From Ammoniphilus oxalaticus (GTDB lineage Bacteria > Bacillota > Bacilli > Aneurinibacillales > RAOX-1), in contig NZ_MCHY01000008.1 in NCBI RefSeq assembly GCF_003609605.1, positions 310,001-374,000 on the forward strand: a DNA stretch of 64,000 nucleotides. Reading direction: 5' to 3'. Under the pieces are notes generated by a model. The model did no database searches. It was not told the DNA's origin and saw only the letters and a program-made list of their open reading frames with translations. Position numbers and translations under genes: made by a program. Within the stretch, counting starts at the first letter, position 1; each line of letters starts with the position of its first letter. Positions 1 through 64,000 of the stretch are shown here, piece after piece.

Positions 1-1
1 G

Positions 2-562
2 GTCCCCGTTCCTAATAAGGATGGATTTTTAATCGTGTTAGACGCGGGTCACGGCGGATCACAACCTGGGGCAACTGGAGTGAGCGGGAACCCTGAGAAG
101 GATCTTACACTGTCTGTAACAAATTATTTAGCTGAAGAGTTGAAAGCATACAGTGAGTTTCAAGTGATTTTAACTAGACCTGGCGATACGACAGTGCAGC
201 TTGCAGAACGCGTTCAAATTGCGAATAATGCCCAAGCGGATGTCTTCGTATCTATTCATGGGAACTCTATAAAGGATAAGCCACAAGTGCAAGGGACCGA
301 AACGTATTACTATACTGCCCAAAGTAAAGCGTTTGCTAATGTTCTACACAAGCATCTAGTGAAGGCAACAGAGTTTCGGGATCGAGGCGTGAAGGTAGCT
401 GGGTTTGTCGTTATCAAACAAACGAAAATGCCGTCAGTCTTGTTAGAGTTAGGTTTTATGAGCAATGCGGCTGAAAACGCGCAAATGCAAGATCCAATTT
501 TCCAACAGCGGGTTGCAAAAGCGTTAGCTGAAGCTATTTACGAATACTATTCATCATTATAA
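2..562 (+). CDS. N-acetylmuramoyl-L-alanine amidase (Amidase_3), 5' truncated
   Basis: C-terminal catalytic part of a zinc amidase that cuts the bond between N-acetylmuramic acid and L-alanine in peptidoglycan. The frame is open to the left window edge, so the N-terminus, probably a signal or wall-binding region, lies outside. Visible family motifs are LDAGHGG (first zinc histidine), a second histidine in FVSIHGNS, and the catalytic glutamate in VLLELGFMSN. The domain from the AGHGG motif to the end is about 175 residues, normal for Amidase_3. It could be CwlD-like or a vegetative amidase; the missing N-terminus would decide. A GerM-type lipoprotein gene follows 16 bases later, suggesting a shared wall or germination role (inference). 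Confidence 0.9.
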   Translation, partial: VPVPNKDGFLIVLDAGHGGSQPGATGVSGNPEKDLTLSVTNYLAEELKAYSEFQVILTRPGDTTVQLAERVQIANNAQADVFVSIHGNSIKDKPQVQGTETYYYTAQSKAFANVLHKHLVKATEFRDRGVKVAGFVVIKQTKMPSVLLELGFMSNAAENAQMQDPIFQQRVAKALAEAIYEYYSSL

Positions 563-578
563 TTGAGGTGATTGAGCA

Positions 579-1109
579 ATGTCCCGTCGCTACCTAGCGC
601 TAGTTTGTAGCTTACTCCTGTTGCTTGCGAGCGGATGCTCTCAACAATCGAGTGCGCCGTTGCCGAACGATGAGGAGCATGTAAATAAGGGAGCTGAAGT
701 TGAAACTGAGCAGCAACAGATGGATATTCAGCTATTTTACGCGGATGATCAAATCTTAGGGTTACAAGAAACAACGGCGGAGATCAAGTTTGAAGATGAT
801 GTAGATAAATATAAACAAGCATTTTTGGGTTTGACAACATCATCTGATGATACATTGATTCCAATTTGGGAAAAAGAAGCGTTAGAAAAAGTAAGTTTTG
901 AGGCTGGAACACTAAACTTCCAATTTAAAGAACCAAGCGAACAGCATGGAAGCAGCGTTGAAAGTTTACAGATCGAATCACTGTTAAAAACGATGTTTCA
1001 ATTTCCAGAAGTAGAGGAAATTTCAATTAACAATCTTGATCAAGAAACATACAGTGGACAGATTGATATATCTGAGCCCTTTACGCGTGAAACATTAGCA
1101 GACCAATAG
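579..1109 (+). CDS. gerM: GerM-type (GerMN domain) lipoprotein
   Basis: Lipoprotein of 176 residues. A hydrophobic signal of about 18 residues ends in the lipobox LLASGC, so it should be lipidated and held on the outer face of the membrane. The mature part, about residues 50-170, has the GerMN layout: a strand with FYADD, then the ESLLKTMFQFP segment, then an INNL segment. In Bacillus, GerM takes part in sporulation and germination. The ATG is preceded by GAGGTGAT at 8 bases. The protein has one GerMN domain and is about half the length of B. subtilis GerM, which carries two, so it may be a relative rather than the strict orthologue. The stop codon lies inside the terminator hairpin. Confidence 0.75.
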   Translation: MSRRYLALVCSLLLLLASGCSQQSSAPLPNDEEHVNKGAEVETEQQQMDIQLFYADDQILGLQETTAEIKFEDDVDKYKQAFLGLTTSSDDTLIPIWEKEALEKVSFEAGTLNFQFKEPSEQHGSSVESLQIESLLKTMFQFPEVEEISINNLDQETYSGQIDISEPFTRETLADQ

Positions 1110-1123
1110 GTCTGCTTTTTTTT
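1097..1123 (+). terminator. Rho-independent terminator after gerM-like gene
   Basis: Perfect 8-bp stem AGCAGACC / GGTCTGCT with a 4-base loop followed by a run of T. It closes the amidase-gerM unit before the transporter promoter. Confidence 0.9.
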
Positions 1124-1152
1124 CGCCCTTTTTCTACAAAAGAATTCACTTA

Positions 1153-1180
1153 TTGACATTTAAATTAAATCTTATATGAT
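1153..1180 (+). promoter_or_regulatory. SigA-type promoter for the Phn-like transporter operon
   Basis: TTGACA at 1153-1158 and TATGAT at 1175-1180 with a 16-base spacer. Transcription would start near 1187, after the upstream in-frame ATG at 1183. That excludes 1183 as the start codon and supports the ATG at 1219. Confidence 0.75.
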
Positions 1181-1218
1181 AAATGAGAAAATTCAATAGG
1201 TTAAGGAGTGGCTATGGT

Positions 1219-2112
1219 ATGAAGAAGCACCGTAAAGTAGCAGTCTTTATCGCGCTAATTATGTCATTGTTGTTGGTAGCGTGTGGGAACAACGATGACC
1301 AAGGTAAAGCGGAAGGGAGAACGGAATCGTTGACAATAGGCATAATTCCAACAATGAGCGAAGGCAATATGAAAGTCGCTATGGATAAATTGGAAAAGCA
1401 TCTGCAAGACGAGGTTGGTATTCCTGTAGAATTAGATACTTATTCAGATTATAACGGTGTCGTGGAAGCAATGAATTTTGGAGATGTGAATTTGGCTTAT
1501 CTTGGACCGTTAACCTATGTTATTGCGCATCATGAAAGTGGAGCGGAAGCGATTATGACTCAGTTGATTAAAGGTGAGCCGTATTATTACGCTTATTTTA
1601 TCGCTCACAAGGATTCGCCTTACGATACATTAGATGATTTGCTGGAAAATAAAGAAGAAGTTACGATCGCTTTTGGAGATCCAAGTTCTACTTCTGGATC
1701 ACTTATTCCTGGTATGGAATTGAAAGAACGCGGTGTATACCGAAGCGAGCATGATTATGATTTTAAGAACGTGACCTTTACGGGTGGACATGATGCGACC
1801 TCCCTAGCAGTCCAAAATAAAGGAGTCGATGCTGGTGGGGTTGACAGCGCCATTTTCGACATGTTGGTTGAAACTGGAAAAATAGATGGAGACCAACTAA
1901 AAGTGATCTGGCAATCGGAAAAGCTATTTCAATATCCATGGGCTGTAAAGGATGTAGATCAAGAGACAATTACAAAGATTCAAGATGCGTTTTTAAAGAT
2001 AGAGGATCAAGATATTTTAGATGCGTTTGGAGCAACAGGTTTTACAAAAGCTTCGAATGCCGATTATGAAGCAATTAAGCAAGCAGCTGAGCATGATGGA
2101 CGCTTAAAGTAG
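1219..2112 (+). CDS. phnD: Phosphate/phosphite/phosphonate ABC transporter substrate-binding lipoprotein (PhnD family)
   Basis: Extracytoplasmic binding protein of 297 residues. A signal with lipobox LLVAC precedes the PhnD-like fold: LTIGIIPT near the N-terminus, VNLAYLGPLTYV and GGVDSAIFDML. The start at 1219 is set by AAGGAG at 1203-1208 and by the promoter position. It is the first gene of a binding protein-permease-ATPase-LysR unit, 10 bases before the permease. The family binds phosphonates, phosphite or related oxyanions; no C-P lyase, phosphonatase or phosphite dehydrogenase gene lies nearby, so the substrate is not known from this window. Confidence 0.85.
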   Translation: MKKHRKVAVFIALIMSLLLVACGNNDDQGKAEGRTESLTIGIIPTMSEGNMKVAMDKLEKHLQDEVGIPVELDTYSDYNGVVEAMNFGDVNLAYLGPLTYVIAHHESGAEAIMTQLIKGEPYYYAYFIAHKDSPYDTLDDLLENKEEVTIAFGDPSSTSGSLIPGMELKERGVYRSEHDYDFKNVTFTGGHDATSLAVQNKGVDAGGVDSAIFDMLVETGKIDGDQLKVIWQSEKLFQYPWAVKDVDQETITKIQDAFLKIEDQDILDAFGATGFTKASNADYEAIKQAAEHDGRLK

Positions 2113-2122
2113 GTGGTTTGAT

Positions 2123-2878
2123 TTGAATAGAGGAATAAAGTGGTCGCTGACATTCATGTCAGCGATTCTAATTATATGGAGTGGATACAGTACGGAGTTT
2201 GATTTTAGTAAATTTCTTAGACTAGGTAAAAGTGTAGAGTTTGTGTGGAATAAATGGCTCCCAATAGACTGGTCCATTTTCCCTGTGGCGCTTAAATCTG
2301 CAATAATCACACTGCAAATTGCTATTTTGGGAACATTTATTGGAATGTTGATTGCTCTTCCATTAAGTTTTTTAGCGGCATTTAATACAGCGCCAAGCGC
2401 TTATTTGTACCATCTTACAAGATCTATTTTAAATTTCCTTCGCTCCGTGCCGGAAATCGTACTTGGCCTCATTTTGGTTCCTTCATTAAGTCTAGGGCCC
2501 TTTCCAGCGGTCATGGCGATCGCGATTCACAATATTGGCGTGTTAGGAAAGCTGATTTCAGAACTAATTGAAGCGGCTGATACTGGACAGCAAGAAGCCG
2601 TAACATCGGTCGGAGCCAGCAAGTTATTTGTTATTTTATATGGAATTCTCCCTCAAATTATCCCCAATATCTTGTCGCAATATTTTTACCGTCTCGAGGT
2701 CGGTGTTCGGGCGTCGCTTATTCTTGGATTTATTGGCGGCGGTGGAATTGGAAATATGCTTTTCATTGATTTTAAAGTATTTAATTATCAAGCGGTCGCC
2801 TGTGAGGTGCTCGTCATCATGCTTCTCGTATTAATTGTAGATTACGTAGGTACATTGGTTAGGAAGAAGGTGATATAA
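2123..2878 (+). CDS. phnE: Phosphonate-type ABC transporter permease (PhnE family)
   Basis: Integral membrane subunit of 251 residues with about six hydrophobic segments. The BPD_transp_1 signature is visible as EAVTSVGASKLFVILYGILP, which contacts the ATPase. The start is TTG after a weak AGGTGG site. The last base region overlaps the following ATPase gene by one base (TAATG), which indicates translational coupling. Only one permease gene is present, so the transporter should work as a homodimer of this protein. Confidence 0.85.
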   Translation: MNRGIKWSLTFMSAILIIWSGYSTEFDFSKFLRLGKSVEFVWNKWLPIDWSIFPVALKSAIITLQIAILGTFIGMLIALPLSFLAAFNTAPSAYLYHLTRSILNFLRSVPEIVLGLILVPSLSLGPFPAVMAIAIHNIGVLGKLISELIEAADTGQQEAVTSVGASKLFVILYGILPQIIPNILSQYFYRLEVGVRASLILGFIGGGGIGNMLFIDFKVFNYQAVACEVLVIMLLVLIVDYVGTLVRKKVI

Positions 2879-3615
2879 TGTTACTACAGGTGGATCGATT
2901 GAAGAAGAAGTATGCGAAATCAACGAGTCCCGCGCTCAAAGATATTTCTTTTTCTGTCGCAGAAGGAGAGTTTATCGCAATTCTTGGCTTAAGTGGAGCG
3001 GGAAAATCTACGCTCATTCGTTGTATTAATCGGTTAATTACTCCGACTCAGGGAACAATTAGGTGGCTTGGAAAGGATATAACAATTGCTAGCGGTAAAG
3101 ATTTAACAATGTATCGCCGTTCAATCGGGATGATTTTTCAAACATTTAATTTAGTAGGCCGACTGAGTGTCTTAACGAATGTGCTGGTAGGAAGATTAGG
3201 GTATATGCCCGTGTGGCGCGCATTCCTTTTTCGATATAAAACGAGCGATATAAAAGCGGCGGAGCATGCATTAGAAAGAGTTGGGTTATTCCATGTTCGG
3301 GACAAGCGCGCCGATCAATTGAGTGGAGGTCAACAACAACGCGTAGCAATTGCTCGAGCATTAGTTCAGCAACCGATCCTAATGTTAGGCGATGAACCTG
3401 TGGCGAGCCTTGATCCAATGACTTCAAAAAGTATTATGGATATTTTACAAATGATTAACCGCAAAGATAAAATCACAATGATGGTTAATTTACACGATGT
3501 TGAGCTAGCAAAACAATACGCGACACGTGTACTAGGAATTTCCAGAGGAAAGATCGTGTTTGACGGTCCTCCTGAAAAATTAACGTATGAGGAGTTAAAT
3601 AACATATACTCCTGA
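2878..3615 (+). CDS. phnC: Phosphonate-type ABC transporter ATP-binding protein (PhnC family)
   Basis: ATPase of 245 residues that drives import. It shows Walker A LGLSGAGKST (about residues 36-45), the Q-loop region MIFQTFNLVGRLSV, the ABC signature LSGGQQQRVAIARA and Walker B ILMLGDEP followed by the H-loop in VNLHD. The long insertion after the Q-loop (GRLGYMPVWRAFLFRY) is typical of PhnC. The start codon overlaps the permease stop, and the LysR gene follows 14 bases downstream. Confidence 0.9.
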   Translation: MLLQVDRLKKKYAKSTSPALKDISFSVAEGEFIAILGLSGAGKSTLIRCINRLITPTQGTIRWLGKDITIASGKDLTMYRRSIGMIFQTFNLVGRLSVLTNVLVGRLGYMPVWRAFLFRYKTSDIKAAEHALERVGLFHVRDKRADQLSGGQQQRVAIARALVQQPILMLGDEPVASLDPMTSKSIMDILQMINRKDKITMMVNLHDVELAKQYATRVLGISRGKIVFDGPPEKLTYEELNNIYS

Positions 3616-3629
3616 CTGGAGGTGAAATA

Positions 3630-4514
3630 ATGAACCTAAATCAACTAAGGGCTTTAGTAAAAGTAGTTCAAACAGGAAGTTTTAAGGAAGCGGCAAGACA
3701 TCTTCAAGTTTCCCAGCCGGCGATCACACAGCGAATCCAAGCGTTGGAAGAATATATGAAGACCCGATTACTATCGAAAGATTCGGATGGTATTCAACTA
3801 ACAAGTCATGGCAGGACCCTTTATGAGCAGTCTTTAAAGATTCTTAAATTGTGGGACCAAGTGGAGGAAGAAATTTGGGGGGTAAAAGTGTCCGGTCGAA
3901 TTATTCTTGGCGCGAGCACAATTCCTTCGGAATATTTAGTTCCTCAAATCTTAAAATCTTTTAGGATGGTTTATTCAGATGTAAGACCTCAATTACGAAT
4001 TTCTGGTACATCAGAAGTATTGCGTTGGTTACGAGATCGAACGATTGATGTTGCGATTACGGGTGATCCGCTGTCAATGGAGGGAGTTAGTTCATTCGCT
4101 TTGGCGGAGGATCGTTTACAACTTATTGTCCCAACGGATTTTGCTACGCCCACCGCGCAGGGATGGATTGAAATGTTGTCTGAAGCCGATTGGATTATGA
4201 GGGAGCCTGAATCCGACACAAGGCGAACGACGGAAGGGTATTTAAAGAAAGAAGGAATCGACATTAAGGATTTAAAAATTACGGGACAGGTTGAAAGCGC
4301 GGAGGCCGTGATCGCATCGGTTGAAGCGGGACTTGGAATTTCTGCTGTTTCCTCACTGGCGGCGGCGAATGCGGAAAAGTTAGGTAGAATTAAAGTCATT
4401 GATATTCTTGATCCGCAGATTCAAAGGAAATTTTATTGTTCATACTTAGATGATCAGAAAAACCAATCGGTCATTGCAAGCTTCTTATCCTTCTTACAAA
4501 CGCAACGAATATAA
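3630..4514 (+). CDS. LysR-type transcriptional regulator
   Basis: Regulator of 294 residues with the N-terminal winged helix (LRALVKVVQTGSFKEAARHL, then QPAITQRIQALE) and a C-terminal periplasmic-binding-protein-like effector domain. It starts with ATG after GGAGGTGA and lies 14 bases after the ATPase gene in the same direction. It is therefore probably co-transcribed with the transporter, rather than divergent as is usual for LysR genes. It most likely senses the transported oxyanion or a sulfur or phosphorus metabolite and controls this operon or a catabolic gene elsewhere (inference). Confidence 0.85.
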   Translation: MNLNQLRALVKVVQTGSFKEAARHLQVSQPAITQRIQALEEYMKTRLLSKDSDGIQLTSHGRTLYEQSLKILKLWDQVEEEIWGVKVSGRIILGASTIPSEYLVPQILKSFRMVYSDVRPQLRISGTSEVLRWLRDRTIDVAITGDPLSMEGVSSFALAEDRLQLIVPTDFATPTAQGWIEMLSEADWIMREPESDTRRTTEGYLKKEGIDIKDLKITGQVESAEAVIASVEAGLGISAVSSLAAANAEKLGRIKVIDILDPQIQRKFYCSYLDDQKNQSVIASFLSFLQTQRI

Positions 4515-4538
4515 CGCATGAAGCGCAACAAACGCAAC

Positions 4539-4574
4539 AAAAATAGCGCCGATCAACGAGATCGCGCTATTTTT
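4539..4574. terminator. Bidirectional terminator between lysR and acyl-CoA ligase
   Basis: Arms AAAAATAGCGC-C-GATC and GATCGCGCTATTTTT pair over 15 bp with one bulged C and an AACGA loop. The A-run and T-run on both sides let it serve both converging genes. Confidence 0.85.
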
Positions 4575-4580
4575 ATTTTA

Positions 4581-6068
4581 TTATGTTAGTAGTCTTTTCA
4601 TGATTTTACCGCCAGCATTTTTAGGCAATGAGTCGGTAAATTCCACAATTCTTGGTAATTTGTAGTTGGCAAGTTTATCATAAAGAAAATCGATCAGTTC
4701 CTCTTTTTCTAATTGTTGATCTTCTTTTAGAACAATCACCGCTTTGACGATTTCTCCCCGGGTTCGGTCGGCCGAACCAATCACAGCGACTTCTAACACT
4801 TTGGGGTGGCTATAAATGACTTCTTCCACTTCTCGGGGATAGACATTTAAACCTCTTGTGATTATTAAGTCTTTTTTACGGTCTACGATAAATAGATATC
4901 CATCTTCATCTACATATCCGATATCCCCCGTGTACAACCAGCCATCGCGCAGTGTGTCGGCTGTTTCCTCAGGGTTTTCGTAATAGCCAATCATGATATT
5001 CGGACCTTTGACAACGATTTCACCGACTTCGTTTGACGGCAATTTTGTTCTGCTGTCATCAACGATACTGACTTCAATATCTTGCAAAGGTAAGCCGACT
5101 GAACCGAGTTTCTTGACGCCGCTAAGCGGGTTGAAACTAACGACTGGCGAGGCCTCGGTTAGACCATATCCCTCTAGTAACGGTATTTCAAATTGATCTA
5201 AAAATAGATTTAAGATTTCTCTTGGAAGCGGCGCGCCGCCAGAAACCATTATACGTACTGTTGATAACGAAAGAGGGCGTTTTTTAAGCGCTTGACTTAA
5301 AATGACGTACATCGCTGGCACGGCCGGCAATACGGTGATGCCTTGCTCGTTGATGCTGCGAAGCGCCTCTTTCGGATTAAATGTATCGTGAATGACGATG
5401 GAGCTCCCACTAAACAACGGAAGTAATACGCAAACGGTAAAGCCGAATGAATGAAACATCGGTAGCATGCATAAAAAAACATCATCCCCTGTTCCCTCAA
5501 GGGAGACATTGCAACTATGGGCATTTGCTAATAAATTATTGTGACTAAGCATAACGCCTTTCGGCTTGCCCATCGTTCCAGACGTATATAATAAGGCGCA
5601 GATAGAATTAGGATCTACCTCAGGTAAAGCGCCGATGGGATATGTATCAATTGTCTGAACCGTTTTATCATTGAATATAACAATGTCCTCCAAGTTCAAC
5701 TTGGCTTTCCACTGCTCTGCATCAATGCTTAATTTTTGAGCTATCTTTTCGTGAGCAAGTAGGATCTTTGCTCCTGAATTGGTTAAAATATATTGGGCTT
5801 CATCTGGCGTTAACATTAAATTTAAGGGAACAATGACTGCTCCGATCTTTGTTACGGCAAAATATGAATAAATAAAGAGCGGGCTATTATAACAACTTAA
5901 GGCAACACGATCGCCAGGTTTAACACCGATGGAGAGAAAATAACTGGCAAAGCGATTAATTTTTTCATCTAGCTCGCCATACGTGATCGCTTGGTCGCGA
6001 TCAATCAAAGCGATTTTATTTGGACCCGCGTTTTTAATATAAAAATTACCGAGATGTGTTGGCTGCAT
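4581..6068 (-). CDS. Acyl-CoA synthetase / long-chain fatty acid-CoA ligase (AMP-binding)
   Basis: Adenylate-forming enzyme of 495 residues that activates a carboxylic acid, probably a fatty acid, to its CoA ester via an acyl-AMP. Motifs in order are the P-loop-like YTSGTMGKPKGVMLSH, the GYGLTEASP motif, YTGDIGYVDEDGY, the hinge DRKKDLI and the C-terminal catalytic lysine in KNAGGKIMKR. The start was moved to an internal ATG (6068), because AAAGGGGG lies 6 bases before it; the longer frame to 6101 has no suitable site. It is monocistronic, convergent with lysR and divergent from pssA. The exact chain-length preference cannot be read. Confidence 0.88.
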   Translation of the reverse strand: MQPTHLGNFYIKNAGPNKIALIDRDQAITYGELDEKINRFASYFLSIGVKPGDRVALSCYNSPLFIYSYFAVTKIGAVIVPLNLMLTPDEAQYILTNSGAKILLAHEKIAQKLSIDAEQWKAKLNLEDIVIFNDKTVQTIDTYPIGALPEVDPNSICALLYTSGTMGKPKGVMLSHNNLLANAHSCNVSLEGTGDDVFLCMLPMFHSFGFTVCVLLPLFSGSSIVIHDTFNPKEALRSINEQGITVLPAVPAMYVILSQALKKRPLSLSTVRIMVSGGAPLPREILNLFLDQFEIPLLEGYGLTEASPVVSFNPLSGVKKLGSVGLPLQDIEVSIVDDSRTKLPSNEVGEIVVKGPNIMIGYYENPEETADTLRDGWLYTGDIGYVDEDGYLFIVDRKKDLIITRGLNVYPREVEEVIYSHPKVLEVAVIGSADRTRGEIVKAVIVLKEDQQLEKEELIDFLYDKLANYKLPRIVEFTDSLPKNAGGKIMKRLLT

Positions 6069-6260
6069 ATACATCCCCCTTTCTTGTTTCCATGTTATCA
6101 TACATGGCCGCTTTGTTATAATTAAAGAGCCTCTGCTTTGTAGGTCCTCCTTAGTTTACCCTAAAAGGGATAACATTTTAACCTTGAGAGAAAAATACAT
6201 GTACAGCGGCAACTGGATTACGCATATGATCTCGCCGTTTATTCAGGTAGGAGGAATGTA

Positions 6261-6752
6261 GTGTTATCCTATATTGTAAGATCAATTCCAAATTTGTTCA
6301 CGCTAGGTAATTTGATGTCCGGAGTTTTCTCAATCACATTTGCAATGAATGGTTTCTATAAAATAGCAAGTTTACTTATTTTTTTATCGGCATTTTTAGA
6401 TTTATTCGATGGACGGTTAGCTAGAAAATTAAAAGTAACAAACCAGGTTGGCGTAGAATTGGATTCATTGGCGGATGTGGTCAGTTTTGGCGTAGCCCCA
6501 GCCATCCTTTTTCACACAATGGCTGAGCCTGGTTTTTTGACGAACCTTGCTTTCGTCATGTACCCTACAATGGGGGCATTACGGTTGGCTCGATTCAACG
6601 TAAAGCCGACGGTCGGTTATTTTGTCGGAGTCCCGATTACCTTTGCGGGGCTAACAATGAGTCTGATGATGTTATTTTCATTTTCCAATGGATTGATCCC
6701 AATTTTATTAGCCTTGTTGATGGTAAGTCCGTTTAGAGTGATGAAGTTTTAA
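6261..6752 (+). CDS. pssA: CDP-diacylglycerol-serine O-phosphatidyltransferase
   Basis: Membrane enzyme of 163 residues making phosphatidylserine from CDP-diacylglycerol and L-serine, the first step to phosphatidylethanolamine. The CDP-alcohol phosphotransferase motif D-x2-DG-x2-AR-x8-G-x3-D-x3-D is complete (from FLDLFDGRLAR to DSLAD). There are about five membrane segments. The start is GTG after GGAGG. The length is close to the Bacillus enzyme (about 177). No psd gene follows, so the decarboxylase must be elsewhere. Confidence 0.9.
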   Translation: MLSYIVRSIPNLFTLGNLMSGVFSITFAMNGFYKIASLLIFLSAFLDLFDGRLARKLKVTNQVGVELDSLADVVSFGVAPAILFHTMAEPGFLTNLAFVMYPTMGALRLARFNVKPTVGYFVGVPITFAGLTMSLMMLFSFSNGLIPILLALLMVSPFRVMKF

Positions 6753-6778
6753 GAAAATAAATTTTAAAAGGGGAGAGT

Positions 6779-7021
6779 ATGATGGGTTGCATGATGGACC
6801 ATCCACTTAGTGATGTGAAGCAAAAATTAGAAGCCGTCCAGGAGAAATTAGAAAAAAGTTTAGTTGAGCGACTGGCGCATAGTTTTGAAACAACGAGCTG
6901 GGAACAGGGTTCCTTAAATGAAATGTTCCATGCGTTGAAAAAGCTTGAGAAAAATAGATCCGAAAGTGAACAGAAGCAAGTGATCGAAGGCATTCAGTCG
7001 ATCTTAACGAATCAGTCATAA
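6779..7021 (+). CDS. Small hypothetical helical protein
   Basis: Protein of 80 residues, not recognised. It is predicted to be almost all helix, with heptad-like charged segments (VKQKLEAVQEKLEKSL, ALKKLEKN). It starts at an ATG pair after AAAAGGGGAGAG; the second ATG at 6782 has better spacing. It lies 26 bases after pssA and is probably co-transcribed. Confidence 0.55.
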   Translation: MMGCMMDHPLSDVKQKLEAVQEKLEKSLVERLAHSFETTSWEQGSLNEMFHALKKLEKNRSESEQKQVIEGIQSILTNQS

Positions 7022-7135
7022 CGAAACGGAAAGCAGTATACAAATAAAAGTACCCAGGTTATTTAAATTGTTTGCATAAAAAACGTTAATTGTCACAAAA
7101 TGTTAAGAGACAGCTTTGAAAGGCAGGTTTTGCAA

Positions 7136-7345
7136 ATGGGGCGAATATCGGTTCTCTCCATGAAAAGGAAGATAGACCTAAAAGGCGAGTACTTCGATGT
7201 GATGATTAACTTGGACGGTCAAATTACAAGATGTTTTTTGAGGTCAGAGTTGGGCAGGCATGAACTGCTCAAGAAACTCTATGACGTAGGAACGATAGAA
7301 GATCTATACGCAATAGACGATAAAGCGATTTTGTATACCGCATAG
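7136..7345 (+). CDS. Small hypothetical protein
   Basis: Protein of 69 residues, not recognised. It reads as a small alpha/beta protein: basic N-terminus (MKRKIDLKGE), a strand-like FDVMINL segment, a helix and a C-terminal strand. The ATG at 7136 follows AAAGGCAGG at 9 bases, whereas an upstream in-frame ATG at 7100 has no binding site. A good terminator follows, which supports it being a real transcription unit. Confidence 0.5.
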   Translation: MGRISVLSMKRKIDLKGEYFDVMINLDGQITRCFLRSELGRHELLKKLYDVGTIEDLYAIDDKAILYTA

Positions 7346-7361
7346 ACGATCATCCATTTGG

Positions 7362-7390
7362 GAGCCCTTCAAATAGGGGCTCTCTTTTTT
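7362..7390 (+). terminator. Rho-independent terminator
   Basis: Stem GAGCCC / GGGCTC with a short loop followed by a T-run, placed between the small gene and uppP. Confidence 0.8.
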
Positions 7391-7466
7391 GGTTATATTC
7401 AGTCCAAGCCTCTCATAGACCATGTATATGGACAAAAACAAGCATAGTTAGGTTGGGAGGACAAAG

Positions 7467-8252
7467 ATGGACGAAATCATGAAGTCGCTCATTCTTGGAA
7501 TTATTCAAGGTTTTACGGAATTTCTTCCGATCAGTAGCACTGGACACCTTGTGTTAGGCAGAAAGTATTTAGGGTTAACAGAAGCCGGGTTATTTTTAGA
7601 CACAATGTTACATTTTGGAACATTAATTGCCGTGCTTGCTGTGTTTTGGGATGATGTCATCGCCCTTATAAAAAGACCGTTTAGTCGTTTGGGTTTGCTG
7701 ATTATTGTGGGCACGATTCCTACTGCAATCATTGGATTAGCATTCGAGGATTTCTTTGAGGAGATATCAAAAACAGGTTCGACAATTGGTGTTGAATTTT
7801 TAGTTACGGGGATCATCTTATGGTATGCCGATCTATGGAAACGTAAAGGCAACAAGGGAATCGAACAGATTACTTTTAAAGATGCTTTGTTCATTGGAAC
7901 TTTGCAAGGAGCGGCCATATTACCAGCGATTTCCCGTTCAGGGTTAACGATTGCCGGCTCGTTGTTTCGCGGAATTGATAAGCAAGTCGCGGCCCGATTT
8001 TCCTTTTTATTGTCGTTGCCTGCTATTTTAGGAGCGTGCGCGCTCCAAGGGCGGAAGGTGATGAGTGTACAGGCCGAGTTAGTCGGTTTACCCGCATTAC
8101 TAATTGGAACTTTTGCCGCCGCAATTTGTGGATACATCGCTGTGAAATGGATGCTTAAAATATTAAACAAAGGCTCGCTAAAGATCTTTGCTGTGTATGT
8201 ATTTATACTCGGTGGAATTGTGTTGGGCTTACAAATGTTCGGTTTGTGGTAA
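7467..8252 (+). CDS. uppP: Undecaprenyl-diphosphate phosphatase (BacA/UppP)
   Basis: Membrane phosphatase of 261 residues that converts undecaprenyl diphosphate to the monophosphate, recycling the lipid carrier used by MraY and MurG, and giving bacitracin tolerance. Both family motifs are visible: QGFTEFLPISSTGHL near residue 15 and PAISRSGLT in the second half. About eight hydrophobic segments. ATG with GGGAGG upstream. It is transcribed alone and has normal family length. Confidence 0.93.
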   Translation: MDEIMKSLILGIIQGFTEFLPISSTGHLVLGRKYLGLTEAGLFLDTMLHFGTLIAVLAVFWDDVIALIKRPFSRLGLLIIVGTIPTAIIGLAFEDFFEEISKTGSTIGVEFLVTGIILWYADLWKRKGNKGIEQITFKDALFIGTLQGAAILPAISRSGLTIAGSLFRGIDKQVAARFSFLLSLPAILGACALQGRKVMSVQAELVGLPALLIGTFAAAICGYIAVKWMLKILNKGSLKIFAVYVFILGGIVLGLQMFGLW

Positions 8253-8396
8253 TTTGTCGAATTGTCAAGTTAAGTCACAATATGTAAAAAGATCTTTGCG
8301 AAGGATCTATGGAAATCTTAATAGCGGATAGGTAAAATCATTAGTGATGAAAATGGATATCGTTTTTGTTACCGAAGATTCATAAGGAGGCTATCA

Positions 8397-8921
8397 ATGG
8401 GGATTGGGATGAATTTTGTTTGTACTTGCTGTAGCTATGACAGTGGTATCTTAATGTTAAATCAAGGGACAAAAATTCCGCTAAAGAGCGTGATTCATAA
8501 ATATATTGATATTTACACAACGGAAACGGATCTGACAATGCATCCGCTTCGTGAAAAACATTATCGGAAAATGTTAGCCCAAACGCTGGAGTCGAGCCAT
8601 CGGGAGATGACGTACAATTATTTTGCGTGCGTTTGTTATAGTTGTAATAAGACATATGAGATGCTAGACCTGTTAGAAGAAAGAGAAGAAGTATATGCGG
8701 GGGATAGGCGCCGTGCGACAACGGAGATGAATCCAATTCAAAGAATGTTTTCATTTCCTCCACAACAGTGGTCCAGCTTGCTTGGGGAAGAAGAGCTCTG
8801 TTTGTTCTGTAATCAAGCAACGGAGAAAATAACGAATGAAAATTTGGAGCGAGGAATGGAGTGTCCCAAGTGTAGAGAAGGACACTTAAAAGTTGGTGAT
8901 GAGTTTGAAATTTGGGATTAA
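8397..8921 (+). CDS. Cysteine-rich, probable zinc-binding hypothetical protein
   Basis: Protein of 174 residues with no recognised family. Cysteine pairs are regularly placed: CTCC near the N-terminus, CVCYSC near residue 79, CLFC near residue 140 and CPKC near residue 159. These can form two zinc ribbons. A helical segment with many charged residues lies between. ATG after AGGAGG. It is transcribed alone with its own terminator. Possible roles are nucleic acid binding or a scaffold; none can be assigned. Confidence 0.65.
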   Translation: MGIGMNFVCTCCSYDSGILMLNQGTKIPLKSVIHKYIDIYTTETDLTMHPLREKHYRKMLAQTLESSHREMTYNYFACVCYSCNKTYEMLDLLEEREEVYAGDRRRATTEMNPIQRMFSFPPQQWSSLLGEEELCLFCNQATEKITNENLERGMECPKCREGHLKVGDEFEIWD

Positions 8922-8928
8922 GAGCAGA

Positions 8929-8973
8929 AATAGACAGTTATCTTATTATAAATAAGAGACTGTCTATTTTTTT
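8929..8973 (+). terminator. Rho-independent terminator
   Basis: Arms AATAGACAGT / ACTGTCTATT with an inner TCTTA/TAAGA pairing and a long T-run. Confidence 0.85.
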
Positions 8974-9036
8974 GTAGTTTCAAAAATGTTCGTTGTTTGT
9001 TAGAATGAGGATAGTATAGAAAAAGGAGGTTGGAAG

Positions 9037-9654
9037 TTGTCTAGTTATGGCAAGAGCGACCTATCAGACGTATTTATGATGGGTAGAGAGTTTATGCGAC
9101 AAGGACTAGCTATTAAACCGATTCTCACTCCCGGCGTAGGGGAGACGACAAGGCTGATTATGCTTGATAGGTCTTTTGAGATTGGGTGTACATCACAACG
9201 TTTTTTAAAAGTAATATGTGAGGCGCAGTTTTTCGAATTTCAATTTTTACGTAAACAAGCCATGAAAATAACCGGCAAGAAGCAACTCGTTCCGATTCCA
9301 CTGGCCAATAATATCGCGCTATTTCCGCTGCGACCATTGCATGAGGGAGAAGCTCAACCGCGAAACTTTTTATGGATTGTTCATCGATCTGTTCAGCGGA
9401 TCGGGGATGCGGAACCTGCCAACCAATTAAGCAAATTGACGCTTACGAATGGCGAGGATTTGGTTGTTCCTTACCGCCCCGCTTTTATTAAACAACAGGT
9501 TCGTGACTGCTACTTGTTGGAGTATTTCTTTCAACAAGCCCACAACTGTATGAAATCCTCTCAACATTGCCCCGCCCACCTTGATCTTGTTCATTCGGAA
9601 GAATGGCGTGATCCACTTTTGAAAATTGCAGAAGCCATTAGAAATTATCCTTAA
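9037..9654 (+). CDS. comK: ComK-like competence transcription factor
   Basis: Protein of 205 residues resembling ComK, the master activator of competence (DNA uptake) genes in Bacillus. The family order is visible: VxDRSFEIGCTSQRF-type segment (DRSFEIGCTS), the NNIALFPLRP segment, NFLWIVHRSV, then LTNGEDLVVPYRPAFIKQQV and DCYLLEYFF. It starts with TTG after AAAGGAGG. It stands alone, 205 bases before the RNase J gene. Identification rests on remembered motif order, not on a search. ComK activates its own gene in B. subtilis; no clear K-box (AAAA-N5-TTTT) was found upstream here. Confidence 0.75.
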   Translation: MSSYGKSDLSDVFMMGREFMRQGLAIKPILTPGVGETTRLIMLDRSFEIGCTSQRFLKVICEAQFFEFQFLRKQAMKITGKKQLVPIPLANNIALFPLRPLHEGEAQPRNFLWIVHRSVQRIGDAEPANQLSKLTLTNGEDLVVPYRPAFIKQQVRDCYLLEYFFQQAHNCMKSSQHCPAHLDLVHSEEWRDPLLKIAEAIRNYP

Positions 9655-9859
9655 GACGTTTGGAAATTGAAGCCGCTTTTGCTTTTTAATTCCAGATATG
9701 ATTAAATCAATACGATTATTTGTTCTTTTTGACTCGGAATGGTTTATTAAATGTAGCTAATTTCCTTTTAAAATAATAAAGGATCTTTTTGTAAGTTTGA
9801 TAACTTTTTTTTAGTTAAAAATAGATCATTAGAATGTTTTTAGTAAAGGAGTGAAATGT

Positions 9860-11524
9860 ATGAAAAATAAAAAAAGCCCGTTAAAAGTATTTGCTCTAGG
9901 CGGTTTGGGCGAAATTGGGAAAAATATGTATGTTGTTGAATACGGTGAAGATTTGATCGTAATCGACTCTGGTTTGAAATTTCCTGAAGAAGACATGCTA
10001 GGGATTGACTTGGTTATTCCTGACATTACCTATCTTGTCGAAAATAAAGACAGACTTAGAGCGATTGTGTTGACACATGGTCATGAGGACCACATAGGGG
10101 CGTTACCATTTGTCCTTAAAGAATTAGATGTTCCTTTATACGGGACAAAATTAACGTTAGGCTTGGCAAAGGTGAAGTTTCAAGAACACGGCTTAATGAA
10201 TAAAGTTCAGATCCATGAGGTGACGGAGGAGTCAACCTTGCAATTTGGTCCGCTTAGCGTGTCATTTTTTCGTGTTAATCACAGCATTCCTGACGCGGTG
10301 GGCGTTGCAGTGTACACACCTGAGGGGATTGTCGTTCATACTGGGGATTTCAAGTTTGATTATACACCTGTTGGGGAAAAAGCCGACTTAGGAAAGATGG
10401 CTGCGCTTGGTGAAAAAGGCGTGCTTTGTTTGTTATCCGACAGCACGAACGCGGAGCGACCAGGACACACGCTTTCGGAAAGAACGGTTGGGGAAACGAT
10501 CCGAGACGTGTTTCATAAATCAGATGGACGAATTATATTTGCGACGTTTGCTTCGAATGTGTACCGTCTACAACAAGTTATTGAGGCCGCGGATATCTAC
10601 GGAAGAAAAATTGCTGTTATAGGAAGAAGTATGGAGAACGTATTCCGAATTGGCGCGGAATTAGGTTATTTAAACATACCGAAAGGCATGTTAATTGATG
10701 TCAATGAAATCGATCGTTATTCAGCGGACAGGGTAGTTATTGTCTGTACGGGAAGTCAAGGGGAACCGATGGCGGCCCTAACAAGGATTGCGACAGGATC
10801 ACACCGTTCCGTAAAAATCTATCCAGGTGATACGGTGATTATTGCGGCTCAACCCATTCCGGGAAATGCCCGCTTTGTTGGTCGAACGATTGACTTATTG
10901 ATGAGAGCTGGCGCTGAAGTCGTTTTTGGATCTGTATCCGGTTTTCACGTTTCAGGGCATGGTAGCCAAGAAGAATTAAAATTAATGTTAAATCTGATGA
11001 AACCGAAATACTTTATCCCGATTCACGGGGAATACCGCATGTTGATGATGCATAAAAAATTAGCTGAGGCAACGGGTGTGGAGAGTCGTAACATATTCAT
11101 TCTTGATAACGGGGAGCCGATTGAATTCGTCGACGGAGTTGCTTCAAAGGGAGCAAAGCTACCATCCGGCATGGTCCTGATCGATGGTAAAGGAGTCGGC
11201 GATATTGGAAATATCGTTCTTCGCGATAGACGCAAACTTTCTGAAGACGGTTTGATTGTGGTCGTCGTCACGATTAGTAAGGATCAATGGAAGATTGTAA
11301 GCGGGCCAGACCTTGTCACACGCGGGTTCGTGTATGTTCGCGAATCGGAAGAAATGCTTAACGAGGCGACTCGACTTGTGCAGCAATCATTACACCGTCT
11401 GACGGAACGCAATGTGAAAGAATGGTCACAATTGAAATCGAAAGTGATCGATGTTTTAGAACCGTACTTTTATGAAAAAACACAGCGAAAACCGATGATT
11501 TTACCGGTTATAATGGAAGTGTAA
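9860..11524 (+). CDS. rnjA: Ribonuclease J
   Basis: Metallo-beta-lactamase/beta-CASP nuclease of 554 residues with 5'-3' exoribonuclease and endonuclease activity in mRNA decay and rRNA maturation. The zinc motif THGHEDHIG is at residues 73-78 for HGHEDH, followed by VNHSIPD, HTGDFKFD, the beta-CASP region (TGSQGEP) and GHGSQEELKLM. The ATG at 9860 has AAAGGAG at 8 bases; a GTG nine bases earlier overlaps that site. Length matches RNase J1 (555). J1 versus J2 cannot be fully settled, but the intact HGHEDH motif favours an active enzyme. Confidence 0.92.
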   Translation: MKNKKSPLKVFALGGLGEIGKNMYVVEYGEDLIVIDSGLKFPEEDMLGIDLVIPDITYLVENKDRLRAIVLTHGHEDHIGALPFVLKELDVPLYGTKLTLGLAKVKFQEHGLMNKVQIHEVTEESTLQFGPLSVSFFRVNHSIPDAVGVAVYTPEGIVVHTGDFKFDYTPVGEKADLGKMAALGEKGVLCLLSDSTNAERPGHTLSERTVGETIRDVFHKSDGRIIFATFASNVYRLQQVIEAADIYGRKIAVIGRSMENVFRIGAELGYLNIPKGMLIDVNEIDRYSADRVVIVCTGSQGEPMAALTRIATGSHRSVKIYPGDTVIIAAQPIPGNARFVGRTIDLLMRAGAEVVFGSVSGFHVSGHGSQEELKLMLNLMKPKYFIPIHGEYRMLMMHKKLAEATGVESRNIFILDNGEPIEFVDGVASKGAKLPSGMVLIDGKGVGDIGNIVLRDRRKLSEDGLIVVVVTISKDQWKIVSGPDLVTRGFVYVRESEEMLNEATRLVQQSLHRLTERNVKEWSQLKSKVIDVLEPYFYEKTQRKPMILPVIMEV

Positions 11525-11532
11525 AATAGAGC

Positions 11533-11557
11533 AGAGGCTGATCTCAATTCAGCCTCT
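11533..11557. terminator. Hairpin between rnjA and carD (weak terminator)
   Basis: Perfect 9-bp stem AGAGGCTGA / TCAGCCTCT with a 7-base loop. There is no proper T-run on either strand, so termination strength is uncertain. The same arms recur at 19427-19483. Confidence 0.5.
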
Positions 11558-11599
11558 ACCTTATGATGTTGTTCCATGCAGATTTGGACCTATTATCTT

Positions 11600-12076
11600 T
11601 TAAGGGATTGTGTCCTCAATAAATTGGTCAGCTTCTTCTTCTTCAATATTTTTAATAAGGGCAATCTCGCTTATTAAATATTGTTTGGCATCTTCGAGTA
11701 ATCTCTTTTCACTGTTAGATAGTCCCCTACTTCGGCTTCTTAGAATAAGGCTTTTGACAACTTGGGCCAGTCCAAAAATATCTCCGCCTTTTAAAATAGA
11801 TACGTTTTCACGGTATCTTTGCTGCCAATTATCAACGGTAGGACTTTCCGCCTCACGGAGAAAAGTTTCAACTTTTCGTAGACTCTTTTTATCAACGATT
11901 TCTCGCAAACCAACTTTCTCGACGGTATCAATTGGAAGAAGGATTGTCATATTCGTAAAAGGGAATTGCAGGATATAGTAATTTTTACGCATACCAAGAA
12001 CTTCTCTTTCTTCAATGTTTTCAATGATTCCAGCGCCGTGCATCGGATAAAAAATTTTATCACCGACTTGGAACAA
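11600..12076 (-). CDS. CarD/CdnL-TRCF family transcription regulator (YdeB-like)
   Basis: RNA polymerase-interacting protein of 158 residues. The N-terminal Tudor-like domain is visible as VGDKIFYPMHGAGIIENIEE and continues through LLPIDTVEKVGLREIV; the rest is helical, as expected for the CarD DNA-binding part. These proteins bind the beta subunit and stabilise open complexes. Start is TTG (12076) after GGGGGTGGGA. It is convergent with rnjA and alone on its strand. Confidence 0.88.
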   Translation of the reverse strand: MFQVGDKIFYPMHGAGIIENIEEREVLGMRKNYYILQFPFTNMTILLPIDTVEKVGLREIVDKKSLRKVETFLREAESPTVDNWQQRYRENVSILKGGDIFGLAQVVKSLILRSRSRGLSNSEKRLLEDAKQYLISEIALIKNIEEEEADQFIEDTIP

Positions 12077-12226
12077 AATCCCACCCCCGAGTGTATTGTT
12101 AGACTACAGTATAGCATCTTATGCGGGGGCTTAAGAATTATGACTGATCGTAGGTATAAGGTAAGGTTATTTACGATGGGTAACAGAATGCTCGTTTTTA
12201 TTGATTAACCGAGAGGAGAATTGATC

Positions 12227-12532
12227 ATGGATTCTGGGCAAATGGGATTTATTATGCAAAAAAGAGGCGCTGCCATGACAGGTCATCAGTGGAGTTCTTT
12301 ATTAAAGGAGTTGGAGGAACAAGGATTGTACCTTGTTATCAAATCCAATAATCCATGTTTGACGAAGAGTCCCGCAGGCGGCTTTATTCCCGCTCATGCT
12401 AAGAACGATCAGTTTTTACTATTAACGCATGAACAGCTTTTAGAAAGAGGATTGCAGCCTGGCCATCATATTTTAACAGATTGTAAATCGATCATCCATC
12501 ACGTTACGAATGAAAAAAGAGATAACCCCTAG
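12227..12532 (+). CDS. Hypothetical protein
   Basis: Protein of 101 residues, not recognised. Sequence begins MDSGQMGFIMQKRG and has a conserved-looking middle (LYLVIKSNNPC, then GGFIPAHAKNDQFLLL). It is soluble with mixed alpha/beta character. The ATG at 12227 lies 8 bases after GAGAGGAG; a TTG at 12221 is too close. It ends at a bidirectional terminator shared with the convergent secreted-protein gene. Confidence 0.55.
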   Translation: MDSGQMGFIMQKRGAAMTGHQWSSLLKELEEQGLYLVIKSNNPCLTKSPAGGFIPAHAKNDQFLLLTHEQLLERGLQPGHHILTDCKSIIHHVTNEKRDNP

Positions 12533-12551
12533 TAAAGGGTTATCTCTTTTT
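12513..12551. terminator. Bidirectional terminator
   Basis: Eleven-bp perfect stem AGAGATAACCC / GGGTTATCTCT with an A-run before and T-run after. It overlaps the 3' ends of both convergent genes. Confidence 0.88.
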
Positions 12552-12878
12552 GTTGTTCAACTTGACATACTTTTCGGGTGGGTAGCCGCTCGCTGTTAGT
12601 GACTTAGCAATCCAGTCGGCCTTCATAATTTCTTCGTTAAACGTAATCGTCAGCGTATCCGTTTCGGGTAGGATTTCCACTTGACTAATTCCGACAATGT
12701 TGTTCACAATTTGTTGAATCTCCTGTTGCGCTTCATCTGTATTTAATCCTATCCGAACGAATTGAAAGGTTACTTCTTGTGAAGATCCCGCTGCTTGCTC
12801 CGTCTTCAATTGCGGTAAGGCCAAACCGACTAAAATCGCAATAGCAAGTCCGAACGTTAACCATAATTTTCGTTTCAT
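12540..12878 (-). CDS. Secreted or membrane-anchored hypothetical protein, HMA-like fold
   Basis: Protein of 112 residues with an N-terminal hydrophobic signal (LWLTFGLAIAILVGLALP). The remainder, VTFQFVRIGLNTDEAQQEI, NNIVGISQVEIL, then LTITFNEEIM, has the beta-alpha-beta rhythm of heavy-metal-associated ferredoxin-like domains, but the metal-binding CxxC is absent. ATG with GGAGGTG at 7 bases. Function unknown; it may be a structural relative only. Confidence 0.55.
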   Translation of the reverse strand: MKRKLWLTFGLAIAILVGLALPQLKTEQAAGSSQEVTFQFVRIGLNTDEAQQEIQQIVNNIVGISQVEILPETDTLTITFNEEIMKADWIAKSLTASGYPPEKYVKLNNKKR

Positions 12879-13085
12879 CCGTTACACCTCCATCAGTTAT
12901 GATGTCCTTATTATTGGCAATAAACAAAAAACCATGCTGTAAAAAAACAAGCAGGTCTTAAGCGGTCCACAAACCACTTGTTAGAGAGTTATTAAACAGA
13001 AGTTTCTTAACTAGGTAGGAATCTTGGACTCTGTGTCGAATGAATGTAGGAGGTAGAGCTTTAGGCAACAGGAGGACTTTTATCT

Positions 13086-14204
13086 ATGATCAAAAGTTTT
13101 TTTAAACGAGTTTTTTCATCTGGATCAGATGAAACGGCTGTCACACCAGAACAGCAATCCGACGCGCAACACCTGCTAGAAGCAGGTGATCAAGGAAATG
13201 CCGGGGGTCAGCAAGCGGGGCTTGCGGCGGATGAACAGGATGGTCCGCGCGAGAAGGTGACAATCCGCAGGGAATGGCTAGAACCACCTAACTACAGAGA
13301 ACTATACCACGCGGTAACACACTTATACGAGCAAGCAAGCCAGACAGAGGCGATGCTGACTCGTCTTAAGCTACAACTAGCCGATAACCTGCAAAATGTA
13401 GATGTATTAACGGCCAAGCGGGTTAATAAATATCTTTCCAAAGCTGAACATGATATTGTAGATTTAACGTATTTTCTCGATAAGACAGATCAGGCAACGA
13501 TGGATATTTACCGTGAGTTTCTCCTTCCGGAACGAATCGAACAGCTTAATTTATTTTTGCAAGAACGCTGTTTGATGATTTATGAAACGAGCAAAGGATT
13601 AGGAACCGATTATAAGGCGGAGATAGAACAATTCTTTGATGCCTTGGATATGACCATCACGCCTACTTTTTTTGATGAATTTGAACAATGGCGCGAAGAA
13701 GTTTTAAAGAGACATGCGCAAGAAGAACAACATTCAAAGGATGAGCAAGAACAACCATCAGCTGAAGCTATGCTTAAGATTTCGAAAGAGGAAGTAGAAA
13801 ATGAAAATATTCAGCAGATCGATCATTATCTAAAACAAGCTTTACAATCTCCAGAAATCGCTAGAGAGATGAAAGGAACCTTGTTATTTTCGTTTTATGG
13901 ATTTTCCAAACATGAGGACCTGCTGAAACTAATGAATCGCAAAGAAGTGAATGATTGGGCTTCGCTGCTTGTTGAACAGCACCCATATATCTTTTATTTT
14001 TTAAATAATTTGGATTATCCGATGACCCAATTTTTAACGTCTTTAGTTGTAACGACAGAAATAGAAGACAGTTTCGTTTATTATAATGACGATGAGCTCA
14101 CGGCATTTAAAGCGTATATTGTGGATGCGCTGGAAAAGCTTGCGGATTGGGTTAAGGAAGATAAAGACCGAATCGTTCTTGATTTTACGGACCAATTCCA
14201 GTAA
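13086..14204 (+). CDS. Large hypothetical acidic protein
   Basis: Protein of 372 residues without a recognised domain. A short amphipathic start (MIKSFFKRVF) is followed by a low-complexity Q/A/D/G stretch up to about residue 60, then a long helical region with coiled-coil character, a second Q/E-rich linker near residue 220, and a helical C-terminal half (LLFSFYGFSKHEDLL, PYIFYFLNNLDYPMTQFL). ATG after AGGAGG. An S1-domain gene follows about 95 bases on. The amphipathic start could allow membrane contact (inference). Confidence 0.6.
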   Translation: MIKSFFKRVFSSGSDETAVTPEQQSDAQHLLEAGDQGNAGGQQAGLAADEQDGPREKVTIRREWLEPPNYRELYHAVTHLYEQASQTEAMLTRLKLQLADNLQNVDVLTAKRVNKYLSKAEHDIVDLTYFLDKTDQATMDIYREFLLPERIEQLNLFLQERCLMIYETSKGLGTDYKAEIEQFFDALDMTITPTFFDEFEQWREEVLKRHAQEEQHSKDEQEQPSAEAMLKISKEEVENENIQQIDHYLKQALQSPEIAREMKGTLLFSFYGFSKHEDLLKLMNRKEVNDWASLLVEQHPYIFYFLNNLDYPMTQFLTSLVVTTEIEDSFVYYNDDELTAFKAYIVDALEKLADWVKEDKDRIVLDFTDQFQ

Positions 14205-14299
14205 CCAACAGATTGTTGTCACATAAATCGAATAGGGAGCATATACTGGAAGTAATGTATGCGCCATATATACTCGGTTTTGGGGGAGCGATTATTATT

Positions 14300-14737
14300 A
14301 TGTCAAACCAAATATCTGTAGGGGACACGCTAAAAGGAAAGGTAACCGGGATTAAGAAATACGGGGCTTTTGTATTGCTGCCATCCGGCCGCTCAGGTCT
14401 CGTGCATATTTCTCAAATTGCGAGGGAGTATGTAAAACAAGTGGAAGATTATCTTACGGTCGGCGATGATGTGGAAGTGAAAGTCATCGCGATGGAAGGT
14501 CATAAGATTTCACTCTCCATTAAAGAGTTGAGGCCGCTTAGCAGAAAAGATGGACAACAGTCCACTAGCGGCGTTAATAGACGCTCAGACGGCCGTCAAA
14601 CGAGCCAGGGACCACGTCCCTCACGGGAACCATCTGAAAAGGACAAGATGGATTCTCTCGAGGAAAAGTTAAAAAAGTGGATGAAGGCAAGTGAAGAGCG
14701 GCTCCAACAACTACAATCAAAACAAAAAAGAAGATAA
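14300..14737 (+). CDS. yugI: S1-domain RNA-binding protein, general stress protein 13 family (YugI-like)
   Basis: Protein of 145 residues. The S1 domain spans about residues 5-75: VGDTLKGKVTGIKKYGAFV, GLVHISQIA, then VKVIAMEGHKISLSIKEL. A basic, glutamine- and serine-rich tail follows. The Bacillus YugI/GSP13 protein is ribosome-associated and about 130 residues. The ATG at 14300 fits the S1 N-terminus and has GGGGGAG upstream; the longer frame from 14213 adds unrelated residues. Confidence 0.85.
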   Translation: MSNQISVGDTLKGKVTGIKKYGAFVLLPSGRSGLVHISQIAREYVKQVEDYLTVGDDVEVKVIAMEGHKISLSIKELRPLSRKDGQQSTSGVNRRSDGRQTSQGPRPSREPSEKDKMDSLEEKLKKWMKASEERLQQLQSKQKRR

Positions 14738-14744
14738 GCTCTAG

Positions 14745-14776
14745 AACGGTGTTCTAAAAATAGAATGCCGTTTTTT
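14745..14776 (+). terminator. Rho-independent terminator
   Basis: Stem AACGG-t-GTTCTA / TAGAAT-g-CCGTT (one mismatch) followed by six T. Confidence 0.8.
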
Positions 14777-14841
14777 CCTTCATAATAAACAGAACAAAAG
14801 GAATCCAATAATATAACTTCTCAAAGTTTGGAGTGATAAAT

Positions 14842-15858
14842 ATGCAACAGGAAAAACCATTAACTGCGGAAACCGTTGGTCATTTTTTAGATGAGGATAC
14901 ATTTCCTGATTTATATGAGCAAGTATGGAATCAAGGGAATCGCTATTTTGCAAGACCAGGTGAAAACGATCATACGGATTTAATTATTGTGTTTCAAGAC
15001 ATTGAAGATTTTAGCGCATCGACCGAGTCGAAAATTGTGATTGATTTTAAGCGACATAAAGACAAGCTGTTTTTAATCGTTTGGACTTTAACCGATCCCG
15101 AGAATCCATTGGGATTTCCGATTCCTTTCGAAATATCTGACCCCGTTGAAATGCAAAGATTAGAAAGCATTTTATCGCAAGAAAAGGTCTGGATTCACTC
15201 TCTCGCAGTTGAAAAAGATGATCAATTTATCCATATCTTCTCGGAAGCGTATGAATTGCCCGAGGCGGAACGGAATATTGAAAAGTTACAAGAGAATTTG
15301 AGTTCTACTGAAGAAGAGCAAGAAGAGGCGGCGCCCGAAGAGGTAGACGCGAACCAATTAACGGACCAGCAATTGACGCAAATGGGGTTTGGGTATGCCC
15401 TTGATTTCTCCTCCATGATTGCAAAACAGGGAGAACAGGAAGCCCAAGAGCATGTGATGTCTGCTGTGTTGCAGGCAATTACGATGATTAAGTATCATCC
15501 TCAAGCTAATATTAGGACAAGTCAGTTACTCGTTTGGGTTTCACAGCAAAATGAGCGAACAGCGGAAGGGGAGTTGGCCCAGCTGCTTACGGTTTATATT
15601 AGTTCAGAGCATGAGGAATTATTTCAGCTATGGACATCGGCTCGGCAGGAGGCGGACCCGTTTGGGGCTGTATTTTTAAGTCTCCCGCAATTTTTAACAA
15701 CGCTCCGCGAAAAACCGTTAGAGAAAGGAAGTTACCCAATTATGGAATTTAAGGCGGGGGAATTGCGGCATCTTCAGTTGAGTGATCAATTTAGGCTAAG
15801 GTTGGCTTCCTTGTGGAATGGACAAGGAGCAAATCCTTATTTGGCCGAGGAGCAGTAG
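14842..15858 (+). CDS. Hypothetical protein
   Basis: Protein of 338 residues, not recognised. The N-terminal half is alpha/beta (DHTDLIIVFQDIEDF, LFLIVWTLTDPENPLGFPIP), a very acidic glutamate-rich linker lies near residue 155, and the C-terminal part is helical. No signal peptide or membrane segment. ATG at 14842 with GGAGTGAT upstream. A TetR regulator starts 12 bases after its stop, so the two are probably one operon and the regulator may control it. Confidence 0.6.
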   Translation: MQQEKPLTAETVGHFLDEDTFPDLYEQVWNQGNRYFARPGENDHTDLIIVFQDIEDFSASTESKIVIDFKRHKDKLFLIVWTLTDPENPLGFPIPFEISDPVEMQRLESILSQEKVWIHSLAVEKDDQFIHIFSEAYELPEAERNIEKLQENLSSTEEEQEEAAPEEVDANQLTDQQLTQMGFGYALDFSSMIAKQGEQEAQEHVMSAVLQAITMIKYHPQANIRTSQLLVWVSQQNERTAEGELAQLLTVYISSEHEELFQLWTSARQEADPFGAVFLSLPQFLTTLREKPLEKGSYPIMEFKAGELRHLQLSDQFRLRLASLWNGQGANPYLAEEQ

Positions 15859-15870
15859 GGGTGACTCACA

Positions 15871-16413
15871 ATGGGGAAACCGAAGCGGATCACAAAAGAG
15901 GATTTTATTCATGCGGTAAAACAACAGTTATTGCAAGAAGGCCAAGCTAAGGTTACGTTGAAAAACGTAGCGGAACAAGCGGGGGTCACACAAGGAGCGT
16001 TATACTATCATTTTAAGACGAAAGATTGTTTACTCCTTTCTTTGTTGATCGATTACCTGGAAAATAGCGTTCCACAAGAGCTGAAGCCATTTCAACAATT
16101 GAATGGAATAGAAGCGTTGGAGGCGTACTTAAAAGAAACAGAGTACCAGACCCATATCCGAGCGGAGCAGCAACAGCTTCTATTTGATTTAATTGGGCTA
16201 GCCTTACACAACCGAGAGATGAAGCAAACGATGGGGCAGGTCATGCAGCAAAGGGTCCAGGAGATGAACGAGCTCGCGCAGCAGAGTGAAGCGAGTGGAA
16301 GAATCCTGCGAGCCCTGTTAGATGGTTTGGCGTTACAGGCGATTTTTGATCCTGGATTTGACGCGAAACAGAGTTTTGAAGAAGTACGCCGTCTTTTTTT
16401 AGATCGAAAATAA
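15871..16413 (+). CDS. TetR family transcriptional regulator
   Basis: Regulator of 180 residues. The N-terminal TetR helix-turn-helix is clear: VTLKNVAEQAGVTQGALYYH followed by FKTKDCLLLSLL. The C-terminal ligand-binding half is divergent, so the effector is unknown. ATG, 12 bases after the preceding hypothetical gene. A weak candidate for self-regulation. Confidence 0.88.
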   Translation: MGKPKRITKEDFIHAVKQQLLQEGQAKVTLKNVAEQAGVTQGALYYHFKTKDCLLLSLLIDYLENSVPQELKPFQQLNGIEALEAYLKETEYQTHIRAEQQQLLFDLIGLALHNREMKQTMGQVMQQRVQEMNELAQQSEASGRILRALLDGLALQAIFDPGFDAKQSFEEVRRLFLDRK

Positions 16414-16476
16414 GAATAAAAAATAGGCCATGATGAAAAATAAGGACATATGTTTTAGAAAGGGGGTTTGATTCCT

Positions 16477-16734
16477 TTGGCAACCATATGTCCTTTGTGT
16501 AATGGTTTACAACTATACGAACTGAAATGTCCATCGTGTAATTGTTCGATGAATGACATCGGTCGATATATGGACTTTTTCGATGACTATAGTCCATACT
16601 TGGAGATTGAGGGAATGAAGAAATCAAACGGAATTAGCGATGACCAACAGAGCGGTCGTTGTCCGCATGTCTTTGATTGTCCCACATGCGGTCACCGTCA
16701 TGTGAAAGAAATTGATGAATTAAGTAAATTCTAA
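16477..16734 (+). CDS. Small zinc-ribbon-like hypothetical protein
   Basis: Protein of 85 residues with CPLC and CPSC pairs in the first 25 residues and a C-terminal CPHVFDCPTCGHRH cluster, enough ligands for two zinc sites. The TTG at 16477 lies 10 bases after AAAGGGGG; an upstream TTG at 16468 touches that site and is rejected. Family not recognised. Small rubredoxin-like proteins of this type are often nucleic acid or protein-binding adaptors. Confidence 0.6.
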   Translation: MATICPLCNGLQLYELKCPSCNCSMNDIGRYMDFFDDYSPYLEIEGMKKSNGISDDQQSGRCPHVFDCPTCGHRHVKEIDELSKF

Positions 16735-16741
16735 AGTATTC

Positions 16742-17215
16742 TTAGGAGTGGACTTCCTTTTCCGGTTCGTCATCATAAAGAAAAGGCTTCATCTGAGACC
16801 ACTTTACTTTAAACATTTGTTTGCTTTTTCCTCCATATCCCATCATCCAAAATCCGTAATCTTCAAATAAGAAGATAGAAAAGTGCATCTTTTGCCAAAA
16901 GGGTAGATTTTCAGGGGCGCTTTCTACTAGAATAGAAAAATGATGTTCGATCGCGTAACGCTTAAAAGTGTCGATAATTTCTTTGCCAATGCCCTTTGCC
17001 CGATAAGGATGTGGAACTCGAATCAGGCCAATAAATATAGCTTCATGTAACTCGTCTATATTAATATCCAGAATGACATTGTCAGCTACCATTCCTGCAT
17101 CTCGCATCATATCGTTCCAACGGAAAAGGTGACGATCTTTCGAAGCGCGTTCATATTTATAATAAATCCTATGACGGTCAAATATCTTCTTTATGTCTTC
17201 AATCAATTCAATCAT
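16742..17215 (-). CDS. GNAT family N-acetyltransferase
   Basis: Protein of 157 residues with the acetyl-CoA-binding motif of GNAT enzymes, IRVPHPYRAKGIGKEIIDTF, preceded by a beta-strand EAIFIGL and followed by a motif B-like FWQKMHFSIF. The substrate is unknown. The GAGGTG site is 13 bases from the ATG, a little far. It is convergent with the zinc-ribbon gene; only 7 bases separate the stops. Confidence 0.75.
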   Translation of the reverse strand: MIELIEDIKKIFDRHRIYYKYERASKDRHLFRWNDMMRDAGMVADNVILDINIDELHEAIFIGLIRVPHPYRAKGIGKEIIDTFKRYAIEHHFSILVESAPENLPFWQKMHFSIFLFEDYGFWMMGYGGKSKQMFKVKWSQMKPFLYDDEPEKEVHS

Positions 17216-17335
17216 AATTTATATGTTCACCTCGAACCTCATTCTAACTAGATTTTATCTTAAACCAAGTGGAATTGCATTTAAAAGTTTGGTATTGCTT
17301 TAATAAAGTCTTTTTTAGCGCAGATGGGAGACAAA

Positions 17336-18112
17336 ATGAATACTTGTGAAATTTATGCTGTACAGCGCCTCATTAAGCGGTTTGATTATGATGGCGCTGT
17401 TGAAATAATGGACTTGCTTAATTGGAAGGACAGTTCGATTTATTGGTTAGTTTCAAGTTGCCAGCGGAGTTTAAATTTTAATTTTGCCGCGGCAAAATCG
17501 TTGACCGATTTAGTTTCAGATCATTATTTTGAGTCAAATCATGCCCTTGCCCGTTACCGGGATGAACTTCCTTTGCTTGATGAAGGAAGACCGTTTGAGA
17601 TTTTTAATGAGCTGGCTGATAATATCATCATTCAACTAGAGCGAGAGGCGTATACTGATTTTTTGGGACGGATCTTTCAAATTAGAGAGTTGTTATTTAA
17701 ATATGCTGTCATTCGGTTCAAGTTAAAAGAAGAATATGTTTTAAGAGATCGAATTTATCAAAAAAGAGCTTTTGAGCATCGGTTTAAACTACGCCGCGGT
17801 CTGTTAAATGGGATGAAGCAGATTCTAAAAACCAGCGGAGGAAGATGGGGCAACATTGTAAACGTTTTATCAGGAAGGAAAATGAATGAGCTGATGGATA
17901 TTCGTCATAGAACAATTGTAGCCCATGGGATTGAGACTGTCACATATCAGGATATTTCACGCGTGTATGATTCCCCAGAAAGCGTGTTGACTGATCTCTA
18001 TCAAGTTTTTACTTGGTTAGAGATTCCGATTCAAGAGCATAAATATAAAGCTGTGAATCAAGAATTGATCGCGATCATTGTGGAATTAAGTGGGGCTGTC
18101 GCTAACAATTAG
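17336..18112 (+). CDS. HEPN-motif protein resembling Csm6/Csx1-type nuclease region
   Basis: Protein of 258 residues, all helical. The N-terminal part (AVQRLIKRFDYDGAVEIMDLL) and the C-terminal IRHRTIVAHGIE segment resemble the HEPN half of type III CRISPR accessory ribonucleases; R-x4-6-H is the catalytic HEPN signature. No CARF sensor domain is present and no cas gene or CRISPR array occurs in the window. Could equally be a toxin-like or regulatory HEPN protein. The ATG at 17336 has GGGAG at 5 bases; 17324 is the alternative. Assignment rests on motif recall, so treat as tentative. Confidence 0.5.
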   Translation: MNTCEIYAVQRLIKRFDYDGAVEIMDLLNWKDSSIYWLVSSCQRSLNFNFAAAKSLTDLVSDHYFESNHALARYRDELPLLDEGRPFEIFNELADNIIIQLEREAYTDFLGRIFQIRELLFKYAVIRFKLKEEYVLRDRIYQKRAFEHRFKLRRGLLNGMKQILKTSGGRWGNIVNVLSGRKMNELMDIRHRTIVAHGIETVTYQDISRVYDSPESVLTDLYQVFTWLEIPIQEHKYKAVNQELIAIIVELSGAVANN

Positions 18113-18197
18113 GCGACAAAAATAGGCCTGTGTCTACCACCAAATATCCAGGTTTACGTATGCTGTTAAGAGATAAACCTAGATGGAGGTAGATTCG

Positions 18198-18536
18198 ATG
18201 AATGATCGGAAATACGTAAGAGAGCAACTGAGGGGAAATCGGTTATTTGCGGCATGGTTGAAAACAAAGCCGGAATTATACAAAGAATTAAAAAAAAATC
18301 CGTCAATGTTAGAGAGTATGTTGATTTCTTGGAAAAAGGAACAGAACAAGCAAACGCAACTACAAAAAATTAGTGATGGATACCGACAGGTTGCTTCACA
18401 AATACAGGAATTACAGTCGCTAATCGAGCAGGTTGAAGGTCTGATGTCTAACGTAAAACAAATGAATCAGCATTGGGATGAGTACCGCGGCCGTCTGTTT
18501 CCGAAAAAAACAAATACGAACAAACGGCGATCATAG
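18198..18536 (+). CDS. Hypothetical protein, possibly YlbD-like coat protein relative
   Basis: Protein of 112 residues: an N-terminal segment FAAWLKTKPELYKELKKNP, a central helix, and a coiled-coil-like middle (IQELQSLIEQVEGLMSNVKQ) with a basic tail. The first segment is loosely reminiscent of the YlbD spore coat family, but the similarity is weak. ATG at 18198 with GGAGG at 8 bases; the upstream ATG at 18183 would put that site inside the gene. Confidence 0.5.
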   Translation: MNDRKYVREQLRGNRLFAAWLKTKPELYKELKKNPSMLESMLISWKKEQNKQTQLQKISDGYRQVASQIQELQSLIEQVEGLMSNVKQMNQHWDEYRGRLFPKKTNTNKRRS

Positions 18537-18567
18537 GCAAACTATTTAGAATATATTTCCTTTTTAC

Positions 18568-18607
18568 CCACGGAGTGGTATAATAAACCAACAACTTCGT
18601 GGCTTTT
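18568..18607 (+). terminator. Hairpin with T-run upstream of fabI (terminator; overlaps a -10 box)
   Basis: Nine-bp stem CCACGGAGT / ACTTCGTGG (one G-U pair) with a 17-base loop, followed by CTTTTTATT. The loop contains TATAAT, so the same bases may serve termination from upstream and initiation for fabI. Confidence 0.55.
18576..18584 (+). promoter_or_regulatory. Extended -10 promoter for fabI
   Basis: TGGTATAAT, an extended -10 element. The -35 region is poor. The fabI start lies 55 bases downstream. No FapR-like palindrome was recognised. Confidence 0.5.
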
Positions 18608-18638
18608 TATTGATTTCGCACATTACAGGAGGTCTCAT

Positions 18639-19415
18639 ATGAATCAACTTTTGACAGGGAAAAACTATGTCATTATGGGAGTAGCGAATAGACGCAGTAT
18701 TGCGTGGGGAATTGCTCAATCGTTACATAAAGCGGGAGCCAACTTGATTTTTACTTATCAAGGAGAACGACTAAAAAGTAATGTCGAAGAATTAGTCGAT
18801 ACGCTGCAACCCGAAAGAAAGGTTTTGATCCCTTGTGATGTAACGAATGATCAGGACATCCAAACGGCTTTCCAGCAGATTAAAGAACAAGTCGGGGCCA
18901 TTCATGGCTTAGCGCATTGTATTGCTTTCGCAAAAACGGAAGAACTAGAAGGAGAAATGGTAAATACATCTCGGGAAGGGTACCATCTGGCGCAAGATAT
19001 TAGCGCCTACTCGTTAATAGCGGTCTCTAAAGCAGCGAAAGAGTTGATGAGCGACGGCGGAAGCATCGTGACGCTAACCTACCTTGGCGGAGAGAGAGTC
19101 GTCCCCAATTACAATGTAATGGGTGTTGCCAAAGCAGCCCTTGATGCGTCAGTCAAGTACTTGTCAGCTGACTTGGGTAAGTATAAAATTCGCGTCAATG
19201 CGATTTCCGCGGGACCAATTCGGACGCTTGCAGCTAGAGGAATTAGTGATTTTAACAAGATCCTCGGTAGTATTGAAGAAAAGGCGCCTTTGCGCAGAAC
19301 AGTAGATCAAGCGGAAGTTGGGGATACGGCTTTATTTTTAATGAGTGATCTTTCGCGTGGGATTACGGGAGAGACGATCCACGTCGACGCGGGTTACCAT
19401 GTGTTAGGATATTAA
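18639..19415 (+). CDS. fabI: Enoyl-[acyl-carrier-protein] reductase (NADH), FabI
   Basis: Short-chain dehydrogenase of 258 residues that performs the last reduction in each cycle of fatty acid elongation; target of triclosan in related enzymes. The cofactor motif is GVANRRSIAWGIA, and the FabI catalytic Tyr-x6-Lys is YNVMGVAK, with an upstream tyrosine in LTYLGGE. SAGPIRTLAARGI forms the substrate loop. ATG after AGGAGG. Length matches B. subtilis FabI (258). Monocistronic. Confidence 0.95.
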   Translation: MNQLLTGKNYVIMGVANRRSIAWGIAQSLHKAGANLIFTYQGERLKSNVEELVDTLQPERKVLIPCDVTNDQDIQTAFQQIKEQVGAIHGLAHCIAFAKTEELEGEMVNTSREGYHLAQDISAYSLIAVSKAAKELMSDGGSIVTLTYLGGERVVPNYNVMGVAKAALDASVKYLSADLGKYKIRVNAISAGPIRTLAARGISDFNKILGSIEEKAPLRRTVDQAEVGDTALFLMSDLSRGITGETIHVDAGYHVLGY

Positions 19416-19426
19416 GTTAAACGAAC

Positions 19427-19486
19427 AGAGGCTGAACCGAAAAGAAATTTGATCTCGATGAGATCATTTTTCGGTCAGCCTCTTTG
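19427..19486 (+). terminator. Long composite hairpin between fabI and the PHP gene
   Basis: Three stacked stems: AGAGGCTG/CAGCCTCT, ACCGAAAA/TTTTCGGT and TGATCTC/GAGATCA, 23 bp in all, with one bulged A and a small interior loop. Only a short T-rich tail (TCTTTG). Likely the fabI terminator, and a repeat of the 11533-11557 arms. Confidence 0.6.
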
Positions 19487-19495
19487 TGGTATAAT
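19487..19495 (+). promoter_or_regulatory. Extended -10 promoter for the PHP gene
   Basis: TGGTATAAT at 19487-19495, directly after the hairpin. It lies downstream of the most upstream possible start at 19449, so the start at 19545 is favoured. Confidence 0.5.
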
Positions 19496-19544
19496 AGATT
19501 TTCGAGTTAATTTCAAAACGATAGGAAATGGGGCGCTAAGACAA

Positions 19545-20387
19545 ATGGTTGACCTCCACACGCATACAACAGCTTCTGATGGGACGTATAGCCCGGAGCA
19601 GAGCGTTAAAAGAGCGAAGCAAAAGGGATTGCAAGCGTTAGCGATTACTGACCACGACACGGTTGGCGGGGTTCGCGAAGCGATTGTAGCTGGTCAAAAG
19701 TGGGGAGTTGAAATTATCCCTGGGATTGAGATTAGCTCAGTTCACGAAGGACAGGATATTCATGTGCTTGGTTACTTTGTGGACTATGAAGATACGCGCT
19801 TTTTGAATCGGCTCACGGAATTGAGAAATGTAAGAAATAAGCGAAATCAAATGATGATTGCTAAGTTTAACGAACTTGGCATTAAGATTGACTTAGAAGA
19901 AGTTCAGCAAAAGAGCAAGATGCCTGGAGGGAGTATTGGCCGTCCGCACTTTGCGGAAGCGCTTATAGATAAAGGAATCGTTGCAACAATGAAGGAAGCC
20001 TTTGATGTTTATCTTGGACAGACTGGAAAGGCTTACGTTAATCCGCCCCGACTCACTCCGCAGGAAGCTATTTATCTTATAAAAGATGCGGGAGGGGTTC
20101 CCGTTTTAGCTCATCCTGGCATATATGATAATGAGGAACTTGTGGAGCAGCTGCTTCGAAATGGGCTGGTCGGGATCGAGGTTTACCACCCCGATCATCG
20201 ACCTGAACAAGAAGAATATTTTGCGGCGTTAGCTGTTAAATATAGCGTAATCCAAACGGCGGGTTCTGATTTTCACGGTGAACGGAATGGCGTAATTTTT
20301 CATGGGGACCTCGGGTCAAAATCAACGGGTTATGAAACAGTTAGCCAACTACAACAAGCTTCAAAAGAGATTCGGCTAAACAGGTGA
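19545..20387 (+). CDS. PHP-domain phosphoesterase (TrpH/RNase AM/YciV-like)
   Basis: Metal-dependent phosphoesterase of 280 residues. PHP metal motifs are complete: VDLHTHTTASDG at the N-terminus, ITDHDTVGG, PGIEISS, VLAHPG and SDFHG. Homologues act on 3',5'-nucleoside bisphosphates or trim RNA 5' ends. The start was moved from 19449 to the ATG at 19545, which begins exactly at the first motif and lies after the promoter. Confidence 0.85.
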   Translation: MVDLHTHTTASDGTYSPEQSVKRAKQKGLQALAITDHDTVGGVREAIVAGQKWGVEIIPGIEISSVHEGQDIHVLGYFVDYEDTRFLNRLTELRNVRNKRNQMMIAKFNELGIKIDLEEVQQKSKMPGGSIGRPHFAEALIDKGIVATMKEAFDVYLGQTGKAYVNPPRLTPQEAIYLIKDAGGVPVLAHPGIYDNEELVEQLLRNGLVGIEVYHPDHRPEQEEYFAALAVKYSVIQTAGSDFHGERNGVIFHGDLGSKSTGYETVSQLQQASKEIRLNR

Positions 20388-20414
20388 ATGAGAAGTTAGT
20401 TGTTGTCTTGGCGC

Positions 20415-20441
20415 TAAGCCGTTGCCACGGTTTATTATTTT
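20415..20441 (+). terminator. Rho-independent terminator after the PHP gene
   Basis: Eight-bp stem TAAGCCGT / ACGGTTTA (one G-U pair), loop TGCC, then TTATTTT. Confidence 0.65.
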
Positions 20442-20534
20442 ATCCAGTTTTGAATGAACCGACTAGGTTGAGAAGTGATAACCTTTTATTTGTTCACATA
20501 AGATAGCATACGGGTAAATCATTACGGTGTTTCA

Positions 20535-20543
20535 TGATATAAT
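20535..20543 (+). promoter_or_regulatory. Extended -10 promoter for pgpA
   Basis: TGATATAAT with TG at 20535-20536 and TATAAT at 20538-20543, 75 bases before the start codon. No convincing -35. Confidence 0.5.
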
Positions 20544-20617
20544 ACTCTGTATGATGAGTTGAAAAGATTATGAAACTGGGGCCGCTAACGGTTTGGTGTT
20601 AGAGAGGAGAATCGGAA

Positions 20618-21184
20618 ATGAGAAGACAGGTTCATAGCAAAGAAGTTAAAGCTGCTGCTTTAAAGAGATTAATGGATCGTGGAGTTACGATTGAAGATAT
20701 AGCAGAGGTTGTCTATCTCATGCAAGCTCCCTATCACGTAGGACTTAAAATAGAGAGTTGTATTGAAAGTGTCAATGCAGTGTTAGAAAAGAGAGAAATC
20801 CAACATGCATTACTTGTTGGCACGGAACTTGATATTCTTGCTGAAAAAGGCATTTTATCTGAACCGCTGCAATCTCTCGTTGCTAGTGATGAAGGCTTGT
20901 TTGGCTGTGATGAGACATTGGCATTAGGTTCTGTGTTTGGATACGGCAGCATTGCTGTTACGACATTTGGTCATCTTGATAAGCAAAAGGTTGGTATTAT
21001 AAAGAAACTAGATACGAAGCGAGGAAGCGGTGTCCATACTTTTTTGGACGATTTAGTGGCGAGTATCGCAGCTTCGGCTTCGAGTCGAATGGCGCATCGT
21101 TTGCGTGATGAGGAAGAAGCGGAACGAGAAAAGAATTTAAAGGTAGATTCGGATCAAGGAAATGAAGACCAACAAGCGGGATAG
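20618..21184 (+). CDS. pgpA: Phosphatidylglycerophosphatase A (YutG family)
   Basis: Protein of 188 residues that removes the phosphate from phosphatidylglycerol phosphate to give phosphatidylglycerol. It follows the soluble-looking Bacillus YutG pattern: RGVTIEDIAEVVYLMQ, then KREIQHALLVGTELD, the DEGLFGCDETLALGSV block, and TFLDDLVASIAASASSRMAH near the C-terminus. A charged tail of about 25 residues follows. ATG after GAGAGGAG at 7-8 bases. Monocistronic. Confidence 0.85.
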   Translation: MRRQVHSKEVKAAALKRLMDRGVTIEDIAEVVYLMQAPYHVGLKIESCIESVNAVLEKREIQHALLVGTELDILAEKGILSEPLQSLVASDEGLFGCDETLALGSVFGYGSIAVTTFGHLDKQKVGIIKKLDTKRGSGVHTFLDDLVASIAASASSRMAHRLRDEEEAEREKNLKVDSDQGNEDQQAG

Positions 21185-21259
21185 GGATGAACAAGAGTTC
21201 CTTCTGTTTCACGCTCCCATTGTTACACTAGGAAAAAAAGATGAAGGAGTTTCGTTAGT

Positions 21260-21424
21260 ATGAAATGGATCTATTGGTCAAGAATTTTTGATTCTAAATT
21301 TCAGGCGGGCTGTCTCGCAACTCGAATGAAAGAAGACTGGTGGGTCTACGGCTACAAGAGCCCTAAGGAAGTCGAAATTATTAAACTAAAAAATGGGAAA
21401 TACGGCGTTCGGTATATTTGGTAA
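21260..21424 (+). CDS. Small tryptophan-rich hypothetical protein
   Basis: Short gene of 54 residues. The sequence starts MKWIYWSRIFDSKF, has a WWVYGY centre and ends VRYIW, with four aromatic clusters and many lysines. AAGGAG lies 10 bases before the ATG. It sits 75 bases after pgpA with no terminator seen between, so it may be co-transcribed. Not recognised. It reads like a single small beta domain. Confidence 0.5.
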   Translation: MKWIYWSRIFDSKFQAGCLATRMKEDWWVYGYKSPKEVEIIKLKNGKYGVRYIW

Positions 21425-21537
21425 GAGAGTGTGAGGAGAAAGTCCGTACTTTTTATTTAAATTAGGATATCCAACAAAACAAATTGCCTTGTTACGCGTA
21501 TAAATAGATAAGAAAAAATACGGAGGGTTCATTTACC

Positions 21538-22053
21538 ATGAAACGCAGAACTATGGCTCTCACCTCTCTTATTGTATTGCTGGGGTCGACATCAATGTTC
21601 GCTCCGATGACAGAGGCTAGCGTTTTTATGCGAAAGTATGAGAACAAAGTGAGTGAATTTGTTCAATTACACCTTGCCCAATCAACCTACGCAAATATTG
21701 TCATTGCAGAGGAACTGAAATACAATGAGTCGACGAAGCAATATTCATTGGTTTCTCCGTTTAATGCGGTAAGAAAAGGGCAGAAACTAACGCCGAATTT
21801 GTTTAGCAACATCTTTGACGCGCCTGTGTCAGAATCGCTACCTTTAGAGATTGCCGTTTTAGACCCAAGCAATAATTTGATTCAGTCTAAGCCGCTAAGT
21901 GTGAACACGAGGGCGAAGAACACCAAGTTAACGTTGATAACAACGTTAGATCCCATCACCTTCGATAAAATAGGCGATTATAAAGTGCAATTATTTATAA
22001 GATGGAATGGGGAAAAAGTAAGGATTGGACAAACAATTATCGTTTCAAGATAA
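21538..22053 (+). CDS. Exported hypothetical protein
   Basis: Protein of 171 residues with a Sec signal peptide (basic MKRR, hydrophobic TSLIVLLGSTSMF, likely cleavage after TEAS). The mature region has beta-rich repeats (LEIAVLDPSNNLI, LTLITTLDPITF, KVQLFIRWNGEKV), reminiscent of an immunoglobulin-like fold. CGGAGGG precedes the ATG. Function unknown. Its strand-rich C-terminal end suggests a wall or spore surface protein (inference). Confidence 0.65.
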   Translation: MKRRTMALTSLIVLLGSTSMFAPMTEASVFMRKYENKVSEFVQLHLAQSTYANIVIAEELKYNESTKQYSLVSPFNAVRKGQKLTPNLFSNIFDAPVSESLPLEIAVLDPSNNLIQSKPLSVNTRAKNTKLTLITTLDPITFDKIGDYKVQLFIRWNGEKVRIGQTIIVSR

Positions 22054-22091
22054 AGCAAAAAGTCACATCCGAAACCGTTTTATTACCACTT

Positions 22092-22133
22092 AAAAAAGCA
22101 ATCCAATGCATGCGAGCGATGGATTGCTTTTTT
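22092..22133. terminator. Bidirectional terminator
   Basis: Arms AAAAAAGCAATCCA / TGGATTGCTTTTTT, 14 bp, with a 14-base loop, between converging genes. Confidence 0.88.
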
Positions 22134-22140
22134 GTGTTTG

Positions 22141-22575
22141 TTATTTCCGAGGATAGAAATACATAATGCGCTGATTAAATAGATGGAGCTCACCTTTGAA
22201 TTCCTTTGCCAAAAACTTGCAAAATTCATTCGCTTTACCGACGTCTCCATGTGTGCTGTCATCGGGAAGCGCAATTTGAATGTAGTGCTGTTGCTTCGTT
22301 TCTCCATCCGTCTCTATTTCTTCAGTTCCTACGCCAAACATGATGTATTTGTACAATTTAGGGTCATTACCCTTAAGATAAAACCAACGCCCTTTTCCTT
22401 CTTCTTTTTCAATTAACGTATAGGGGAAAGATACATCACCGTATGACCATGCTAGTTGCTGACCGGTTTTCTTGGTCATCTCTATGTAATGATCTAGTTT
22501 GCTTTTTACATCATCCAACGTAATCTCTTGGACAGTGGATGCTTCTACTAATTTAATGTATGCGCTTTTACTCAC
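22141..22575 (-). CDS. DUF1885-like conserved protein
   Basis: Protein of 144 residues beginning MSKSAYIKLVEAS, then LDDVKSKLDHYIEMT, an aromatic AWSYGDVSFPYTL block and an RWFYLKG segment. This matches my memory of the DUF1885 family found in Bacillus and Geobacillus, whose function is unknown. No signal or membrane segment. Transcribed alone on the minus strand, divergent from the ScoC-like regulator. Confidence 0.6.
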   Translation of the reverse strand: MSKSAYIKLVEASTVQEITLDDVKSKLDHYIEMTKKTGQQLAWSYGDVSFPYTLIEKEEGKGRWFYLKGNDPKLYKYIMFGVGTEEIETDGETKQQHYIQIALPDDSTHGDVGKANEFCKFLAKEFKGELHLFNQRIMYFYPRK

Positions 22576-22673
22576 GATCCCTCACTCCTCTAGGAATTTA
22601 TCACTCTTTATCTTAGCATTTTCATCAATGTTTTACAACAGACGGAGTGGGTGAACCATTTGATAAAAATTGG

Positions 22674-22702
22674 TTGACTAAATTTTTAGAAAAATATACA
22701 AT
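22674..22702 (+). promoter_or_regulatory. SigA-type promoter for the MarR/ScoC-like gene
   Basis: TTGACT at 22674-22679 and TACAAT at 22697-22702, 17-base spacer. It fixes the start codon downstream at 22793. Confidence 0.7.
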
Positions 22703-22792
22703 AAGCATAATAGTTTATTAACAATGCAAATGTTAGATAGATATAAAGGAATAATTTGCAAAAATAGGGATTGTAAGGTGAGGAGAATACTA

Positions 22793-23311
22793 ATGAAGGA
22801 TGTGCAGGACCAGGTTCAACAACTTCACGAAGCCCTCAACATGTTTCGGGCAATTGCTGTCGTTAATAAAGATGACTGGGAGACTGCAGCGAAAAGGCTG
22901 AACTTAGACTCCGCAGTTCAATTAAATATTCTTTGGATCGTTTATTGTTACGAAGGTGTCCGTGTCACACAGATTGCGGATTGGACTTTTTGGCATCCCT
23001 CTTCTGTCGTGATTCATGTCAGAAAAATGATGGAGAAAGAACTGCTGACCATTGAGAAGAGTGACACAGATGGACGAGTTGTGAATGTGTTTTTAACAGA
23101 AGCAGGGAAAAAATTGATTGAAGACAGTCGTATTCAAGCGTTAGATGATTTTCATTTTACAAAAGCGCTAGAGAGTTTTAGAAAGAAGTATGGAGAGAAT
23201 GTCGTTAATCTCTTTTTTGAATGTTTAATTCATCTAGCTGAGGAGCTACACGGCGAGGAGAAAATTAGATGGATTAAAGAGGGAGAAGAGAGAGCGCGTC
23301 AAATATCATAA
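22793..23311 (+). CDS. MarR-family regulator resembling ScoC/Hpr
   Basis: Regulator of 172 residues. The winged helix is recognisable: LNLDSAVQLNILWIVYCYEG, then VTQIADWTFWHPSSVVIHVR, and the wing KSDTDGRVVNVFLTEAGKKL. This order and the N-terminal helix are close to B. subtilis ScoC (Hpr), a transition-state repressor of proteases and sporulation genes. The ATG at 22793 follows GAGGAG; upstream ATG 22724 lies too near the transcription start. Confidence 0.75.
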   Translation: MKDVQDQVQQLHEALNMFRAIAVVNKDDWETAAKRLNLDSAVQLNILWIVYCYEGVRVTQIADWTFWHPSSVVIHVRKMMEKELLTIEKSDTDGRVVNVFLTEAGKKLIEDSRIQALDDFHFTKALESFRKKYGENVVNLFFECLIHLAEELHGEEKIRWIKEGEERARQIS

Positions 23312-23327
23312 TAATGATGAAGAAGCA

Positions 23328-23357
23328 AAGGCTAACCCGTGAGGGTTAGCCTTTTTT
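23328..23357. terminator. Bidirectional terminator
   Basis: Eleven-bp perfect stem AAGGCTAACCC / GGGTTAGCCTT with a GTGA loop and T-run; it overlaps the stop of the convergent ccoG-like gene. Confidence 0.9.
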
Positions 23358-24332
23358 CTGCTGGACAGGAAAAATGTTCAGCTTTTTTTCTATAATCGAT
23401 CCGTCCGAATTTTTTAACGTGATCAAAATGTTGTGATGTTGATTCATGCTCGCTTGATCTATTCTCAATAGAATTGTTTCTTCATGCGCCATCATGCCGT
23501 CTACTTCAATTTGTTCAGGCAAAGAAACTTCCCAAGAAGCGGGAATTCCTTCATAATCAATCTCGCAGTTTAACGTTTCTTTGGCGTTATTACGCACATT
23601 TAAAATATACGTATACGTTGAAAACTCCCCGGCTGGTACGCCTTGTATTTGCTTTTCAATGATCGCCGAATAACTGTTTGTGGAATAAAGAGAAAAACCA
23701 AGCAGGCCAACAAGTGAACTAAGGATCAAGAATAGGACAAGTCCTGTACCTTGAAACATGTTTTTTATGCCGCGGAGGTTAGAGTGTTTGTCCGCGAATG
23801 TCATTTGAAAAATTCCATAAGGACAGGCGTGACGACAGAAGCGACTTCGCAAGCGGAAAATCATCAGGAAGAAAACACAGCTCAACAGCAGAAATACGCC
23901 GACAGTCCAGTTGTTCCACCGTAGAGTGAAAATTTGTTCCGCTAAGTTGAATGGATCGAAGAGATAGGCAAGCGCGCTAAAGGCAATTAGTGGAGCTAAA
24001 AAAATCGGTAAGCTAAAGTCAATCGTTCGAGATAAAAGAGGCTTATTTTTCATCATTTTAGATTGAGTCAATTTATACAGATAAACAGAAAACGTGTTGT
24101 GTGGACACATCCATCCGCAAAATTGTCGACCAAACCATTTAGAGATACCAACAAATAGGAATACGATAAATAAAATAATGATGAGCAAAATATACCCTTC
24201 GCTAAATCGGAAGGTTGTTGCAAAAAGGTAAAATTTGAGATCAGTTAAATCAACCCTAAAAATATTAAGGAGAGGCACGAAAAAAAACAATAGAAAAAAA
24301 CTTACTTGAGCAATCGGTCTAGATATTTTCAT
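23346..24332 (-). CDS. CcoG/FixG-like membrane iron-sulfur protein lacking the ferredoxin domain
   Basis: Membrane protein of 328 residues related to CcoG (RdxA/FixG), a cytochrome oxidase assembly factor. It has a FGRQFCGWMCPHNTF motif after the second membrane helix and RFCRHACPYGIFQ further on, about five membrane segments, and an Ig-like C-terminal domain (about residues 230-328). The cytosolic two-[4Fe-4S] ferredoxin stretch with CxxCxxCxxxCP motifs expected between them is missing. ATG at 24332 with GGTAGGAAG upstream; the longer TTG at 24362 has no site. A copper-handling role is possible. Confidence 0.75.
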   Translation of the reverse strand: MKISRPIAQVSFFLLFFFVPLLNIFRVDLTDLKFYLFATTFRFSEGYILLIIILFIVFLFVGISKWFGRQFCGWMCPHNTFSVYLYKLTQSKMMKNKPLLSRTIDFSLPIFLAPLIAFSALAYLFDPFNLAEQIFTLRWNNWTVGVFLLLSCVFFLMIFRLRSRFCRHACPYGIFQMTFADKHSNLRGIKNMFQGTGLVLFLILSSLVGLLGFSLYSTNSYSAIIEKQIQGVPAGEFSTYTYILNVRNNAKETLNCEIDYEGIPASWEVSLPEQIEVDGMMAHEETILLRIDQASMNQHHNILITLKNSDGSIIEKKLNIFPVQQKKG

Positions 24333-24468
24333 CTTACTTCCTACCCTTTCTGTTTCTAACAATTTTAGAATAATTGTCTCATACGTTATGGGGTAGAAGA
24401 AGTGAATTGTTTGTGAATTAAATTTTAAAACAGTTACTAACGTGAATGATGTAATAACAGGAAAGAAG

Positions 24469-24489
24469 AGACAGCCAACTCGGCTGCCT
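24469..24489 (-). terminator. Weak terminator after speA
   Basis: On the minus strand AGGCAGCC / GGCTGTCT (one G-U-type mismatch) with GAGTT loop, followed by CTTCTTTCC. Modest strength. Confidence 0.45.
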
Positions 24490-24499
24490 CTGACTATTT

Positions 24500-25969
24500 T
24501 TATCGGATCGGTTTACGACGTTTAATGACTTGAACTGTTTCAATGCTTTCATCTTCAGGGCCTTGCACAGGCAAGCCGACTTCAAGATTTTTACGAATGT
24601 AGTCGATATTTTCTTGCGTGACAATTTCACCAGGCAGGAAAATGGGAATACCTGGCGGGTAGATCATAATAAATTCCGCGATAATTCTTCCTTGCGCTTC
24701 ACGCAAGGGAATGATTTCTGTCTCGGAATAAAAAGCATCGCGCGGCGTCATAGCGAGCGCGGGGATTTTAGGTAGTTTCACAGTAACCGATGAAGTCGTG
24801 TTGTTTAAGGTAACTTCGTTCGATAAACGTCTGAGCGCTTCGACAAGGGCCGTAATAGTTTGTTCTGTATCGCCAGGTGTAACAATACAAAGAATGTTGT
24901 ATAGATCACTTAATTCAACTTCAATGCGAGATTCGTTTCGTAACCAAACCTCAACATCATGTCCGCTTAAACCTAACCCTTTTACGTGGATGATTAATTT
25001 CGTCGGGTCCATCGCAAACGTTGCTGGTTCGCCCAATATCTCTTCGCCGACGCAATAAATACCTTCGATGTCATTAATTTGTTGGCGGGCGAGATCGGCT
25101 AACCGCAGTGATTTCTCCACCATTTCGTGGCCAACTGTCGCTAATTGTTTGCGCGCTGTATCCAATGAGGCTAGCAAGATGTAGCTTGTTGATGTCGTTG
25201 TCAACATACTGATCACTGATTTAACGCGTCCCGCGGAAACAAGACCTTCTCGCACATTTAATACGGAAGTTTGTGTCATGGAACCGCCTAATTTATGAAC
25301 GCTTGTCGCCGCCATATCGGCGCCGGCTTGCATCGCAGAAAGCGGAAGTTTGTCATGAAAGTGAATATGCGCGCCGTGAGCTTCATCGACGAGCACAGGT
25401 ACTTCGTACCGATGCGCTGTTTCCACGATTCCAGCGAGATCAGCGCTCACGCCGAAATAAGTTGGGTTAATGACGAGCACAGCTTTGGCGTCAGGATGAC
25501 GTTCTAATGCGGTTTCCACAGAATCAACCGTAATCCCATGCGAAATACCTAGCTCTGGATCCATCACAGGATGCACAAAAATCGGAATTGCCCCTGAGAA
25601 GATAATTGCGGACATGACTGATTTATGAACGTTACGGGGAACGATTAATTTTTCGCCGGGTCCACACACAGCCATAATCATTGTCATGATTGCTCCGCTT
25701 GTGCCTTGCACCGAAAAGAAAGTGACATCTGCTCCAAAAGCGTCAGCGGCTAATTGCTCAGCTTCGAGTATCATTCCTTTAGGGTGATGTAAATCATCTA
25801 ACGGGGCGATATTTATTAAGTCGATCGCGAGCGCATTGTCGCCGATGAACTCTCGAAATGTCGGGTCCATCCCTTGTCCTTTTTTATGTCCTGGTATATG
25901 AAATTGGATCGGGTCTGTTTCTATATATCGTAATAACCCTGAAAATAAAGGTGTTTGATTTTGATTCAA
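24500..25969 (-). CDS. speA: Arginine decarboxylase (Orn/Lys/Arg decarboxylase class I), SpeA
   Basis: PLP enzyme of 489 residues that decarboxylates arginine to agmatine for polyamine synthesis. The active-site lysine is K226 in TSVHKLGGS, with DEAHGAH before it and VQGTSGAIMTM early on. The C-terminal domain (TPRDAFYSET, YPPGIPIFLPGE) is complete. The TTG at 25969 lies 7 bases after GGGGGG and gives the same length as B. subtilis SpeA (490); a GTG at 25996 would add nine residues. Homologous lysine decarboxylases exist, but the sequence is closest to SpeA. Confidence 0.9.
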   Translation of the reverse strand: MNQNQTPLFSGLLRYIETDPIQFHIPGHKKGQGMDPTFREFIGDNALAIDLINIAPLDDLHHPKGMILEAEQLAADAFGADVTFFSVQGTSGAIMTMIMAVCGPGEKLIVPRNVHKSVMSAIIFSGAIPIFVHPVMDPELGISHGITVDSVETALERHPDAKAVLVINPTYFGVSADLAGIVETAHRYEVPVLVDEAHGAHIHFHDKLPLSAMQAGADMAATSVHKLGGSMTQTSVLNVREGLVSAGRVKSVISMLTTTSTSYILLASLDTARKQLATVGHEMVEKSLRLADLARQQINDIEGIYCVGEEILGEPATFAMDPTKLIIHVKGLGLSGHDVEVWLRNESRIEVELSDLYNILCIVTPGDTEQTITALVEALRRLSNEVTLNNTTSSVTVKLPKIPALAMTPRDAFYSETEIIPLREAQGRIIAEFIMIYPPGIPIFLPGEIVTQENIDYIRKNLEVGLPVQGPEDESIETVQVIKRRKPIR

Positions 25970-26102
25970 CTGTTTTCCCCCCTGATCAAAGCTCACCGCT
26001 TGGAGCTATCACTTTTTTCAATAAGCATGAGTATATCAGAGCGGCTATTTTTTTCAATCCTATTTTAACGTGTAGTTTGCGCCACTTTATTTGTTTCCAA
26101 CC

Positions 26103-26128
26103 AAAAAACCGCCAAAGGTTGGCGGTTT
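26103..26128 (-). terminator. Terminator after yktB
   Basis: Minus strand AAACCGCCAA / TTTGGCGGTTT with a short loop followed by TTTTGG. The stop codon of the gene overlaps the stem. Confidence 0.8.
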
Positions 26129-26750
26129 ACAAAGAAAGCTCGTATAGTGGCATGATTGTTTCGAATGTGGTTTCTATCTTTTCAATCAGTTTGTTGCCAT
26201 CAGCTAAGATCGGGTCGCTTCGGTCGATGTTTATTCCGCACAAGATCTCAGCTTTCTTAACATCCTTAACACGTTGGATTGCTTTACGCAAATCGCTCTC
26301 AGCAAGCGCTCCGTGAGAAAAGGCTTCTGGTGACATGTGATCCCAAGACCAAACGAAATCAGCCGGAATTTGATTTTTTAACTGATCCAAGTTTTCCAAT
26401 AACTTTGCTGCGAACGTCGCTTTCATTTTTGCTTCGTAGATCAGGGCGAACCAGACGAATAAGTGGGATTTCCAAAGCCCGATCTGAAAATGAGGGGCCA
26501 TTTTGTAACCTCGTTTGTTTGTTGAAAAAGCAATCCACGTATCATTAGGAGGATTGACCGTTCTTCTAGCATGTTTAGCAATGTGGGGAAACATTTCATG
26601 TCCAGAAACCGCAGTTAAAAACGGACTGTAATACGAAGCAAACACCTCAAATTTAGGACGAATCCGACTGCTGATTGCTTCCATCCTCTCTGGCAATCCA
26701 TCTATTGTGAAGACATCAAAGTCTTCTGTTGAAAATCCGTTAAAGCTCAA
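26127..26750 (-). CDS. yktB: UPF0637 / DUF1054 family protein YktB
   Basis: Protein of 207 residues of a Bacillus family without known function. Family landmarks are FSTEDFDVFTIDGLPERM, HIAKHARRTVNPPNDTW, HFQIGLWKSHLFVWFA and VKKAEILCGI. The start is TTG (26750) with GGAGGG at about 9 bases. Monocistronic, divergent from the next gene. No signal or membrane part. Confidence 0.85.
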   Translation of the reverse strand: MSFNGFSTEDFDVFTIDGLPERMEAISSRIRPKFEVFASYYSPFLTAVSGHEMFPHIAKHARRTVNPPNDTWIAFSTNKRGYKMAPHFQIGLWKSHLFVWFALIYEAKMKATFAAKLLENLDQLKNQIPADFVWSWDHMSPEAFSHGALAESDLRKAIQRVKDVKKAEILCGINIDRSDPILADGNKLIEKIETTFETIMPLYELSL

Positions 26751-26867
26751 ATTTTTAGCCCTCCGATCCGAAATTAGGTAACATTAATATACCATATAGA
26801 TCATATAGATATAAGACAAATTACGAGTTAAAAACGCGCCTAGAGAGCATTGTCTTAGGAGATTTAC

Positions 26868-26896
26868 TTGATTTTATTGTTTATTCATAATATTAT
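26868..26896 (+). promoter_or_regulatory. SigA-type promoter for the gene at 26941
   Basis: TTGATT at 26868-26873, 17-base spacer, TATTAT at 26891-26896. Confidence 0.5.
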
Positions 26897-26940
26897 AATC
26901 ATAAAAATACTGAAAATTTAGTAAAGATGGAGGGACGCTA

Positions 26941-27540
26941 ATGAACACTTACGAGGAAATTGAATACACTAATGTGAATCTACAATTAGACCATGAGTCG
27001 ATTCATCGTTTGATCGAGCGTCTAGTTGACGCCGGGCTTCCCGTTGCTTGGAAAGAAACACAGCGTAAATTTAAACTCTCCATTCAAACAACTGCGACTA
27101 CGCAACAACTTATGTTTGAAAAACAAGGGAAGATATACAAACTTAGAAATAAAAGTTATAATATTAAGGATCAGCGGTTTTCAGAAGTGCTGCAAAAGTT
27201 TATTTATGAAGTAAAAGGCCATGCCGTATTGAAGAAGGTATCAGCTGGACAACTCGTTGTTCATAATATTCGATATGGGGAACCAATTCGAATTACTGAA
27301 ATTAAGGGTCAGAACAAAAAAGTTTTGTTTGAAAAAGAATGTAGTGTAAGTATAAATGAGGTAATAGAAGCTTTCCGACGAAACGATGCGGAAAAACGGA
27401 TCCCGCTACTTATGAAAGAAATTGACCAGCATCTGTCGCATCTTTATGAAGCGATGCAAAACAATCAAGAAGATCGAGCCCGCGAGATCAAGGAAGAACT
27501 GGAAAAAAAGCGGATTGAAATGTTGATGTTAGAGGTTTAA
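26941..27540 (+). CDS. Hypothetical protein
   Basis: Protein of 199 residues. Begins MNTYEEIEYTN and continues with DHESIHRLIERLVDAGLPV, then an alternating strand region (MFEKQGKIYKLRNKSYNI) and a long helical C-terminal segment rich in E, K and Q. It looks like a folded domain of about 130 residues plus a coiled coil. No family recognised. ATG after ATGGAGGG. Confidence 0.6.
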   Translation: MNTYEEIEYTNVNLQLDHESIHRLIERLVDAGLPVAWKETQRKFKLSIQTTATTQQLMFEKQGKIYKLRNKSYNIKDQRFSEVLQKFIYEVKGHAVLKKVSAGQLVVHNIRYGEPIRITEIKGQNKKVLFEKECSVSINEVIEAFRRNDAEKRIPLLMKEIDQHLSHLYEAMQNNQEDRAREIKEELEKKRIEMLMLEV

Positions 27541-27559
27541 TTGAACGTTAGTTTTTTAC

Positions 27560-27608
27560 GCTTTGGCTACCTAAGGGAATAGCTCCCGAAGGTGGCCAAA
27601 GCTTTATT
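27560..27608 (+). terminator. Composite terminator
   Basis: Outer arms GCTTTGGC / GCCAAAGC, then ACC/GGT, and an inner GGGA-ATAGC-TCCC stem, followed by TTTATT. An unusually long branched form. Confidence 0.65.
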
Positions 27609-27745
27609 GACTATACGTTTCCTGGGCTTTTCTCCTTCTTTTATCCCTAAAAATGCGGGGCTATTGCAGAAAAAGGAATGAATGCCAATAAGACCTCAGG
27701 ATAAACTAAATAGATGGAGATTTGTCAGGGAAGGATGGGAACTTT

Positions 27746-28243
27746 TTGAACACCTGGAGTGAATCCGATATTTTGTATTTTATTATTGGGATTCAAGCAT
27801 TCATCACGATTGTTTGTTTTATTTGGTTGTCTCGGTTATCCCGTAACCTAAATAGAATCAAATATTTATTTCAACAGTTGCAGTCGGGAGATGCGAAGGA
27901 AAATCTACCGCAAGTATTGGAACGGCTGATTGAGCGCGTGGAACAAACGGAACAAATTCAACATACGCTTGCGCAACGTATCGGTTTAACAGATCAAACG
28001 TTAAAACAACTTAAGGGAAACGTAGCAGTTGTCCGTTTTAACGCCTTTGCGAATGAAGGCAGCGATTTGAGTTTCTCGATCGCGGTGATTGATGATGAAC
28101 AGACCGGTTTCGTTTTAACGAGTATTTACGGTCGAGACGAGTCGAGGGTTTATGCTAAACCTCTGGAAAAAGGAGACTCAATCTACAATTTAACAAATGA
28201 AGAAAAACAAGCAATTTTAGAAGCGAGGAAAGTCCTTTCATAA
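27746..28243 (+). CDS. DUF4446 family membrane-anchored protein
   Basis: Protein of 165 residues. One N-terminal membrane helix (FIIGIQAFITIVCFIWL), a basic and coiled linker, then the conserved DUF4446 domain: VRFNAFANEGSDLSFSIAVI, VLTSIYGRDESRVYAKPLEK and the ending LTNEEKQAI. TTG at 27746 lies 7 bases after AAGGATGG and sits just before the membrane helix; TTG at 27722 is the alternative. Function of the family is unknown; it occurs in many Firmicutes. Confidence 0.75.
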   Translation: MNTWSESDILYFIIGIQAFITIVCFIWLSRLSRNLNRIKYLFQQLQSGDAKENLPQVLERLIERVEQTEQIQHTLAQRIGLTDQTLKQLKGNVAVVRFNAFANEGSDLSFSIAVIDDEQTGFVLTSIYGRDESRVYAKPLEKGDSIYNLTNEEKQAILEARKVLS

Positions 28244-28257
28244 AAAAGGACTTTTTT
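28229..28257 (+). terminator. Rho-independent terminator
   Basis: AAAGTCCTTT / AAAGGACTTT with six following T; the stop codon lies in the loop. Confidence 0.85.
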
Positions 28258-28328
28258 CATACTCAAAATTATAAAAGCGACACGGAGCTTCGGGTAGCGC
28301 GTAAAAAAACAAAGTGGAGTTGAACGGT

Positions 28329-29105
28329 ATGTTTGTTTTCGACATTGACGGAACGTTACTGGACAGCCAAGAGCAGATCCTTCCAAATACTCTGCTTAGT
28401 TTACAAACCTTGCATCAAAAAGGGTACCCGATCGCGATCTGCACTGGAAGGACATGGGCATGCGCGAAGCCCGTTTTAAGGTCCATCTCGGAATGGGTGG
28501 ATTACATTATTTGTGGTAATGGCGCGCATATACGAACGAAAGAAGGAAGGGTTATATACGATAACAATTTACCATCTTATTTTATCCGTAGATTTATTGA
28601 GTTGGTTTCGGGGCTCACCGATTTTTTAATTGCTACGAATCAAAGGGTGATTAGCACTTCGCCCAACACTCCCTATAACGATGTGGACCATTGTATGCAT
28701 CTGTTTGATTATGAGCAGTTTAATGAGAAAATACATGCCAAAAATTTATTGGCGTTTAATTTCCATCATCTAGATGCGAATGTGTTAGCCCAAATAAGAC
28801 AGGAATTGGATAGTATCGATCCCGATATTAAATTAAGTCCATTGCCTCATATGTGGGAGGTCCTGTCGGGCGTTGACAACAAAGCAAAAGCATTAACAAC
28901 ATTAAGTCGCGTAACGAAAATTCCTTTGACAGAATTCGTCGCTTTTGGTGACAATTATAACGATGAAGATATGTTTCGCGTCGTTGGTTCGGCTGTGGCA
29001 ATGGGTAATTCACCGAGTAGTGTAAAAAAACATGCTGATTATGTAACGAAATCAAATGATGAAGATGGAATCTACGAGTATCTAAAGAAATTTAAATATC
29101 TCTAG
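28329..29105 (+). CDS. HAD-superfamily hydrolase (Cof-like phosphatase)
   Basis: Cof-type phosphatase of 258 residues. Motif I FDIDGTLLDS at the start, motif II CTGRT, the conserved lysine at KAKALT and motif IV FGDNYNDEDM. The cap domain lies between residues 80 and 180. Substrate unknown, typically sugar phosphates or flavin nucleotides. ATG at 28329 has GGAG at 9 bases; the GTG at 28314 overlaps that site. Confidence 0.85.
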   Translation: MFVFDIDGTLLDSQEQILPNTLLSLQTLHQKGYPIAICTGRTWACAKPVLRSISEWVDYIICGNGAHIRTKEGRVIYDNNLPSYFIRRFIELVSGLTDFLIATNQRVISTSPNTPYNDVDHCMHLFDYEQFNEKIHAKNLLAFNFHHLDANVLAQIRQELDSIDPDIKLSPLPHMWEVLSGVDNKAKALTTLSRVTKIPLTEFVAFGDNYNDEDMFRVVGSAVAMGNSPSSVKKHADYVTKSNDEDGIYEYLKKFKYL

Positions 29106-29236
29106 CCCCCCTAAATTGGCTAAAATTGCATTCATACTTTTCTGCGGATTGTGCTATCCTAACGTTAAGGCTTGCATTTTTCAATCATCCCCCCTCACTT
29201 CAGTTTGTTTTACTGGAAGGGGAATATGACAATGAC

Positions 29237-29266
29237 AACTAGTCCAGTTAAGGGCTAGTTTTTTTT
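29237..29266 (+). terminator. Rho-independent terminator (HAD gene or small RNA)
   Basis: AACTAGTCC / GGGCTAGTT, 9 bp with one G-U pair, followed by an eight-T run. It is 130 bases past the HAD stop, so it could belong to a separate transcript. Confidence 0.75.
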
Positions 29267-29359
29267 CAATTTTTTGAAAAAAATTGCTGCTAATATTATA
29301 GTTGTTCTCTTGTCCTTGGCTTATAGAACGGTTAAAGTATACATAGTGAGGTGATAATA

Positions 29360-29623
29360 GTGGAATGGTTTAATCAATGGTTGACGATGTACCCTAAATT
29401 AAATTTTGTCATTATTTTAATTTTAGCAGCTTTTATATATGAACTTGGCTTTTCCAGAAAGTTGCCCATTTTGAAAAAGGCAATTATATATTTCTTGTTA
29501 TTTATTGGTTGTTTTCCTTTAACCATTTTTAAAGCGTTGGGGCTACCCATAATTCAAGCTATGCTTGTAGCTTCGGCGTTATTAATTGTCGTTAGGTTAA
29601 GAAGACCAGCAAACCTCAGATAA
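29360..29623 (+). CDS. ylaH: YlaH-like membrane protein
   Basis: Protein of 87 residues with three hydrophobic helices: FVIILILAAFIYELGF, IYFLLFIGCFPLTIF and IQAMLVASALLIVV. Size and topology agree with the YlaH family, and the neighbours ylaL, ylaJ and ylaK support this. GTG at 29360 follows GAGGTGAT at 5 bases; the earlier GTG at 29351 overlaps the site. Function unknown. Confidence 0.65.
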   Translation: MEWFNQWLTMYPKLNFVIILILAAFIYELGFSRKLPILKKAIIYFLLFIGCFPLTIFKALGLPIIQAMLVASALLIVVRLRRPANLR

Positions 29624-29637
29624 AGGAGTGTAAGTAG

Positions 29638-29916
29638 ATGAACTTATATGATACGTTATTTAATTGGCTGCAACTAAAAATCGTTGCTGACCATCGACCG
29701 AATGATGAAGCCGCTAATATTTCCGCTAATCATATGCAAAAAGTGTTAGTGGAGGAACATCATGTAGAAATTACCGAAGTAAAGCAGGAGAGCGGGAAAT
29801 ATTTAATCCATTATGTCAAAGACGGAGATCAAGAAATCCAAGAGGTACAGCAAGAGTTAGCGGAAATGCTGCTTCAATTTATTAATGATGCGCCAGAAAA
29901 TTATGATATAGGTTAA
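29638..29916 (+). CDS. Small hypothetical protein
   Basis: Protein of 92 residues, acidic. Starts MNLYDTLFNWLQLK, with a helix-strand-strand-helix pattern (VEITEVKQESGKYLIHYVK). AAAGGAGTG precedes the ATG. It is 15 bases after ylaH and probably co-transcribed. Not recognised. Confidence 0.6.
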   Translation: MNLYDTLFNWLQLKIVADHRPNDEAANISANHMQKVLVEEHHVEITEVKQESGKYLIHYVKDGDQEIQEVQQELAEMLLQFINDAPENYDIG

Positions 29917-30045
29917 AAAGGGTGTATAAAAGAGAATTTGATTGAATATTTCGATAGAACTTGTGAATAAAAAAGATTATAATGGTTTTTATGTGTAAAA
30001 CAAGTTATTATAGATATGTCATTTTGTTTAAGGAGTGTTGAGAAA

Positions 30046-30384
30046 ATGGGTAAAACCTCACAAATGTTGCTAGGTATTATGGCGGCAGGTTTAGCTTTCG
30101 CTATCATTCTCGCTTTTTCAGGTATTGGTATGCCAAAAGAAGAGGAAGCGGTTGAAAAAGAACCGGTCACTCTTGAACAGGTCGAGGCTAGAGTTCAAAA
30201 TGCTTGTATCAGTTGTCATGGCGCTGATCTAACGGGAGCGGGAGGGCCAAGCTTACATAATCTTGGGCTTGATCACGATGAAATCGTGGATATTCTCGTT
30301 AATGGGATATCGCCCATGATGCCAGGCGGCCTAGCCAAAGGAATGGAAGATGAAGTTGCTGATTACCTGCTTACGCTTGAATAA
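30046..30384 (+). CDS. Membrane-anchored c-type cytochrome (CccA-like)
   Basis: Protein of 112 residues with an N-terminal membrane anchor (MLLGIMAAGLAFAIILAFSGI) and a single-haem c domain. Haem is attached at CISCH (about residue 58), and the distal methionine ligand lies in SPMMPGGL. It resembles CccA (cytochrome c550), which passes electrons to the oxidase. ATG at 30046 has AAGGAG at 10 bases. The gene is transcribed with the two preceding small genes, or from its own promoter. Confidence 0.85.
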   Translation: MGKTSQMLLGIMAAGLAFAIILAFSGIGMPKEEEAVEKEPVTLEQVEARVQNACISCHGADLTGAGGPSLHNLGLDHDEIVDILVNGISPMMPGGLAKGMEDEVADYLLTLE

Positions 30385-30394
30385 AGCGTATTTA

Positions 30395-30428
30395 AAAACA
30401 CCTGGGTCTTATTGACCCGGTGTTTTTT
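30395..30428. terminator. Bidirectional terminator
   Basis: AAAACACCTGGGTC / GACCCGGTGTTTT with one T/G mismatch; T-run follows. It ends the cytochrome and glutaredoxin-like genes. Confidence 0.85.
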
Positions 30429-30654
30429 CCTTTTCTAACTCTTTTATAATTTCATCGGGTTTCAGACCTTGGATTGCCTTCCCGTTAATTACAGTTACAG
30501 GCACACCTAAAAAACCATAAGCTTTGACGTCCACAAAATAATCGGGGTGTGTCGAGCAATTTCTTAATTCGTAGGCGATTTCGTAATCGCGCAAGAATTT
30601 TCTTAGTATATTGCATTCTGGATTATGGTTTGTAGCATAAACAATCACGTTCAA
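30409..30654 (-). CDS. Glutaredoxin-like protein with a single active-site cysteine
   Basis: Protein of 81 residues with the thioredoxin/NrdH fold: IVYATNHNPECNILRKFL then the cis-proline GVPVTVINGKAIQGL. The second cysteine of the usual CxxC is leucine (CNIL), so it would act as a monothiol or redox-inactive variant. Convergent with the cytochrome gene, divergent from ylaL. Confidence 0.75.
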   Translation of the reverse strand: MNVIVYATNHNPECNILRKFLRDYEIAYELRNCSTHPDYFVDVKAYGFLGVPVTVINGKAIQGLKPDEIIKELEKEKTPGQ

Positions 30655-30764
30655 TTTTACGCGCCCTTTCTCAAATTAGTTTGAATATTAAGTAATTGAT
30701 TGTAACATTCTCATTTATTGGATATACTTATAGTATCATAAAAAATTAGTTAATGGAGGCGTCG

Positions 30765-31238
30765 ATGGCTGATAAAGTAGCTAAGTCACTGCCTGAGCAA
30801 CTTCTACGGCTGCTCAAGGAAGAACGCTTTGTATTGCTCTCTACAATAGACAAGGATACAGGAGCGCCGTATACGCATGCCATTTCATGGCTGTATGCTC
30901 CTAATCAGTCGAAGATCCTTTTCGCGGTGGATAGTCGTTCAAAACTCGTTGATAATATAAAAGCAAACGAGTTGGTCTCGCTTACGCTAATCGGCTCTGG
31001 TTCTGTCTATTCAATTAATGGACACGCATCGATCGCGGCGGAGCAGATCGAGGGCGCCCCGATTAAATTGGCCAAGGTTGTTGTTTCAGTCGATGATGTC
31101 CATGACACGATGTTCTACGGCTCGAAAATATCCGTTGAACCGCAATATGAAAAAACATATGATAAACAAGCCGCTGATAAATTGGACCACCAAGTGATGA
31201 GCGCGTTAAAAGGCGAAGATCAAAATGAGCAGGCGTAG
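30765..31238 (+). CDS. ylaL: Pyridoxamine 5'-phosphate oxidase-like FMN-binding split-barrel protein (YlaL)
   Basis: Protein of 157 residues with the PNPOx-like pattern: RFVLLSTIDKDTGAPYTHAI, SWLYAP, VSLTLIG and GSVYSINGHA. The YlaL-type ending ISVEPQYEKTYDK is visible, as I recall from B. subtilis YlaL. The ATG at 30765 has GGAGGC at 5 bases; the ATG at 30753 overlaps that site. Synteny with ylaH, ylaJ and ylaK supports the name. Substrate unknown. Confidence 0.65.
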   Translation: MADKVAKSLPEQLLRLLKEERFVLLSTIDKDTGAPYTHAISWLYAPNQSKILFAVDSRSKLVDNIKANELVSLTLIGSGSVYSINGHASIAAEQIEGAPIKLAKVVVSVDDVHDTMFYGSKISVEPQYEKTYDKQAADKLDHQVMSALKGEDQNEQA

Positions 31239-31265
31239 GAAAACTTATCCTACGCCTGCTTTAAT
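31228..31265 (+). terminator. Rho-independent terminator after ylaL
   Basis: Thirteen-bp perfect stem AGCAGGCGTAGGA / TCCTACGCCTGCT and TTTAATT. Confidence 0.8.
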
Positions 31266-31369
31266 TAGTTTTAAAGATTAGAAAATCCTTGCAACAGCCT
31301 ACAAAACGCGCGACCCCTTCCGATCAGGTTGAGCGTTAAAAATTTTCATCCGCGTGTTGAGCTTAAGGT

Positions 31370-31897
31370 TTAGGGTTGCGTTTTTCCAATTTCCCGTTGT
31401 GGTTCGTTTTGTGGCAGGGCTTTAGGAAATTGGGGCATAATCCGTCCCACTATATCAGCTAGTTCCTCGGCAAATCCCGCGATCGGTTTGCCATTTTTGA
31501 TGTCTTGGTTCATCTCTCGTAACCTTTGCATTACGTCAGGATCTGCAACGACGACGGTCGCTTTTCCATATGGATCCTTCTTTAGCGCTTCAGCAACTGT
31601 GTATTTTACCGTTCCAACACGCGGTCGATCCAGTTTGGCGTCGACATCAATTCCAACGATCGCGGTCTTCCCTAAAATGATTACGGTTGAATCATTTACA
31701 TGCGGGACTCTGGTCGCTATCCTCGCTAATCGATTAGCTGTTTCTCCCGTCGTAATTTCTTCCTTATTAGTTTCACTCGTTTGCGGCGCTCGTTGCGTTT
31801 CTTGGACTGTTACATTGTTCCTGTCTTGGTTTCCAAGTTGGCAACCGGTTAACAGCAACGTAGCGGTGAGAGTCATGGAAAGAAAACACTTTGCCAT
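31370..31897 (-). CDS. ylaJ: YhcN/YlaJ family sporulation lipoprotein
   Basis: Lipoprotein of 175 residues: signal ending in the lipobox LLLTGC, a glutamine- and threonine-rich linker, then the domain RLARIATRVPHVNDSTVIIL and VGIDVDAKLDRPRV, followed by VAEALKKDPYGKATVVVADP. In B. subtilis YlaJ is a forespore lipoprotein linked to germination. GGAG precedes the ATG. It faces away from ylaK. Confidence 0.85.
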   Translation of the reverse strand: MAKCFLSMTLTATLLLTGCQLGNQDRNNVTVQETQRAPQTSETNKEEITTGETANRLARIATRVPHVNDSTVIILGKTAIVGIDVDAKLDRPRVGTVKYTVAEALKKDPYGKATVVVADPDVMQRLREMNQDIKNGKPIAGFAEELADIVGRIMPQFPKALPQNEPQREIGKTQP

Positions 31898-32119
31898 TAC
31901 AATTATCTCCTTCGCATGGTTTGTTTGTTAGATCTTACTGTTTCGCAAATAACAAGGAAACATACAACCAATTTTTTACTATCCATCTAATTAACTCGTC
32001 TATATTTTCGGCTGTAACATAAACTAAAAACAAACTCCCAATTTAATACCGTTAGATCTTCATCGAGCATAAACTAAAATAAATTCAATCATCCCCAACA
32101 GGTTTGAGGAGGCGAGATA

Positions 32120-33457
32120 TTGAATAAAATCTATATCTTGGATACAAATGTATTGCTCCAAGATCCAGATGCGATTTATTCCTTTCAAGACAATGAGGTA
32201 ATTATTCCAGCTGTCGTGCTTGAAGAAATTGATTCCAAAAAGAGGTACATGGACGAGATTGGCAGGAATGCTCGTTATGTAGCGAGGACGATGGACAGTT
32301 TGAGGACGAAAGGCAAACTACACGCTGGTGTTCCATTAGAAAATGGGGGAACGCTTCGTATTGAACTGAACCATCGCTCATTTACAAAAATGCAACAATA
32401 TTTTGGCGAAGCAAGCAATGATAACCGAATCCTTGCAGTTGCTTTAAATATACAATCAGAACAACAACAAAAACCCGATGGCGGGAGACCTGTTATTATC
32501 GTAAGTAAAGATACTTTGGTGCGTGTGAAAGCGGATGCGCTTGGCATTACAGCTGAAGATTTCTTATCTGACCGTGTTGTGCATGAATACACGCATTTGT
32601 ATACGGGTCATCTTAAATTAGCGGTTGCGAGCGAAACGATTGAGTCATTTTATGGCGCGGGGAAATTGGATGTGGCGCAAGCCTTTCCGAAAAAAAGATT
32701 TTATCCGCATCAATTTCTCATTTTGAGAGATGAATTAGGCGGATCGCAATCAGCGATTGGAAAAATCAGCGACGACTGTAAACAGTTTGAACCGTTACGG
32801 TATAACGAGGAACAAGTATGGGGGCTAAAAACACGAAACGCTCAGCAGAGAATGGCGATGGATCTACTGCTTAATCCGATGATACCGCTCGTTACATTGA
32901 CGGGGAAAGCGGGTACAGGAAAAACATTGATTTCCTTGGCGGCTGGATTACATTTGATTGAGGATGAGCATATGTACAAAAAAATGCTAGTTGCCCGTCC
33001 GATCGTTCCGTTAGGTAAGGATATTGGTTATTTACCTGGCGAAAAAGAAGAAAAATTACGCCCTTGGATGCAACCGATCTTTGATAACTTAGAGTACTTG
33101 TTTAACACGAAAAGATCAGGAGATCTTGATAAAATTTTAGCGGGGATGGGCAGTATCCAAGTTGAAGCGCTAACGTATATTCGCGGTCGCAGCATTCCGG
33201 AACAGTTTATTATTATTGATGAAGCCCAAAATTTAACGAAGCATGAAGTGAAAACCATTTTAACGCGTGTTGGCGAAGGAAGTAAGATCGTACTGGTCGG
33301 CGATCCCGAACAGATTGATCATCCGTATCTCGATGAATCAAATAACGGTTTAACTTATGTCGTGGAAAGCTTTAAGAATGAAAAAATGGCAGGACATGTG
33401 AGATTAGAAAAAGGGGAACGTTCATCGCTGGCTCAATTGGCGGCAGATATTTTATAA
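32120..33457 (+). CDS. ylaK: PhoH-family protein with N-terminal PIN domain (YlaK)
   Basis: Protein of 445 residues: PIN nuclease-like domain with YILDTNVLLQDPDA and EEIDSKKRYMDEIGRNAR in residues 1-145, then a PhoH ATPase with Walker A TGKAGTGKTLI, FIIIDEAQN as Walker B and a GDPEQID motif. PhoH2-type proteins are RNA helicase-nucleases in other bacteria. TTG start after GAGGAGG. Transcribed alone with its own terminator. Length matches YlaK (442). Confidence 0.88.
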   Translation: MNKIYILDTNVLLQDPDAIYSFQDNEVIIPAVVLEEIDSKKRYMDEIGRNARYVARTMDSLRTKGKLHAGVPLENGGTLRIELNHRSFTKMQQYFGEASNDNRILAVALNIQSEQQQKPDGGRPVIIVSKDTLVRVKADALGITAEDFLSDRVVHEYTHLYTGHLKLAVASETIESFYGAGKLDVAQAFPKKRFYPHQFLILRDELGGSQSAIGKISDDCKQFEPLRYNEEQVWGLKTRNAQQRMAMDLLLNPMIPLVTLTGKAGTGKTLISLAAGLHLIEDEHMYKKMLVARPIVPLGKDIGYLPGEKEEKLRPWMQPIFDNLEYLFNTKRSGDLDKILAGMGSIQVEALTYIRGRSIPEQFIIIDEAQNLTKHEVKTILTRVGEGSKIVLVGDPEQIDHPYLDESNNGLTYVVESFKNEKMAGHVRLEKGERSSLAQLAADIL

Positions 33458-33467
33458 AATCATTGCC

Positions 33468-33496
33468 GATCCCGTGTTAAATACGGGATTCTTTTC
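33468..33496 (+). terminator. Rho-independent terminator after ylaK
   Basis: GATCCCGT / ACGGGATT (8 bp with one G-U) then CTTTTC. Confidence 0.7.
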
Positions 33497-33579
33497 TGCT
33501 CTGACAGCTTTTGCGCTATCATTCTAATTATGAAATGTGTAAAATAAGGACTAGAGTTGATTAGGAGGTATATGATAAA

Positions 33580-34203
33580 GTGTTAATCCATTCGTTCCCT
33601 TTAGGAGCATTGCAAACGAATTCATACCTCGTATGCAATGAGCAGACACAAGAAGCTATAATTATTGACGCGGGCGCCAATCCGTCGCCATTGTTAGACA
33701 GTGTCGGTGATTATGAAGTAAAGGCAATATTATTAACGCATGCTCACTTTGATCATATTGCGGGGTTAAATGAGATAAGAAAGACAACAGGAGCGCCTGT
33801 TTATCTTCATTCCGCAGAAGAGGATTGGCTAGCTGATCCCAATTTAAACGGGGCGCGTCTATGGACGATGGTAGGTCCGTTTACTCCATCTGAAAATGCT
33901 GAATTTTCATTGGAAGATGGGCAAACATTAGACCTAGCAGGATTTAAAATCTCTGTGCTACATACTCCGGGGCATTCACCTGGCGGCGTTTCGTTCCAAA
34001 TCGGAGAACATGTATTTAGCGGTGACGCTCTATTTGCGCAAGGAATCGGAAGAACGGATTTACCTGGCGGTAGTCACCAACAATTGATTGACGGCATCAA
34101 AGCAAAATTACTCGTGTTGCCTGAGAACACAACAGTCTATCCTGGACATGGTCCGCGAACGACGATTGGTAATGAGAAGTTGAGCAATCCTTATATTAGA
34201 TAG
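33580..34203 (+). CDS. yqgX: Metallo-beta-lactamase-fold hydrolase (YqgX, glyoxalase II-like)
   Basis: Zinc hydrolase of 207 residues with THAHFDHIAGL, a second histidine in HTPGHSPG, the metal aspartate in FSGDALF and the last histidine in YPGHGP. B. subtilis YqgX is a glyoxalase II of the methylglyoxal pathway. GTG start after GGAGG. It precedes the MidA-like gene, with a long structured gap. Confidence 0.85.
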   Translation: MLIHSFPLGALQTNSYLVCNEQTQEAIIIDAGANPSPLLDSVGDYEVKAILLTHAHFDHIAGLNEIRKTTGAPVYLHSAEEDWLADPNLNGARLWTMVGPFTPSENAEFSLEDGQTLDLAGFKISVLHTPGHSPGGVSFQIGEHVFSGDALFAQGIGRTDLPGGSHQQLIDGIKAKLLVLPENTTVYPGHGPRTTIGNEKLSNPYIR

Positions 34204-34211
34204 CCGTTGGC

Positions 34212-34243
34212 ATAGGCGCATTGTACTTCGATGCGCCTATTTC
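34212..34243 (+). terminator. Terminator after yqgX
   Basis: Ten-bp perfect stem ATAGGCGCAT / ATGCGCCTAT then TTTCTATG. Confidence 0.65.
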
Positions 34244-34270
34244 TATGTTTATTTTGAAATAAAATAGTAA

Positions 34271-34425
34271 AACACCACCCTCGGGGTAGAAGGTGGTGTT
34301 TGGGGGAGGTTAAAAATTTCCGAAAAATAAAAAATAGGGTGGGGGAGTCCCCCAGGTTCATCACATTTGTGATGTGGGATAGTTCACTATCTATAATAAA
34401 ATAATATTATTATAGTGTCAATAGT
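34271..34425. repeat. Palindrome-rich intergenic region before the MidA-like gene
   Basis: Contains AACACCACC/GGTGGTGTT (34271-34300), TGGGGG-AGT-CCCCCA (34340-34354), the 16-base palindrome CATCACATTTGTGATG (34359-34374), ATAGT-TC-ACTAT (34379-34390) and an AT-rich imperfect palindrome to about 34425. No ORF or promoter can be assigned. Confidence 0.7.
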
Positions 34426-34460
34426 GTTAATGTAAAAAGTTTCGATTTGGAGTGGGTAAA

Positions 34461-35609
34461 GTGTCTTTAAAACAAATAATTCAGCAGCAGATTGAAAGTC
34501 AAAACGGCCAAACCATCTCTTTTTATGATTTTATGGAACTGGCTCTGTACCATCCGCAACAAGGATATTACTCCCAAGCTCGTCAGAAAATTGGAAAAGA
34601 GGGTGATTTTTATACGAGTGTGTCGGTCGGAACGATTTTCGGAGAAGTATTAGCTCGTACTTTGGCTGAGATGGCTGAACAGTTAACGGGAAATGAAAAT
34701 TGTTATCTCATCGAATTCGGTGGAGGAAGCGGCGCTTTAGCCCAGCAAATCTTGCGGGAGTGGAAGCAGCGGTTTCCGCAGTTACTAAGCCGCGTGGAAA
34801 TGATTATGATTGAGAAAAGTCCTTATCATCGTGAACTGCAGCAGGAAAGTTTAGAGGGATTTAAAGCCCGCTGGTTCAATGATTGGGAAGCGGCGAGGAA
34901 ACAATTAGGGGAAATGAACGCAGTTGTGTACAGTAATGAATTGCTGGACGCGTTCCCAGTGTACATACTTGAATACAATGGAACCGATTGGCAAGAAGTA
35001 AGGGTCACGTGGGATGGGGAAAAGGATCAATTTGTAGAAGTGTTAGTAAACATCGGCAGCGATCAGCTGAAGAGTTACCTGCAGCGCGAAAAGCCTTACA
35101 TCCCGAAAATTGCTGGTTATCGAATAGAAGTTAATCTAGACGCCGAAAACTGGTTGCGTCAGATTGGACAAGGGCTAAAACAAGGGTACTTGCTTACGAT
35201 TGATTATGGGTACGAACGAGAAGAGCTCTATCGACCACAACGTAAAGACGGCACTCTGATGTGCTATTACCAACATCAGGTTTCAACAGACCCGCTAGCG
35301 GACCCTGGGAATAAAGATATTACAACCCATATTCATTTCTCAGCGTTAATGGAGCTTGGGGCGCAAATTGGCGTTGAAAATTTAGGTCTCCTTAGACAAC
35401 GACAGTTTTTAATAAACGGAGGCATCCTCAACATGTTGCAAGATCACCAAGCAGGGGATTTATATTACGACGCGGTTGCAAAACGGAATCGAGCGATTCG
35501 TCAATTAATCATGCCAGGCGGCATGGGTGATACGTTCCAAGCTCTCGTTCAGGCAAAAGGTGAGGTGAAGCGGGACCTGGAAAGTTTGAAACCAAAAGGC
35601 TGGATGTAA
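34461..35609 (+). CDS. MidA/NDUFAF7-type SAM-dependent methyltransferase
   Basis: Methyltransferase of 382 residues. The early block HPQQGYYSQARQKIGKEGDFYTS and the SAM-binding LIEFGGGSGALAQQIL match the DUF185 family (MidA, human NDUFAF7). YSNELLDAFPV and GTLMCYYQHQ follow in the family order. Eukaryotic NDUFAF7 methylates an arginine of complex I; the bacterial substrate is unknown. GTG at 34461 lies about 8 bases after GGAGTG; an earlier GTG at 34452 overlaps it. Confidence 0.85.
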   Translation: MSLKQIIQQQIESQNGQTISFYDFMELALYHPQQGYYSQARQKIGKEGDFYTSVSVGTIFGEVLARTLAEMAEQLTGNENCYLIEFGGGSGALAQQILREWKQRFPQLLSRVEMIMIEKSPYHRELQQESLEGFKARWFNDWEAARKQLGEMNAVVYSNELLDAFPVYILEYNGTDWQEVRVTWDGEKDQFVEVLVNIGSDQLKSYLQREKPYIPKIAGYRIEVNLDAENWLRQIGQGLKQGYLLTIDYGYEREELYRPQRKDGTLMCYYQHQVSTDPLADPGNKDITTHIHFSALMELGAQIGVENLGLLRQRQFLINGGILNMLQDHQAGDLYYDAVAKRNRAIRQLIMPGGMGDTFQALVQAKGEVKRDLESLKPKGWM

Positions 35610-35646
35610 CCAAATGTGTGGGACAAGTGGGTCTGCTGGAAATGGA

Positions 35647-35680
35647 AAAGAAGCTTGTCTTTAAAAAGACAAGCTTCTTT
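35647..35680. terminator. Bidirectional terminator
   Basis: AAAGAAGCTTGTCTTT / AAAGACAAGCTTCTTT, near-perfect 16-bp palindrome between convergent genes. Confidence 0.88.
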
Positions 35681-35689
35681 ATGTATGGT

Positions 35690-35959
35690 TTATAAGTTCA
35701 GTAGAGCATCTAGGGCGTGTTGTTCTCCGCCTAACGGCATCATGAAGAACGCATAGTAGAAAAAGCCAACGAAGGAAAAGACCATGTAACCGGTGAAAAT
35801 AAGCATGTATGATTTTTCAGAAAGATTCAGATAGCTTAAGGCTATGAACACGGCTGTTTGAGCAAAGAAAATCAAAGCCATCTCCGTTAAATTACCCCAC
35901 ATCGCCATGAGCGCTATCATCAGGGTCCAGAACCCCAGTACACGGAACATGCGATCCAT
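35690..35959 (-). CDS. yqgY: DUF2626 membrane protein YqgY
   Basis: Protein of 89 residues with three hydrophobic segments. The beginning MDRMFRVLGFWT, the middle FAQTAVFIALSYLNLSE and the end GFFYYAFFM closely match B. subtilis YqgY. Function unknown. AAAGGAG lies 12 bases before the ATG. The yqgX-yqgY-mgsR neighbourhood is shared with B. subtilis. Confidence 0.85.
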   Translation of the reverse strand: MDRMFRVLGFWTLMIALMAMWGNLTEMALIFFAQTAVFIALSYLNLSEKSYMLIFTGYMVFSFVGFFYYAFFMMPLGGEQHALDALLNL

Positions 35960-36087
35960 ATTAGTTTCAACTCCTTTACAACCCTTATTAAGTTACTTAT
36001 TATCATAACAACATTATTATAATAGAGAATGAAAGGGATGTAAATAAAGGTTTGACTTTATTCACATCCCTCTTTTAAGTTGTTCCC

Positions 36088-36789
36088 TTAACTCGGAAGT
36101 TTAATAATAGTATAGTCGCACGATTTGCATCCACCCATGATTGAGTTTTCTTCTATTAATGTAATATCGCCGAAGAATGTTTCAAACATTCCTCTAAGGA
36201 ACGTTTGGTGCATTTGACAAATGCTGTCTGGCATTTTCTGCGCTGTTTCTTTAAATGTGCAATTGTGGACTCGGAATTTGATTGTTCCATCATCGATCAG
36301 TTCAAGTTCCGGGTTCAGTCCTTGCGCAAAAATAAGTCGTTCGATGTGACCTAGTTTTGTTTCCGCGCTGGCGTCGAGGTTGACGCGTTCATTTTCGATC
36401 GCTCGTCTGGCGGCTTCATTGCCGAATCTTCTTCCCATTTCACCTAATGCGCGTTGTCCCTCATCACCAAGTGAAACGAGTGTATCAATCGCAATTTCAG
36501 CAAGCAATTGATAATCACGAGGCGGAAATTGTAAATTGACAACTTGTTCTGAAATAGAATAAAGTCGACTCGGACGCCCACCCCTGCCTGTTTTTTCAGA
36601 ACAAGAATTCAGTAAACTGACATCTTCCAGCTTTGTTAAATGTAAGCGAGCGACGTTGGGATGAATTTCAAAATTCTCTGCTATTTCCTGCACCGTCACT
36701 TGTCTATGACTTTTTACAACATATTGATAAATGGAAAAACGTGTAGGGTCTGCTAGCACACCTGTTAGTTTTAATGTTTCAGTATCCAT
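36088..36789 (-). CDS. Winged-helix regulator with C-terminal cysteine cluster (SufR-like)
   Basis: Regulator of 233 residues. N-terminal ArsR/DeoR-like winged helix: GVLADPTRFSIYQYVV, VTVQEIAENFEIHPNVARLH and RPSRLYSI. The C-terminal half has Cys177, Cys191, Cys221 and Cys224 (HNCTFKE, SICQMH, GGCKSCDY). This resembles the iron-sulfur ligand pattern of SufR-type regulators, but the spacing differs. ATG at 36789 follows AAGGGGG at 8 bases. Divergent from mgsR, so it may regulate it (inference). Confidence 0.7.
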   Translation of the reverse strand: MDTETLKLTGVLADPTRFSIYQYVVKSHRQVTVQEIAENFEIHPNVARLHLTKLEDVSLLNSCSEKTGRGGRPSRLYSISEQVVNLQFPPRDYQLLAEIAIDTLVSLGDEGQRALGEMGRRFGNEAARRAIENERVNLDASAETKLGHIERLIFAQGLNPELELIDDGTIKFRVHNCTFKETAQKMPDSICQMHQTFLRGMFETFFGDITLIEENSIMGGCKSCDYTIIKLPS

Positions 36790-36985
36790 TTCGATTCCCC
36801 CTTGGTTGATTTGGGATAATTTATTAATCATTCGAATGAAATGTAAGTCGTTATTTCTAGTATTATATTATCATATCCTCACTACTCAAATAGTTTTTTC
36901 TGACCAACTGTCAACACTTTGTCAATGTTCCTATGATTATAAATAAAAAAACTGAAGAATCAGAAACGCTTATGATTAAACACTA

Positions 36986-37015
36986 TTGACATAGTAATAA
37001 ATTAAGTAATATAAT
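36986..37015 (+). promoter_or_regulatory. SigA-type promoter upstream of mgsR
   Basis: TTGACA at 36986-36991 and TATAAT at 37010-37015, 18-base spacer. Confidence 0.6.
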
Positions 37016-37042
37016 TTTATATAGAAAGTATTTAAAAAGTTG

Positions 37043-37051
37043 TGTTATAAT
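37043..37051 (+). promoter_or_regulatory. Second, extended -10 promoter of mgsR
   Basis: TGTTATAAT with TG at 37043-37044 and TATAAT at 37046-37051, 35 bases before the start codon. Poor -35. Confidence 0.45.
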
Positions 37052-37085
37052 GAATATAGGAAAAATTCAGGAGAGGTGAGCATTT

Positions 37086-37442
37086 GTGAATAATTCAATT
37101 AAGTTTTATACATATCCCAGCTGTACTTCTTGTCGGAAGGCTAAATCGTTTTTAAAGCAGAATGGGATTCCTTATGAGGAAAGACATTTATTTCGCGAGC
37201 CCCCTACGAAGGAAGAGCTGCTTGAAATTATTAAGATGACGTCCAATGGTTTGGATGATATTTTATCTACGAGAAGTAGAACGTATAAAGAGTTAGATGT
37301 AGAAATCGATGATTTGCCTGTTTCACAATTGTTAGAAATGCTTCACGATGAACCTCGCCTATTACGCAGACCGATTTTAGTAGATGGAGAAAAATTAATT
37401 ATTGGCTACAATCGAAATGCAATGGAAGAGTTAATGGCTTAA
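37086..37442 (+). CDS. mgsR: Spx/MgsR-family regulatory protein
   Basis: Protein of 118 residues of the ArsC/Spx family: thioredoxin-like with YPSCTSCRKAKSFL (redox CxxC), then RHLFREPPTKEELL, DILSTRSRTYKELD and LLRRPILVDGEKLIIGYN. It resembles B. subtilis MgsR (YqgZ), which modulates RNA polymerase in the stress response, more than Spx. GTG after GAGAGGTGA. Its neighbours yqgX and yqgY fit the B. subtilis order. Confidence 0.85.
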   Translation: MNNSIKFYTYPSCTSCRKAKSFLKQNGIPYEERHLFREPPTKEELLEIIKMTSNGLDDILSTRSRTYKELDVEIDDLPVSQLLEMLHDEPRLLRRPILVDGEKLIIGYNRNAMEELMA

Positions 37443-37447
37443 TGAAC

Positions 37448-37495
37448 AAAAGGAGCTATCCTACGATGAAAGATGTAGGGCGAGCTCCTTTTTTT
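37448..37495 (+). terminator. Rho-independent terminator after mgsR
   Basis: Outer AAAAGGAGCT / AGCTCCTTTT and inner CCTAC / GTAGG stems, then a T-run. Confidence 0.85.
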
Positions 37496-37519
37496 GCGTC
37501 CAATAACGAAGAGGGTGGG

Positions 37520-38377
37520 TTAAAAGATGTCTTCTAAGCCGCCTAGTTCAAGTTCTCTGAACTTATTTTTCATTTTTTCGCGATTTAACTTCCAAAAACT
37601 ATCTTCCATTTGGTGTTCCAAGGGGACGTCACAACGGATCGTCACAAGGTCTTTTGATAGATGCAACATTTCTAAATCGCCTTCGATTTTTTTACGCATG
37701 GCGGGAGTCAACGCATCCAAATTTTCAAGAACGCCCTGTAAGTCGTGGTACTGTTTAATAAGTCTTAAGGCGCCAACCTCCCCAATTCCTTTTACGCCGG
37801 GAATATTGTCAGATGAATCGCCCATAAATGCTTTTACGTCGATGAGCTGAGTAGGAGAGATCCCTTTTTCTACGTTGAGTTCATCAGGGCAATAGACCTT
37901 GTAGTTCCCCATTCCTCTTTTCATAATCGCTACTTTGACGCGCTCATTTAACAGCTGTAGGTTATCGTGATCACCTGTTAAAATCAGCACGTCCATTACT
38001 TCGCTATATTTTGTTGATAATGTTCCAATCACATCATCGGCCTCATAGCCAACGACGCCAACATTAGGAATCTCAAAGGAGTCCTGTACGACCTCTTTAA
38101 TCAGTTCAAATTGCGGAATCAAATCTTCGGGCGGTTCGCCACGGTTCGCCTTGTATAAATCATAAAGTTTCGTTCGAAATGTTTTGGACCCCATATCCCA
38201 ACAGCAAACGACGTGGGTCGGTTGGAACGCTTGGAAAGCATCATGAAAATAGCGAATCCATTGGTAAATGGCATTGATAGGAATGCCTGCGCTTGTTCGT
38301 CTGGACGGCATAGCGTAGTATCCCCTAAATAGTAAGGACATTCCATCTACGAGCATAACAAGTTCATTCTGCCTCAC
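37520..38377 (-). CDS. ypcP: 5'-3' exonuclease (YpcP/ExoR, PolI N-terminal-like)
   Basis: Stand-alone 5'-3' exonuclease of 285 residues, like the N-terminal domain of DNA polymerase I. VDGMSLLFRGYYAM and the acidic residues in VVCCWDMGSKTFR, EADDVIGTL, LTGDHDNLQL and GDSSDNIPGVKGIG (helix-hairpin-helix) are visible. It may take part in Okazaki-fragment flap removal. GTG start with AAGGGGG. Divergent from the RsfA-like gene. Confidence 0.88.
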   Translation of the reverse strand: MRQNELVMLVDGMSLLFRGYYAMPSRRTSAGIPINAIYQWIRYFHDAFQAFQPTHVVCCWDMGSKTFRTKLYDLYKANRGEPPEDLIPQFELIKEVVQDSFEIPNVGVVGYEADDVIGTLSTKYSEVMDVLILTGDHDNLQLLNERVKVAIMKRGMGNYKVYCPDELNVEKGISPTQLIDVKAFMGDSSDNIPGVKGIGEVGALRLIKQYHDLQGVLENLDALTPAMRKKIEGDLEMLHLSKDLVTIRCDVPLEHQMEDSFWKLNREKMKNKFRELELGGLEDIF

Positions 38378-38650
38378 TGTTTTTCCCCCTTATACAATTC
38401 CTCTAAAATTATAGCATGCTTTCGCCTAAATTCGATAGGAACCATCTCTTTCCGTTTGCTAGAGGCTCATCCTTCTTTAGGAAAATGCTTTATAAACAAG
38501 CTTTCTGAAAGTGAAAGCTTGTCAGAATAAAATTTTGCAAGGTTTAAAGGTTGTGTCGGTTGGACATACTTTTCTAGTAGAAAATGATTCTATGAACTCT
38601 ATTATCAGCATAGAATTAATTACGATAAAAATTAAACGGAGGGATCCATA

Positions 38651-39325
38651 ATGACAGTAGTTAGGCAGGATGCCTGGACTCCTGATGATGACCTGATCTT
38701 GGCCGAGGTAACCCTGCGCCATATTCGTGAAGGCGGCACGCAACTAGAGGCTTTTGAAGAAGTCGGAGAAAAATTAGGAAGGACAGCAGCGGCTTGCGGG
38801 TTCAGGTGGAATAGTTGTGTTCGAAAAAAATATGAAGCCGCGATTCAAATTGCTAAAGCGCAGCGTAAACAGCGGAAGCAAGCGCAACGGAATCGGCCCT
38901 CTAGCCGAGCGTTGCCAACAAGCTATGACGAAAGCGCGATGACCAGCTCAACTGACCACCACGAACCAATCATGTCCGATGTATCCATTCCGGTCTATAG
39001 TGAACTAGAGGAAGAGCTATCTTTCGATGCTGTGATTCGCTTCTTGAAAAATCAAAAGAATTTGTCCAAACGGATCAAGCAAATGGAAAAAGAATTAGAA
39101 GAGAAGGAAGAGGAGTTAGTTCAATTAAGACAAGAAAATAATCAAATGAACAAACAACTCAATCACGCGCTTACCGATTATCAAGTTGTTAACGAAGACT
39201 ATCGAACATTGATTCAAATTATGGATCGAGCAAGAAAAATGGCATTGCTAACGGATGATGAAGATCTGGACGCTAAACCAAAATTTAAGATGGATGCCAA
39301 CGGAAATTTAGAAAGAGTAGATTAG
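38651..39325 (+). CDS. ylbO: RsfA/YlbO-family prespore-specific regulator
   Basis: Regulator of 224 residues. The Myb/SANT-like N-terminal domain reads DAWTPDDDLILAEVTLRHI and continues RTAAACGFRWNS, the hallmark of RsfA and GerR (YlbO). A basic linker and a coiled coil (residues about 135-190, KQMEKELEEKEEELVQL) follow. GerR and RsfA act in forespore or mother-cell gene control. B. subtilis has ylbO near panE (ylbQ), which also follows here after the leucine operon. ATG after GGAGGGAT. Confidence 0.8.
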   Translation: MTVVRQDAWTPDDDLILAEVTLRHIREGGTQLEAFEEVGEKLGRTAAACGFRWNSCVRKKYEAAIQIAKAQRKQRKQAQRNRPSSRALPTSYDESAMTSSTDHHEPIMSDVSIPVYSELEEELSFDAVIRFLKNQKNLSKRIKQMEKELEEKEEELVQLRQENNQMNKQLNHALTDYQVVNEDYRTLIQIMDRARKMALLTDDEDLDAKPKFKMDANGNLERVD

Positions 39326-39335
39326 TTGGTAAAAA

Positions 39336-39373
39336 AACAAGGCGTTTGCTTGCAAGAAGCGCCTTGTTTTTTT
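39336..39373 (+). terminator. Rho-independent terminator
   Basis: AACAAGGCG / CGCCTTGTT with a long T-run, between the RsfA-like gene and the leucine operon. Confidence 0.85.
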
Positions 39374-39381
39374 GTGTTCTT

Positions 39382-39411
39382 GGCATGTTGAACGAGATTT
39401 GGCAATACAAT
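39382..39411 (+). promoter_or_regulatory. Candidate SigE-type promoter of the leucine operon
   Basis: GGCATGTT at 39382-39389 and AATACAAT at 39404-39411, 14 bases apart, resemble the mother-cell SigE boxes (kmATATT and CATACAnT). SigE control of the B. subtilis yng operon is known; the match here is partial. Confidence 0.35.
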
Positions 39412-39453
39412 TCAACAAAGCCCCACAATCCATGCTGGACAAGAGGTGAATAG

Positions 39454-40800
39454 ATGGTCATCCAAAAACTGCTCATCGCAAATCGCGGTGAAATCGCGCG
39501 TCGAATTATTCGAACCTGTCAGAGTAGAGGGATCAAAACGGTAGCCATATATTCGGAAGCAGATCAGGGAATGCCGTTTGTCCGTGAAGCGGATGAGCGA
39601 GTGTTGATTGGTCCTGCTCCAGTTGCTCAAAGCTACCTCCAAATTGAAAAAGTGATTGCTGCCGCTAAACAGACAGGCGCGCAGGGGATTCATCCTGGGT
39701 ACGGTTTACTCGCTGAAAATCCCCTTTTAGCGCAAAGGTGCAGGCAAGAAGGTATCTTGTTCATTGGTCCTAAACCGAAAGTAATTGAGGCGATGGGAGA
39801 TAAATTAAAGGCTCGAAAATGGATGGAACAAGCAGGTTTGCCTGTGATACCTGGTTCGAATGAGGAAATTCAGAGCGTTGAACAAGCCCTTCCCATCGCC
39901 GCTCGAATCGGGTATCCGTTGATGCTGAAAGCAAGCGCGGGTGGCGGCGGAATCGGAATGCAACTCTGTTATGACGAGCAACAATTGATCGATACGTTCC
40001 AATCCATTCAAACGAGAGCGCAAGTCTATTTTGGGAATGGGGCTTTATTCATAGAGAAATATATTGATCACCCTCGTCATATTGAAGCGCAAATTGCCGC
40101 CGATGAATATGGTTCGGTCATCCATTTATTTGAGAGAGAATGTTCTGTTCAACGTCGCCATCAAAAGGTGATAGAAGAGAGTCCCTCTCCTTTTTTAGAT
40201 ACCAAGTTAAGGGAACAAATTTGTGAAGCGGCGGTGCGAGCAGCGCGTTTTACCCAATATACAGGGGTCGGTACGGTAGAGTTTATCGTTGGAGCGGATT
40301 GTTCGTTTTATTTTTTGGAAATGAATACGCGTCTGCAAGTAGAGCACACGGTGACAGAGGAGATTACAGGCGTTGATCTCGTTGGGATGCAGCTCGATCT
40401 TGCTGAAGGAAAGCGATTGCCTGTTAAACAACATGATCTCCAAGTTCAAGGTCATGCCATAGAAATGCGTATTTACGCGGAAGATCCACAAACCTTTTTT
40501 CCATCGCCTGGTAAAATCAGCGTCTATAAAAAGCCGCGCGGAAATAATATTAGAATAGACGACGGGGTGGAACAGGGGTCGCAAGTCACACCGTTTTATG
40601 ATCCGATGATTGCGAAATTGATCGTCAGCGGGAAGACGCGCGCGGAGTCATTGCGTGAAGCGTTGCTTGCCCTGCGCGCATTTAAGATAGAAGGGATCAA
40701 GACGAATATTCCACTGCTAGAGAAGGTGATAAATCATTCGCAATTTCAACAGGGCAGCTACGATACGACCTTCATAGAGCGGGTTTTATTGAAAGATTAA
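39454..40800 (+). CDS. yngHA: Biotin carboxylase subunit of an acyl-CoA carboxylase (YngH, methylcrotonyl-CoA type)
   Basis: ATP-grasp enzyme of 448 residues that carboxylates biotin on the carrier next door. Start LLIANRGEIARRII, ATP loop KASAGGGGIGM, catalytic ECSVQRRHQKVIEE and EMNTRLQVEHTVTEE. It lacks its own carrier domain, unlike pyruvate carboxylase. It is the first of five ordered genes whose products match leucine degradation. The K-to-I change in the glycine loop is as I recall for YngH. AGAGGTGA precedes the ATG. Confidence 0.88.
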   Translation: MVIQKLLIANRGEIARRIIRTCQSRGIKTVAIYSEADQGMPFVREADERVLIGPAPVAQSYLQIEKVIAAAKQTGAQGIHPGYGLLAENPLLAQRCRQEGILFIGPKPKVIEAMGDKLKARKWMEQAGLPVIPGSNEEIQSVEQALPIAARIGYPLMLKASAGGGGIGMQLCYDEQQLIDTFQSIQTRAQVYFGNGALFIEKYIDHPRHIEAQIAADEYGSVIHLFERECSVQRRHQKVIEESPSPFLDTKLREQICEAAVRAARFTQYTGVGTVEFIVGADCSFYFLEMNTRLQVEHTVTEEITGVDLVGMQLDLAEGKRLPVKQHDLQVQGHAIEMRIYAEDPQTFFPSPGKISVYKKPRGNNIRIDDGVEQGSQVTPFYDPMIAKLIVSGKTRAESLREALLALRAFKIEGIKTNIPLLEKVINHSQFQQGSYDTTFIERVLLKD

Positions 40801-40815
40801 AGGGGGGCGCTTAAG

Positions 40816-41028
40816 GTGAAGCAGGTAAGGGCGAATATGGCTGGCATTGTTTTGCGTATATGTGTTCAAACAGGAGAGCAAGTGAGCGCGGGACAAGATC
40901 TGATCGTTTTGGAATCAATGAAGATGGAAGTGCCAATTCAGGCGGAGTCCGCGGGAAAAGTAGAGGAGATCAAAGTAAATGTCGGCGATTTCATTAATGA
41001 AGGTGATCTTGCTCTAATTCTCGTCTAA
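40816..41028 (+). CDS. yngHB: Biotin/lipoyl attachment carrier protein (YngHB)
   Basis: Protein of 70 residues, a complete biotin carrier domain. The biotinylation site is the lysine in ESMKMEVPI. GTG start after GGGGGG. The 15-base gap to the carboxylase gene indicates coupling. Delivers carboxybiotin to the carboxyltransferase encoded three genes on. Confidence 0.9.
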   Translation: MKQVRANMAGIVLRICVQTGEQVSAGQDLIVLESMKMEVPIQAESAGKVEEIKVNVGDFINEGDLALILV

Positions 41029-41055
41029 AACCAATGACGGGACAGGAGTGATTGC

Positions 41056-41952
41056 ATGCAAACCGTTCAGATTGTTGAAGTCGGGCCACGAGACGGTCTA
41101 CAAAATGAGCGAAACGTGATTGAAACGAGCGATAAGCTTCAACTGATTGCTCTGTTAGCAGATGCTGGCTTGAAGCGAATTGAGGCGACTTCCTTTGTCC
41201 ACCCAAGATGGATCCCCCAATTAGCTGATGCTGACACGGTCGCTAGACATATATCGAATCGCGTCGGTGTTGAATATAGCGCGCTTGTTCCGAATAAAAA
41301 AGGCTTAGAGCGGGCGATTGTGGCAGGATTAAAGGAAATCGCTGTCTTTATGTCCGCTAGCGAAGCTCATAACAAACAAAACATTAATAAATCAATTAGA
41401 GAAACATATTCAATTCTCAGCGAAGTGATTAATCAAGCAGTCGTGGCGGGAATTCGGGTTCGCGGCTACGTGTCGACTGTGTTTGGGTGTCCGTTTGCAG
41501 GCGATGTGTCAATTGATGACGTGACCCGCGTTATGGAACAACTGTTTAAGATGGGCGTTTATGAGGTCTCATTAGGTGACACAATCGGCATCGCGACACC
41601 TAAACAAGTGGAAGAAAGATTAACCGTGTTATTGCGCTACTTTCCGGTTGAAAAACTGGCCTGCCATTTTCATGACACAAGAGGAACGGCGCTTGCCAAC
41701 GTGTATGCGGCATTAACAAAAGGAATCCGTGTCTTTGATAGCTCGATTGGAGGGTTAGGCGGCTGTCCTTACGCCCCTGGGGCGACAGGGAATGTCGCGA
41801 CGGAAGATTTAGTGAACATGTTAGAAGGGATGGGGATTGCGACAGGTGTAGATCTTCACCGTTTGTTAGCGGCGTCATCGTTTATGCAAACAAAATTGGG
41901 CCGCGCCTTACCGTCCAAAATGTTATCGTTCAAACAGAGAGGGGGGTATTAA
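41056..41952 (+). CDS. yngG: Hydroxymethylglutaryl-CoA lyase (YngG)
   Basis: TIM-barrel lyase of 298 residues that splits HMG-CoA to acetyl-CoA and acetoacetate, ending leucine catabolism. VGPRDGLQNE at the N-terminus, HFHDTRGTALAN for metal ligands and the catalytic cysteine in GGLGGCPYAPGATGN are all present. ATG after GACAGGAG. Next gene starts three bases after its stop. Confidence 0.92.
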   Translation: MQTVQIVEVGPRDGLQNERNVIETSDKLQLIALLADAGLKRIEATSFVHPRWIPQLADADTVARHISNRVGVEYSALVPNKKGLERAIVAGLKEIAVFMSASEAHNKQNINKSIRETYSILSEVINQAVVAGIRVRGYVSTVFGCPFAGDVSIDDVTRVMEQLFKMGVYEVSLGDTIGIATPKQVEERLTVLLRYFPVEKLACHFHDTRGTALANVYAALTKGIRVFDSSIGGLGGCPYAPGATGNVATEDLVNMLEGMGIATGVDLHRLLAASSFMQTKLGRALPSKMLSFKQRGGY

Positions 41953-41955
41953 TCA

Positions 41956-42729
41956 ATGGCGATTGAAATCAATCATAATGTCGATGTGGCGGTGATTACG
42001 ATTCAACGTCCCGACGTGTATAACTGTCTCGATTTTTCCGCTTTACACCAGTTACGACGTTTGATCGATGAGCTCGCGGGGCGACAAGAGATACGAGTGG
42101 TCATTATTACAGGCGCGGGGGAAAAAGCTTTTTGTTCAGGAGCAGATCTAAAAGAACGAAAAGCGATGACAGAAGCGGAGGTAGAACGCTACATTCTTTT
42201 GATTCGGGATACATTTACCGCGTTAGAAAATATGCCGAAGCCGACTATTGCCGCAATTAACGGCTTGGCGCTTGGCGGTGGGACAGAGTTGGCGCTCGCC
42301 TGTGATTTGAGAATTATTGCAAAAAGGGCGCGGATGGGCCTAACAGAAACATCGTTAGGAATTATTCCTGGCGCGGGCGGCACGCAGCGATTGCCGCGTA
42401 TAGTCGGGTTAGCCAAGGCGAAAGAACTGATTTTTACGGCAAGAACAATAGAAGCGGATGAAGCGTTGGCGATCGGGTTAGTTAATGAAATCGCAGAAGA
42501 CCGATGTGTTCTTACCGCGGCTTGGGAGCTTGCTGCTCAGATCACGGCAAATGCGCCGCTTGCCATCGCGCAAGCGAAACATGCGATCGATCGCGGCGCC
42601 GAAGTGGATCTGGTTACTGGTCTAGCGATCGAGTCCGAAGCTTATCGATCGCTTATTCCGACGCGGGATCGATTGGAAGGTTTACGCGCTTTTGCGGAAA
42701 AGAGAAAGCCGCTTTATAAGGGTGTATAA
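41956..42729 (+). CDS. yngF: Enoyl-CoA hydratase / methylglutaconyl-CoA hydratase (YngF)
   Basis: Crotonase-fold enzyme of 257 residues. Oxyanion-hole segments AFCSGADLKER and NGLALGGGTELALACDL, and the acid-base glutamate in TETSLGIIPGAGGTQRL. In this operon it would hydrate 3-methylglutaconyl-CoA to HMG-CoA. ATG right after yngG; its site is within the end of yngG (AGAGGGGGG). Confidence 0.9.
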   Translation: MAIEINHNVDVAVITIQRPDVYNCLDFSALHQLRRLIDELAGRQEIRVVIITGAGEKAFCSGADLKERKAMTEAEVERYILLIRDTFTALENMPKPTIAAINGLALGGGTELALACDLRIIAKRARMGLTETSLGIIPGAGGTQRLPRIVGLAKAKELIFTARTIEADEALAIGLVNEIAEDRCVLTAAWELAAQITANAPLAIAQAKHAIDRGAEVDLVTGLAIESEAYRSLIPTRDRLEGLRAFAEKRKPLYKGV

Positions 42730-42753
42730 AACGAGTTAGAGGGGGTTCGGGGA

Positions 42754-44304
42754 ATGAAGGAAAATGGGCGTGGGTTTGGCGAAACGTTGCGGCAAAGAGT
42801 GGACCAGATTCGAAAAGGGGGCTCTGAGAAGTATCACCAAAGATTAACAGAGCAAAAGAAACGGTTCGCTCGTGACCGTCTCCGTCTTCTTTTTGATAAT
42901 GACGATTTTTTTATTGAAGATGGTTTAATGGCAAATTTTTTAGCTGGCGATTTACCGGCTGACGGTGTCGTCACCGCGATCGGCAAAGTTAATGGGCAAA
43001 AAGTTTGTGTGATGGCGAATGATGCAACGGTGAAAGCGGGTTCGTGGGGAGCGAGGACGGTTGAGAAAATTATCCGAATTCAAGAAACGGCTGAAAAGCT
43101 AAAAATTCCGCTTATTTACCTCGTTGATTCAGCTGGAGCTCGTATTACCGATCAAATCGAGATGTTTCCGGGAAGACGGGGCGCGGGTAGAATTTTTTAT
43201 AATCAAGTAAAATTATCAGGGGTGATTCCGCAAATCTGTATCTTATTTGGCCCATCTGCCGCGGGCGGGGCTTACATTCCCGCATTTTGCGATCTTGTGA
43301 TCATGGTTGAACATGCGGCGAGCATGTACTTAGGATCGCCGCGTATGGCGGAGATGGTGATCGGAGAAAAGGTTTCATTGGAGGAGATGGGCGGGGCGCG
43401 AATGCATTGTACGGTAAGCGGTTGTGGAGATATGCTCGCTGCAAACGAAGAAGAGGCGATTGCTTCGGCTCGACAATACTTACAGTTTTTGCCTGCGCGG
43501 TTTTCCGATAAGCCACCTGTAGCTCAAGCGAAACCAGTTAAAGCGGGGGTTAGAAGCCCGCAGGAAATTGTGCCGACAAATCAACATACTCCCTTTGATA
43601 TGTACGAGTTTATCGATTCCATCATTGATGAGGATACTTTCTATGAGATTAAGAAGTTATTCGCTGCTGAGATCATTACCGGTTTAGCGCGCATTGATGG
43701 GAAGGCGGTTGGGATTGTCGCAAACCAACCACGCGTCAAAGGTGGGGTTTTGTTCGTTGATTCGGCGGACAAAGCGGCTAAATTTATACAGTTATGCGAC
43801 GCGTATTCAATTCCCCTCTTATTTCTAACGGATGTCCCCGGGTTTATGATCGGCAGCAAAGTGGAACGGGCGGGGATCATTAGACATGGCGCGAAAATGA
43901 TTGCGGCGATGGCTCAAGCGACGACTCCAAAAATTTCTGTGATCGTGCGCAAAGCATATGGGGCTGGATTATACGCGATGGCCGGACCGGCCTTTGAACC
44001 CGATTGTTGTTTGGCTCTACCGACGGCTCAAATTGCTGTGATGGGTCCTGAAGCGGCGGTCAACGCGGTTTATCGCAATAAAATAAATGAATTTGAGGAC
44101 CAGGAGCAACGTCAAGAATTTATTGAAAAAAAGCGGATAGAGTATCAAGAGGATATTGATATTTATCGGTTAGCTTCGGAATTAATTATTGATGGGATTG
44201 TAAGCGGAGAACAATTGCGCGGTGAATTAATTCAACGTTTTAAAGTGTATGAAGATAAACAGGTCCATTTCACTGATCGTAAGCGTCCGGTCTATCCTGT
44301 ATAA
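42754..44304 (+). CDS. yngE: Acyl-CoA carboxylase carboxyltransferase subunit (YngE, methylcrotonyl-CoA)
   Basis: Carboxyltransferase of 516 residues that moves CO2 from biotin to methylcrotonyl-CoA. Typical parts: RFARDRLRLLFD, YLVDSAGARITDQ, GPSAAGGAYIPAF, then the C-terminal GFMIGSKVERAGIIRHGAKM and MAGPAFEPD. It completes a carboxylase with the first two operon genes. ATG after GAGGGGG. A terminator follows, ending the operon. Confidence 0.9.
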   Translation: MKENGRGFGETLRQRVDQIRKGGSEKYHQRLTEQKKRFARDRLRLLFDNDDFFIEDGLMANFLAGDLPADGVVTAIGKVNGQKVCVMANDATVKAGSWGARTVEKIIRIQETAEKLKIPLIYLVDSAGARITDQIEMFPGRRGAGRIFYNQVKLSGVIPQICILFGPSAAGGAYIPAFCDLVIMVEHAASMYLGSPRMAEMVIGEKVSLEEMGGARMHCTVSGCGDMLAANEEEAIASARQYLQFLPARFSDKPPVAQAKPVKAGVRSPQEIVPTNQHTPFDMYEFIDSIIDEDTFYEIKKLFAAEIITGLARIDGKAVGIVANQPRVKGGVLFVDSADKAAKFIQLCDAYSIPLLFLTDVPGFMIGSKVERAGIIRHGAKMIAAMAQATTPKISVIVRKAYGAGLYAMAGPAFEPDCCLALPTAQIAVMGPEAAVNAVYRNKINEFEDQEQRQEFIEKKRIEYQEDIDIYRLASELIIDGIVSGEQLRGELIQRFKVYEDKQVHFTDRKRPVYPV

Positions 44305-44316
44305 TGAAGGTATCTT

Positions 44317-44347
44317 AAAACCAACCCAGAGCTATTGGGTTGGTTTT
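44317..44347 (+). terminator. Rho-independent terminator of the leucine operon
   Basis: Twelve-bp perfect stem AAAACCAACCCA / TGGGTTGGTTTT with a 7-base loop. Confidence 0.85.
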
Positions 44348-44364
44348 AAATTAGGGGTGGTTTA

Positions 44365-45291
44365 ATGAACATTTCCGTGATTGGAGGAGGTTCGATTGGG
44401 CTCTATTTTACCGCGCAATTAGCGTTAGCGAGCCATCAACTTACCGTTGTTTGCCGCAGTGAACGACAGGCCGGTGAAATCGCGCGTAAGGGCATCCGTT
44501 ATATAGATCTAACCGACTCGGTCCAACAAGTTTGGCCACGAACGCAGTGGATTGAGGATAGGCCACTAGATGCTGATTGGATCTTTTTAACGGTGAAGCA
44601 ACCACAGATCCTTTCGACGATTCCCTACTTGAAGAAACAACGCGCGGATATCCCTATTTTATGTTTTCAAAATGGGATGGGCCACGAGGAAGTATTGCGA
44701 AGTCATTTGCCATATGCGTCCATTTACCAGGCGATTACGACTGTAGGGGCTTATCGTCGCGATCCCTGTTCTGTTCAACATACAGGGCAAGGTGTAACGT
44801 ATGTTGGATCACTGGCGAACAATTCTGAGACCCCGTCTGTGTTGCGGAATTTAGTTGAAAAATTGGATGGCGCCGCTGTTTCGGCGCAAATTGAACGTGA
44901 CATGCGTGACCGCGTCTGGAAAAAGTTAATTATGAATAGTTGCATTAATCCGTTGACAGCTTTGTTTCAAGTTCAGAATGGAGAACTACTAGAAAATAAA
45001 CATGCGTTGCAAATGATGGAACAGCTCTATCAAGAAGCTGTCGCTGTCGCTCGCCTTCAGGGAGTGGAAATCGATTCAAATTTTTTGCAGGAAATTGTCC
45101 AAGTTTGTAGAAATACTTACGGTAACAAGTCTTCCATGCTTCAAGATATCGAATCTGGCAAGGAAACAGAAATTAAGTTCATTAATGGGGCGATTGTCCG
45201 CGCTGCGCGGCATGTTGGGATTGAGGTCCCGATCCACGCCGCATTGACGCAGCTCATACAAGCGAAGCAACAATACAGCGCGCAACGTTGA
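44365..45291 (+). CDS. panE: 2-dehydropantoate 2-reductase (PanE/YlbQ family)
   Basis: NADP-dependent reductase of 308 residues that makes pantoate for CoA synthesis. The Rossmann start SVIGGGSIGLYFTAQLAL, the FQNGMG motif and the catalytic lysine in VWKKLIMNSCINPLTAL are clear. B. subtilis ylbQ lies near ylbO and bshC, as here. ATG after AGGGGTGG. No biosynthetic neighbours, so a paralogous substrate is possible. Confidence 0.88.
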   Translation: MNISVIGGGSIGLYFTAQLALASHQLTVVCRSERQAGEIARKGIRYIDLTDSVQQVWPRTQWIEDRPLDADWIFLTVKQPQILSTIPYLKKQRADIPILCFQNGMGHEEVLRSHLPYASIYQAITTVGAYRRDPCSVQHTGQGVTYVGSLANNSETPSVLRNLVEKLDGAAVSAQIERDMRDRVWKKLIMNSCINPLTALFQVQNGELLENKHALQMMEQLYQEAVAVARLQGVEIDSNFLQEIVQVCRNTYGNKSSMLQDIESGKETEIKFINGAIVRAARHVGIEVPIHAALTQLIQAKQQYSAQR

Positions 45292-45318
45292 AGGTTGATG
45301 AAAGAGAGGGGGGACACA

Positions 45319-45720
45319 ATGGAGGCTATTGCAAACTTGCTTGCTGGGGTATTGACGATCCCTGTATTTACCCCTTTCGTCGTGTTTGCAACCGTATTCC
45401 TTCTCTTTCAGTGGAAAAATAAAAGTCGTAAAGTTGCGATAGGCCTCGCGGTGAATGTCACGACTTTCTTTTTAATTGTCGCTGTTACAATGTTTTATAA
45501 TTTGACTAAACAAGACGGAACGATTGGCGCCAGTTGGTGGGTGCTTTTGTTTTTTGTGACCACAGGAGGCGCAATTGCTTGGCTGCAATATAAAATAAAA
45601 GGGCAGGTCGAACTGCTCAAAATGATTCGCGCCGTTTGGAGGCTAGCGTTTGTCTGTTTTACTTTTGCTTATATCATTTTATTTTTCTTCAGCATCCAAC
45701 ATTTCCTATCGAATACATAA
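45319..45720 (+). CDS. DUF3397 membrane protein
   Basis: Protein of 133 residues with four hydrophobic helices (IPVFTPFVVFATVFLLF, AIGLAVNVTTFFLIVAV, SWWVLLFFVTTGGAIAWL, LAFVCFTFAYIILFFF). Small Bacillales membrane proteins of this family lie between panE and bshC. ATG at 45319 follows GAGAGGGGGG; the start at 45295 would include this site. Function unknown. Confidence 0.75.
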   Translation: MEAIANLLAGVLTIPVFTPFVVFATVFLLFQWKNKSRKVAIGLAVNVTTFFLIVAVTMFYNLTKQDGTIGASWWVLLFFVTTGGAIAWLQYKIKGQVELLKMIRAVWRLAFVCFTFAYIILFFFSIQHFLSNT

Positions 45721-45746
45721 TGATTTATTTACCCGCAAACTTATTT

Positions 45747-45843
45747 TTGTGAATATGTTCTAAGATTGTTCACAATATAAAAGCAGGAAGCGCCTCCATA
45801 ATTGGAGAAAATTAAAGTATGAGTAAAAATTAACTGCTTTTAT
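45747..45843. promoter_or_regulatory. Nested inverted repeats upstream of the XRE-cupin gene
   Basis: TTGTGAA (45747-45753) with TTCACAA (45769-45775), then ATAAAAGCAG (45777-45786) with CTGCTTTTAT (45834-45843). A CTCCA-TAA-TTGGAG hairpin lies inside. The last arm abuts the ribosome binding site, so operator or RNA-structure control is possible. Confidence 0.45.
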
Positions 45844-45857
45844 GGGGAGTGGGGAGC

Positions 45858-46418
45858 ATGAAGCCACCAATTGAAAGAATAGGGGGAAGGATTCGAGCCT
45901 TGCGGAAAAAGCAAGCGCTTACTTTAGAAGATCTTTCTCAGAGCACTGGTTTATCCAAGGGGTTATTAAGTCAGGTTGAAAGAGGTATTTCACAGCCATC
46001 GCTAGAAACACTATGGAAAATTACAAGGGCTTTAGACACTTCAATCGTTCATTTATTTGAAGAAGAGTCACATACACACGTCTATGTGACAAGAAGAGAA
46101 GAGAGGGATAAGGTCACATTTGCTGACTCAACAGGGGCATGTTACGTTTTGGGGTACAACGATTACACCAGGTTACGAATGCTGGAAATTATTTTAAAGC
46201 CCGGTGAAACAATGCGTGATCCGTTTACGGGGGGCGAAGGCGAACAAGGTCTTGTTGTCACTAAAGGAAACCTAACCGCTCAGATCGGAACGGAAGAGTT
46301 CGAACTGCGGGAAGGGGATAGCGCTTTTTTCAATAACAATCTTGCTCATTCTGTCATGAATAACACGGACGAAACGGTAACTTATCTGTGGTCAATCACT
46401 CCATTCAAAGCTTATTAG
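45858..46418 (+). CDS. XRE-family regulator with C-terminal cupin domain
   Basis: Regulator of 186 residues. Helix-turn-helix in residues 10-60: RIRALRKKQALTLEDLSQST, then GLSKGLLSQVERG. C-terminal cupin (about 105-185): LKPGETMRDP, LVVTKGNLTAQIG and DSAFFNNNLAHSV. The class often regulates amino acid or polyamine uptake and use. ATG at 45858 with GGGGAG upstream. It could be autoregulated through the nested repeats before it. Confidence 0.85.
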   Translation: MKPPIERIGGRIRALRKKQALTLEDLSQSTGLSKGLLSQVERGISQPSLETLWKITRALDTSIVHLFEEESHTHVYVTRREERDKVTFADSTGACYVLGYNDYTRLRMLEIILKPGETMRDPFTGGEGEQGLVVTKGNLTAQIGTEEFELREGDSAFFNNNLAHSVMNNTDETVTYLWSITPFKAY

Positions 46419-46424
46419 GTTTAC

Positions 46425-46463
46425 AAAGGTCAATTTTCCCGCTTCGGAACATTGACCTTTTTT
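46425..46463 (+). terminator. Rho-independent terminator
   Basis: Outer AAAGGTCAAT / ATTGACCTTT and inner TTCC/GGAA stems, followed by TTTTTT. Confidence 0.85.
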
Positions 46464-46495
46464 GATGGAGCGCAAAGGATGCCTACATATACGAA

Positions 46496-46523
46496 TTGAC
46501 AGTGTACAACTAAAAAATATGGT
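46496..46523 (+). promoter_or_regulatory. SigA-type promoter of bshC
   Basis: TTGACA at 46496-46501 and TATGGT at 46518-46523, 16-base spacer. The transcript would run through bshC and ahcY. Confidence 0.6.
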
Positions 46524-46573
46524 AAAATGAAACGTATCTAAATTGGAGATACTTAAAGAGAGGAGGGAATGAG

Positions 46574-48196
46574 ATGCGTGTGGAGGAAAAAAATCTGAGG
46601 GGAAGCAACCTCTTGGCGGATCATTATTTATATCAATACCATAAACTTCAACATTTTTTTTCTTTCCATCCATTTCTGCATTCATCTACAGAGGCCCGAT
46701 TGCAATGGTTAAAGGAACGGCCTATTTCTCATCGTAAGGCATTAGTCGAAGGGTTGTTGCGTTATAACAAGCAGATGGGAAACCATTCCCAAGCGATTCA
46801 TAATATAGAAGCTTTGTTAGACGAAGAAACTTACGTTGTGGTCGGAGGGCAGCAAGCGGGGATTTTAACAGGGCCCCTTTATGTGATACATAAAGCGATT
46901 ACGTTAATTCAGTTAGCCGAGCAACTTCAGGAGCAAACGGGAAAAAAGATCGTTCCAATTTTTTGGATTGCGAGCGAGGATCATGATTGGGATGAAGTCG
47001 ATCATACTTATATCTATCATTGGGAGAGGGAGCTTAAACAAGTCAAGCTGCCAAGACCGCAACAGAGAAACGTTTCAATCAGCGAGATTGAGATTGATTC
47101 GGCTGTTTTTATTCAATTTATAGATGAATTATTTGCTGGTTTGCCCGACTCTATATATCAGCAAGACTTGAGATGTAAATTAACGGAGCTCGCTGCCGCT
47201 TCGACAAAATTGAGCGACTTTTTCGCTAGAGTAATCGGCTGGTTGTTTGGTAAGTTTGGACTGATCCTGCTTGATTCTGCTGATGGGTTTGTTAGGGAAC
47301 TGGAAAAACCCGTTTTCTCCAAGTTAATCACAGATAACATGAATCCGTCTTTGCTCGAAACAAAACATCAATTAATCTCTTCAGGTTACCACTCGCAGTT
47401 AGAAATACAGGAAAATTCAGCTCACTTCTTTCTTCACATTGATGGTGAACGGCGCTTGATTGTCCGAGAGGATGAACATTCCTTGCGGGTGAAAGACGGA
47501 CAACTCACTTTTTCGGTTGAAGAACTGCTAACGATGCTCGAACAGGAGCCAACGAAATTCAGCAGTAATGTTGTAAGCCGACCTGTGATGCAAGAAACGA
47601 TTTTACCTGTGTTGGCATTTGTTGGCGGTCCTGGGGAAATTGCCTATTGGGCTCAATTAAAGTCAATTTTCACCTCGTTTGGCTTGCAGATGCCAATTGT
47701 TACGCCGAGAATGGGTTTTACATTGATTGATCGGTCCATTGAAAAATATATGGCGGGCTTTCAGTTGTCCTATTCAGATGTTGCGGGACGGTGGAACGAA
47801 GCGCGTCAAGCGTGGCTTAATGAACAAGTTAACCTCGATTTACCTCTTGAATTTAATCAACTTAGCGAAGATGTAAGGCGTGTGATTGAAGTGTTCCTTC
47901 AACGGATGATGGCAGTGGCCCCAGGCATTAAAAACGTAGGCGACAGCGCCTTAGAAAAGATGATGTCTTCGATTCGATTTATGGAAAAACGCGCAGTTGC
48001 CGCAATTGAACAACGCGAACAAGCATCCTTAAAACAATGGGAAGAGACACGATTGGCGTTAATGCCGTTAGACAAGCCACAGGAGAGAGTCTATAATGTG
48101 TTTGGCTATCTAAATAGGTATGGACCTGAATGGTTAACTGAGCTCATTCGGCATCCGTATACAATAGATGGGAGTCATAAACTGATTTACATATAA
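46574..48196 (+). CDS. bshC: Bacillithiol biosynthesis cysteine-adding enzyme BshC
   Basis: Enzyme of 540 residues that adds cysteine to glucosaminyl-malate, the last step to bacillithiol. Landmarks include VVGGQQAGILTGPLYVIHKA, FWIASEDHDWDEV and AFVGGPGEIAYWAQL. Length matches B. subtilis BshC (YllA, 539), which likewise lies before mraZ. ATG after GAGGAGGGAATGAG. It probably shares its transcript with ahcY. Confidence 0.93.
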   Translation: MRVEEKNLRGSNLLADHYLYQYHKLQHFFSFHPFLHSSTEARLQWLKERPISHRKALVEGLLRYNKQMGNHSQAIHNIEALLDEETYVVVGGQQAGILTGPLYVIHKAITLIQLAEQLQEQTGKKIVPIFWIASEDHDWDEVDHTYIYHWERELKQVKLPRPQQRNVSISEIEIDSAVFIQFIDELFAGLPDSIYQQDLRCKLTELAAASTKLSDFFARVIGWLFGKFGLILLDSADGFVRELEKPVFSKLITDNMNPSLLETKHQLISSGYHSQLEIQENSAHFFLHIDGERRLIVREDEHSLRVKDGQLTFSVEELLTMLEQEPTKFSSNVVSRPVMQETILPVLAFVGGPGEIAYWAQLKSIFTSFGLQMPIVTPRMGFTLIDRSIEKYMAGFQLSYSDVAGRWNEARQAWLNEQVNLDLPLEFNQLSEDVRRVIEVFLQRMMAVAPGIKNVGDSALEKMMSSIRFMEKRAVAAIEQREQASLKQWEETRLALMPLDKPQERVYNVFGYLNRYGPEWLTELIRHPYTIDGSHKLIYI

Positions 48197-48219
48197 CCTG
48201 ATTGAAGGGAGAACAATTC

Positions 48220-49479
48220 ATGACGATAGTAAAAGATAGTATAGTCAGCGATATGTCCCTTGCTCCAAACGGACATTTAAAAATAGACTGGGTTCAGGAG
48301 CATATGCCTGTTTTAAATCGAATTCGGGAGCAATTTGAACAAAACAAACCTTTTGCGGGATTAAAAGTAGCGATATCGCTTCACCTTGAGGCGAAAACAG
48401 CCTACTTAGCAAAAGTGGTCCAAGCCGGTGGGGCTGACGTAACGATTACGGGCAGTAATCCGTTGTCAACGCAAGATGACGTATGCGCGGCCCTTGTTGA
48501 GGATGGAATACGGGTATTTGCCAAATATAATCCATCCCCAGAAGAATACAAAAGCCATTTAATTTACACGTTGGAAACGAAGCCAGACTTAATTATTGAC
48601 GATGGCGGCGATCTTGTGACGATTTTGCACAGTGAAAGGGAGGATCTCGCTGGACAAGTTCGCGGCGGAGCGGAAGAAACAACAACAGGCATTCTTCGCT
48701 TGAAGGCGCTCGAGAAGTCTGGAAATTTAAAGTTTCCAATGATTGCTGTGAACGACGCGTTTTGTAAATATTTATTTGATAATCGGTATGGGACAGGCCA
48801 ATCAGTTTGGGATGGCATTAACAGAACGACAAACCTAGTCGTCGCTGGGAAGACAGTGGTTGTCGTTGGCTATGGATGGTGTGGCAAAGGTGTTGCGATG
48901 CGGGCCAAAGGACTTGGGGCCAAAGTGATTGTTACCGAGATTGATGCGATTAAAGCGGTAGAAGCGTATATGGATGGTTTTGAGGTGATGTCCATGAGCG
49001 AAGCGGCTAAACATGGCGACTATTTCGTAACCGTCACAGGTAATAAAGATGTGATCCGCGGCGAACATATGGAGCAAATGAAAGATGGGGCGATTTTATC
49101 CAATGCGGGCCACTTTGATGTGGAAATTAATAAAGTAGAGCTTGAAGCCCTTGCTGATTCTAAGCGAACAGTGCGGCAAGATATTGAAGAATACCAGTTG
49201 AAAGATGGACGGAAGATTTATTTGTTAGCAGAAGGCCGTTTAGTCAATTTAGCGGCGGGAGATGGTCATCCAGCTGAAATTATGGACATGACATTCGCTT
49301 TGCAGGCCGTTTCCTTGGCGCATGTGAATGAGAACTATGAACAGCTAGGAGCTAAGGTGGTGGATGTGCCGTATGAACTAGACGAAAATGTGGCCCGTCT
49401 AAAACTTGAAGCTTTAGGGATTGGAATCGACACATTGAGCGCCGAACAAAAGAGTTATTTGGATAGTTGGACAGAATAA
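48220..49479 (+). CDS. ahcY: S-adenosylhomocysteine hydrolase, archaeal/Thermotoga type
   Basis: Enzyme of 419 residues that splits S-adenosylhomocysteine (or S-inosylhomocysteine) to homocysteine and a nucleoside, using bound NAD. Motifs: [39 protein letters not shown], the NAD-binding [17 protein letters not shown] and the C-terminal [12 protein letters not shown]. The STQDD form and short N-terminus are those of archaea and Thermotoga. Unusual in Bacillales, which mostly use MtnN/LuxS. ATG at 48220 has AAGGGAGA upstream. Confidence 0.9.
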
Positions 49480-49481
49480 AA

Positions 49482-49515
49482 AAAATTCCTGCTACTTAGC
49501 AGGAATTTTTTTTTT
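49482..49515 (+). terminator. Rho-independent terminator before the dcw cluster
   Basis: AAAATTCCTGCTA / TAGCAGGAATTTT followed by a T-run of about ten. Confidence 0.92.
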
Positions 49516-49536
49516 ATTCACGAATAGTTAAGCAGA

Positions 49537-49583
49537 GTGGGGAATTGTGGGGCGTAAGGGGAGAATGGTGGTGGGAAGTGGGG
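49537..49583 (+). promoter_or_regulatory. Tandem MraZ-box array upstream of mraZ
   Basis: GTGGGG at 49537 and 49547, AGGGGA at 49557, GTGGTG at 49568 and GTGGGG at 49578. Spacing is 10, 10, 11 and 10 bases. This fits the known MraZ operator logic of direct repeats (TGGGN every 10 bp in E. coli). It lies in the 78 bases between the terminator and mraZ. No clear -10 was found. Confidence 0.75.
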
Positions 49584-49593
49584 TGAATAGACT

Positions 49594-50022
49594 GTGTTCA
49601 TGGGGGAATATCAGCATAGCATCGATGACAAGGGTCGATTAACGATCCCTGCCAAGTTCCGTGAATCGTTAGGCGCCGATTTTTTAATTACCCGTGGATT
49701 GGACAACTGTCTATTCGTATACCCAATGGAAGAGTGGAAAGCATTAGAAGGAAAGTTAAAAGCGCTCCCATTCACCCGAGCGGACGCGCGCGCATTCACA
49801 CGATTTTTCTTCTCAGGCGCTACTGAATGTGAATTGGACAAGCAGGGAAGGGTAAATATACCCGCGGCCTTGCGCCAACACGCCCGTTTAGAAAAGGACT
49901 GTGTTGTGATTGGCGTTTCCAGTCGCGTAGAAATATGGAGTCGCGCCCTATGGGAAGACTATGCCACTGATTCCGCTGAATCGTTTAGTGAGATTGCTGA
50001 AAAAATTGATTTTGACTTATAG
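49594..50022 (+). CDS. mraZ: Transcriptional regulator MraZ
   Basis: Protein of 142 residues, first gene of the division and cell wall cluster. Two MraZ/AbrB-like repeats: [20 protein letters not shown] in the first and [20 protein letters not shown] in the second. MraZ forms ring oligomers binding direct repeats upstream of its own gene. GTG at 49594 gives the usual MFMGEYQH start and follows GGGGTGA; the array of GTGGGG is immediately upstream. Confidence 0.95.
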
Positions 50023-50043
50023 ATTTATAGATGGGGTGATGTT

Positions 50044-50976
50044 TTGTTCCACCATGTCACAGTATTGAAAGAAGAAGCGGTGACCGCCCTTAATCTTAAA
50101 GCGGATGGCGTATATGTTGACTGCACACTTGGCGGGGCTGGTCATAGTCAGGTGATCGCATCCGCGTTATCCGCGCAAGGGCGATTGATTGCGATTGATC
50201 AGGACGATTGGGCTTTGCAACATGCTCAAAAAAAACTCGCTGATCACTTACATAAAGTTATATTAGTCAAAGGGAATTTTCGTTCGTTGCGTGACATTGC
50301 GCAGGAGCAAGGATGTGGGCAAGTAGACGGGGTTCTGTTTGATCTCGGTGTTTCATCTCCACAATTGGACGAAGGAGAACGGGGCTTTAGCTATCGGGCG
50401 GATGCCCCATTGGATATGAGAATGGATACGGATCAATCTCTGTCAGCTTATGAAATTGTTAATGAGTGGGATGGCAGTGACTTAGCTCGGATCATCTTTC
50501 AATATGGAGAGGAAAAATTTTCGCGGCAAATTACGCGCGAAATTTTAAAGGCGCGCGAAAACGGACCGATTGAGACAACGGAAGAATTAGTTGAATTAAT
50601 TAAAAAAGGGATTCCTGCCCCTGCGCGCAGGACGGGCGGTCATCCCGCGAAACGGACGTTCCAAGCGATTCGGATTGCGGTCAATGACGAGTTAGAAGCT
50701 TTCCGCGAAGCGCTTGAGGCGGCAATCCAAATACTAAAGCCCGGCGGTCGCGTTAGCGTGATCACGTTTCATTCTCTAGAAGATCGGATTTGCAAGCAAA
50801 TCTTTCAGCAATATAGCAAAGGGTGTGTGTGCCCGCGGGATTTTCCGCAGTGCGCTTGCGGGATTAAGCCCGTCATTAAAGTAGAGCGAAGGAAGCCAAT
50901 TTTACCAAGCGATCGGGAAGTAAAGGAAAACAATCGGGCTCGGTCCGCTAAATTAAGAGTCGCTGAAAAATTATAA
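50044..50976 (+). CDS. rsmH: 16S rRNA (cytosine-N4)-methyltransferase RsmH (MraW)
   Basis: Methyltransferase of 310 residues that modifies C1402 of 16S rRNA. SAM site [11 protein letters not shown], then [27 protein letters not shown], and the C-terminal ISVHSLEDRI-type segment ([13 protein letters not shown]). TTG start after GGGGTGAT. 21 bases after mraZ. Confidence 0.95.
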
Positions 50977-51003
50977 ACAGAACAAATGGAGGAGAGTCGG
51001 AAA

Positions 51004-51378
51004 GTGAATAGACATCAGTATGGTAATCTCGCGGTTCAATTGAACCAGCAGCAAGTTCAGCCAAGGGTGGAACAACCGAACCGAAAAGAACCAGTTTCCC
51101 CTTATGGAATCCCGATCGATGAAAAGCTGCTATATTTATTAAGTGTAATCGTGATCGTTTGTATTTCCGGCTTTATTTTATCCCGTTATGCCTTAATTTC
51201 ACAAATGAATTATGAGGTGGAAGGGATGAAGGTAGCGATCAATGAGACACAAGAGCAAAATTCAAGTTTAAAATTAAAAGTCGATGAACTTAGCAAACGG
51301 GAGCGTATTTTAAAGATTGCTCAAGAAGAGCTGGGAATGACTTCGAATAACAGTACGGTCCGCGTTTTAAAACCATAG
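51004..51378 (+). CDS. ftsL: Cell division protein FtsL
   Basis: Protein of 124 residues. Short cytosolic tail, one membrane helix (LLYLLSVIVIVCISGFILS) and a periplasmic coiled-coil (INETQEQNSSLKLKVDELSK). It binds DivIC and DivIB at the septum. GTG at 51004 follows GGAGGAGAG at 8 bases; the ATG at 50986 overlaps that site. Position between rsmH and pbpB is standard. Confidence 0.85.
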   Translation: MNRHQYGNLAVQLNQQQVQPRVEQPNRKEPVSPYGIPIDEKLLYLLSVIVIVCISGFILSRYALISQMNYEVEGMKVAINETQEQNSSLKLKVDELSKRERILKIAQEELGMTSNNSTVRVLKP

Positions 51379-51403
51379 AGGTTTAGAGGGAGAGAGGGAA
51401 ACG

Positions 51404-53653
51404 ATGACCGAAAAAAGGATAAGAATGCGCACGGTGTTTTTAGGGGGAGCTTTCACCTTCCTCTTTTTTTTATTGTTACTGCGTGTTTTTTGGATTCAAA
51501 CAGTGAATGCCCAATGGTTACTGGAAAAAGCTCAATTGCAATGGGAACGTAACGATACGTTGCAACCAAAGCGAGGCACGATTTTTGATCGAAATGGGGA
51601 ATTGCTCGCTTATACTTCAAAAGCGTACACGGTCATTGCTAAACTGAGACCGTTAAGTAAAAAGGACGAGGATTACGTGGACCGCGCCTTTGAAGCGGCT
51701 CAGAAACTGGCTCCGATTTTAGGGATGTCGACTGATCGCATTACAAAATTGATCGAGGACGGAAAGGCGGCCAAGCGCGGTCAAGTCGAATTGCGACCAG
51801 GCGGCTGGAAAATTGATGAAGATAAAGCGGAAGAAATTGCAAAGCTTGCGATACCGGGAATCATTCTTTATCCCGAGACAAAACGCTATTATCCGAATGA
51901 TGCCTTTGCCGCGCATGTGCTCGGCTACACGGATTTAGACGATAAAGCGGTAATGGGGATCGAAAAAGTATTTGATGAACGCTTGCAAGGAACCGATGGA
52001 AAGTTGCGTGTGCTAAAGGATCAAAGAGGATTTAAACTTCCAGCTGCAGGGAGCGAGGACGATTTTATTCCTGCGCGCGATGGCGATAATATTTACCTTA
52101 CGATTGATTACCAAATTCAAAACTATGTGGAAGACGCCTTGAATAACATCACAAAGAAGTATAAGGCTAACGGAATTTCAGTGATTGTCGCGGATCCACA
52201 TTCGGGTGAGATTTTAGCGATGGCTAACCGACCTCATTTTAGTCCGAATAAGTACCAAGATATTACGAATTGGACCAATTTTGCCATTAGCAACACATTT
52301 GAACCGGGTTCGACGTTCAAGATCGTAACGTTGGCGGCCGCGATTGAAGAGGGCGCTTATCGAAACGATCTGACGTACATGTCAGGGACGTATCGTCGAG
52401 ATGCGTTGGGTCCGCCGATTCGGGACCATAACCAAGGTAAGGGTTGGGGAACAATTAGTTATTTAAGAGGGGTGCAAGAATCGAGTAACGTGCTGTTTAC
52501 GATTCTCGGTTATGAAAACTTAGGGAAAGACAAATTATACGAGTATTTACAAAAATTCGGTTTCGGTCAGCAGACGGGAATCGGATTGCCGGGCGAGGCG
52601 TCCGCAGAACTTAGAGATAAGGAACGTCTTTATCCGCGGGACGTCGCCTCGATGACATTTGGTCAAGGGGTTGTCGTTACAGCGATTCAACAAGTCGCGG
52701 CCGTTTCAGCTGTGGCCAATGGCGGGGAACTCGTTAAGCCATATGTGGTGAAGGAAATACGTGACGCGCAGACGGGTGAAGTCATTGAGCGAACCGAAAG
52801 AACTGTTAAGCGACGTGTCATTTCTGAAGAAACGGCCAAGCAGACGCGCGATATTCTGGAGTCTGTTGTAGATGAGGGGACAGGTTCTTTTTATAGAATA
52901 GAGGGTTATCATGTTGCGGGGAAAACAGGAACGGCTCAAGTTGTCGGGGCAAATGGTCGTTATCTGGCGAACAAACATATCTACTCTTTTATTGGTTTTG
53001 CCCCGAAAGACGATCCGAAATTCGTTGTTTATGTGATGGTTGACCAACCGAATGTTTCGAATTTCGGTGGTCGGGATATTGTTGCGCCGATCTTTAAACA
53101 TATTATGGAAAACAGCTTGCAATATAAAAAGGTATCGCCAGATCTTGAGGCGGAAACGATAGATGTAGAAGAAACGGATGCTATTGCTATCCCGGATTTA
53201 AGCGGTAAAACACCAGTGATCGCTGAAGAAATGTTAAAACAAGTAAAATTAAGGCTGAAAGTCGTGGGAACCGGCTCTAAAATTGTCGGTCAGTATCCGC
53301 GACCAGGTGAAGAAGTGATTGCTGGCAGTGTTCTTTATGTCATCACGGATAAAGTAGACGAGGACTATCTTCCTGATTTTACGGGCCAAACTTTGCGCGA
53401 AGTGATGGAATATAGTTCGATGATGGGCTTATCGCTAGATGTTCATGGAAAAGGGTATGTCGTTTCGCAAAATATTGAAGAAGGAACTCGAGTGAAGAGA
53501 GGAGGACAGTTGGCGGTGGAATTGAAACCGCGTTCTAACCAGCTGGAAGATGAACGGATAACAGAAGAGGAAGAGCAGCAGGAAACGGAACTAGAAGAGT
53601 CCGATGAAGCGGAAGAAGAAGTTTCAGGTGATGTTGACAATCAAGAGAGGTAG
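51404..53653 (+). CDS. pbpB: Penicillin-binding protein 2B (septal transpeptidase) with two PASTA domains
   Basis: Class B PBP of 749 residues. N-terminal membrane helix, dimerisation domain (FDRNGELLAYTS), then the transpeptidase: catalytic SxxK at GSTFKI, SxN at SSN in VQESSNVLF and KTG in AGKTGTAQV. Two PASTA domains follow from about 590 (IPDLSGKTP and LPDFTGQTL), then a very acidic tail. Cross-links septal peptidoglycan. ATG with GAGAGG. A strong terminator separates it from spoVD. Confidence 0.93.
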   Translation: MTEKRIRMRTVFLGGAFTFLFFLLLLRVFWIQTVNAQWLLEKAQLQWERNDTLQPKRGTIFDRNGELLAYTSKAYTVIAKLRPLSKKDEDYVDRAFEAAQKLAPILGMSTDRITKLIEDGKAAKRGQVELRPGGWKIDEDKAEEIAKLAIPGIILYPETKRYYPNDAFAAHVLGYTDLDDKAVMGIEKVFDERLQGTDGKLRVLKDQRGFKLPAAGSEDDFIPARDGDNIYLTIDYQIQNYVEDALNNITKKYKANGISVIVADPHSGEILAMANRPHFSPNKYQDITNWTNFAISNTFEPGSTFKIVTLAAAIEEGAYRNDLTYMSGTYRRDALGPPIRDHNQGKGWGTISYLRGVQESSNVLFTILGYENLGKDKLYEYLQKFGFGQQTGIGLPGEASAELRDKERLYPRDVASMTFGQGVVVTAIQQVAAVSAVANGGELVKPYVVKEIRDAQTGEVIERTERTVKRRVISEETAKQTRDILESVVDEGTGSFYRIEGYHVAGKTGTAQVVGANGRYLANKHIYSFIGFAPKDDPKFVVYVMVDQPNVSNFGGRDIVAPIFKHIMENSLQYKKVSPDLEAETIDVEETDAIAIPDLSGKTPVIAEEMLKQVKLRLKVVGTGSKIVGQYPRPGEEVIAGSVLYVITDKVDEDYLPDFTGQTLREVMEYSSMMGLSLDVHGKGYVVSQNIEEGTRVKRGGQLAVELKPRSNQLEDERITEEEEQQETELEESDEAEEEVSGDVDNQER

Positions 53654-53688
53654 AGCGTCTAAGACGTTCTATCTCTCTTCTTTTTTTC
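53645..53688 (+). terminator. Terminator between pbpB and spoVD
   Basis: Fifteen-bp stem GAGAGGTAGAGCGTC / GACGTTCTATCTCTC (two G-U pairs), then TTCTTTTTTT. The vegetative transcript should largely stop here. Confidence 0.85.
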
Positions 53689-53759
53689 ATAGTGATTTAA
53701 AGGAGACAAGTTTAACTGAATTTTTAAAAGAAGATCATGTTGGGAATGGAGGGTAAAGG

Positions 53760-55691
53760 GTGAGGGTATCTAATGTAACCGTTCGTCGCCGAATTTTTAT
53801 CGCGCTTATGATCGGGATTGTTCTATATTGCTTACTTATTTTGAGATTAGGTTATGTACAAGTTATCAAAGGACCTTGGTTGATGAGCAAAGCCGATGAT
53901 TTATGGAATCGAGAAATTCCCGTTGAAGCGAAGCGCGGCATTATTTACGATCGCAATGGGGAAGAGATGGCTTATAACATTAGTGTTCCGACCGTGATGG
54001 CGATACCGGTGCAAATTAAAGATAAACCAGCCGCGGCAAAACAATTAGCGAAAGTTTTAGGCGTGAGCGAGCAGGAAATATTTAGAAAAATTAGCGAGCG
54101 ACAATCCATGGTTCGCGTCCCTGGCGGTTGGAAAATTAGTGAAGAAAAGGCGAAGCAGGTGATAGATTTAAAAATTCCTGGAATTCGAATTGCGGATGAC
54201 AGTAAGAGATTTTATCCGCGGGGCGCGTTTGCTTCACATATCTTAGGGTTTACAACAATTGACAATCAAGGGCTAACCGGTGTTGAAAAAGTGTATGATG
54301 AGCGTCTTAAAGGTCGTAAAGGATCGGTTAATATGTATACGGACGCAAAAGGAAACTTGATGCCAGGCGAGACAGAAAAATTCACATCTCCCCAGGACGG
54401 GCTTAATCTTTTTTTAACAATTGACGCAAATGTGCAAGCCATCATTGAACGCGAGTTGGATCAAGCGTTCGCGGTGTACGATCCGGACGATGCGCTTGTC
54501 ATTGCGATGGATCCTAAAACAGGCGAAATTCTTGGGATGGCGAGTCGACCTAATTATGACCCGGAATCATTTCGTGATTATCCAACCGAAATTTATAATC
54601 GGAATTTACCGATCTGGAAAACGTATGAGCCTGGTTCAACTTTTAAAATAATTACGTTAGCGGCGGCAATAGAGGAAGGGAAAGTCAATTTAGATAAGGA
54701 AAACTTTAGCGATCCGGGCTTTGTTAATGTTGCGGGAGCGAGGCTTCGCTGCTGGAAGCCAGGCGGGCATGGTCAACAAACCTTTTTAGAGGTGGTAGAA
54801 AATTCGTGTAACCCCGGATTTGTGGCTTTAGGACAACGACTAGGCAAGGACACCTTGTTTTCTTATATACATAAATTCGGCTTTGGGGAACGAACGGGGA
54901 TCGATTTAATCGGGGAGGAAAATGGGGTCATGTTCAAAATGGAGCGGGTCGGTCCTGTTGAATTGGCGACAACTTCCTTTGGGCAGGGTGTATCGGTCAC
55001 ACCGATTCAGCAAGTTGCGGCCGTTTCTGCCGCAGTCAATGGCGGTAAATTAATTAAACCTCATTTGGCAAAAGAATGGCGTCATCCGTTAACAGATGAA
55101 GTGGTCGATAAAGTGGAGCCAAAGACGGTCAGACAAGTGATTAGCGAGGAAACGTCTAATCAGGTCCGTTACGCTTTGGAAGCTGTTGTAGCGAATGGAA
55201 CAGGGCGTAACGCCTACATCGATGGTTACAGAGTGGGCGGAAAAACAGGGACGGCGCAAAAAGTCGAAAACGGTGTTTATTCGAAAAGTAAGCATATCGT
55301 GTCCTTCATTGGCGTCGCGCCAGCGGATGATCCGCAACTCGTTGTCTATGCAGCCGTTGATAATCCGAAGGGAGTGCGTCAGTTCGGCGGAACGATCGCG
55401 GCCCCGATTGTGCGTAATGTAATGGATTCATCTCTTCACCATTTGAAAATTGACAAAAGAGAAGATCAGATGCCAAAAGAGTATGTGTATCCTGATAAAA
55501 AGCTAGTAGAGGTACCCAACTTGATCGGAATGGAAAAAGAGCGCTTGCAATCCCAGTATTACTCTATCCCATTAGAAGTAGAAGGAAATGGCGATGTTGT
55601 CACGTACCAATCGCCAAAACCTGGCGTAAATATCGAGGAAGGTAAAACGATTCGGATTTATTTGGGTGACAAAAAGATTCAGACCGATTAA
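53760..55691 (+). CDS. spoVD: Stage V sporulation protein D (sporulation-specific PBP)
   Basis: Class B PBP of 643 residues. Membrane helix at the start, SxxK at EPGSTFKI, SxN at ENSCNPGF, KTG at GGKTGTAQK, and one PASTA domain at VEVPNLIGMEKERL. SpoVD cross-links the spore cortex with SpoVE. The GTG start follows GGAGGGTAAAGG. The preceding terminator suggests its own sporulation promoter, which was not located. Confidence 0.9.
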   Translation: MRVSNVTVRRRIFIALMIGIVLYCLLILRLGYVQVIKGPWLMSKADDLWNREIPVEAKRGIIYDRNGEEMAYNISVPTVMAIPVQIKDKPAAAKQLAKVLGVSEQEIFRKISERQSMVRVPGGWKISEEKAKQVIDLKIPGIRIADDSKRFYPRGAFASHILGFTTIDNQGLTGVEKVYDERLKGRKGSVNMYTDAKGNLMPGETEKFTSPQDGLNLFLTIDANVQAIIERELDQAFAVYDPDDALVIAMDPKTGEILGMASRPNYDPESFRDYPTEIYNRNLPIWKTYEPGSTFKIITLAAAIEEGKVNLDKENFSDPGFVNVAGARLRCWKPGGHGQQTFLEVVENSCNPGFVALGQRLGKDTLFSYIHKFGFGERTGIDLIGEENGVMFKMERVGPVELATTSFGQGVSVTPIQQVAAVSAAVNGGKLIKPHLAKEWRHPLTDEVVDKVEPKTVRQVISEETSNQVRYALEAVVANGTGRNAYIDGYRVGGKTGTAQKVENGVYSKSKHIVSFIGVAPADDPQLVVYAAVDNPKGVRQFGGTIAAPIVRNVMDSSLHHLKIDKREDQMPKEYVYPDKKLVEVPNLIGMEKERLQSQYYSIPLEVEGNGDVVTYQSPKPGVNIEEGKTIRIYLGDKKIQTD

Positions 55692-55714
55692 AATGGTAAA
55701 GGTTAAGCTGTTAA

Positions 55715-55843
55715 GCTGAATTCAGCGGGGATGCGCCAGTTGGCTGAGTTCGGCTAAAGCCCACGGCGGATTTTATCCTGTTTTAGGAGCCCTTTTTTCG
55801 AGTTCATTCGGAAAAAATCGGAAAACTTACGCCGAAGGCGTAA
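55715..55843 (+). promoter_or_regulatory. Structured leader upstream of murE
   Basis: Palindrome GCTGAATTCAGC at 55715-55726 and hairpin TTACGCC-gaa-GGCGTAA at 55827-55843, with a short T-run near 55790. The last hairpin is ten bases before the ribosome site. No ORF is present. Confidence 0.4.
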
Positions 55844-55865
55844 TAGATCAATGGGGGTATCTATT

Positions 55866-57347
55866 ATGAAGTTGAGGGAACTTCTGAGTTCGCTTATAAA
55901 TTATCAAACAGAAGCAGATCTTGATCTTGAGATTACAGGGATTGAGACCGATTCGAGGAAAGTAAAGCCGGGCTATCTCTTTGTCGCTTTGCGAGGGTTT
56001 ACGGTGGACGGTCATGATTACATACAACAGGCGCGGATGAATGGAGCCGTTGCCTTTGTTACGGAACGGAAGATTGAAGGTCAGGCGTCTTTTATTATCG
56101 TTCCGGATACCAAAAAAGCGCTCGCTGTTTTGGCAGATGCCATTTACCTTCGTCCAACAAGTCGGCTAAATCTAATTGGCATTACAGGAACGAATGGAAA
56201 GACAACGATTACGCATCTCGTGGAAAAGATCATGAATGACGCTGGGAAATTGACAGGGATTATCGGCACAATTGAAATGCGGGTGGGGCAATATCGAGAA
56301 GAAGTTAAAAATACGACGCCAGAATCGTTGCAATTACAAAGATTGTTTTCGCTCATGTTAGAGCATGAGGCATCGCATGCTTGTATTGAAGTGTCTTCGC
56401 ACGCCTTACAAATGGGGCGGGTCTGGGGATGCGATTTTAAGACGGCGATCTTTACGAACTTGTCGCAAGATCATCTCGATTACCATGAAACAATGGAAAA
56501 TTATCTGCAGGCAAAGGCGCTCCTTTTCGCTCAATTAGGAAGTGGTTATCAACGGGACAATCGAAAAATTGCAATTTTAAATAAAGATGATCAAAAATAT
56601 GATGCGCTGTATAAAGTGACCGCAGCGGAAGTGATCACGTACGGTATTGAAAATGAGGCGGATGTGCGGGCTACAAACATTGAAATTGGGGCGACAGGCA
56701 CTCGTTTCACGCTTAATACGTTCAAAGGCGCTGTTTCAATATCTATGAAATTAGTCGGTATGTTCAGCGTGTATAACGTATTGGCGGCGACTGCAGCCTG
56801 TTTGGTTGAAGGCGTATCTTTGTCATCGATTAAAGTAAGCATCGAGGCGATTAGCGGGGTGCCTGGCCGATTTGAACCCGTGCTCGAAGGGCAAGCGTTT
56901 GCCGCGATCGTCGACTATGCTCACACTCCCGATAGTTTAGAAAACGTATTGAAGACCGTCCGTGAAATTACGGCGGGAAAAGTCTATTGTATTGTTGGCT
57001 GCGGCGGCGATCGAGATCGCGGCAAACGTCCATTAATGGCTCAAATCGCGGCAACTTATGCGGATACAGCGATTTATACATCAGACAACCCAAGATCAGA
57101 AGATCCGAAGCGAATTTTGGAAGATATGGTTCAGGGATTGACGGACGAAACGTATCAATCAGCGACCTATCATTGTATTTTAGATCGAAAAGAGGCGATT
57201 GAATTCGCGGTTTCGAAAGCGAAATCGGGAGACGCCGTGCTGATTGCGGGCAAAGGGCATGAAACTTATCAAATAATTAAAGATCAAGTCCTGCCGTTCG
57301 ACGATAAACAAGTTGTTGCTGTTGCCATCAGAAAAAGAATGGAGTAA
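55866..57347 (+). CDS. murE: UDP-N-acetylmuramyl-tripeptide synthetase MurE
   Basis: Mur ligase of 493 residues adding meso-diaminopimelate to UDP-MurNAc-L-Ala-D-Glu. ATP loop ITGTNGKTT (about residue 110) and the DAP-specific DNPRSEDP. GGGGG lies 8 bases before the ATG at 55866; the ATG at 55851 overlaps it. Part of the murE-mraY-murD-spoVE-murG run. Confidence 0.94.
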   Translation: MKLRELLSSLINYQTEADLDLEITGIETDSRKVKPGYLFVALRGFTVDGHDYIQQARMNGAVAFVTERKIEGQASFIIVPDTKKALAVLADAIYLRPTSRLNLIGITGTNGKTTITHLVEKIMNDAGKLTGIIGTIEMRVGQYREEVKNTTPESLQLQRLFSLMLEHEASHACIEVSSHALQMGRVWGCDFKTAIFTNLSQDHLDYHETMENYLQAKALLFAQLGSGYQRDNRKIAILNKDDQKYDALYKVTAAEVITYGIENEADVRATNIEIGATGTRFTLNTFKGAVSISMKLVGMFSVYNVLAATAACLVEGVSLSSIKVSIEAISGVPGRFEPVLEGQAFAAIVDYAHTPDSLENVLKTVREITAGKVYCIVGCGGDRDRGKRPLMAQIAATYADTAIYTSDNPRSEDPKRILEDMVQGLTDETYQSATYHCILDRKEAIEFAVSKAKSGDAVLIAGKGHETYQIIKDQVLPFDDKQVVAVAIRKRME

Positions 57348-57451
57348 CATAGAAAAGATATGTAACGGAGGCATTCTTTGGAGGGCGGAAACACGCTGCA
57401 AGGAAATCCTTCGAGTGGTTGGAATGTATAAAGAGGAAGGAGGTTTGGGGG

Positions 57452-58414
57452 ATGCCAATTCGAGTTTTACTATTTGCCATAGCTGTAGCATTTTTAATTG
57501 CTGTACTACTAGGCCCCCTATTCATCCCTTTCTTAAGAAAGCTCAAGTTTGGTCAGAGCATCCGAGAGGAAGGGCCGAAATCGCATCACAAGAAAGCCGG
57601 TACGCCAACCATGGGCGGAATTATTATCATGTTAGCTTTGACGGTAACGGTGTTTAAATTTGCCAATTCCTCCCCGGAACTATTTTTGCTTATGTTCTTA
57701 ACGCTTGGGTACGGTTTAATCGGTTTTCTTGATGATTTTATAAAAATTTCTTTTAAGAGAAATTTAGGTTTGACGGCCAAACAGAAGCTTTTCGGTCAGC
57801 TTTTAATTGCGGTCATTCTTTACTACGTTTTGCTGCAATATCACTTTGACACTAAAATTTATGTGCCGGGAACTTCGTGGGGCATTGAACTTGGTTGGGC
57901 ATACTTACCATTTTTGATGTTTATTACATTGGGTTCAACCAATGGTGTTAACTTAACCGATGGGCTCGATGGCCTGTTGGCTGGCACAAGCGCGATCGCC
58001 TTTAGCGCATATGCGATCATCGCCTGGATGTCAAGTCAGATGAACGTCGCTATTTTTTGCGCGGCAGTCGTTGGGGCTGTGCTTGGTTTCCTTGTCTTTA
58101 ACGCCCATCCCGCAAAAGTTTTTATGGGGGATACTGGATCGCTAGCCTTAGGTGGCGCCCTTGCCGCTGTTGCCATCTTAACGAAGACAGAGCTGTTGTT
58201 AGCGATCATTGGCGGGGTGTTTGTATTAGAAACGCTATCCGTGCTTATCCAAGTCATCTCTTTTAAGACGAGAGGCAAGCGAATATTTAGAATGAGCCCG
58301 CTCCATCACCATTTTGAATTGGGCGGTTGGTCTGAGTGGCGGGTCGTCGTTACATTCTGGTTGACTGGATTGATATTTGCGGGGATTGCCGTGTATATTG
58401 AGGTGTTGCAATAA
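57452..58414 (+). CDS. mraY: Phospho-N-acetylmuramoyl-pentapeptide transferase MraY
   Basis: Membrane enzyme of 320 residues that transfers phospho-MurNAc-pentapeptide to undecaprenyl phosphate (lipid I). Motifs [33 protein letters not shown] and PLHHHFE. About ten membrane helices. ATG at 57452 follows AAGGAGG; the longer frame starts inside the site. Stop overlaps the murD start (TAATG). Confidence 0.95.
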
Positions 58415-59805
58415 TGGGGAAGCAATTTCAAACCGATTGGTTTCAGGGGAAAAAAATCGTTGTGTTAGGGTTAGCGAGAAGTGGTTTGGCCGTGTCCAAG
58501 CTGCTTCTTCGTTTTGGAGCAAAAGTAACCGTAAATGATCAAAAGGCGGAACAAGAATTAGCGGGGGTTGATGAATTAAAACAGTTAGGAATCGCTGTTA
58601 TTACAGGAGGGCATCCTGAGGATCTTATCGATGTCAACGTAGATCTCGTGGTCAAAAACCCTGGGATTCCTTACACGAGCTTGCCGATTCAACAAGCGCA
58701 ACAGCTCGGAATTCCTGTTGTAACGGAAATTGAACTTGCTTATGCTTGGAGCAAAGCGCCGCTCGTTGCGATTACGGGTTCGAATGGCAAGACAACGACA
58801 ACGACGTTAGTCGGAGAAATATTACAAGCGGCCAACAAACGGCCGATTGTGGCGGGCAATATTGGGACCGTGCTTTGCGAACAGGCGGTAGCGGCGGAAA
58901 CAGACAATATACTCGTAGCGGAATTAAGCAGTTTTCAATTGAAAGGAACGATTCATTTTCGCCCGCGGATTGCTTGTTTACTAAACGTTACACCGGCCCA
59001 TTTGGATTACCACGGCAGCTGGGAGGATTATCTCCAATCGAAAGCAAAAGTGTTCGCTAACCTAGGCCCAAGTGATTTTGCCGTCCTGAATGCTGACAGT
59101 AAGGAATGCATTGAAATCGCTAAGCGAATTACGTGCGAGATCGTGTGGTTTAGTAAAACTCAAGCGATGAGCTTGGGAGCCTATGTAAAAGAAGAAGTCG
59201 TCTATTTTCAAGATCAGAGTGGACGCGCGCAGTCAGTGATTGCTACAGGAGAGGTCGCAATGCCCGGCGCTCATAATTTAGAAAATGCCTTAGCCGCGGT
59301 AGCGATCTGCGGTCTATTAGGGGCTTCATCCGAATCGATGCGCCAAACACTTGCTACATTTCAGGGGGTAGAACATCGTTTAGAGTTTGTGACCGAAATT
59401 AGCGGGATTAAGTTTTATAATAATTCGAAGGCTACGAACTCAGAAGCAACTGTAAAAGCTTTGGAGGCTTTTCGCGAGCCGATTGTTTTAATTGCGGGTG
59501 GATTGGATCGCGGCGTCGATTTTATGGAATTGGTTCCATTTATAAAGCAAAATGTGAAAGCGATCGTAAGTTACGGGCAAACGAAACAGCATTTTGTGAC
59601 CGTCGGAAAAAAGGCGGGCCTTAGTCAACTATCGGTCGTTGATAACGTCGGTGACGCTGTAGCTGAAGCAAACCGATTCGCTGTTTCCGGGGATGTCGTG
59701 CTACTATCCCCTTCCTGCGCCAGCTGGGATATGTACGGCTCCTTTGAAGAAAGGGGAAGCATTTTTAAAAACTCCGTGCATAAGCTTAAAACAAGCCTAC
59801 ATTGA
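58414..59805 (+). CDS. murD: UDP-N-acetylmuramoylalanine-D-glutamate ligase MurD
   Basis: Mur ligase of 463 residues. N-terminal nucleotide-sugar domain (VVLGLARSGLAVSKLL), ATP loop ITGSNGKTTT, the HLDYHGSWEDY segment, and C-terminal YNNSKATN and SPSCASWDMYGSFEERG. Adds D-glutamate to UDP-MurNAc-L-alanine. One-base overlap with mraY. Confidence 0.95.
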   Translation: MGKQFQTDWFQGKKIVVLGLARSGLAVSKLLLRFGAKVTVNDQKAEQELAGVDELKQLGIAVITGGHPEDLIDVNVDLVVKNPGIPYTSLPIQQAQQLGIPVVTEIELAYAWSKAPLVAITGSNGKTTTTTLVGEILQAANKRPIVAGNIGTVLCEQAVAAETDNILVAELSSFQLKGTIHFRPRIACLLNVTPAHLDYHGSWEDYLQSKAKVFANLGPSDFAVLNADSKECIEIAKRITCEIVWFSKTQAMSLGAYVKEEVVYFQDQSGRAQSVIATGEVAMPGAHNLENALAAVAICGLLGASSESMRQTLATFQGVEHRLEFVTEISGIKFYNNSKATNSEATVKALEAFREPIVLIAGGLDRGVDFMELVPFIKQNVKAIVSYGQTKQHFVTVGKKAGLSQLSVVDNVGDAVAEANRFAVSGDVVLLSPSCASWDMYGSFEERGSIFKNSVHKLKTSLH

Positions 59806-59896
59806 CGGAGGCTAGGCTTCTGCAGTAAAGACTTAGGACACCAGCGCCTCTCACTGTCAATGTCGGTAAATTTTAGGCGATGTTGAGGTGGCTGCA

Positions 59897-60985
59897 GTGG
59901 CAAAAGCAAGATCTACGCCCGATTTTATTATTATTTTTTCCACATTGATTTTATTGGTCATCGGAGTGGTGATGGTTTACAGTTCAAGTTCAATCGTAGC
60001 GTTGAACAAAGGAGATGCGCTGTTTTTTACGAAGCGCCAACTCATCTTTGCCATCTTAGGCGTAATTGCGATGTTCTGTACGATGAATGTGGATTATTGG
60101 GTTTGGAAACGATGGGCGAAGGTAGGGTTGTTGACCTGCTTTGGAATGCTCGTGATCGTTCTGATTATCGGTAAAGAGGTAAACGGAGCGAAAAGTTGGC
60201 TCGGCGTGGGAGCGTTTGGTATTCAACCGGCCGAGTTTACCAAATTGGGACTCACCGTTTTTTTGGCGAAATGGCTGTCAGAAAATCAAAGGAAGATCAC
60301 CTCTTTTAGCAAAGGCTTAGCCCCTACGTTAGGGATCTCAGGTCTTGCCTTCGCATTGATTATGCTGCAACCTGATTTGGGAACAGGTACAGTGTTAATG
60401 GGCACCGCTGTGTTGATGATCTTCGTGGCAGGCTGTCGAATTCAACACTTATTCGGTCTCGGGATGGTCGGCCTGATTGGTTTTGCGGGCTTAATTATGG
60501 CTGCGCCTTATCGGATTAAAAGAATTACTTCTTTCATGGATCCCTGGCAAGATCCACTTGGCTCTGGTTATCAAATTATTCAATCGTTGTATGCGATTGG
60601 ACCCGGCGGGATTTTGGGGTTAGGTTTAGGGATGAGCCGACAGAAGTATTACTATCTCCCCGAACCGTATAATGACTTTATTTTCTCGATCATTGCCGAG
60701 GAACTAGGCTTTATTGGCGGCGCGCTTGTCTTGTTTTTATTTTTGCTTATTTTGTGGAGAGGGATGCGCGTGGCAATTACGGCCCCTGACCAATTTGGCA
60801 GCTTGCTTGCTGTCGGCATTGTAGGGATGATCGCAATCCAAGTCATTATTAATGTTGGGGTTGTAACAGGCGCATTTCCTGTTACGGGAATTACGCTTCC
60901 TTTTTTAAGTTACGGGGGTTCTTCTCTGACTTTAATTTTAACGGGAATGGGTATTCTGTTGAACATTTCCAGATTTGCTCGATAG
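59897..60985 (+). CDS. spoVE: SEDS-family glycosyltransferase SpoVE (FtsW-like)
   Basis: Polytopic membrane protein of 362 residues, about ten helices. VYSSSSIVAL near the start, GVGAFGIQPAEFTKLGL and the C-terminal GITLPFLSYGGSSL. SEDS proteins polymerise lipid II; SpoVE works with SpoVD on the cortex, and its place between murD and murG is that of B. subtilis spoVE. GTG at 59897 has GAGGTG at 6 bases. FtsW cannot be ruled out from sequence alone. Confidence 0.85.
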   Translation: MAKARSTPDFIIIFSTLILLVIGVVMVYSSSSIVALNKGDALFFTKRQLIFAILGVIAMFCTMNVDYWVWKRWAKVGLLTCFGMLVIVLIIGKEVNGAKSWLGVGAFGIQPAEFTKLGLTVFLAKWLSENQRKITSFSKGLAPTLGISGLAFALIMLQPDLGTGTVLMGTAVLMIFVAGCRIQHLFGLGMVGLIGFAGLIMAAPYRIKRITSFMDPWQDPLGSGYQIIQSLYAIGPGGILGLGLGMSRQKYYYLPEPYNDFIFSIIAEELGFIGGALVLFLFLLILWRGMRVAITAPDQFGSLLAVGIVGMIAIQVIINVGVVTGAFPVTGITLPFLSYGGSSLTLILTGMGILLNISRFAR

Positions 60986-61022
60986 CAACATGATTTTAGA
61001 CTTAAATAAGTGGTGATAGATA

Positions 61023-62123
61023 ATGAGGATTATACTTACAGGCGGCGGGACAGGCGGTCATATTTATCCGGCTCTAGCCATAGCCAAGGAGCTGAGGGAA
61101 CGCCATCCAGATGTAGAAATTTTGTACATCGGCAGCGAAACAGGGCTAGAAGCGCGCCTTGTTCCAAAGTCGGGAATTCCATTTGAATCGATTGAGATTA
61201 GCGGTTTTAGAAGAAGTTTATCGTTCGAAAATGTGAAGACGGTTTATCGTTTTCTAAAAGGGGTTCGACGTTCGCGTTCGTTGATTCGATCGTTTTCAGC
61301 TGATGCAGTGATCGGTACAGGTGGCTATGTCTGCGGCCCTGTTGTTTATGCCGCCGCGAAACAGGGGATTCCGACGCTCATTCATGAGCAGAATGTCATT
61401 CCTGGTTTGACCAACAAATTTCTCGCCAAGTATGTCTCGCGGATTGCGGTTTCTTTTACGGGATCTGCGCAGTATTTTCCAACGGACAAAGTCGTCGTTA
61501 CTGGGAATCCAAGAGCAACCGAAGTGGCAAAGGCTGACCCAACTCGAGGTCGGTCTTCGCTTGCTTTAAGCGGGTCAAAACGTCTCGTGTTAGTTGTCGG
61601 CGGCAGTAGGGGCGCGCGGGCAATTAATGAAGCGTTTATTGAAGCAATTCCACAATTGGAGAAACAGCGCAACACGCATTTTGTGTATGTCACGGGTGAA
61701 GTCCATTATGAACAAGTGAAGCAAATGTTGGAACAGAGCGGCCAAACCATGGGGAACATCAGCGTGTTTCCTTATATCTATAATATGCCGGAAGTGCTAG
61801 CGACAACCGAATTGATAATTAATCGAGCAGGGGCTTCTTTTCTCGCCGAAATAACATCGCTTGGGATTCCTTCGATTTTAATCCCATCACCGTATGTGAC
61901 GAATAATCACCAAGAAAAAAACGCGCGCTGGTTAGAGGGGCATGGGGCAGCGGCTGTGTTGCTTGAACGCGACCTAACCGCTAATTCGCTAGTGACCGAG
62001 ATTGAACAAATTGTTCATGTACCGCAGCGTCTACAATTGATGAAGCAAGCCGCCAAGAAATTAGGCGAACCGCAAGCGGCTGATAAAATTTATGAAGAGA
62101 TTCAGAAGCTGATGCGTCGCTAG
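61023..62123 (+). CDS. murG: Lipid II synthase MurG
   Basis: Peripheral GT28 glycosyltransferase of 366 residues that adds GlcNAc to lipid I. Glycine-rich start LTGGGTGGHIYPALAIA, LVVGGSRGARAIN, then AGASFLAEI and PYVTNNHQEKNAR in the C-terminal UDP-GlcNAc site. ATG after GTGGTGAT. Confidence 0.94.
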   Translation: MRIILTGGGTGGHIYPALAIAKELRERHPDVEILYIGSETGLEARLVPKSGIPFESIEISGFRRSLSFENVKTVYRFLKGVRRSRSLIRSFSADAVIGTGGYVCGPVVYAAAKQGIPTLIHEQNVIPGLTNKFLAKYVSRIAVSFTGSAQYFPTDKVVVTGNPRATEVAKADPTRGRSSLALSGSKRLVLVVGGSRGARAINEAFIEAIPQLEKQRNTHFVYVTGEVHYEQVKQMLEQSGQTMGNISVFPYIYNMPEVLATTELIINRAGASFLAEITSLGIPSILIPSPYVTNNHQEKNARWLEGHGAAAVLLERDLTANSLVTEIEQIVHVPQRLQLMKQAAKKLGEPQAADKIYEEIQKLMRR

Positions 62124-62216
62124 GCGTTTGTCACACTGAAATCAGACCCCGCATAGGTTAAAGTATCACGTGATATCAAGATCTCAAAGGCAATGCTTTG
62201 GAAGGGGTAAGTAGCT

Positions 62217-63122
62217 ATGAGGGAATTTTTAAAACAAGTAAGAGCAGAAGACGTAGGGATTATTCTAGAGAAAGAACCCCTTGCCAACCATACCACATGG
62301 AAAATTGGCGGCCCGGCAGATGCATTGATTCAACCAAAAGATAAAGCAGGGTTGGTCAAAACAATGCGATTGATTTACCAACATCAGTTACCTTGGCGAG
62401 TCATTGGGAGAGGTTCCAATTTATTGGTACGGGACAAGGGAATCCGCGGTGTCGTAATTAAATTGGCTGATGGATTGGATTATCTTCGGTTTGAAGATGA
62501 TGTGGCGCATGTCGGAGCAGGATATTCGTTTATTAAATTGTCGGTGATGGCGGGAAAGCAGGGACTCACGGGATTGGAGTTTGCTGGCGGAATACCTGGT
62601 ACTGTTGGAGGAGCTGTCTATATGAATGCCGGTGCCCATGGATCTGATATATCACGCGTGTTTAAGTCAGCTGAAGTTGTGCTGGAAACAGGGCAATTGG
62701 TTGAGTATGGCCTTGAAGATATGAGATTTAGGTATCGACATTCTTTGTTGCAGGAGCAGCCAGGTTTGGTCGTGGGAATAACGTTGCAGTTGGCCCGCGG
62801 CGATAGAAAAAAGATTGCGGAAGCGATGGCGAAACATAAAAGTAGGCGCAGAGTCACCCAACCGCTGCAACAGCCATGCGCGGGAAGCGTGTTTCGCAAT
62901 CCGTTACCTGAACATGCGGGACAATTGATTGAAGAAGCAGGTTTAAAAGGTTTTAAATTGGGGGGAGCTCAAGTCTCTGAAAAACATGCAAACTTTATCG
63001 TAAATGTAGGGGATGCGACCGCCCAAAATGTGCTTGATTTAATTAGACATATACAAAAAGTAGTAGCTGAAAAGTATGAGGTGCAATTAGCGCCGGAAGT
63101 TGAAGTGGCGGGTGAAGGATAA
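62217..63122 (+). CDS. murB: UDP-N-acetylenolpyruvoylglucosamine reductase MurB (type II)
   Basis: FAD/NADPH enzyme of 301 residues. NHTTWKIGGPADAL, the FAD segment IGRGSNLLVRDKGIRGV, GIPGTVGGAVYMNAGAHG and the proton-donor serine in AGSVFRNP. The final glutamate is in LAPEVEVAGE. ATG with AAGGGG upstream. Directly before murA. Confidence 0.93.
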   Translation: MREFLKQVRAEDVGIILEKEPLANHTTWKIGGPADALIQPKDKAGLVKTMRLIYQHQLPWRVIGRGSNLLVRDKGIRGVVIKLADGLDYLRFEDDVAHVGAGYSFIKLSVMAGKQGLTGLEFAGGIPGTVGGAVYMNAGAHGSDISRVFKSAEVVLETGQLVEYGLEDMRFRYRHSLLQEQPGLVVGITLQLARGDRKKIAEAMAKHKSRRRVTQPLQQPCAGSVFRNPLPEHAGQLIEEAGLKGFKLGGAQVSEKHANFIVNVGDATAQNVLDLIRHIQKVVAEKYEVQLAPEVEVAGEG

Positions 63123-63139
63123 CCCGGAGGTGTGAAACG

Positions 63140-64000
63140 ATGGAGAAATTTGCAGTGCAAGGAGGTAAGCCGTTAAACGGCAGCCTTCGAATCCACGGTT
63201 CGAAAAATGCGGCGCTGCCGATCCTTGCAGCAGCAACATTAGCGGAAGGTCAATCCTCCATTCAGGATGTTCCTCACCTAATTGATATTAACGTGATGCT
63301 TGAAATATTGAATGCCCTTGGGGCGGAAGTTACGCATCAAAATTCATCCCTTCAGCTTGACACATCATCCTTATCATCCTCACATATTCCCCAGCATTTG
63401 ATGGGAAAAATGCGTTCTTCCATTTTCCTGATGGGTCCATTATTGGCGAAACTCGGTCAGGTTACTGTTTATCCGCCAGGCGGATGCGCGATTGGAGATC
63501 GAAAGATTGATCTCCACTTACAAGGGCTAGCCGCGCTTGGCGCGAAAGTTGAAGTTGAGAAAGATTACATTCACTGCGCCGCGGATCAACTCGTTGGAGC
63601 TGACATCAAGTTGGCATACCCAAGTGTTGGGGCTACGGAAAACATTATGATGGCGGCGACGTTAGCGAATGGCAGAACCTTGATTCGGAATGCGGCGAGA
63701 GAACCGGAGATTATTGATTTACAAGACTTCCTGAACCAAATGGGGGCTAAAGTTCAAGGGGCTGGAACCTCGGTCATTGAAATTGAGGGAGTGAAGCGGC
63801 TTAAATCGACGGACTATCGCGTTATCCCAGATCGGATCGTAGCGGGGACGATGATGCTGGCAGTATCTATGACTAAAGGAGAATTATTATTAGAAAACAT
63901 CAATATGGATCACCTTGCTCCACTGGTGAAAGTTATAGAGGGACGCGGTGTTGAAATCAATTATTCGCATGATATAATAAACATAGCTTCTCAAAATTGC
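63140..64000 (+). CDS. murA: UDP-N-acetylglucosamine 1-carboxyvinyltransferase MurA, 3' truncated
   Basis: First 287 residues of MurA, cut by the window end (normal about 420-440). It makes UDP-GlcNAc-enolpyruvate, the first committed step. GSKNAALPILAA carries the key lysine, and the fosfomycin-target cysteine is in PPGGCAIGDRKIDLHL. GGAGGTG lies 7 bases before the ATG. In B. subtilis divIB follows murB; here murA does. Confidence 0.94.
   Translation, partial: MEKFAVQGGKPLNGSLRIHGSKNAALPILAAATLAEGQSSIQDVPHLIDINVMLEILNALGAEVTHQNSSLQLDTSSLSSSHIPQHLMGKMRSSIFLMGPLLAKLGQVTVYPPGGCAIGDRKIDLHLQGLAALGAKVEVEKDYIHCAADQLVGADIKLAYPSVGATENIMMAATLANGRTLIRNAAREPEIIDLQDFLNQMGAKVQGAGTSVIEIEGVKRLKSTDYRVIPDRIVAGTMMLAVSMTKGELLLENINMDHLAPLVKVIEGRGVEINYSHDIINIASQNC

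Follow-up and report, generated by a model that had tools for sequence, protein, structure and literature searches.

A predicted MraZ operator at the head of a dcw cluster, in which a fourth repeat apparently substitutes for a decayed third

The repressor gene mraZ stands at the head of one of the most conserved gene clusters in bacteria. Directly upstream of it, at mraZ1p, E. coli K-12 carries three TGGG repeats at 10-bp intervals. The MraZ protein of B. cenocepacia band-shifts a DNA fragment containing four 7-nt repeats that are separated by 3-nt spacers and lie over the transcription start (PMC7761207). In Mollicutes, the MraZ site is (AAAGTGKN3)3, and the HsdC site, in which the GTG spacing is 1 nt different, is also bound (PMC5282649); loss of mraZ in M. 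genitalium is followed by increased mraW and ftsZ (PMC8475190), and cryo-EM has captured M. genitalium MraZ on its own promoter and on a four-box promoter (9r4j and 9sz7). For S. aureus, a G-quadruplex (G4) described as conserved has been reported from PmraZ, in the stretch that separates the promoter from the gene (PMC11796246).

Here, we studied the region in front of mraZ in a stretch of 64,000 nucleotides (the window), in which the gene order runs from ahcY (identified by its match to TIGR00936) through a terminator and a G-rich leader into the start of the dcw cluster, with mraZ, rsmH, ftsL, and two penicillin-binding protein (PBP) genes. The features are given below; box scores come from a matrix derived from the boxes of relatives.

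49478..49513, forward strand: intrinsic terminator after ahcY (16-bp stem, -18 kcal/mol, z -6.3)
49521..49525, forward strand: CGAAT, 16 nt before box 1 and possibly part of the promoter, from comparison with relatives
49537..49542, forward strand: predicted MraZ box 1, GTGGGG (score 11.7), in a register shared with relatives
49547..49552, forward strand: predicted MraZ box 2, GTGGGG (score 9.0)
49557..49562, forward strand: decayed box 3, AGGGGA in place of GTGGnG (score -8.8)
49568..49573, forward strand: predicted MraZ box 4, GTGGTG, at +31 from box 1 (score 9.5)
49578..49586, forward strand: predicted MraZ box 5, GTGGGG, overlapping the mraZ Shine-Dalgarno sequence GGGGTGA (score 12.1)
49594..50022, forward strand: mraZ, repressor gene with a GTG start (TIGR00242)
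50044..50976, forward strand: rsmH (mraW), which follows mraZ in the putatively controlled operon (TIGR00006)
50986-51378, downstream of rsmH: ftsL (TIGR02209)
From 51404 and from 53760, after ftsL: two PBP genes (open reading frames)

The mraZ gene is intact, with a product that reaches 181 bits against TIGR00242 (cut-off 98), and it occurs in the same genome as the boxes. The predicted fold of this product matches solved MraZ structures from M. pneumoniae and M. genitalium at Z 18.9-20, among them the complexes with promoter DNA (9r4j and 9sz7), and its nearest named relatives are those of Ammoniphilus (80% identity). Its GTG start agrees with the MFMGE start found in nearly all relatives; an in-frame ATG follows six bases after it (49594-49602).

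The initial annotation had described five tandem hexamers between the ahcY terminator and mraZ, and both the letters and the coordinates (starts at 49537, 49547, 49557, 49568, and 49578, hence steps of 10, 10, 11, and 10) are correct, as is the placement, with the hairpin at 49478-49513 and the TIGR00242 gene flanking the array, whose 3' end adjoins the mraZ start. The five hexamers are not equivalent, however: four are boxes by the matrix, with the consensus AAGTGGnG, the third (AGGGGA) is a box that has decayed, and the fifth also serves as the ribosome-binding site, where it is overlapped by the strongest anti-Shine-Dalgarno pairing (-6.6 kcal/mol). Reading the third hexamer one base later (49558) gives a weak score of 3.5. 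The intact boxes at 0, 10, 31, and 41 supply more than the minimum of three GTG(G) direct repeats expected of an MraZ operator, set on a helical frame of about 10 bp, and at 10.5 bp per turn they fall within about 35 degrees of one another; the initial annotation had put nearly all of the hexamers on a single helix face. When the 114-bp intergenic region was shuffled 20,000 times with its dinucleotide composition preserved, no shuffle had four GTGG on the frame 0/10/20/31/41, which was chosen post hoc from the relatives, and seven had three. The four-box pattern, with up to two mismatches allowed, occurs once in the 3.3-Mb genome, at the mraZ leader. The usual form of the element, three consecutive boxes at 10 bp, has no exact match in the window or in its own genome because box 3 is decayed.

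As at E. coli mraZ1p, (G)TGGG repeats with an exact 10-bp step stand immediately before mraZ and are followed at once by the Shine-Dalgarno sequence, but there are only three boxes in E. coli, whereas here there are boxes at 0, 10, 31, and 41 in addition to the decayed one. Four GTG repeats in front of mraZ are likewise common to B. cenocepacia and the window; in the former, on a fragment that MraZ binds in band-shift (PMC7761207), the boxes are evenly spaced, whereas in the window they are arranged as two plus two with a 21-bp step between the pairs. The Mollicutes site has the same period and the same GTG core, with a solved protein-DNA complex, although its boxes are AT-rich and without G-runs and its hosts lack a wall (PMC5282649; PMC8475190; 9r4j; 9sz7). 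The S. aureus PmraZ motif is, as here, a G-rich stretch between the promoter and mraZ, and, to judge from its description (PMC11796246), it very probably belongs to the same class of element as the boxes, although it was read as a quadruplex there and conservation here follows the boxes. The predicted operator is of a known kind, in this case with a third repeat that has decayed and a fourth, additional one that apparently takes its place.

Comparison with relatives makes a stronger case against chance than the shuffles do. Conservation was followed in 199 distinct mraZ upstream regions, mostly from Bacilli with some from other classes of the phylum (198 of the arrays were scored), and in a larger set of 279, to which further families of the phylum contributed 80. 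The 199 regions hold 404 pairs of GTGG at exactly 10 bp, compared with 1.3 expected, and only two pairs at 9 bp and seven at 11 bp. Runs of at least three boxes at the exact 10-bp step occur in 196 of these regions and in no shuffled control, and in the larger set 267 of 279 regions have at least three GTGG boxes at this step, so that the alignment of relatives proposed in the initial annotation as a check did recover the 10-bp period. The consensus of the relatives is AAGTGG(T/G)G followed by an A-rich spacer, with GTGG near-invariant in three consecutive core boxes. In one relative, rsmH is seemingly split into two overlapping frames (G013:C5:98449-99377), which may be a frameshift or an assembly error. 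The three-box pattern is found approximately once per relative genome, in front of mraZ. Matches elsewhere in relatives (one each in five genomes, one of them lacking mraZ, and two in a sixth) were no more common than those of a reversed control pattern, and we therefore claim no wider MraZ regulon.

A box at +41 is present in 103 of 198 arrays and overlaps the Shine-Dalgarno sequence in 71 of them, as box 5 does here, and it could be argued on this basis that the G-rich stretch is mostly a leader or ribosome-binding sequence, or a site of regulation at the RNA level, with an incidental period. We regard this as extremely improbable: RNA structure is no stronger than in shuffles (z +0.7), Rfam yields sub-threshold matches only and no family at gathering score, and a 10-bp DNA period extending over 20-41 bp, together with the tie to mraZ, would be left unexplained.

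The initial annotation noted that the G-runs could also form a G4, and in a rival reading a promoter or leader G4 would be what functions and is conserved here, as has been proposed for mraZ of S. aureus. The array does have the highest G4Hunter score of the window (2.0), a two-quartet motif is possible in 152 of 199 relatives, and the S. aureus region is reported to fold into a G4 in vitro and to respond to a ligand (PMC11796246). However, the canonical motif, with three or more G in each of four runs and loops of 1-7, occurs in only nine of 199 regions and is absent from the window array, which fits only the long-loop form; allowing loops up to 12 raises the count to 23 of 199. The near-invariant T of GTGG, and a box 1 that is mostly GTGGTG in relatives, interrupt the G-runs, and a G4 does not require an exact 10-bp phase. 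A G4 could form in the window under ligand, but conservation follows the boxes rather than the G-runs, and we consider a G4 very unlikely to be the conserved feature. Other high G4Hunter scores in the window are at 34283 (1.84), 42736 (1.64), and 53742 (1.64).

Natural knockouts link the array to MraZ. Of 398 genomes of the class, 77 lack mraZ. Within one genus of the same order, four genomes (G004, G006, G011, and G012) have both mraZ and boxes, whereas in two that lack mraZ (G005 and G008) the promoter retains 74-82% identity over 60 bp while the 24-bp array is down to 38-42%. In a third member of the genus, G009, a deletion that begins directly behind box 3 has reduced mraZ to a remnant, and three boxes remain. 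Class-wide, no box pair at 10 bp was found in 47 of 51 mraZ-less loci, although these 47 come from a few families and represent far fewer independent losses, and the absence of boxes carries less weight in some mraZ-less families (f17, f27, and f37), which may use a different promoter, than within the genus. All four loci in which two or three boxes persist (G009, G104, G141, and G048) have mraZ remnants, detected by tblastn in G009 and G104 and by eye, as a C-terminal piece, in G141 and G048, which belong to one genus and are at different stages of mraZ decay. Among relatives, the repeats persist where mraZ does and disappear where it is gone, so that over evolution the array depends on mraZ; its decay while the promoter persists also speaks against the G4. 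In Bacilli, mraZ has been or is being lost several times, in stages that range from a recent deletion to an operator that is completely erased.

The promoter referred to here was placed by comparison only, because a consensus sigma-70 scan of the window leader recognized no -35/-10 pair. In 71 relatives (4.2 in shuffles), a CGAAT lies no more than 35 nt before box 1, usually at a distance of 15-18 nt, and in one genus of order-level relatives TAGAAT takes its place before box 1 and is kept after mraZ loss. This CGAAT/TAGAAT site is probably a promoter element, and the CGAAT of the window may belong to its promoter.

The G-rich repeat is, with high confidence, predicted to be an MraZ operator through which MraZ would repress its own cell-division and cell-wall operon. 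The decay of the array without mraZ, the published binding, with band-shifts in other species (PMC7761207; PMC5282649), the de-repression in M. genitalium, and the cryo-EM structures together make this very likely; the suggestion of an MraZ operator in the initial annotation is thus supported, at the level of sequence, by the 10-bp period and by what happens to the array when mraZ is lost. MraZ made from the next gene would bind the GTGG boxes, nearly on one helix face, as a ring-shaped oligomer, and would block initiation or early elongation from a promoter immediately before box 1 (we infer where transcription starts), and so repress mraZ itself and the rsmH, ftsL, and pbp genes behind it. 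In the lineage of the window, contacts would most likely involve boxes 1 and 2 and boxes 4 and 5, with box 3 skipped or weakly used.

The broken box 3, otherwise near-invariant, could have weakened the predicted site, and one may ask whether the operator is in decay, with box 3 as the first casualty and MraZ control in the lineage already reduced. This reading overlaps the main explanation. Box 3 is intact in 267 of 279 arrays and broken here, and in the class mraZ is missing from some genomes and reduced to remnants in others; yet mraZ is intact here and far over its TIGR00242 cut-off, the four other boxes are intact, and loss of box 3 elsewhere also coincides with a box at +30/+31. Such a box is present in eight of the 12 arrays without an intact box 3 and in 18 of the 267 with one (Fisher p 7e-7, which overstates the evidence, as three of the eight are from one family, f113, and there are about six independent events). 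No box was found at +22 to +29 or at +32 to +33 in these 12 arrays. This suggests that box 3 has been replaced by the +30/+31 box rather than that the operator is decaying, and we consider ongoing decay unlikely.

Among the first 198 scored arrays, the +31 box occurs only in the four genomes of the window's family, three of which have an intact box 3 as well as the +31 box; in the larger set it is found in further lineages, a few of these cases being due to a different choice of anchor. The simplest reading of this distribution is that the lineage of the window would have gained box 4 first and lost box 3 afterward. At least three of the four in-phase positions are occupied in 276 of 279 arrays, and MraZ operators might obey a "three of four in-phase boxes" rule, in which an interior box may be skipped if there is another two helical turns beyond its neighbor, so that boxes could turn over without loss of control, as with the gain at +31 and subsequent loss of box 3 in the lineage of the window. 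The helical positions of boxes 1, 2, 4, and 5, given above, agree with replacement. Steps that differ from 10 would be tolerable, since Mollicutes MraZ also binds the HsdC site with its altered GTG spacing (PMC5282649). We regard this rule as evenly balanced between being right and being wrong.

The natural knockouts separate promoter from operator. They and the pattern of conservation give reason to doubt that selection in front of mraZ acts to keep a conserved G-quadruplex, which in S. aureus has been proposed as a target for antibiotics. If true, the three-of-four rule would be a simple count of working sites that can be checked against new MraZ-DNA structures.
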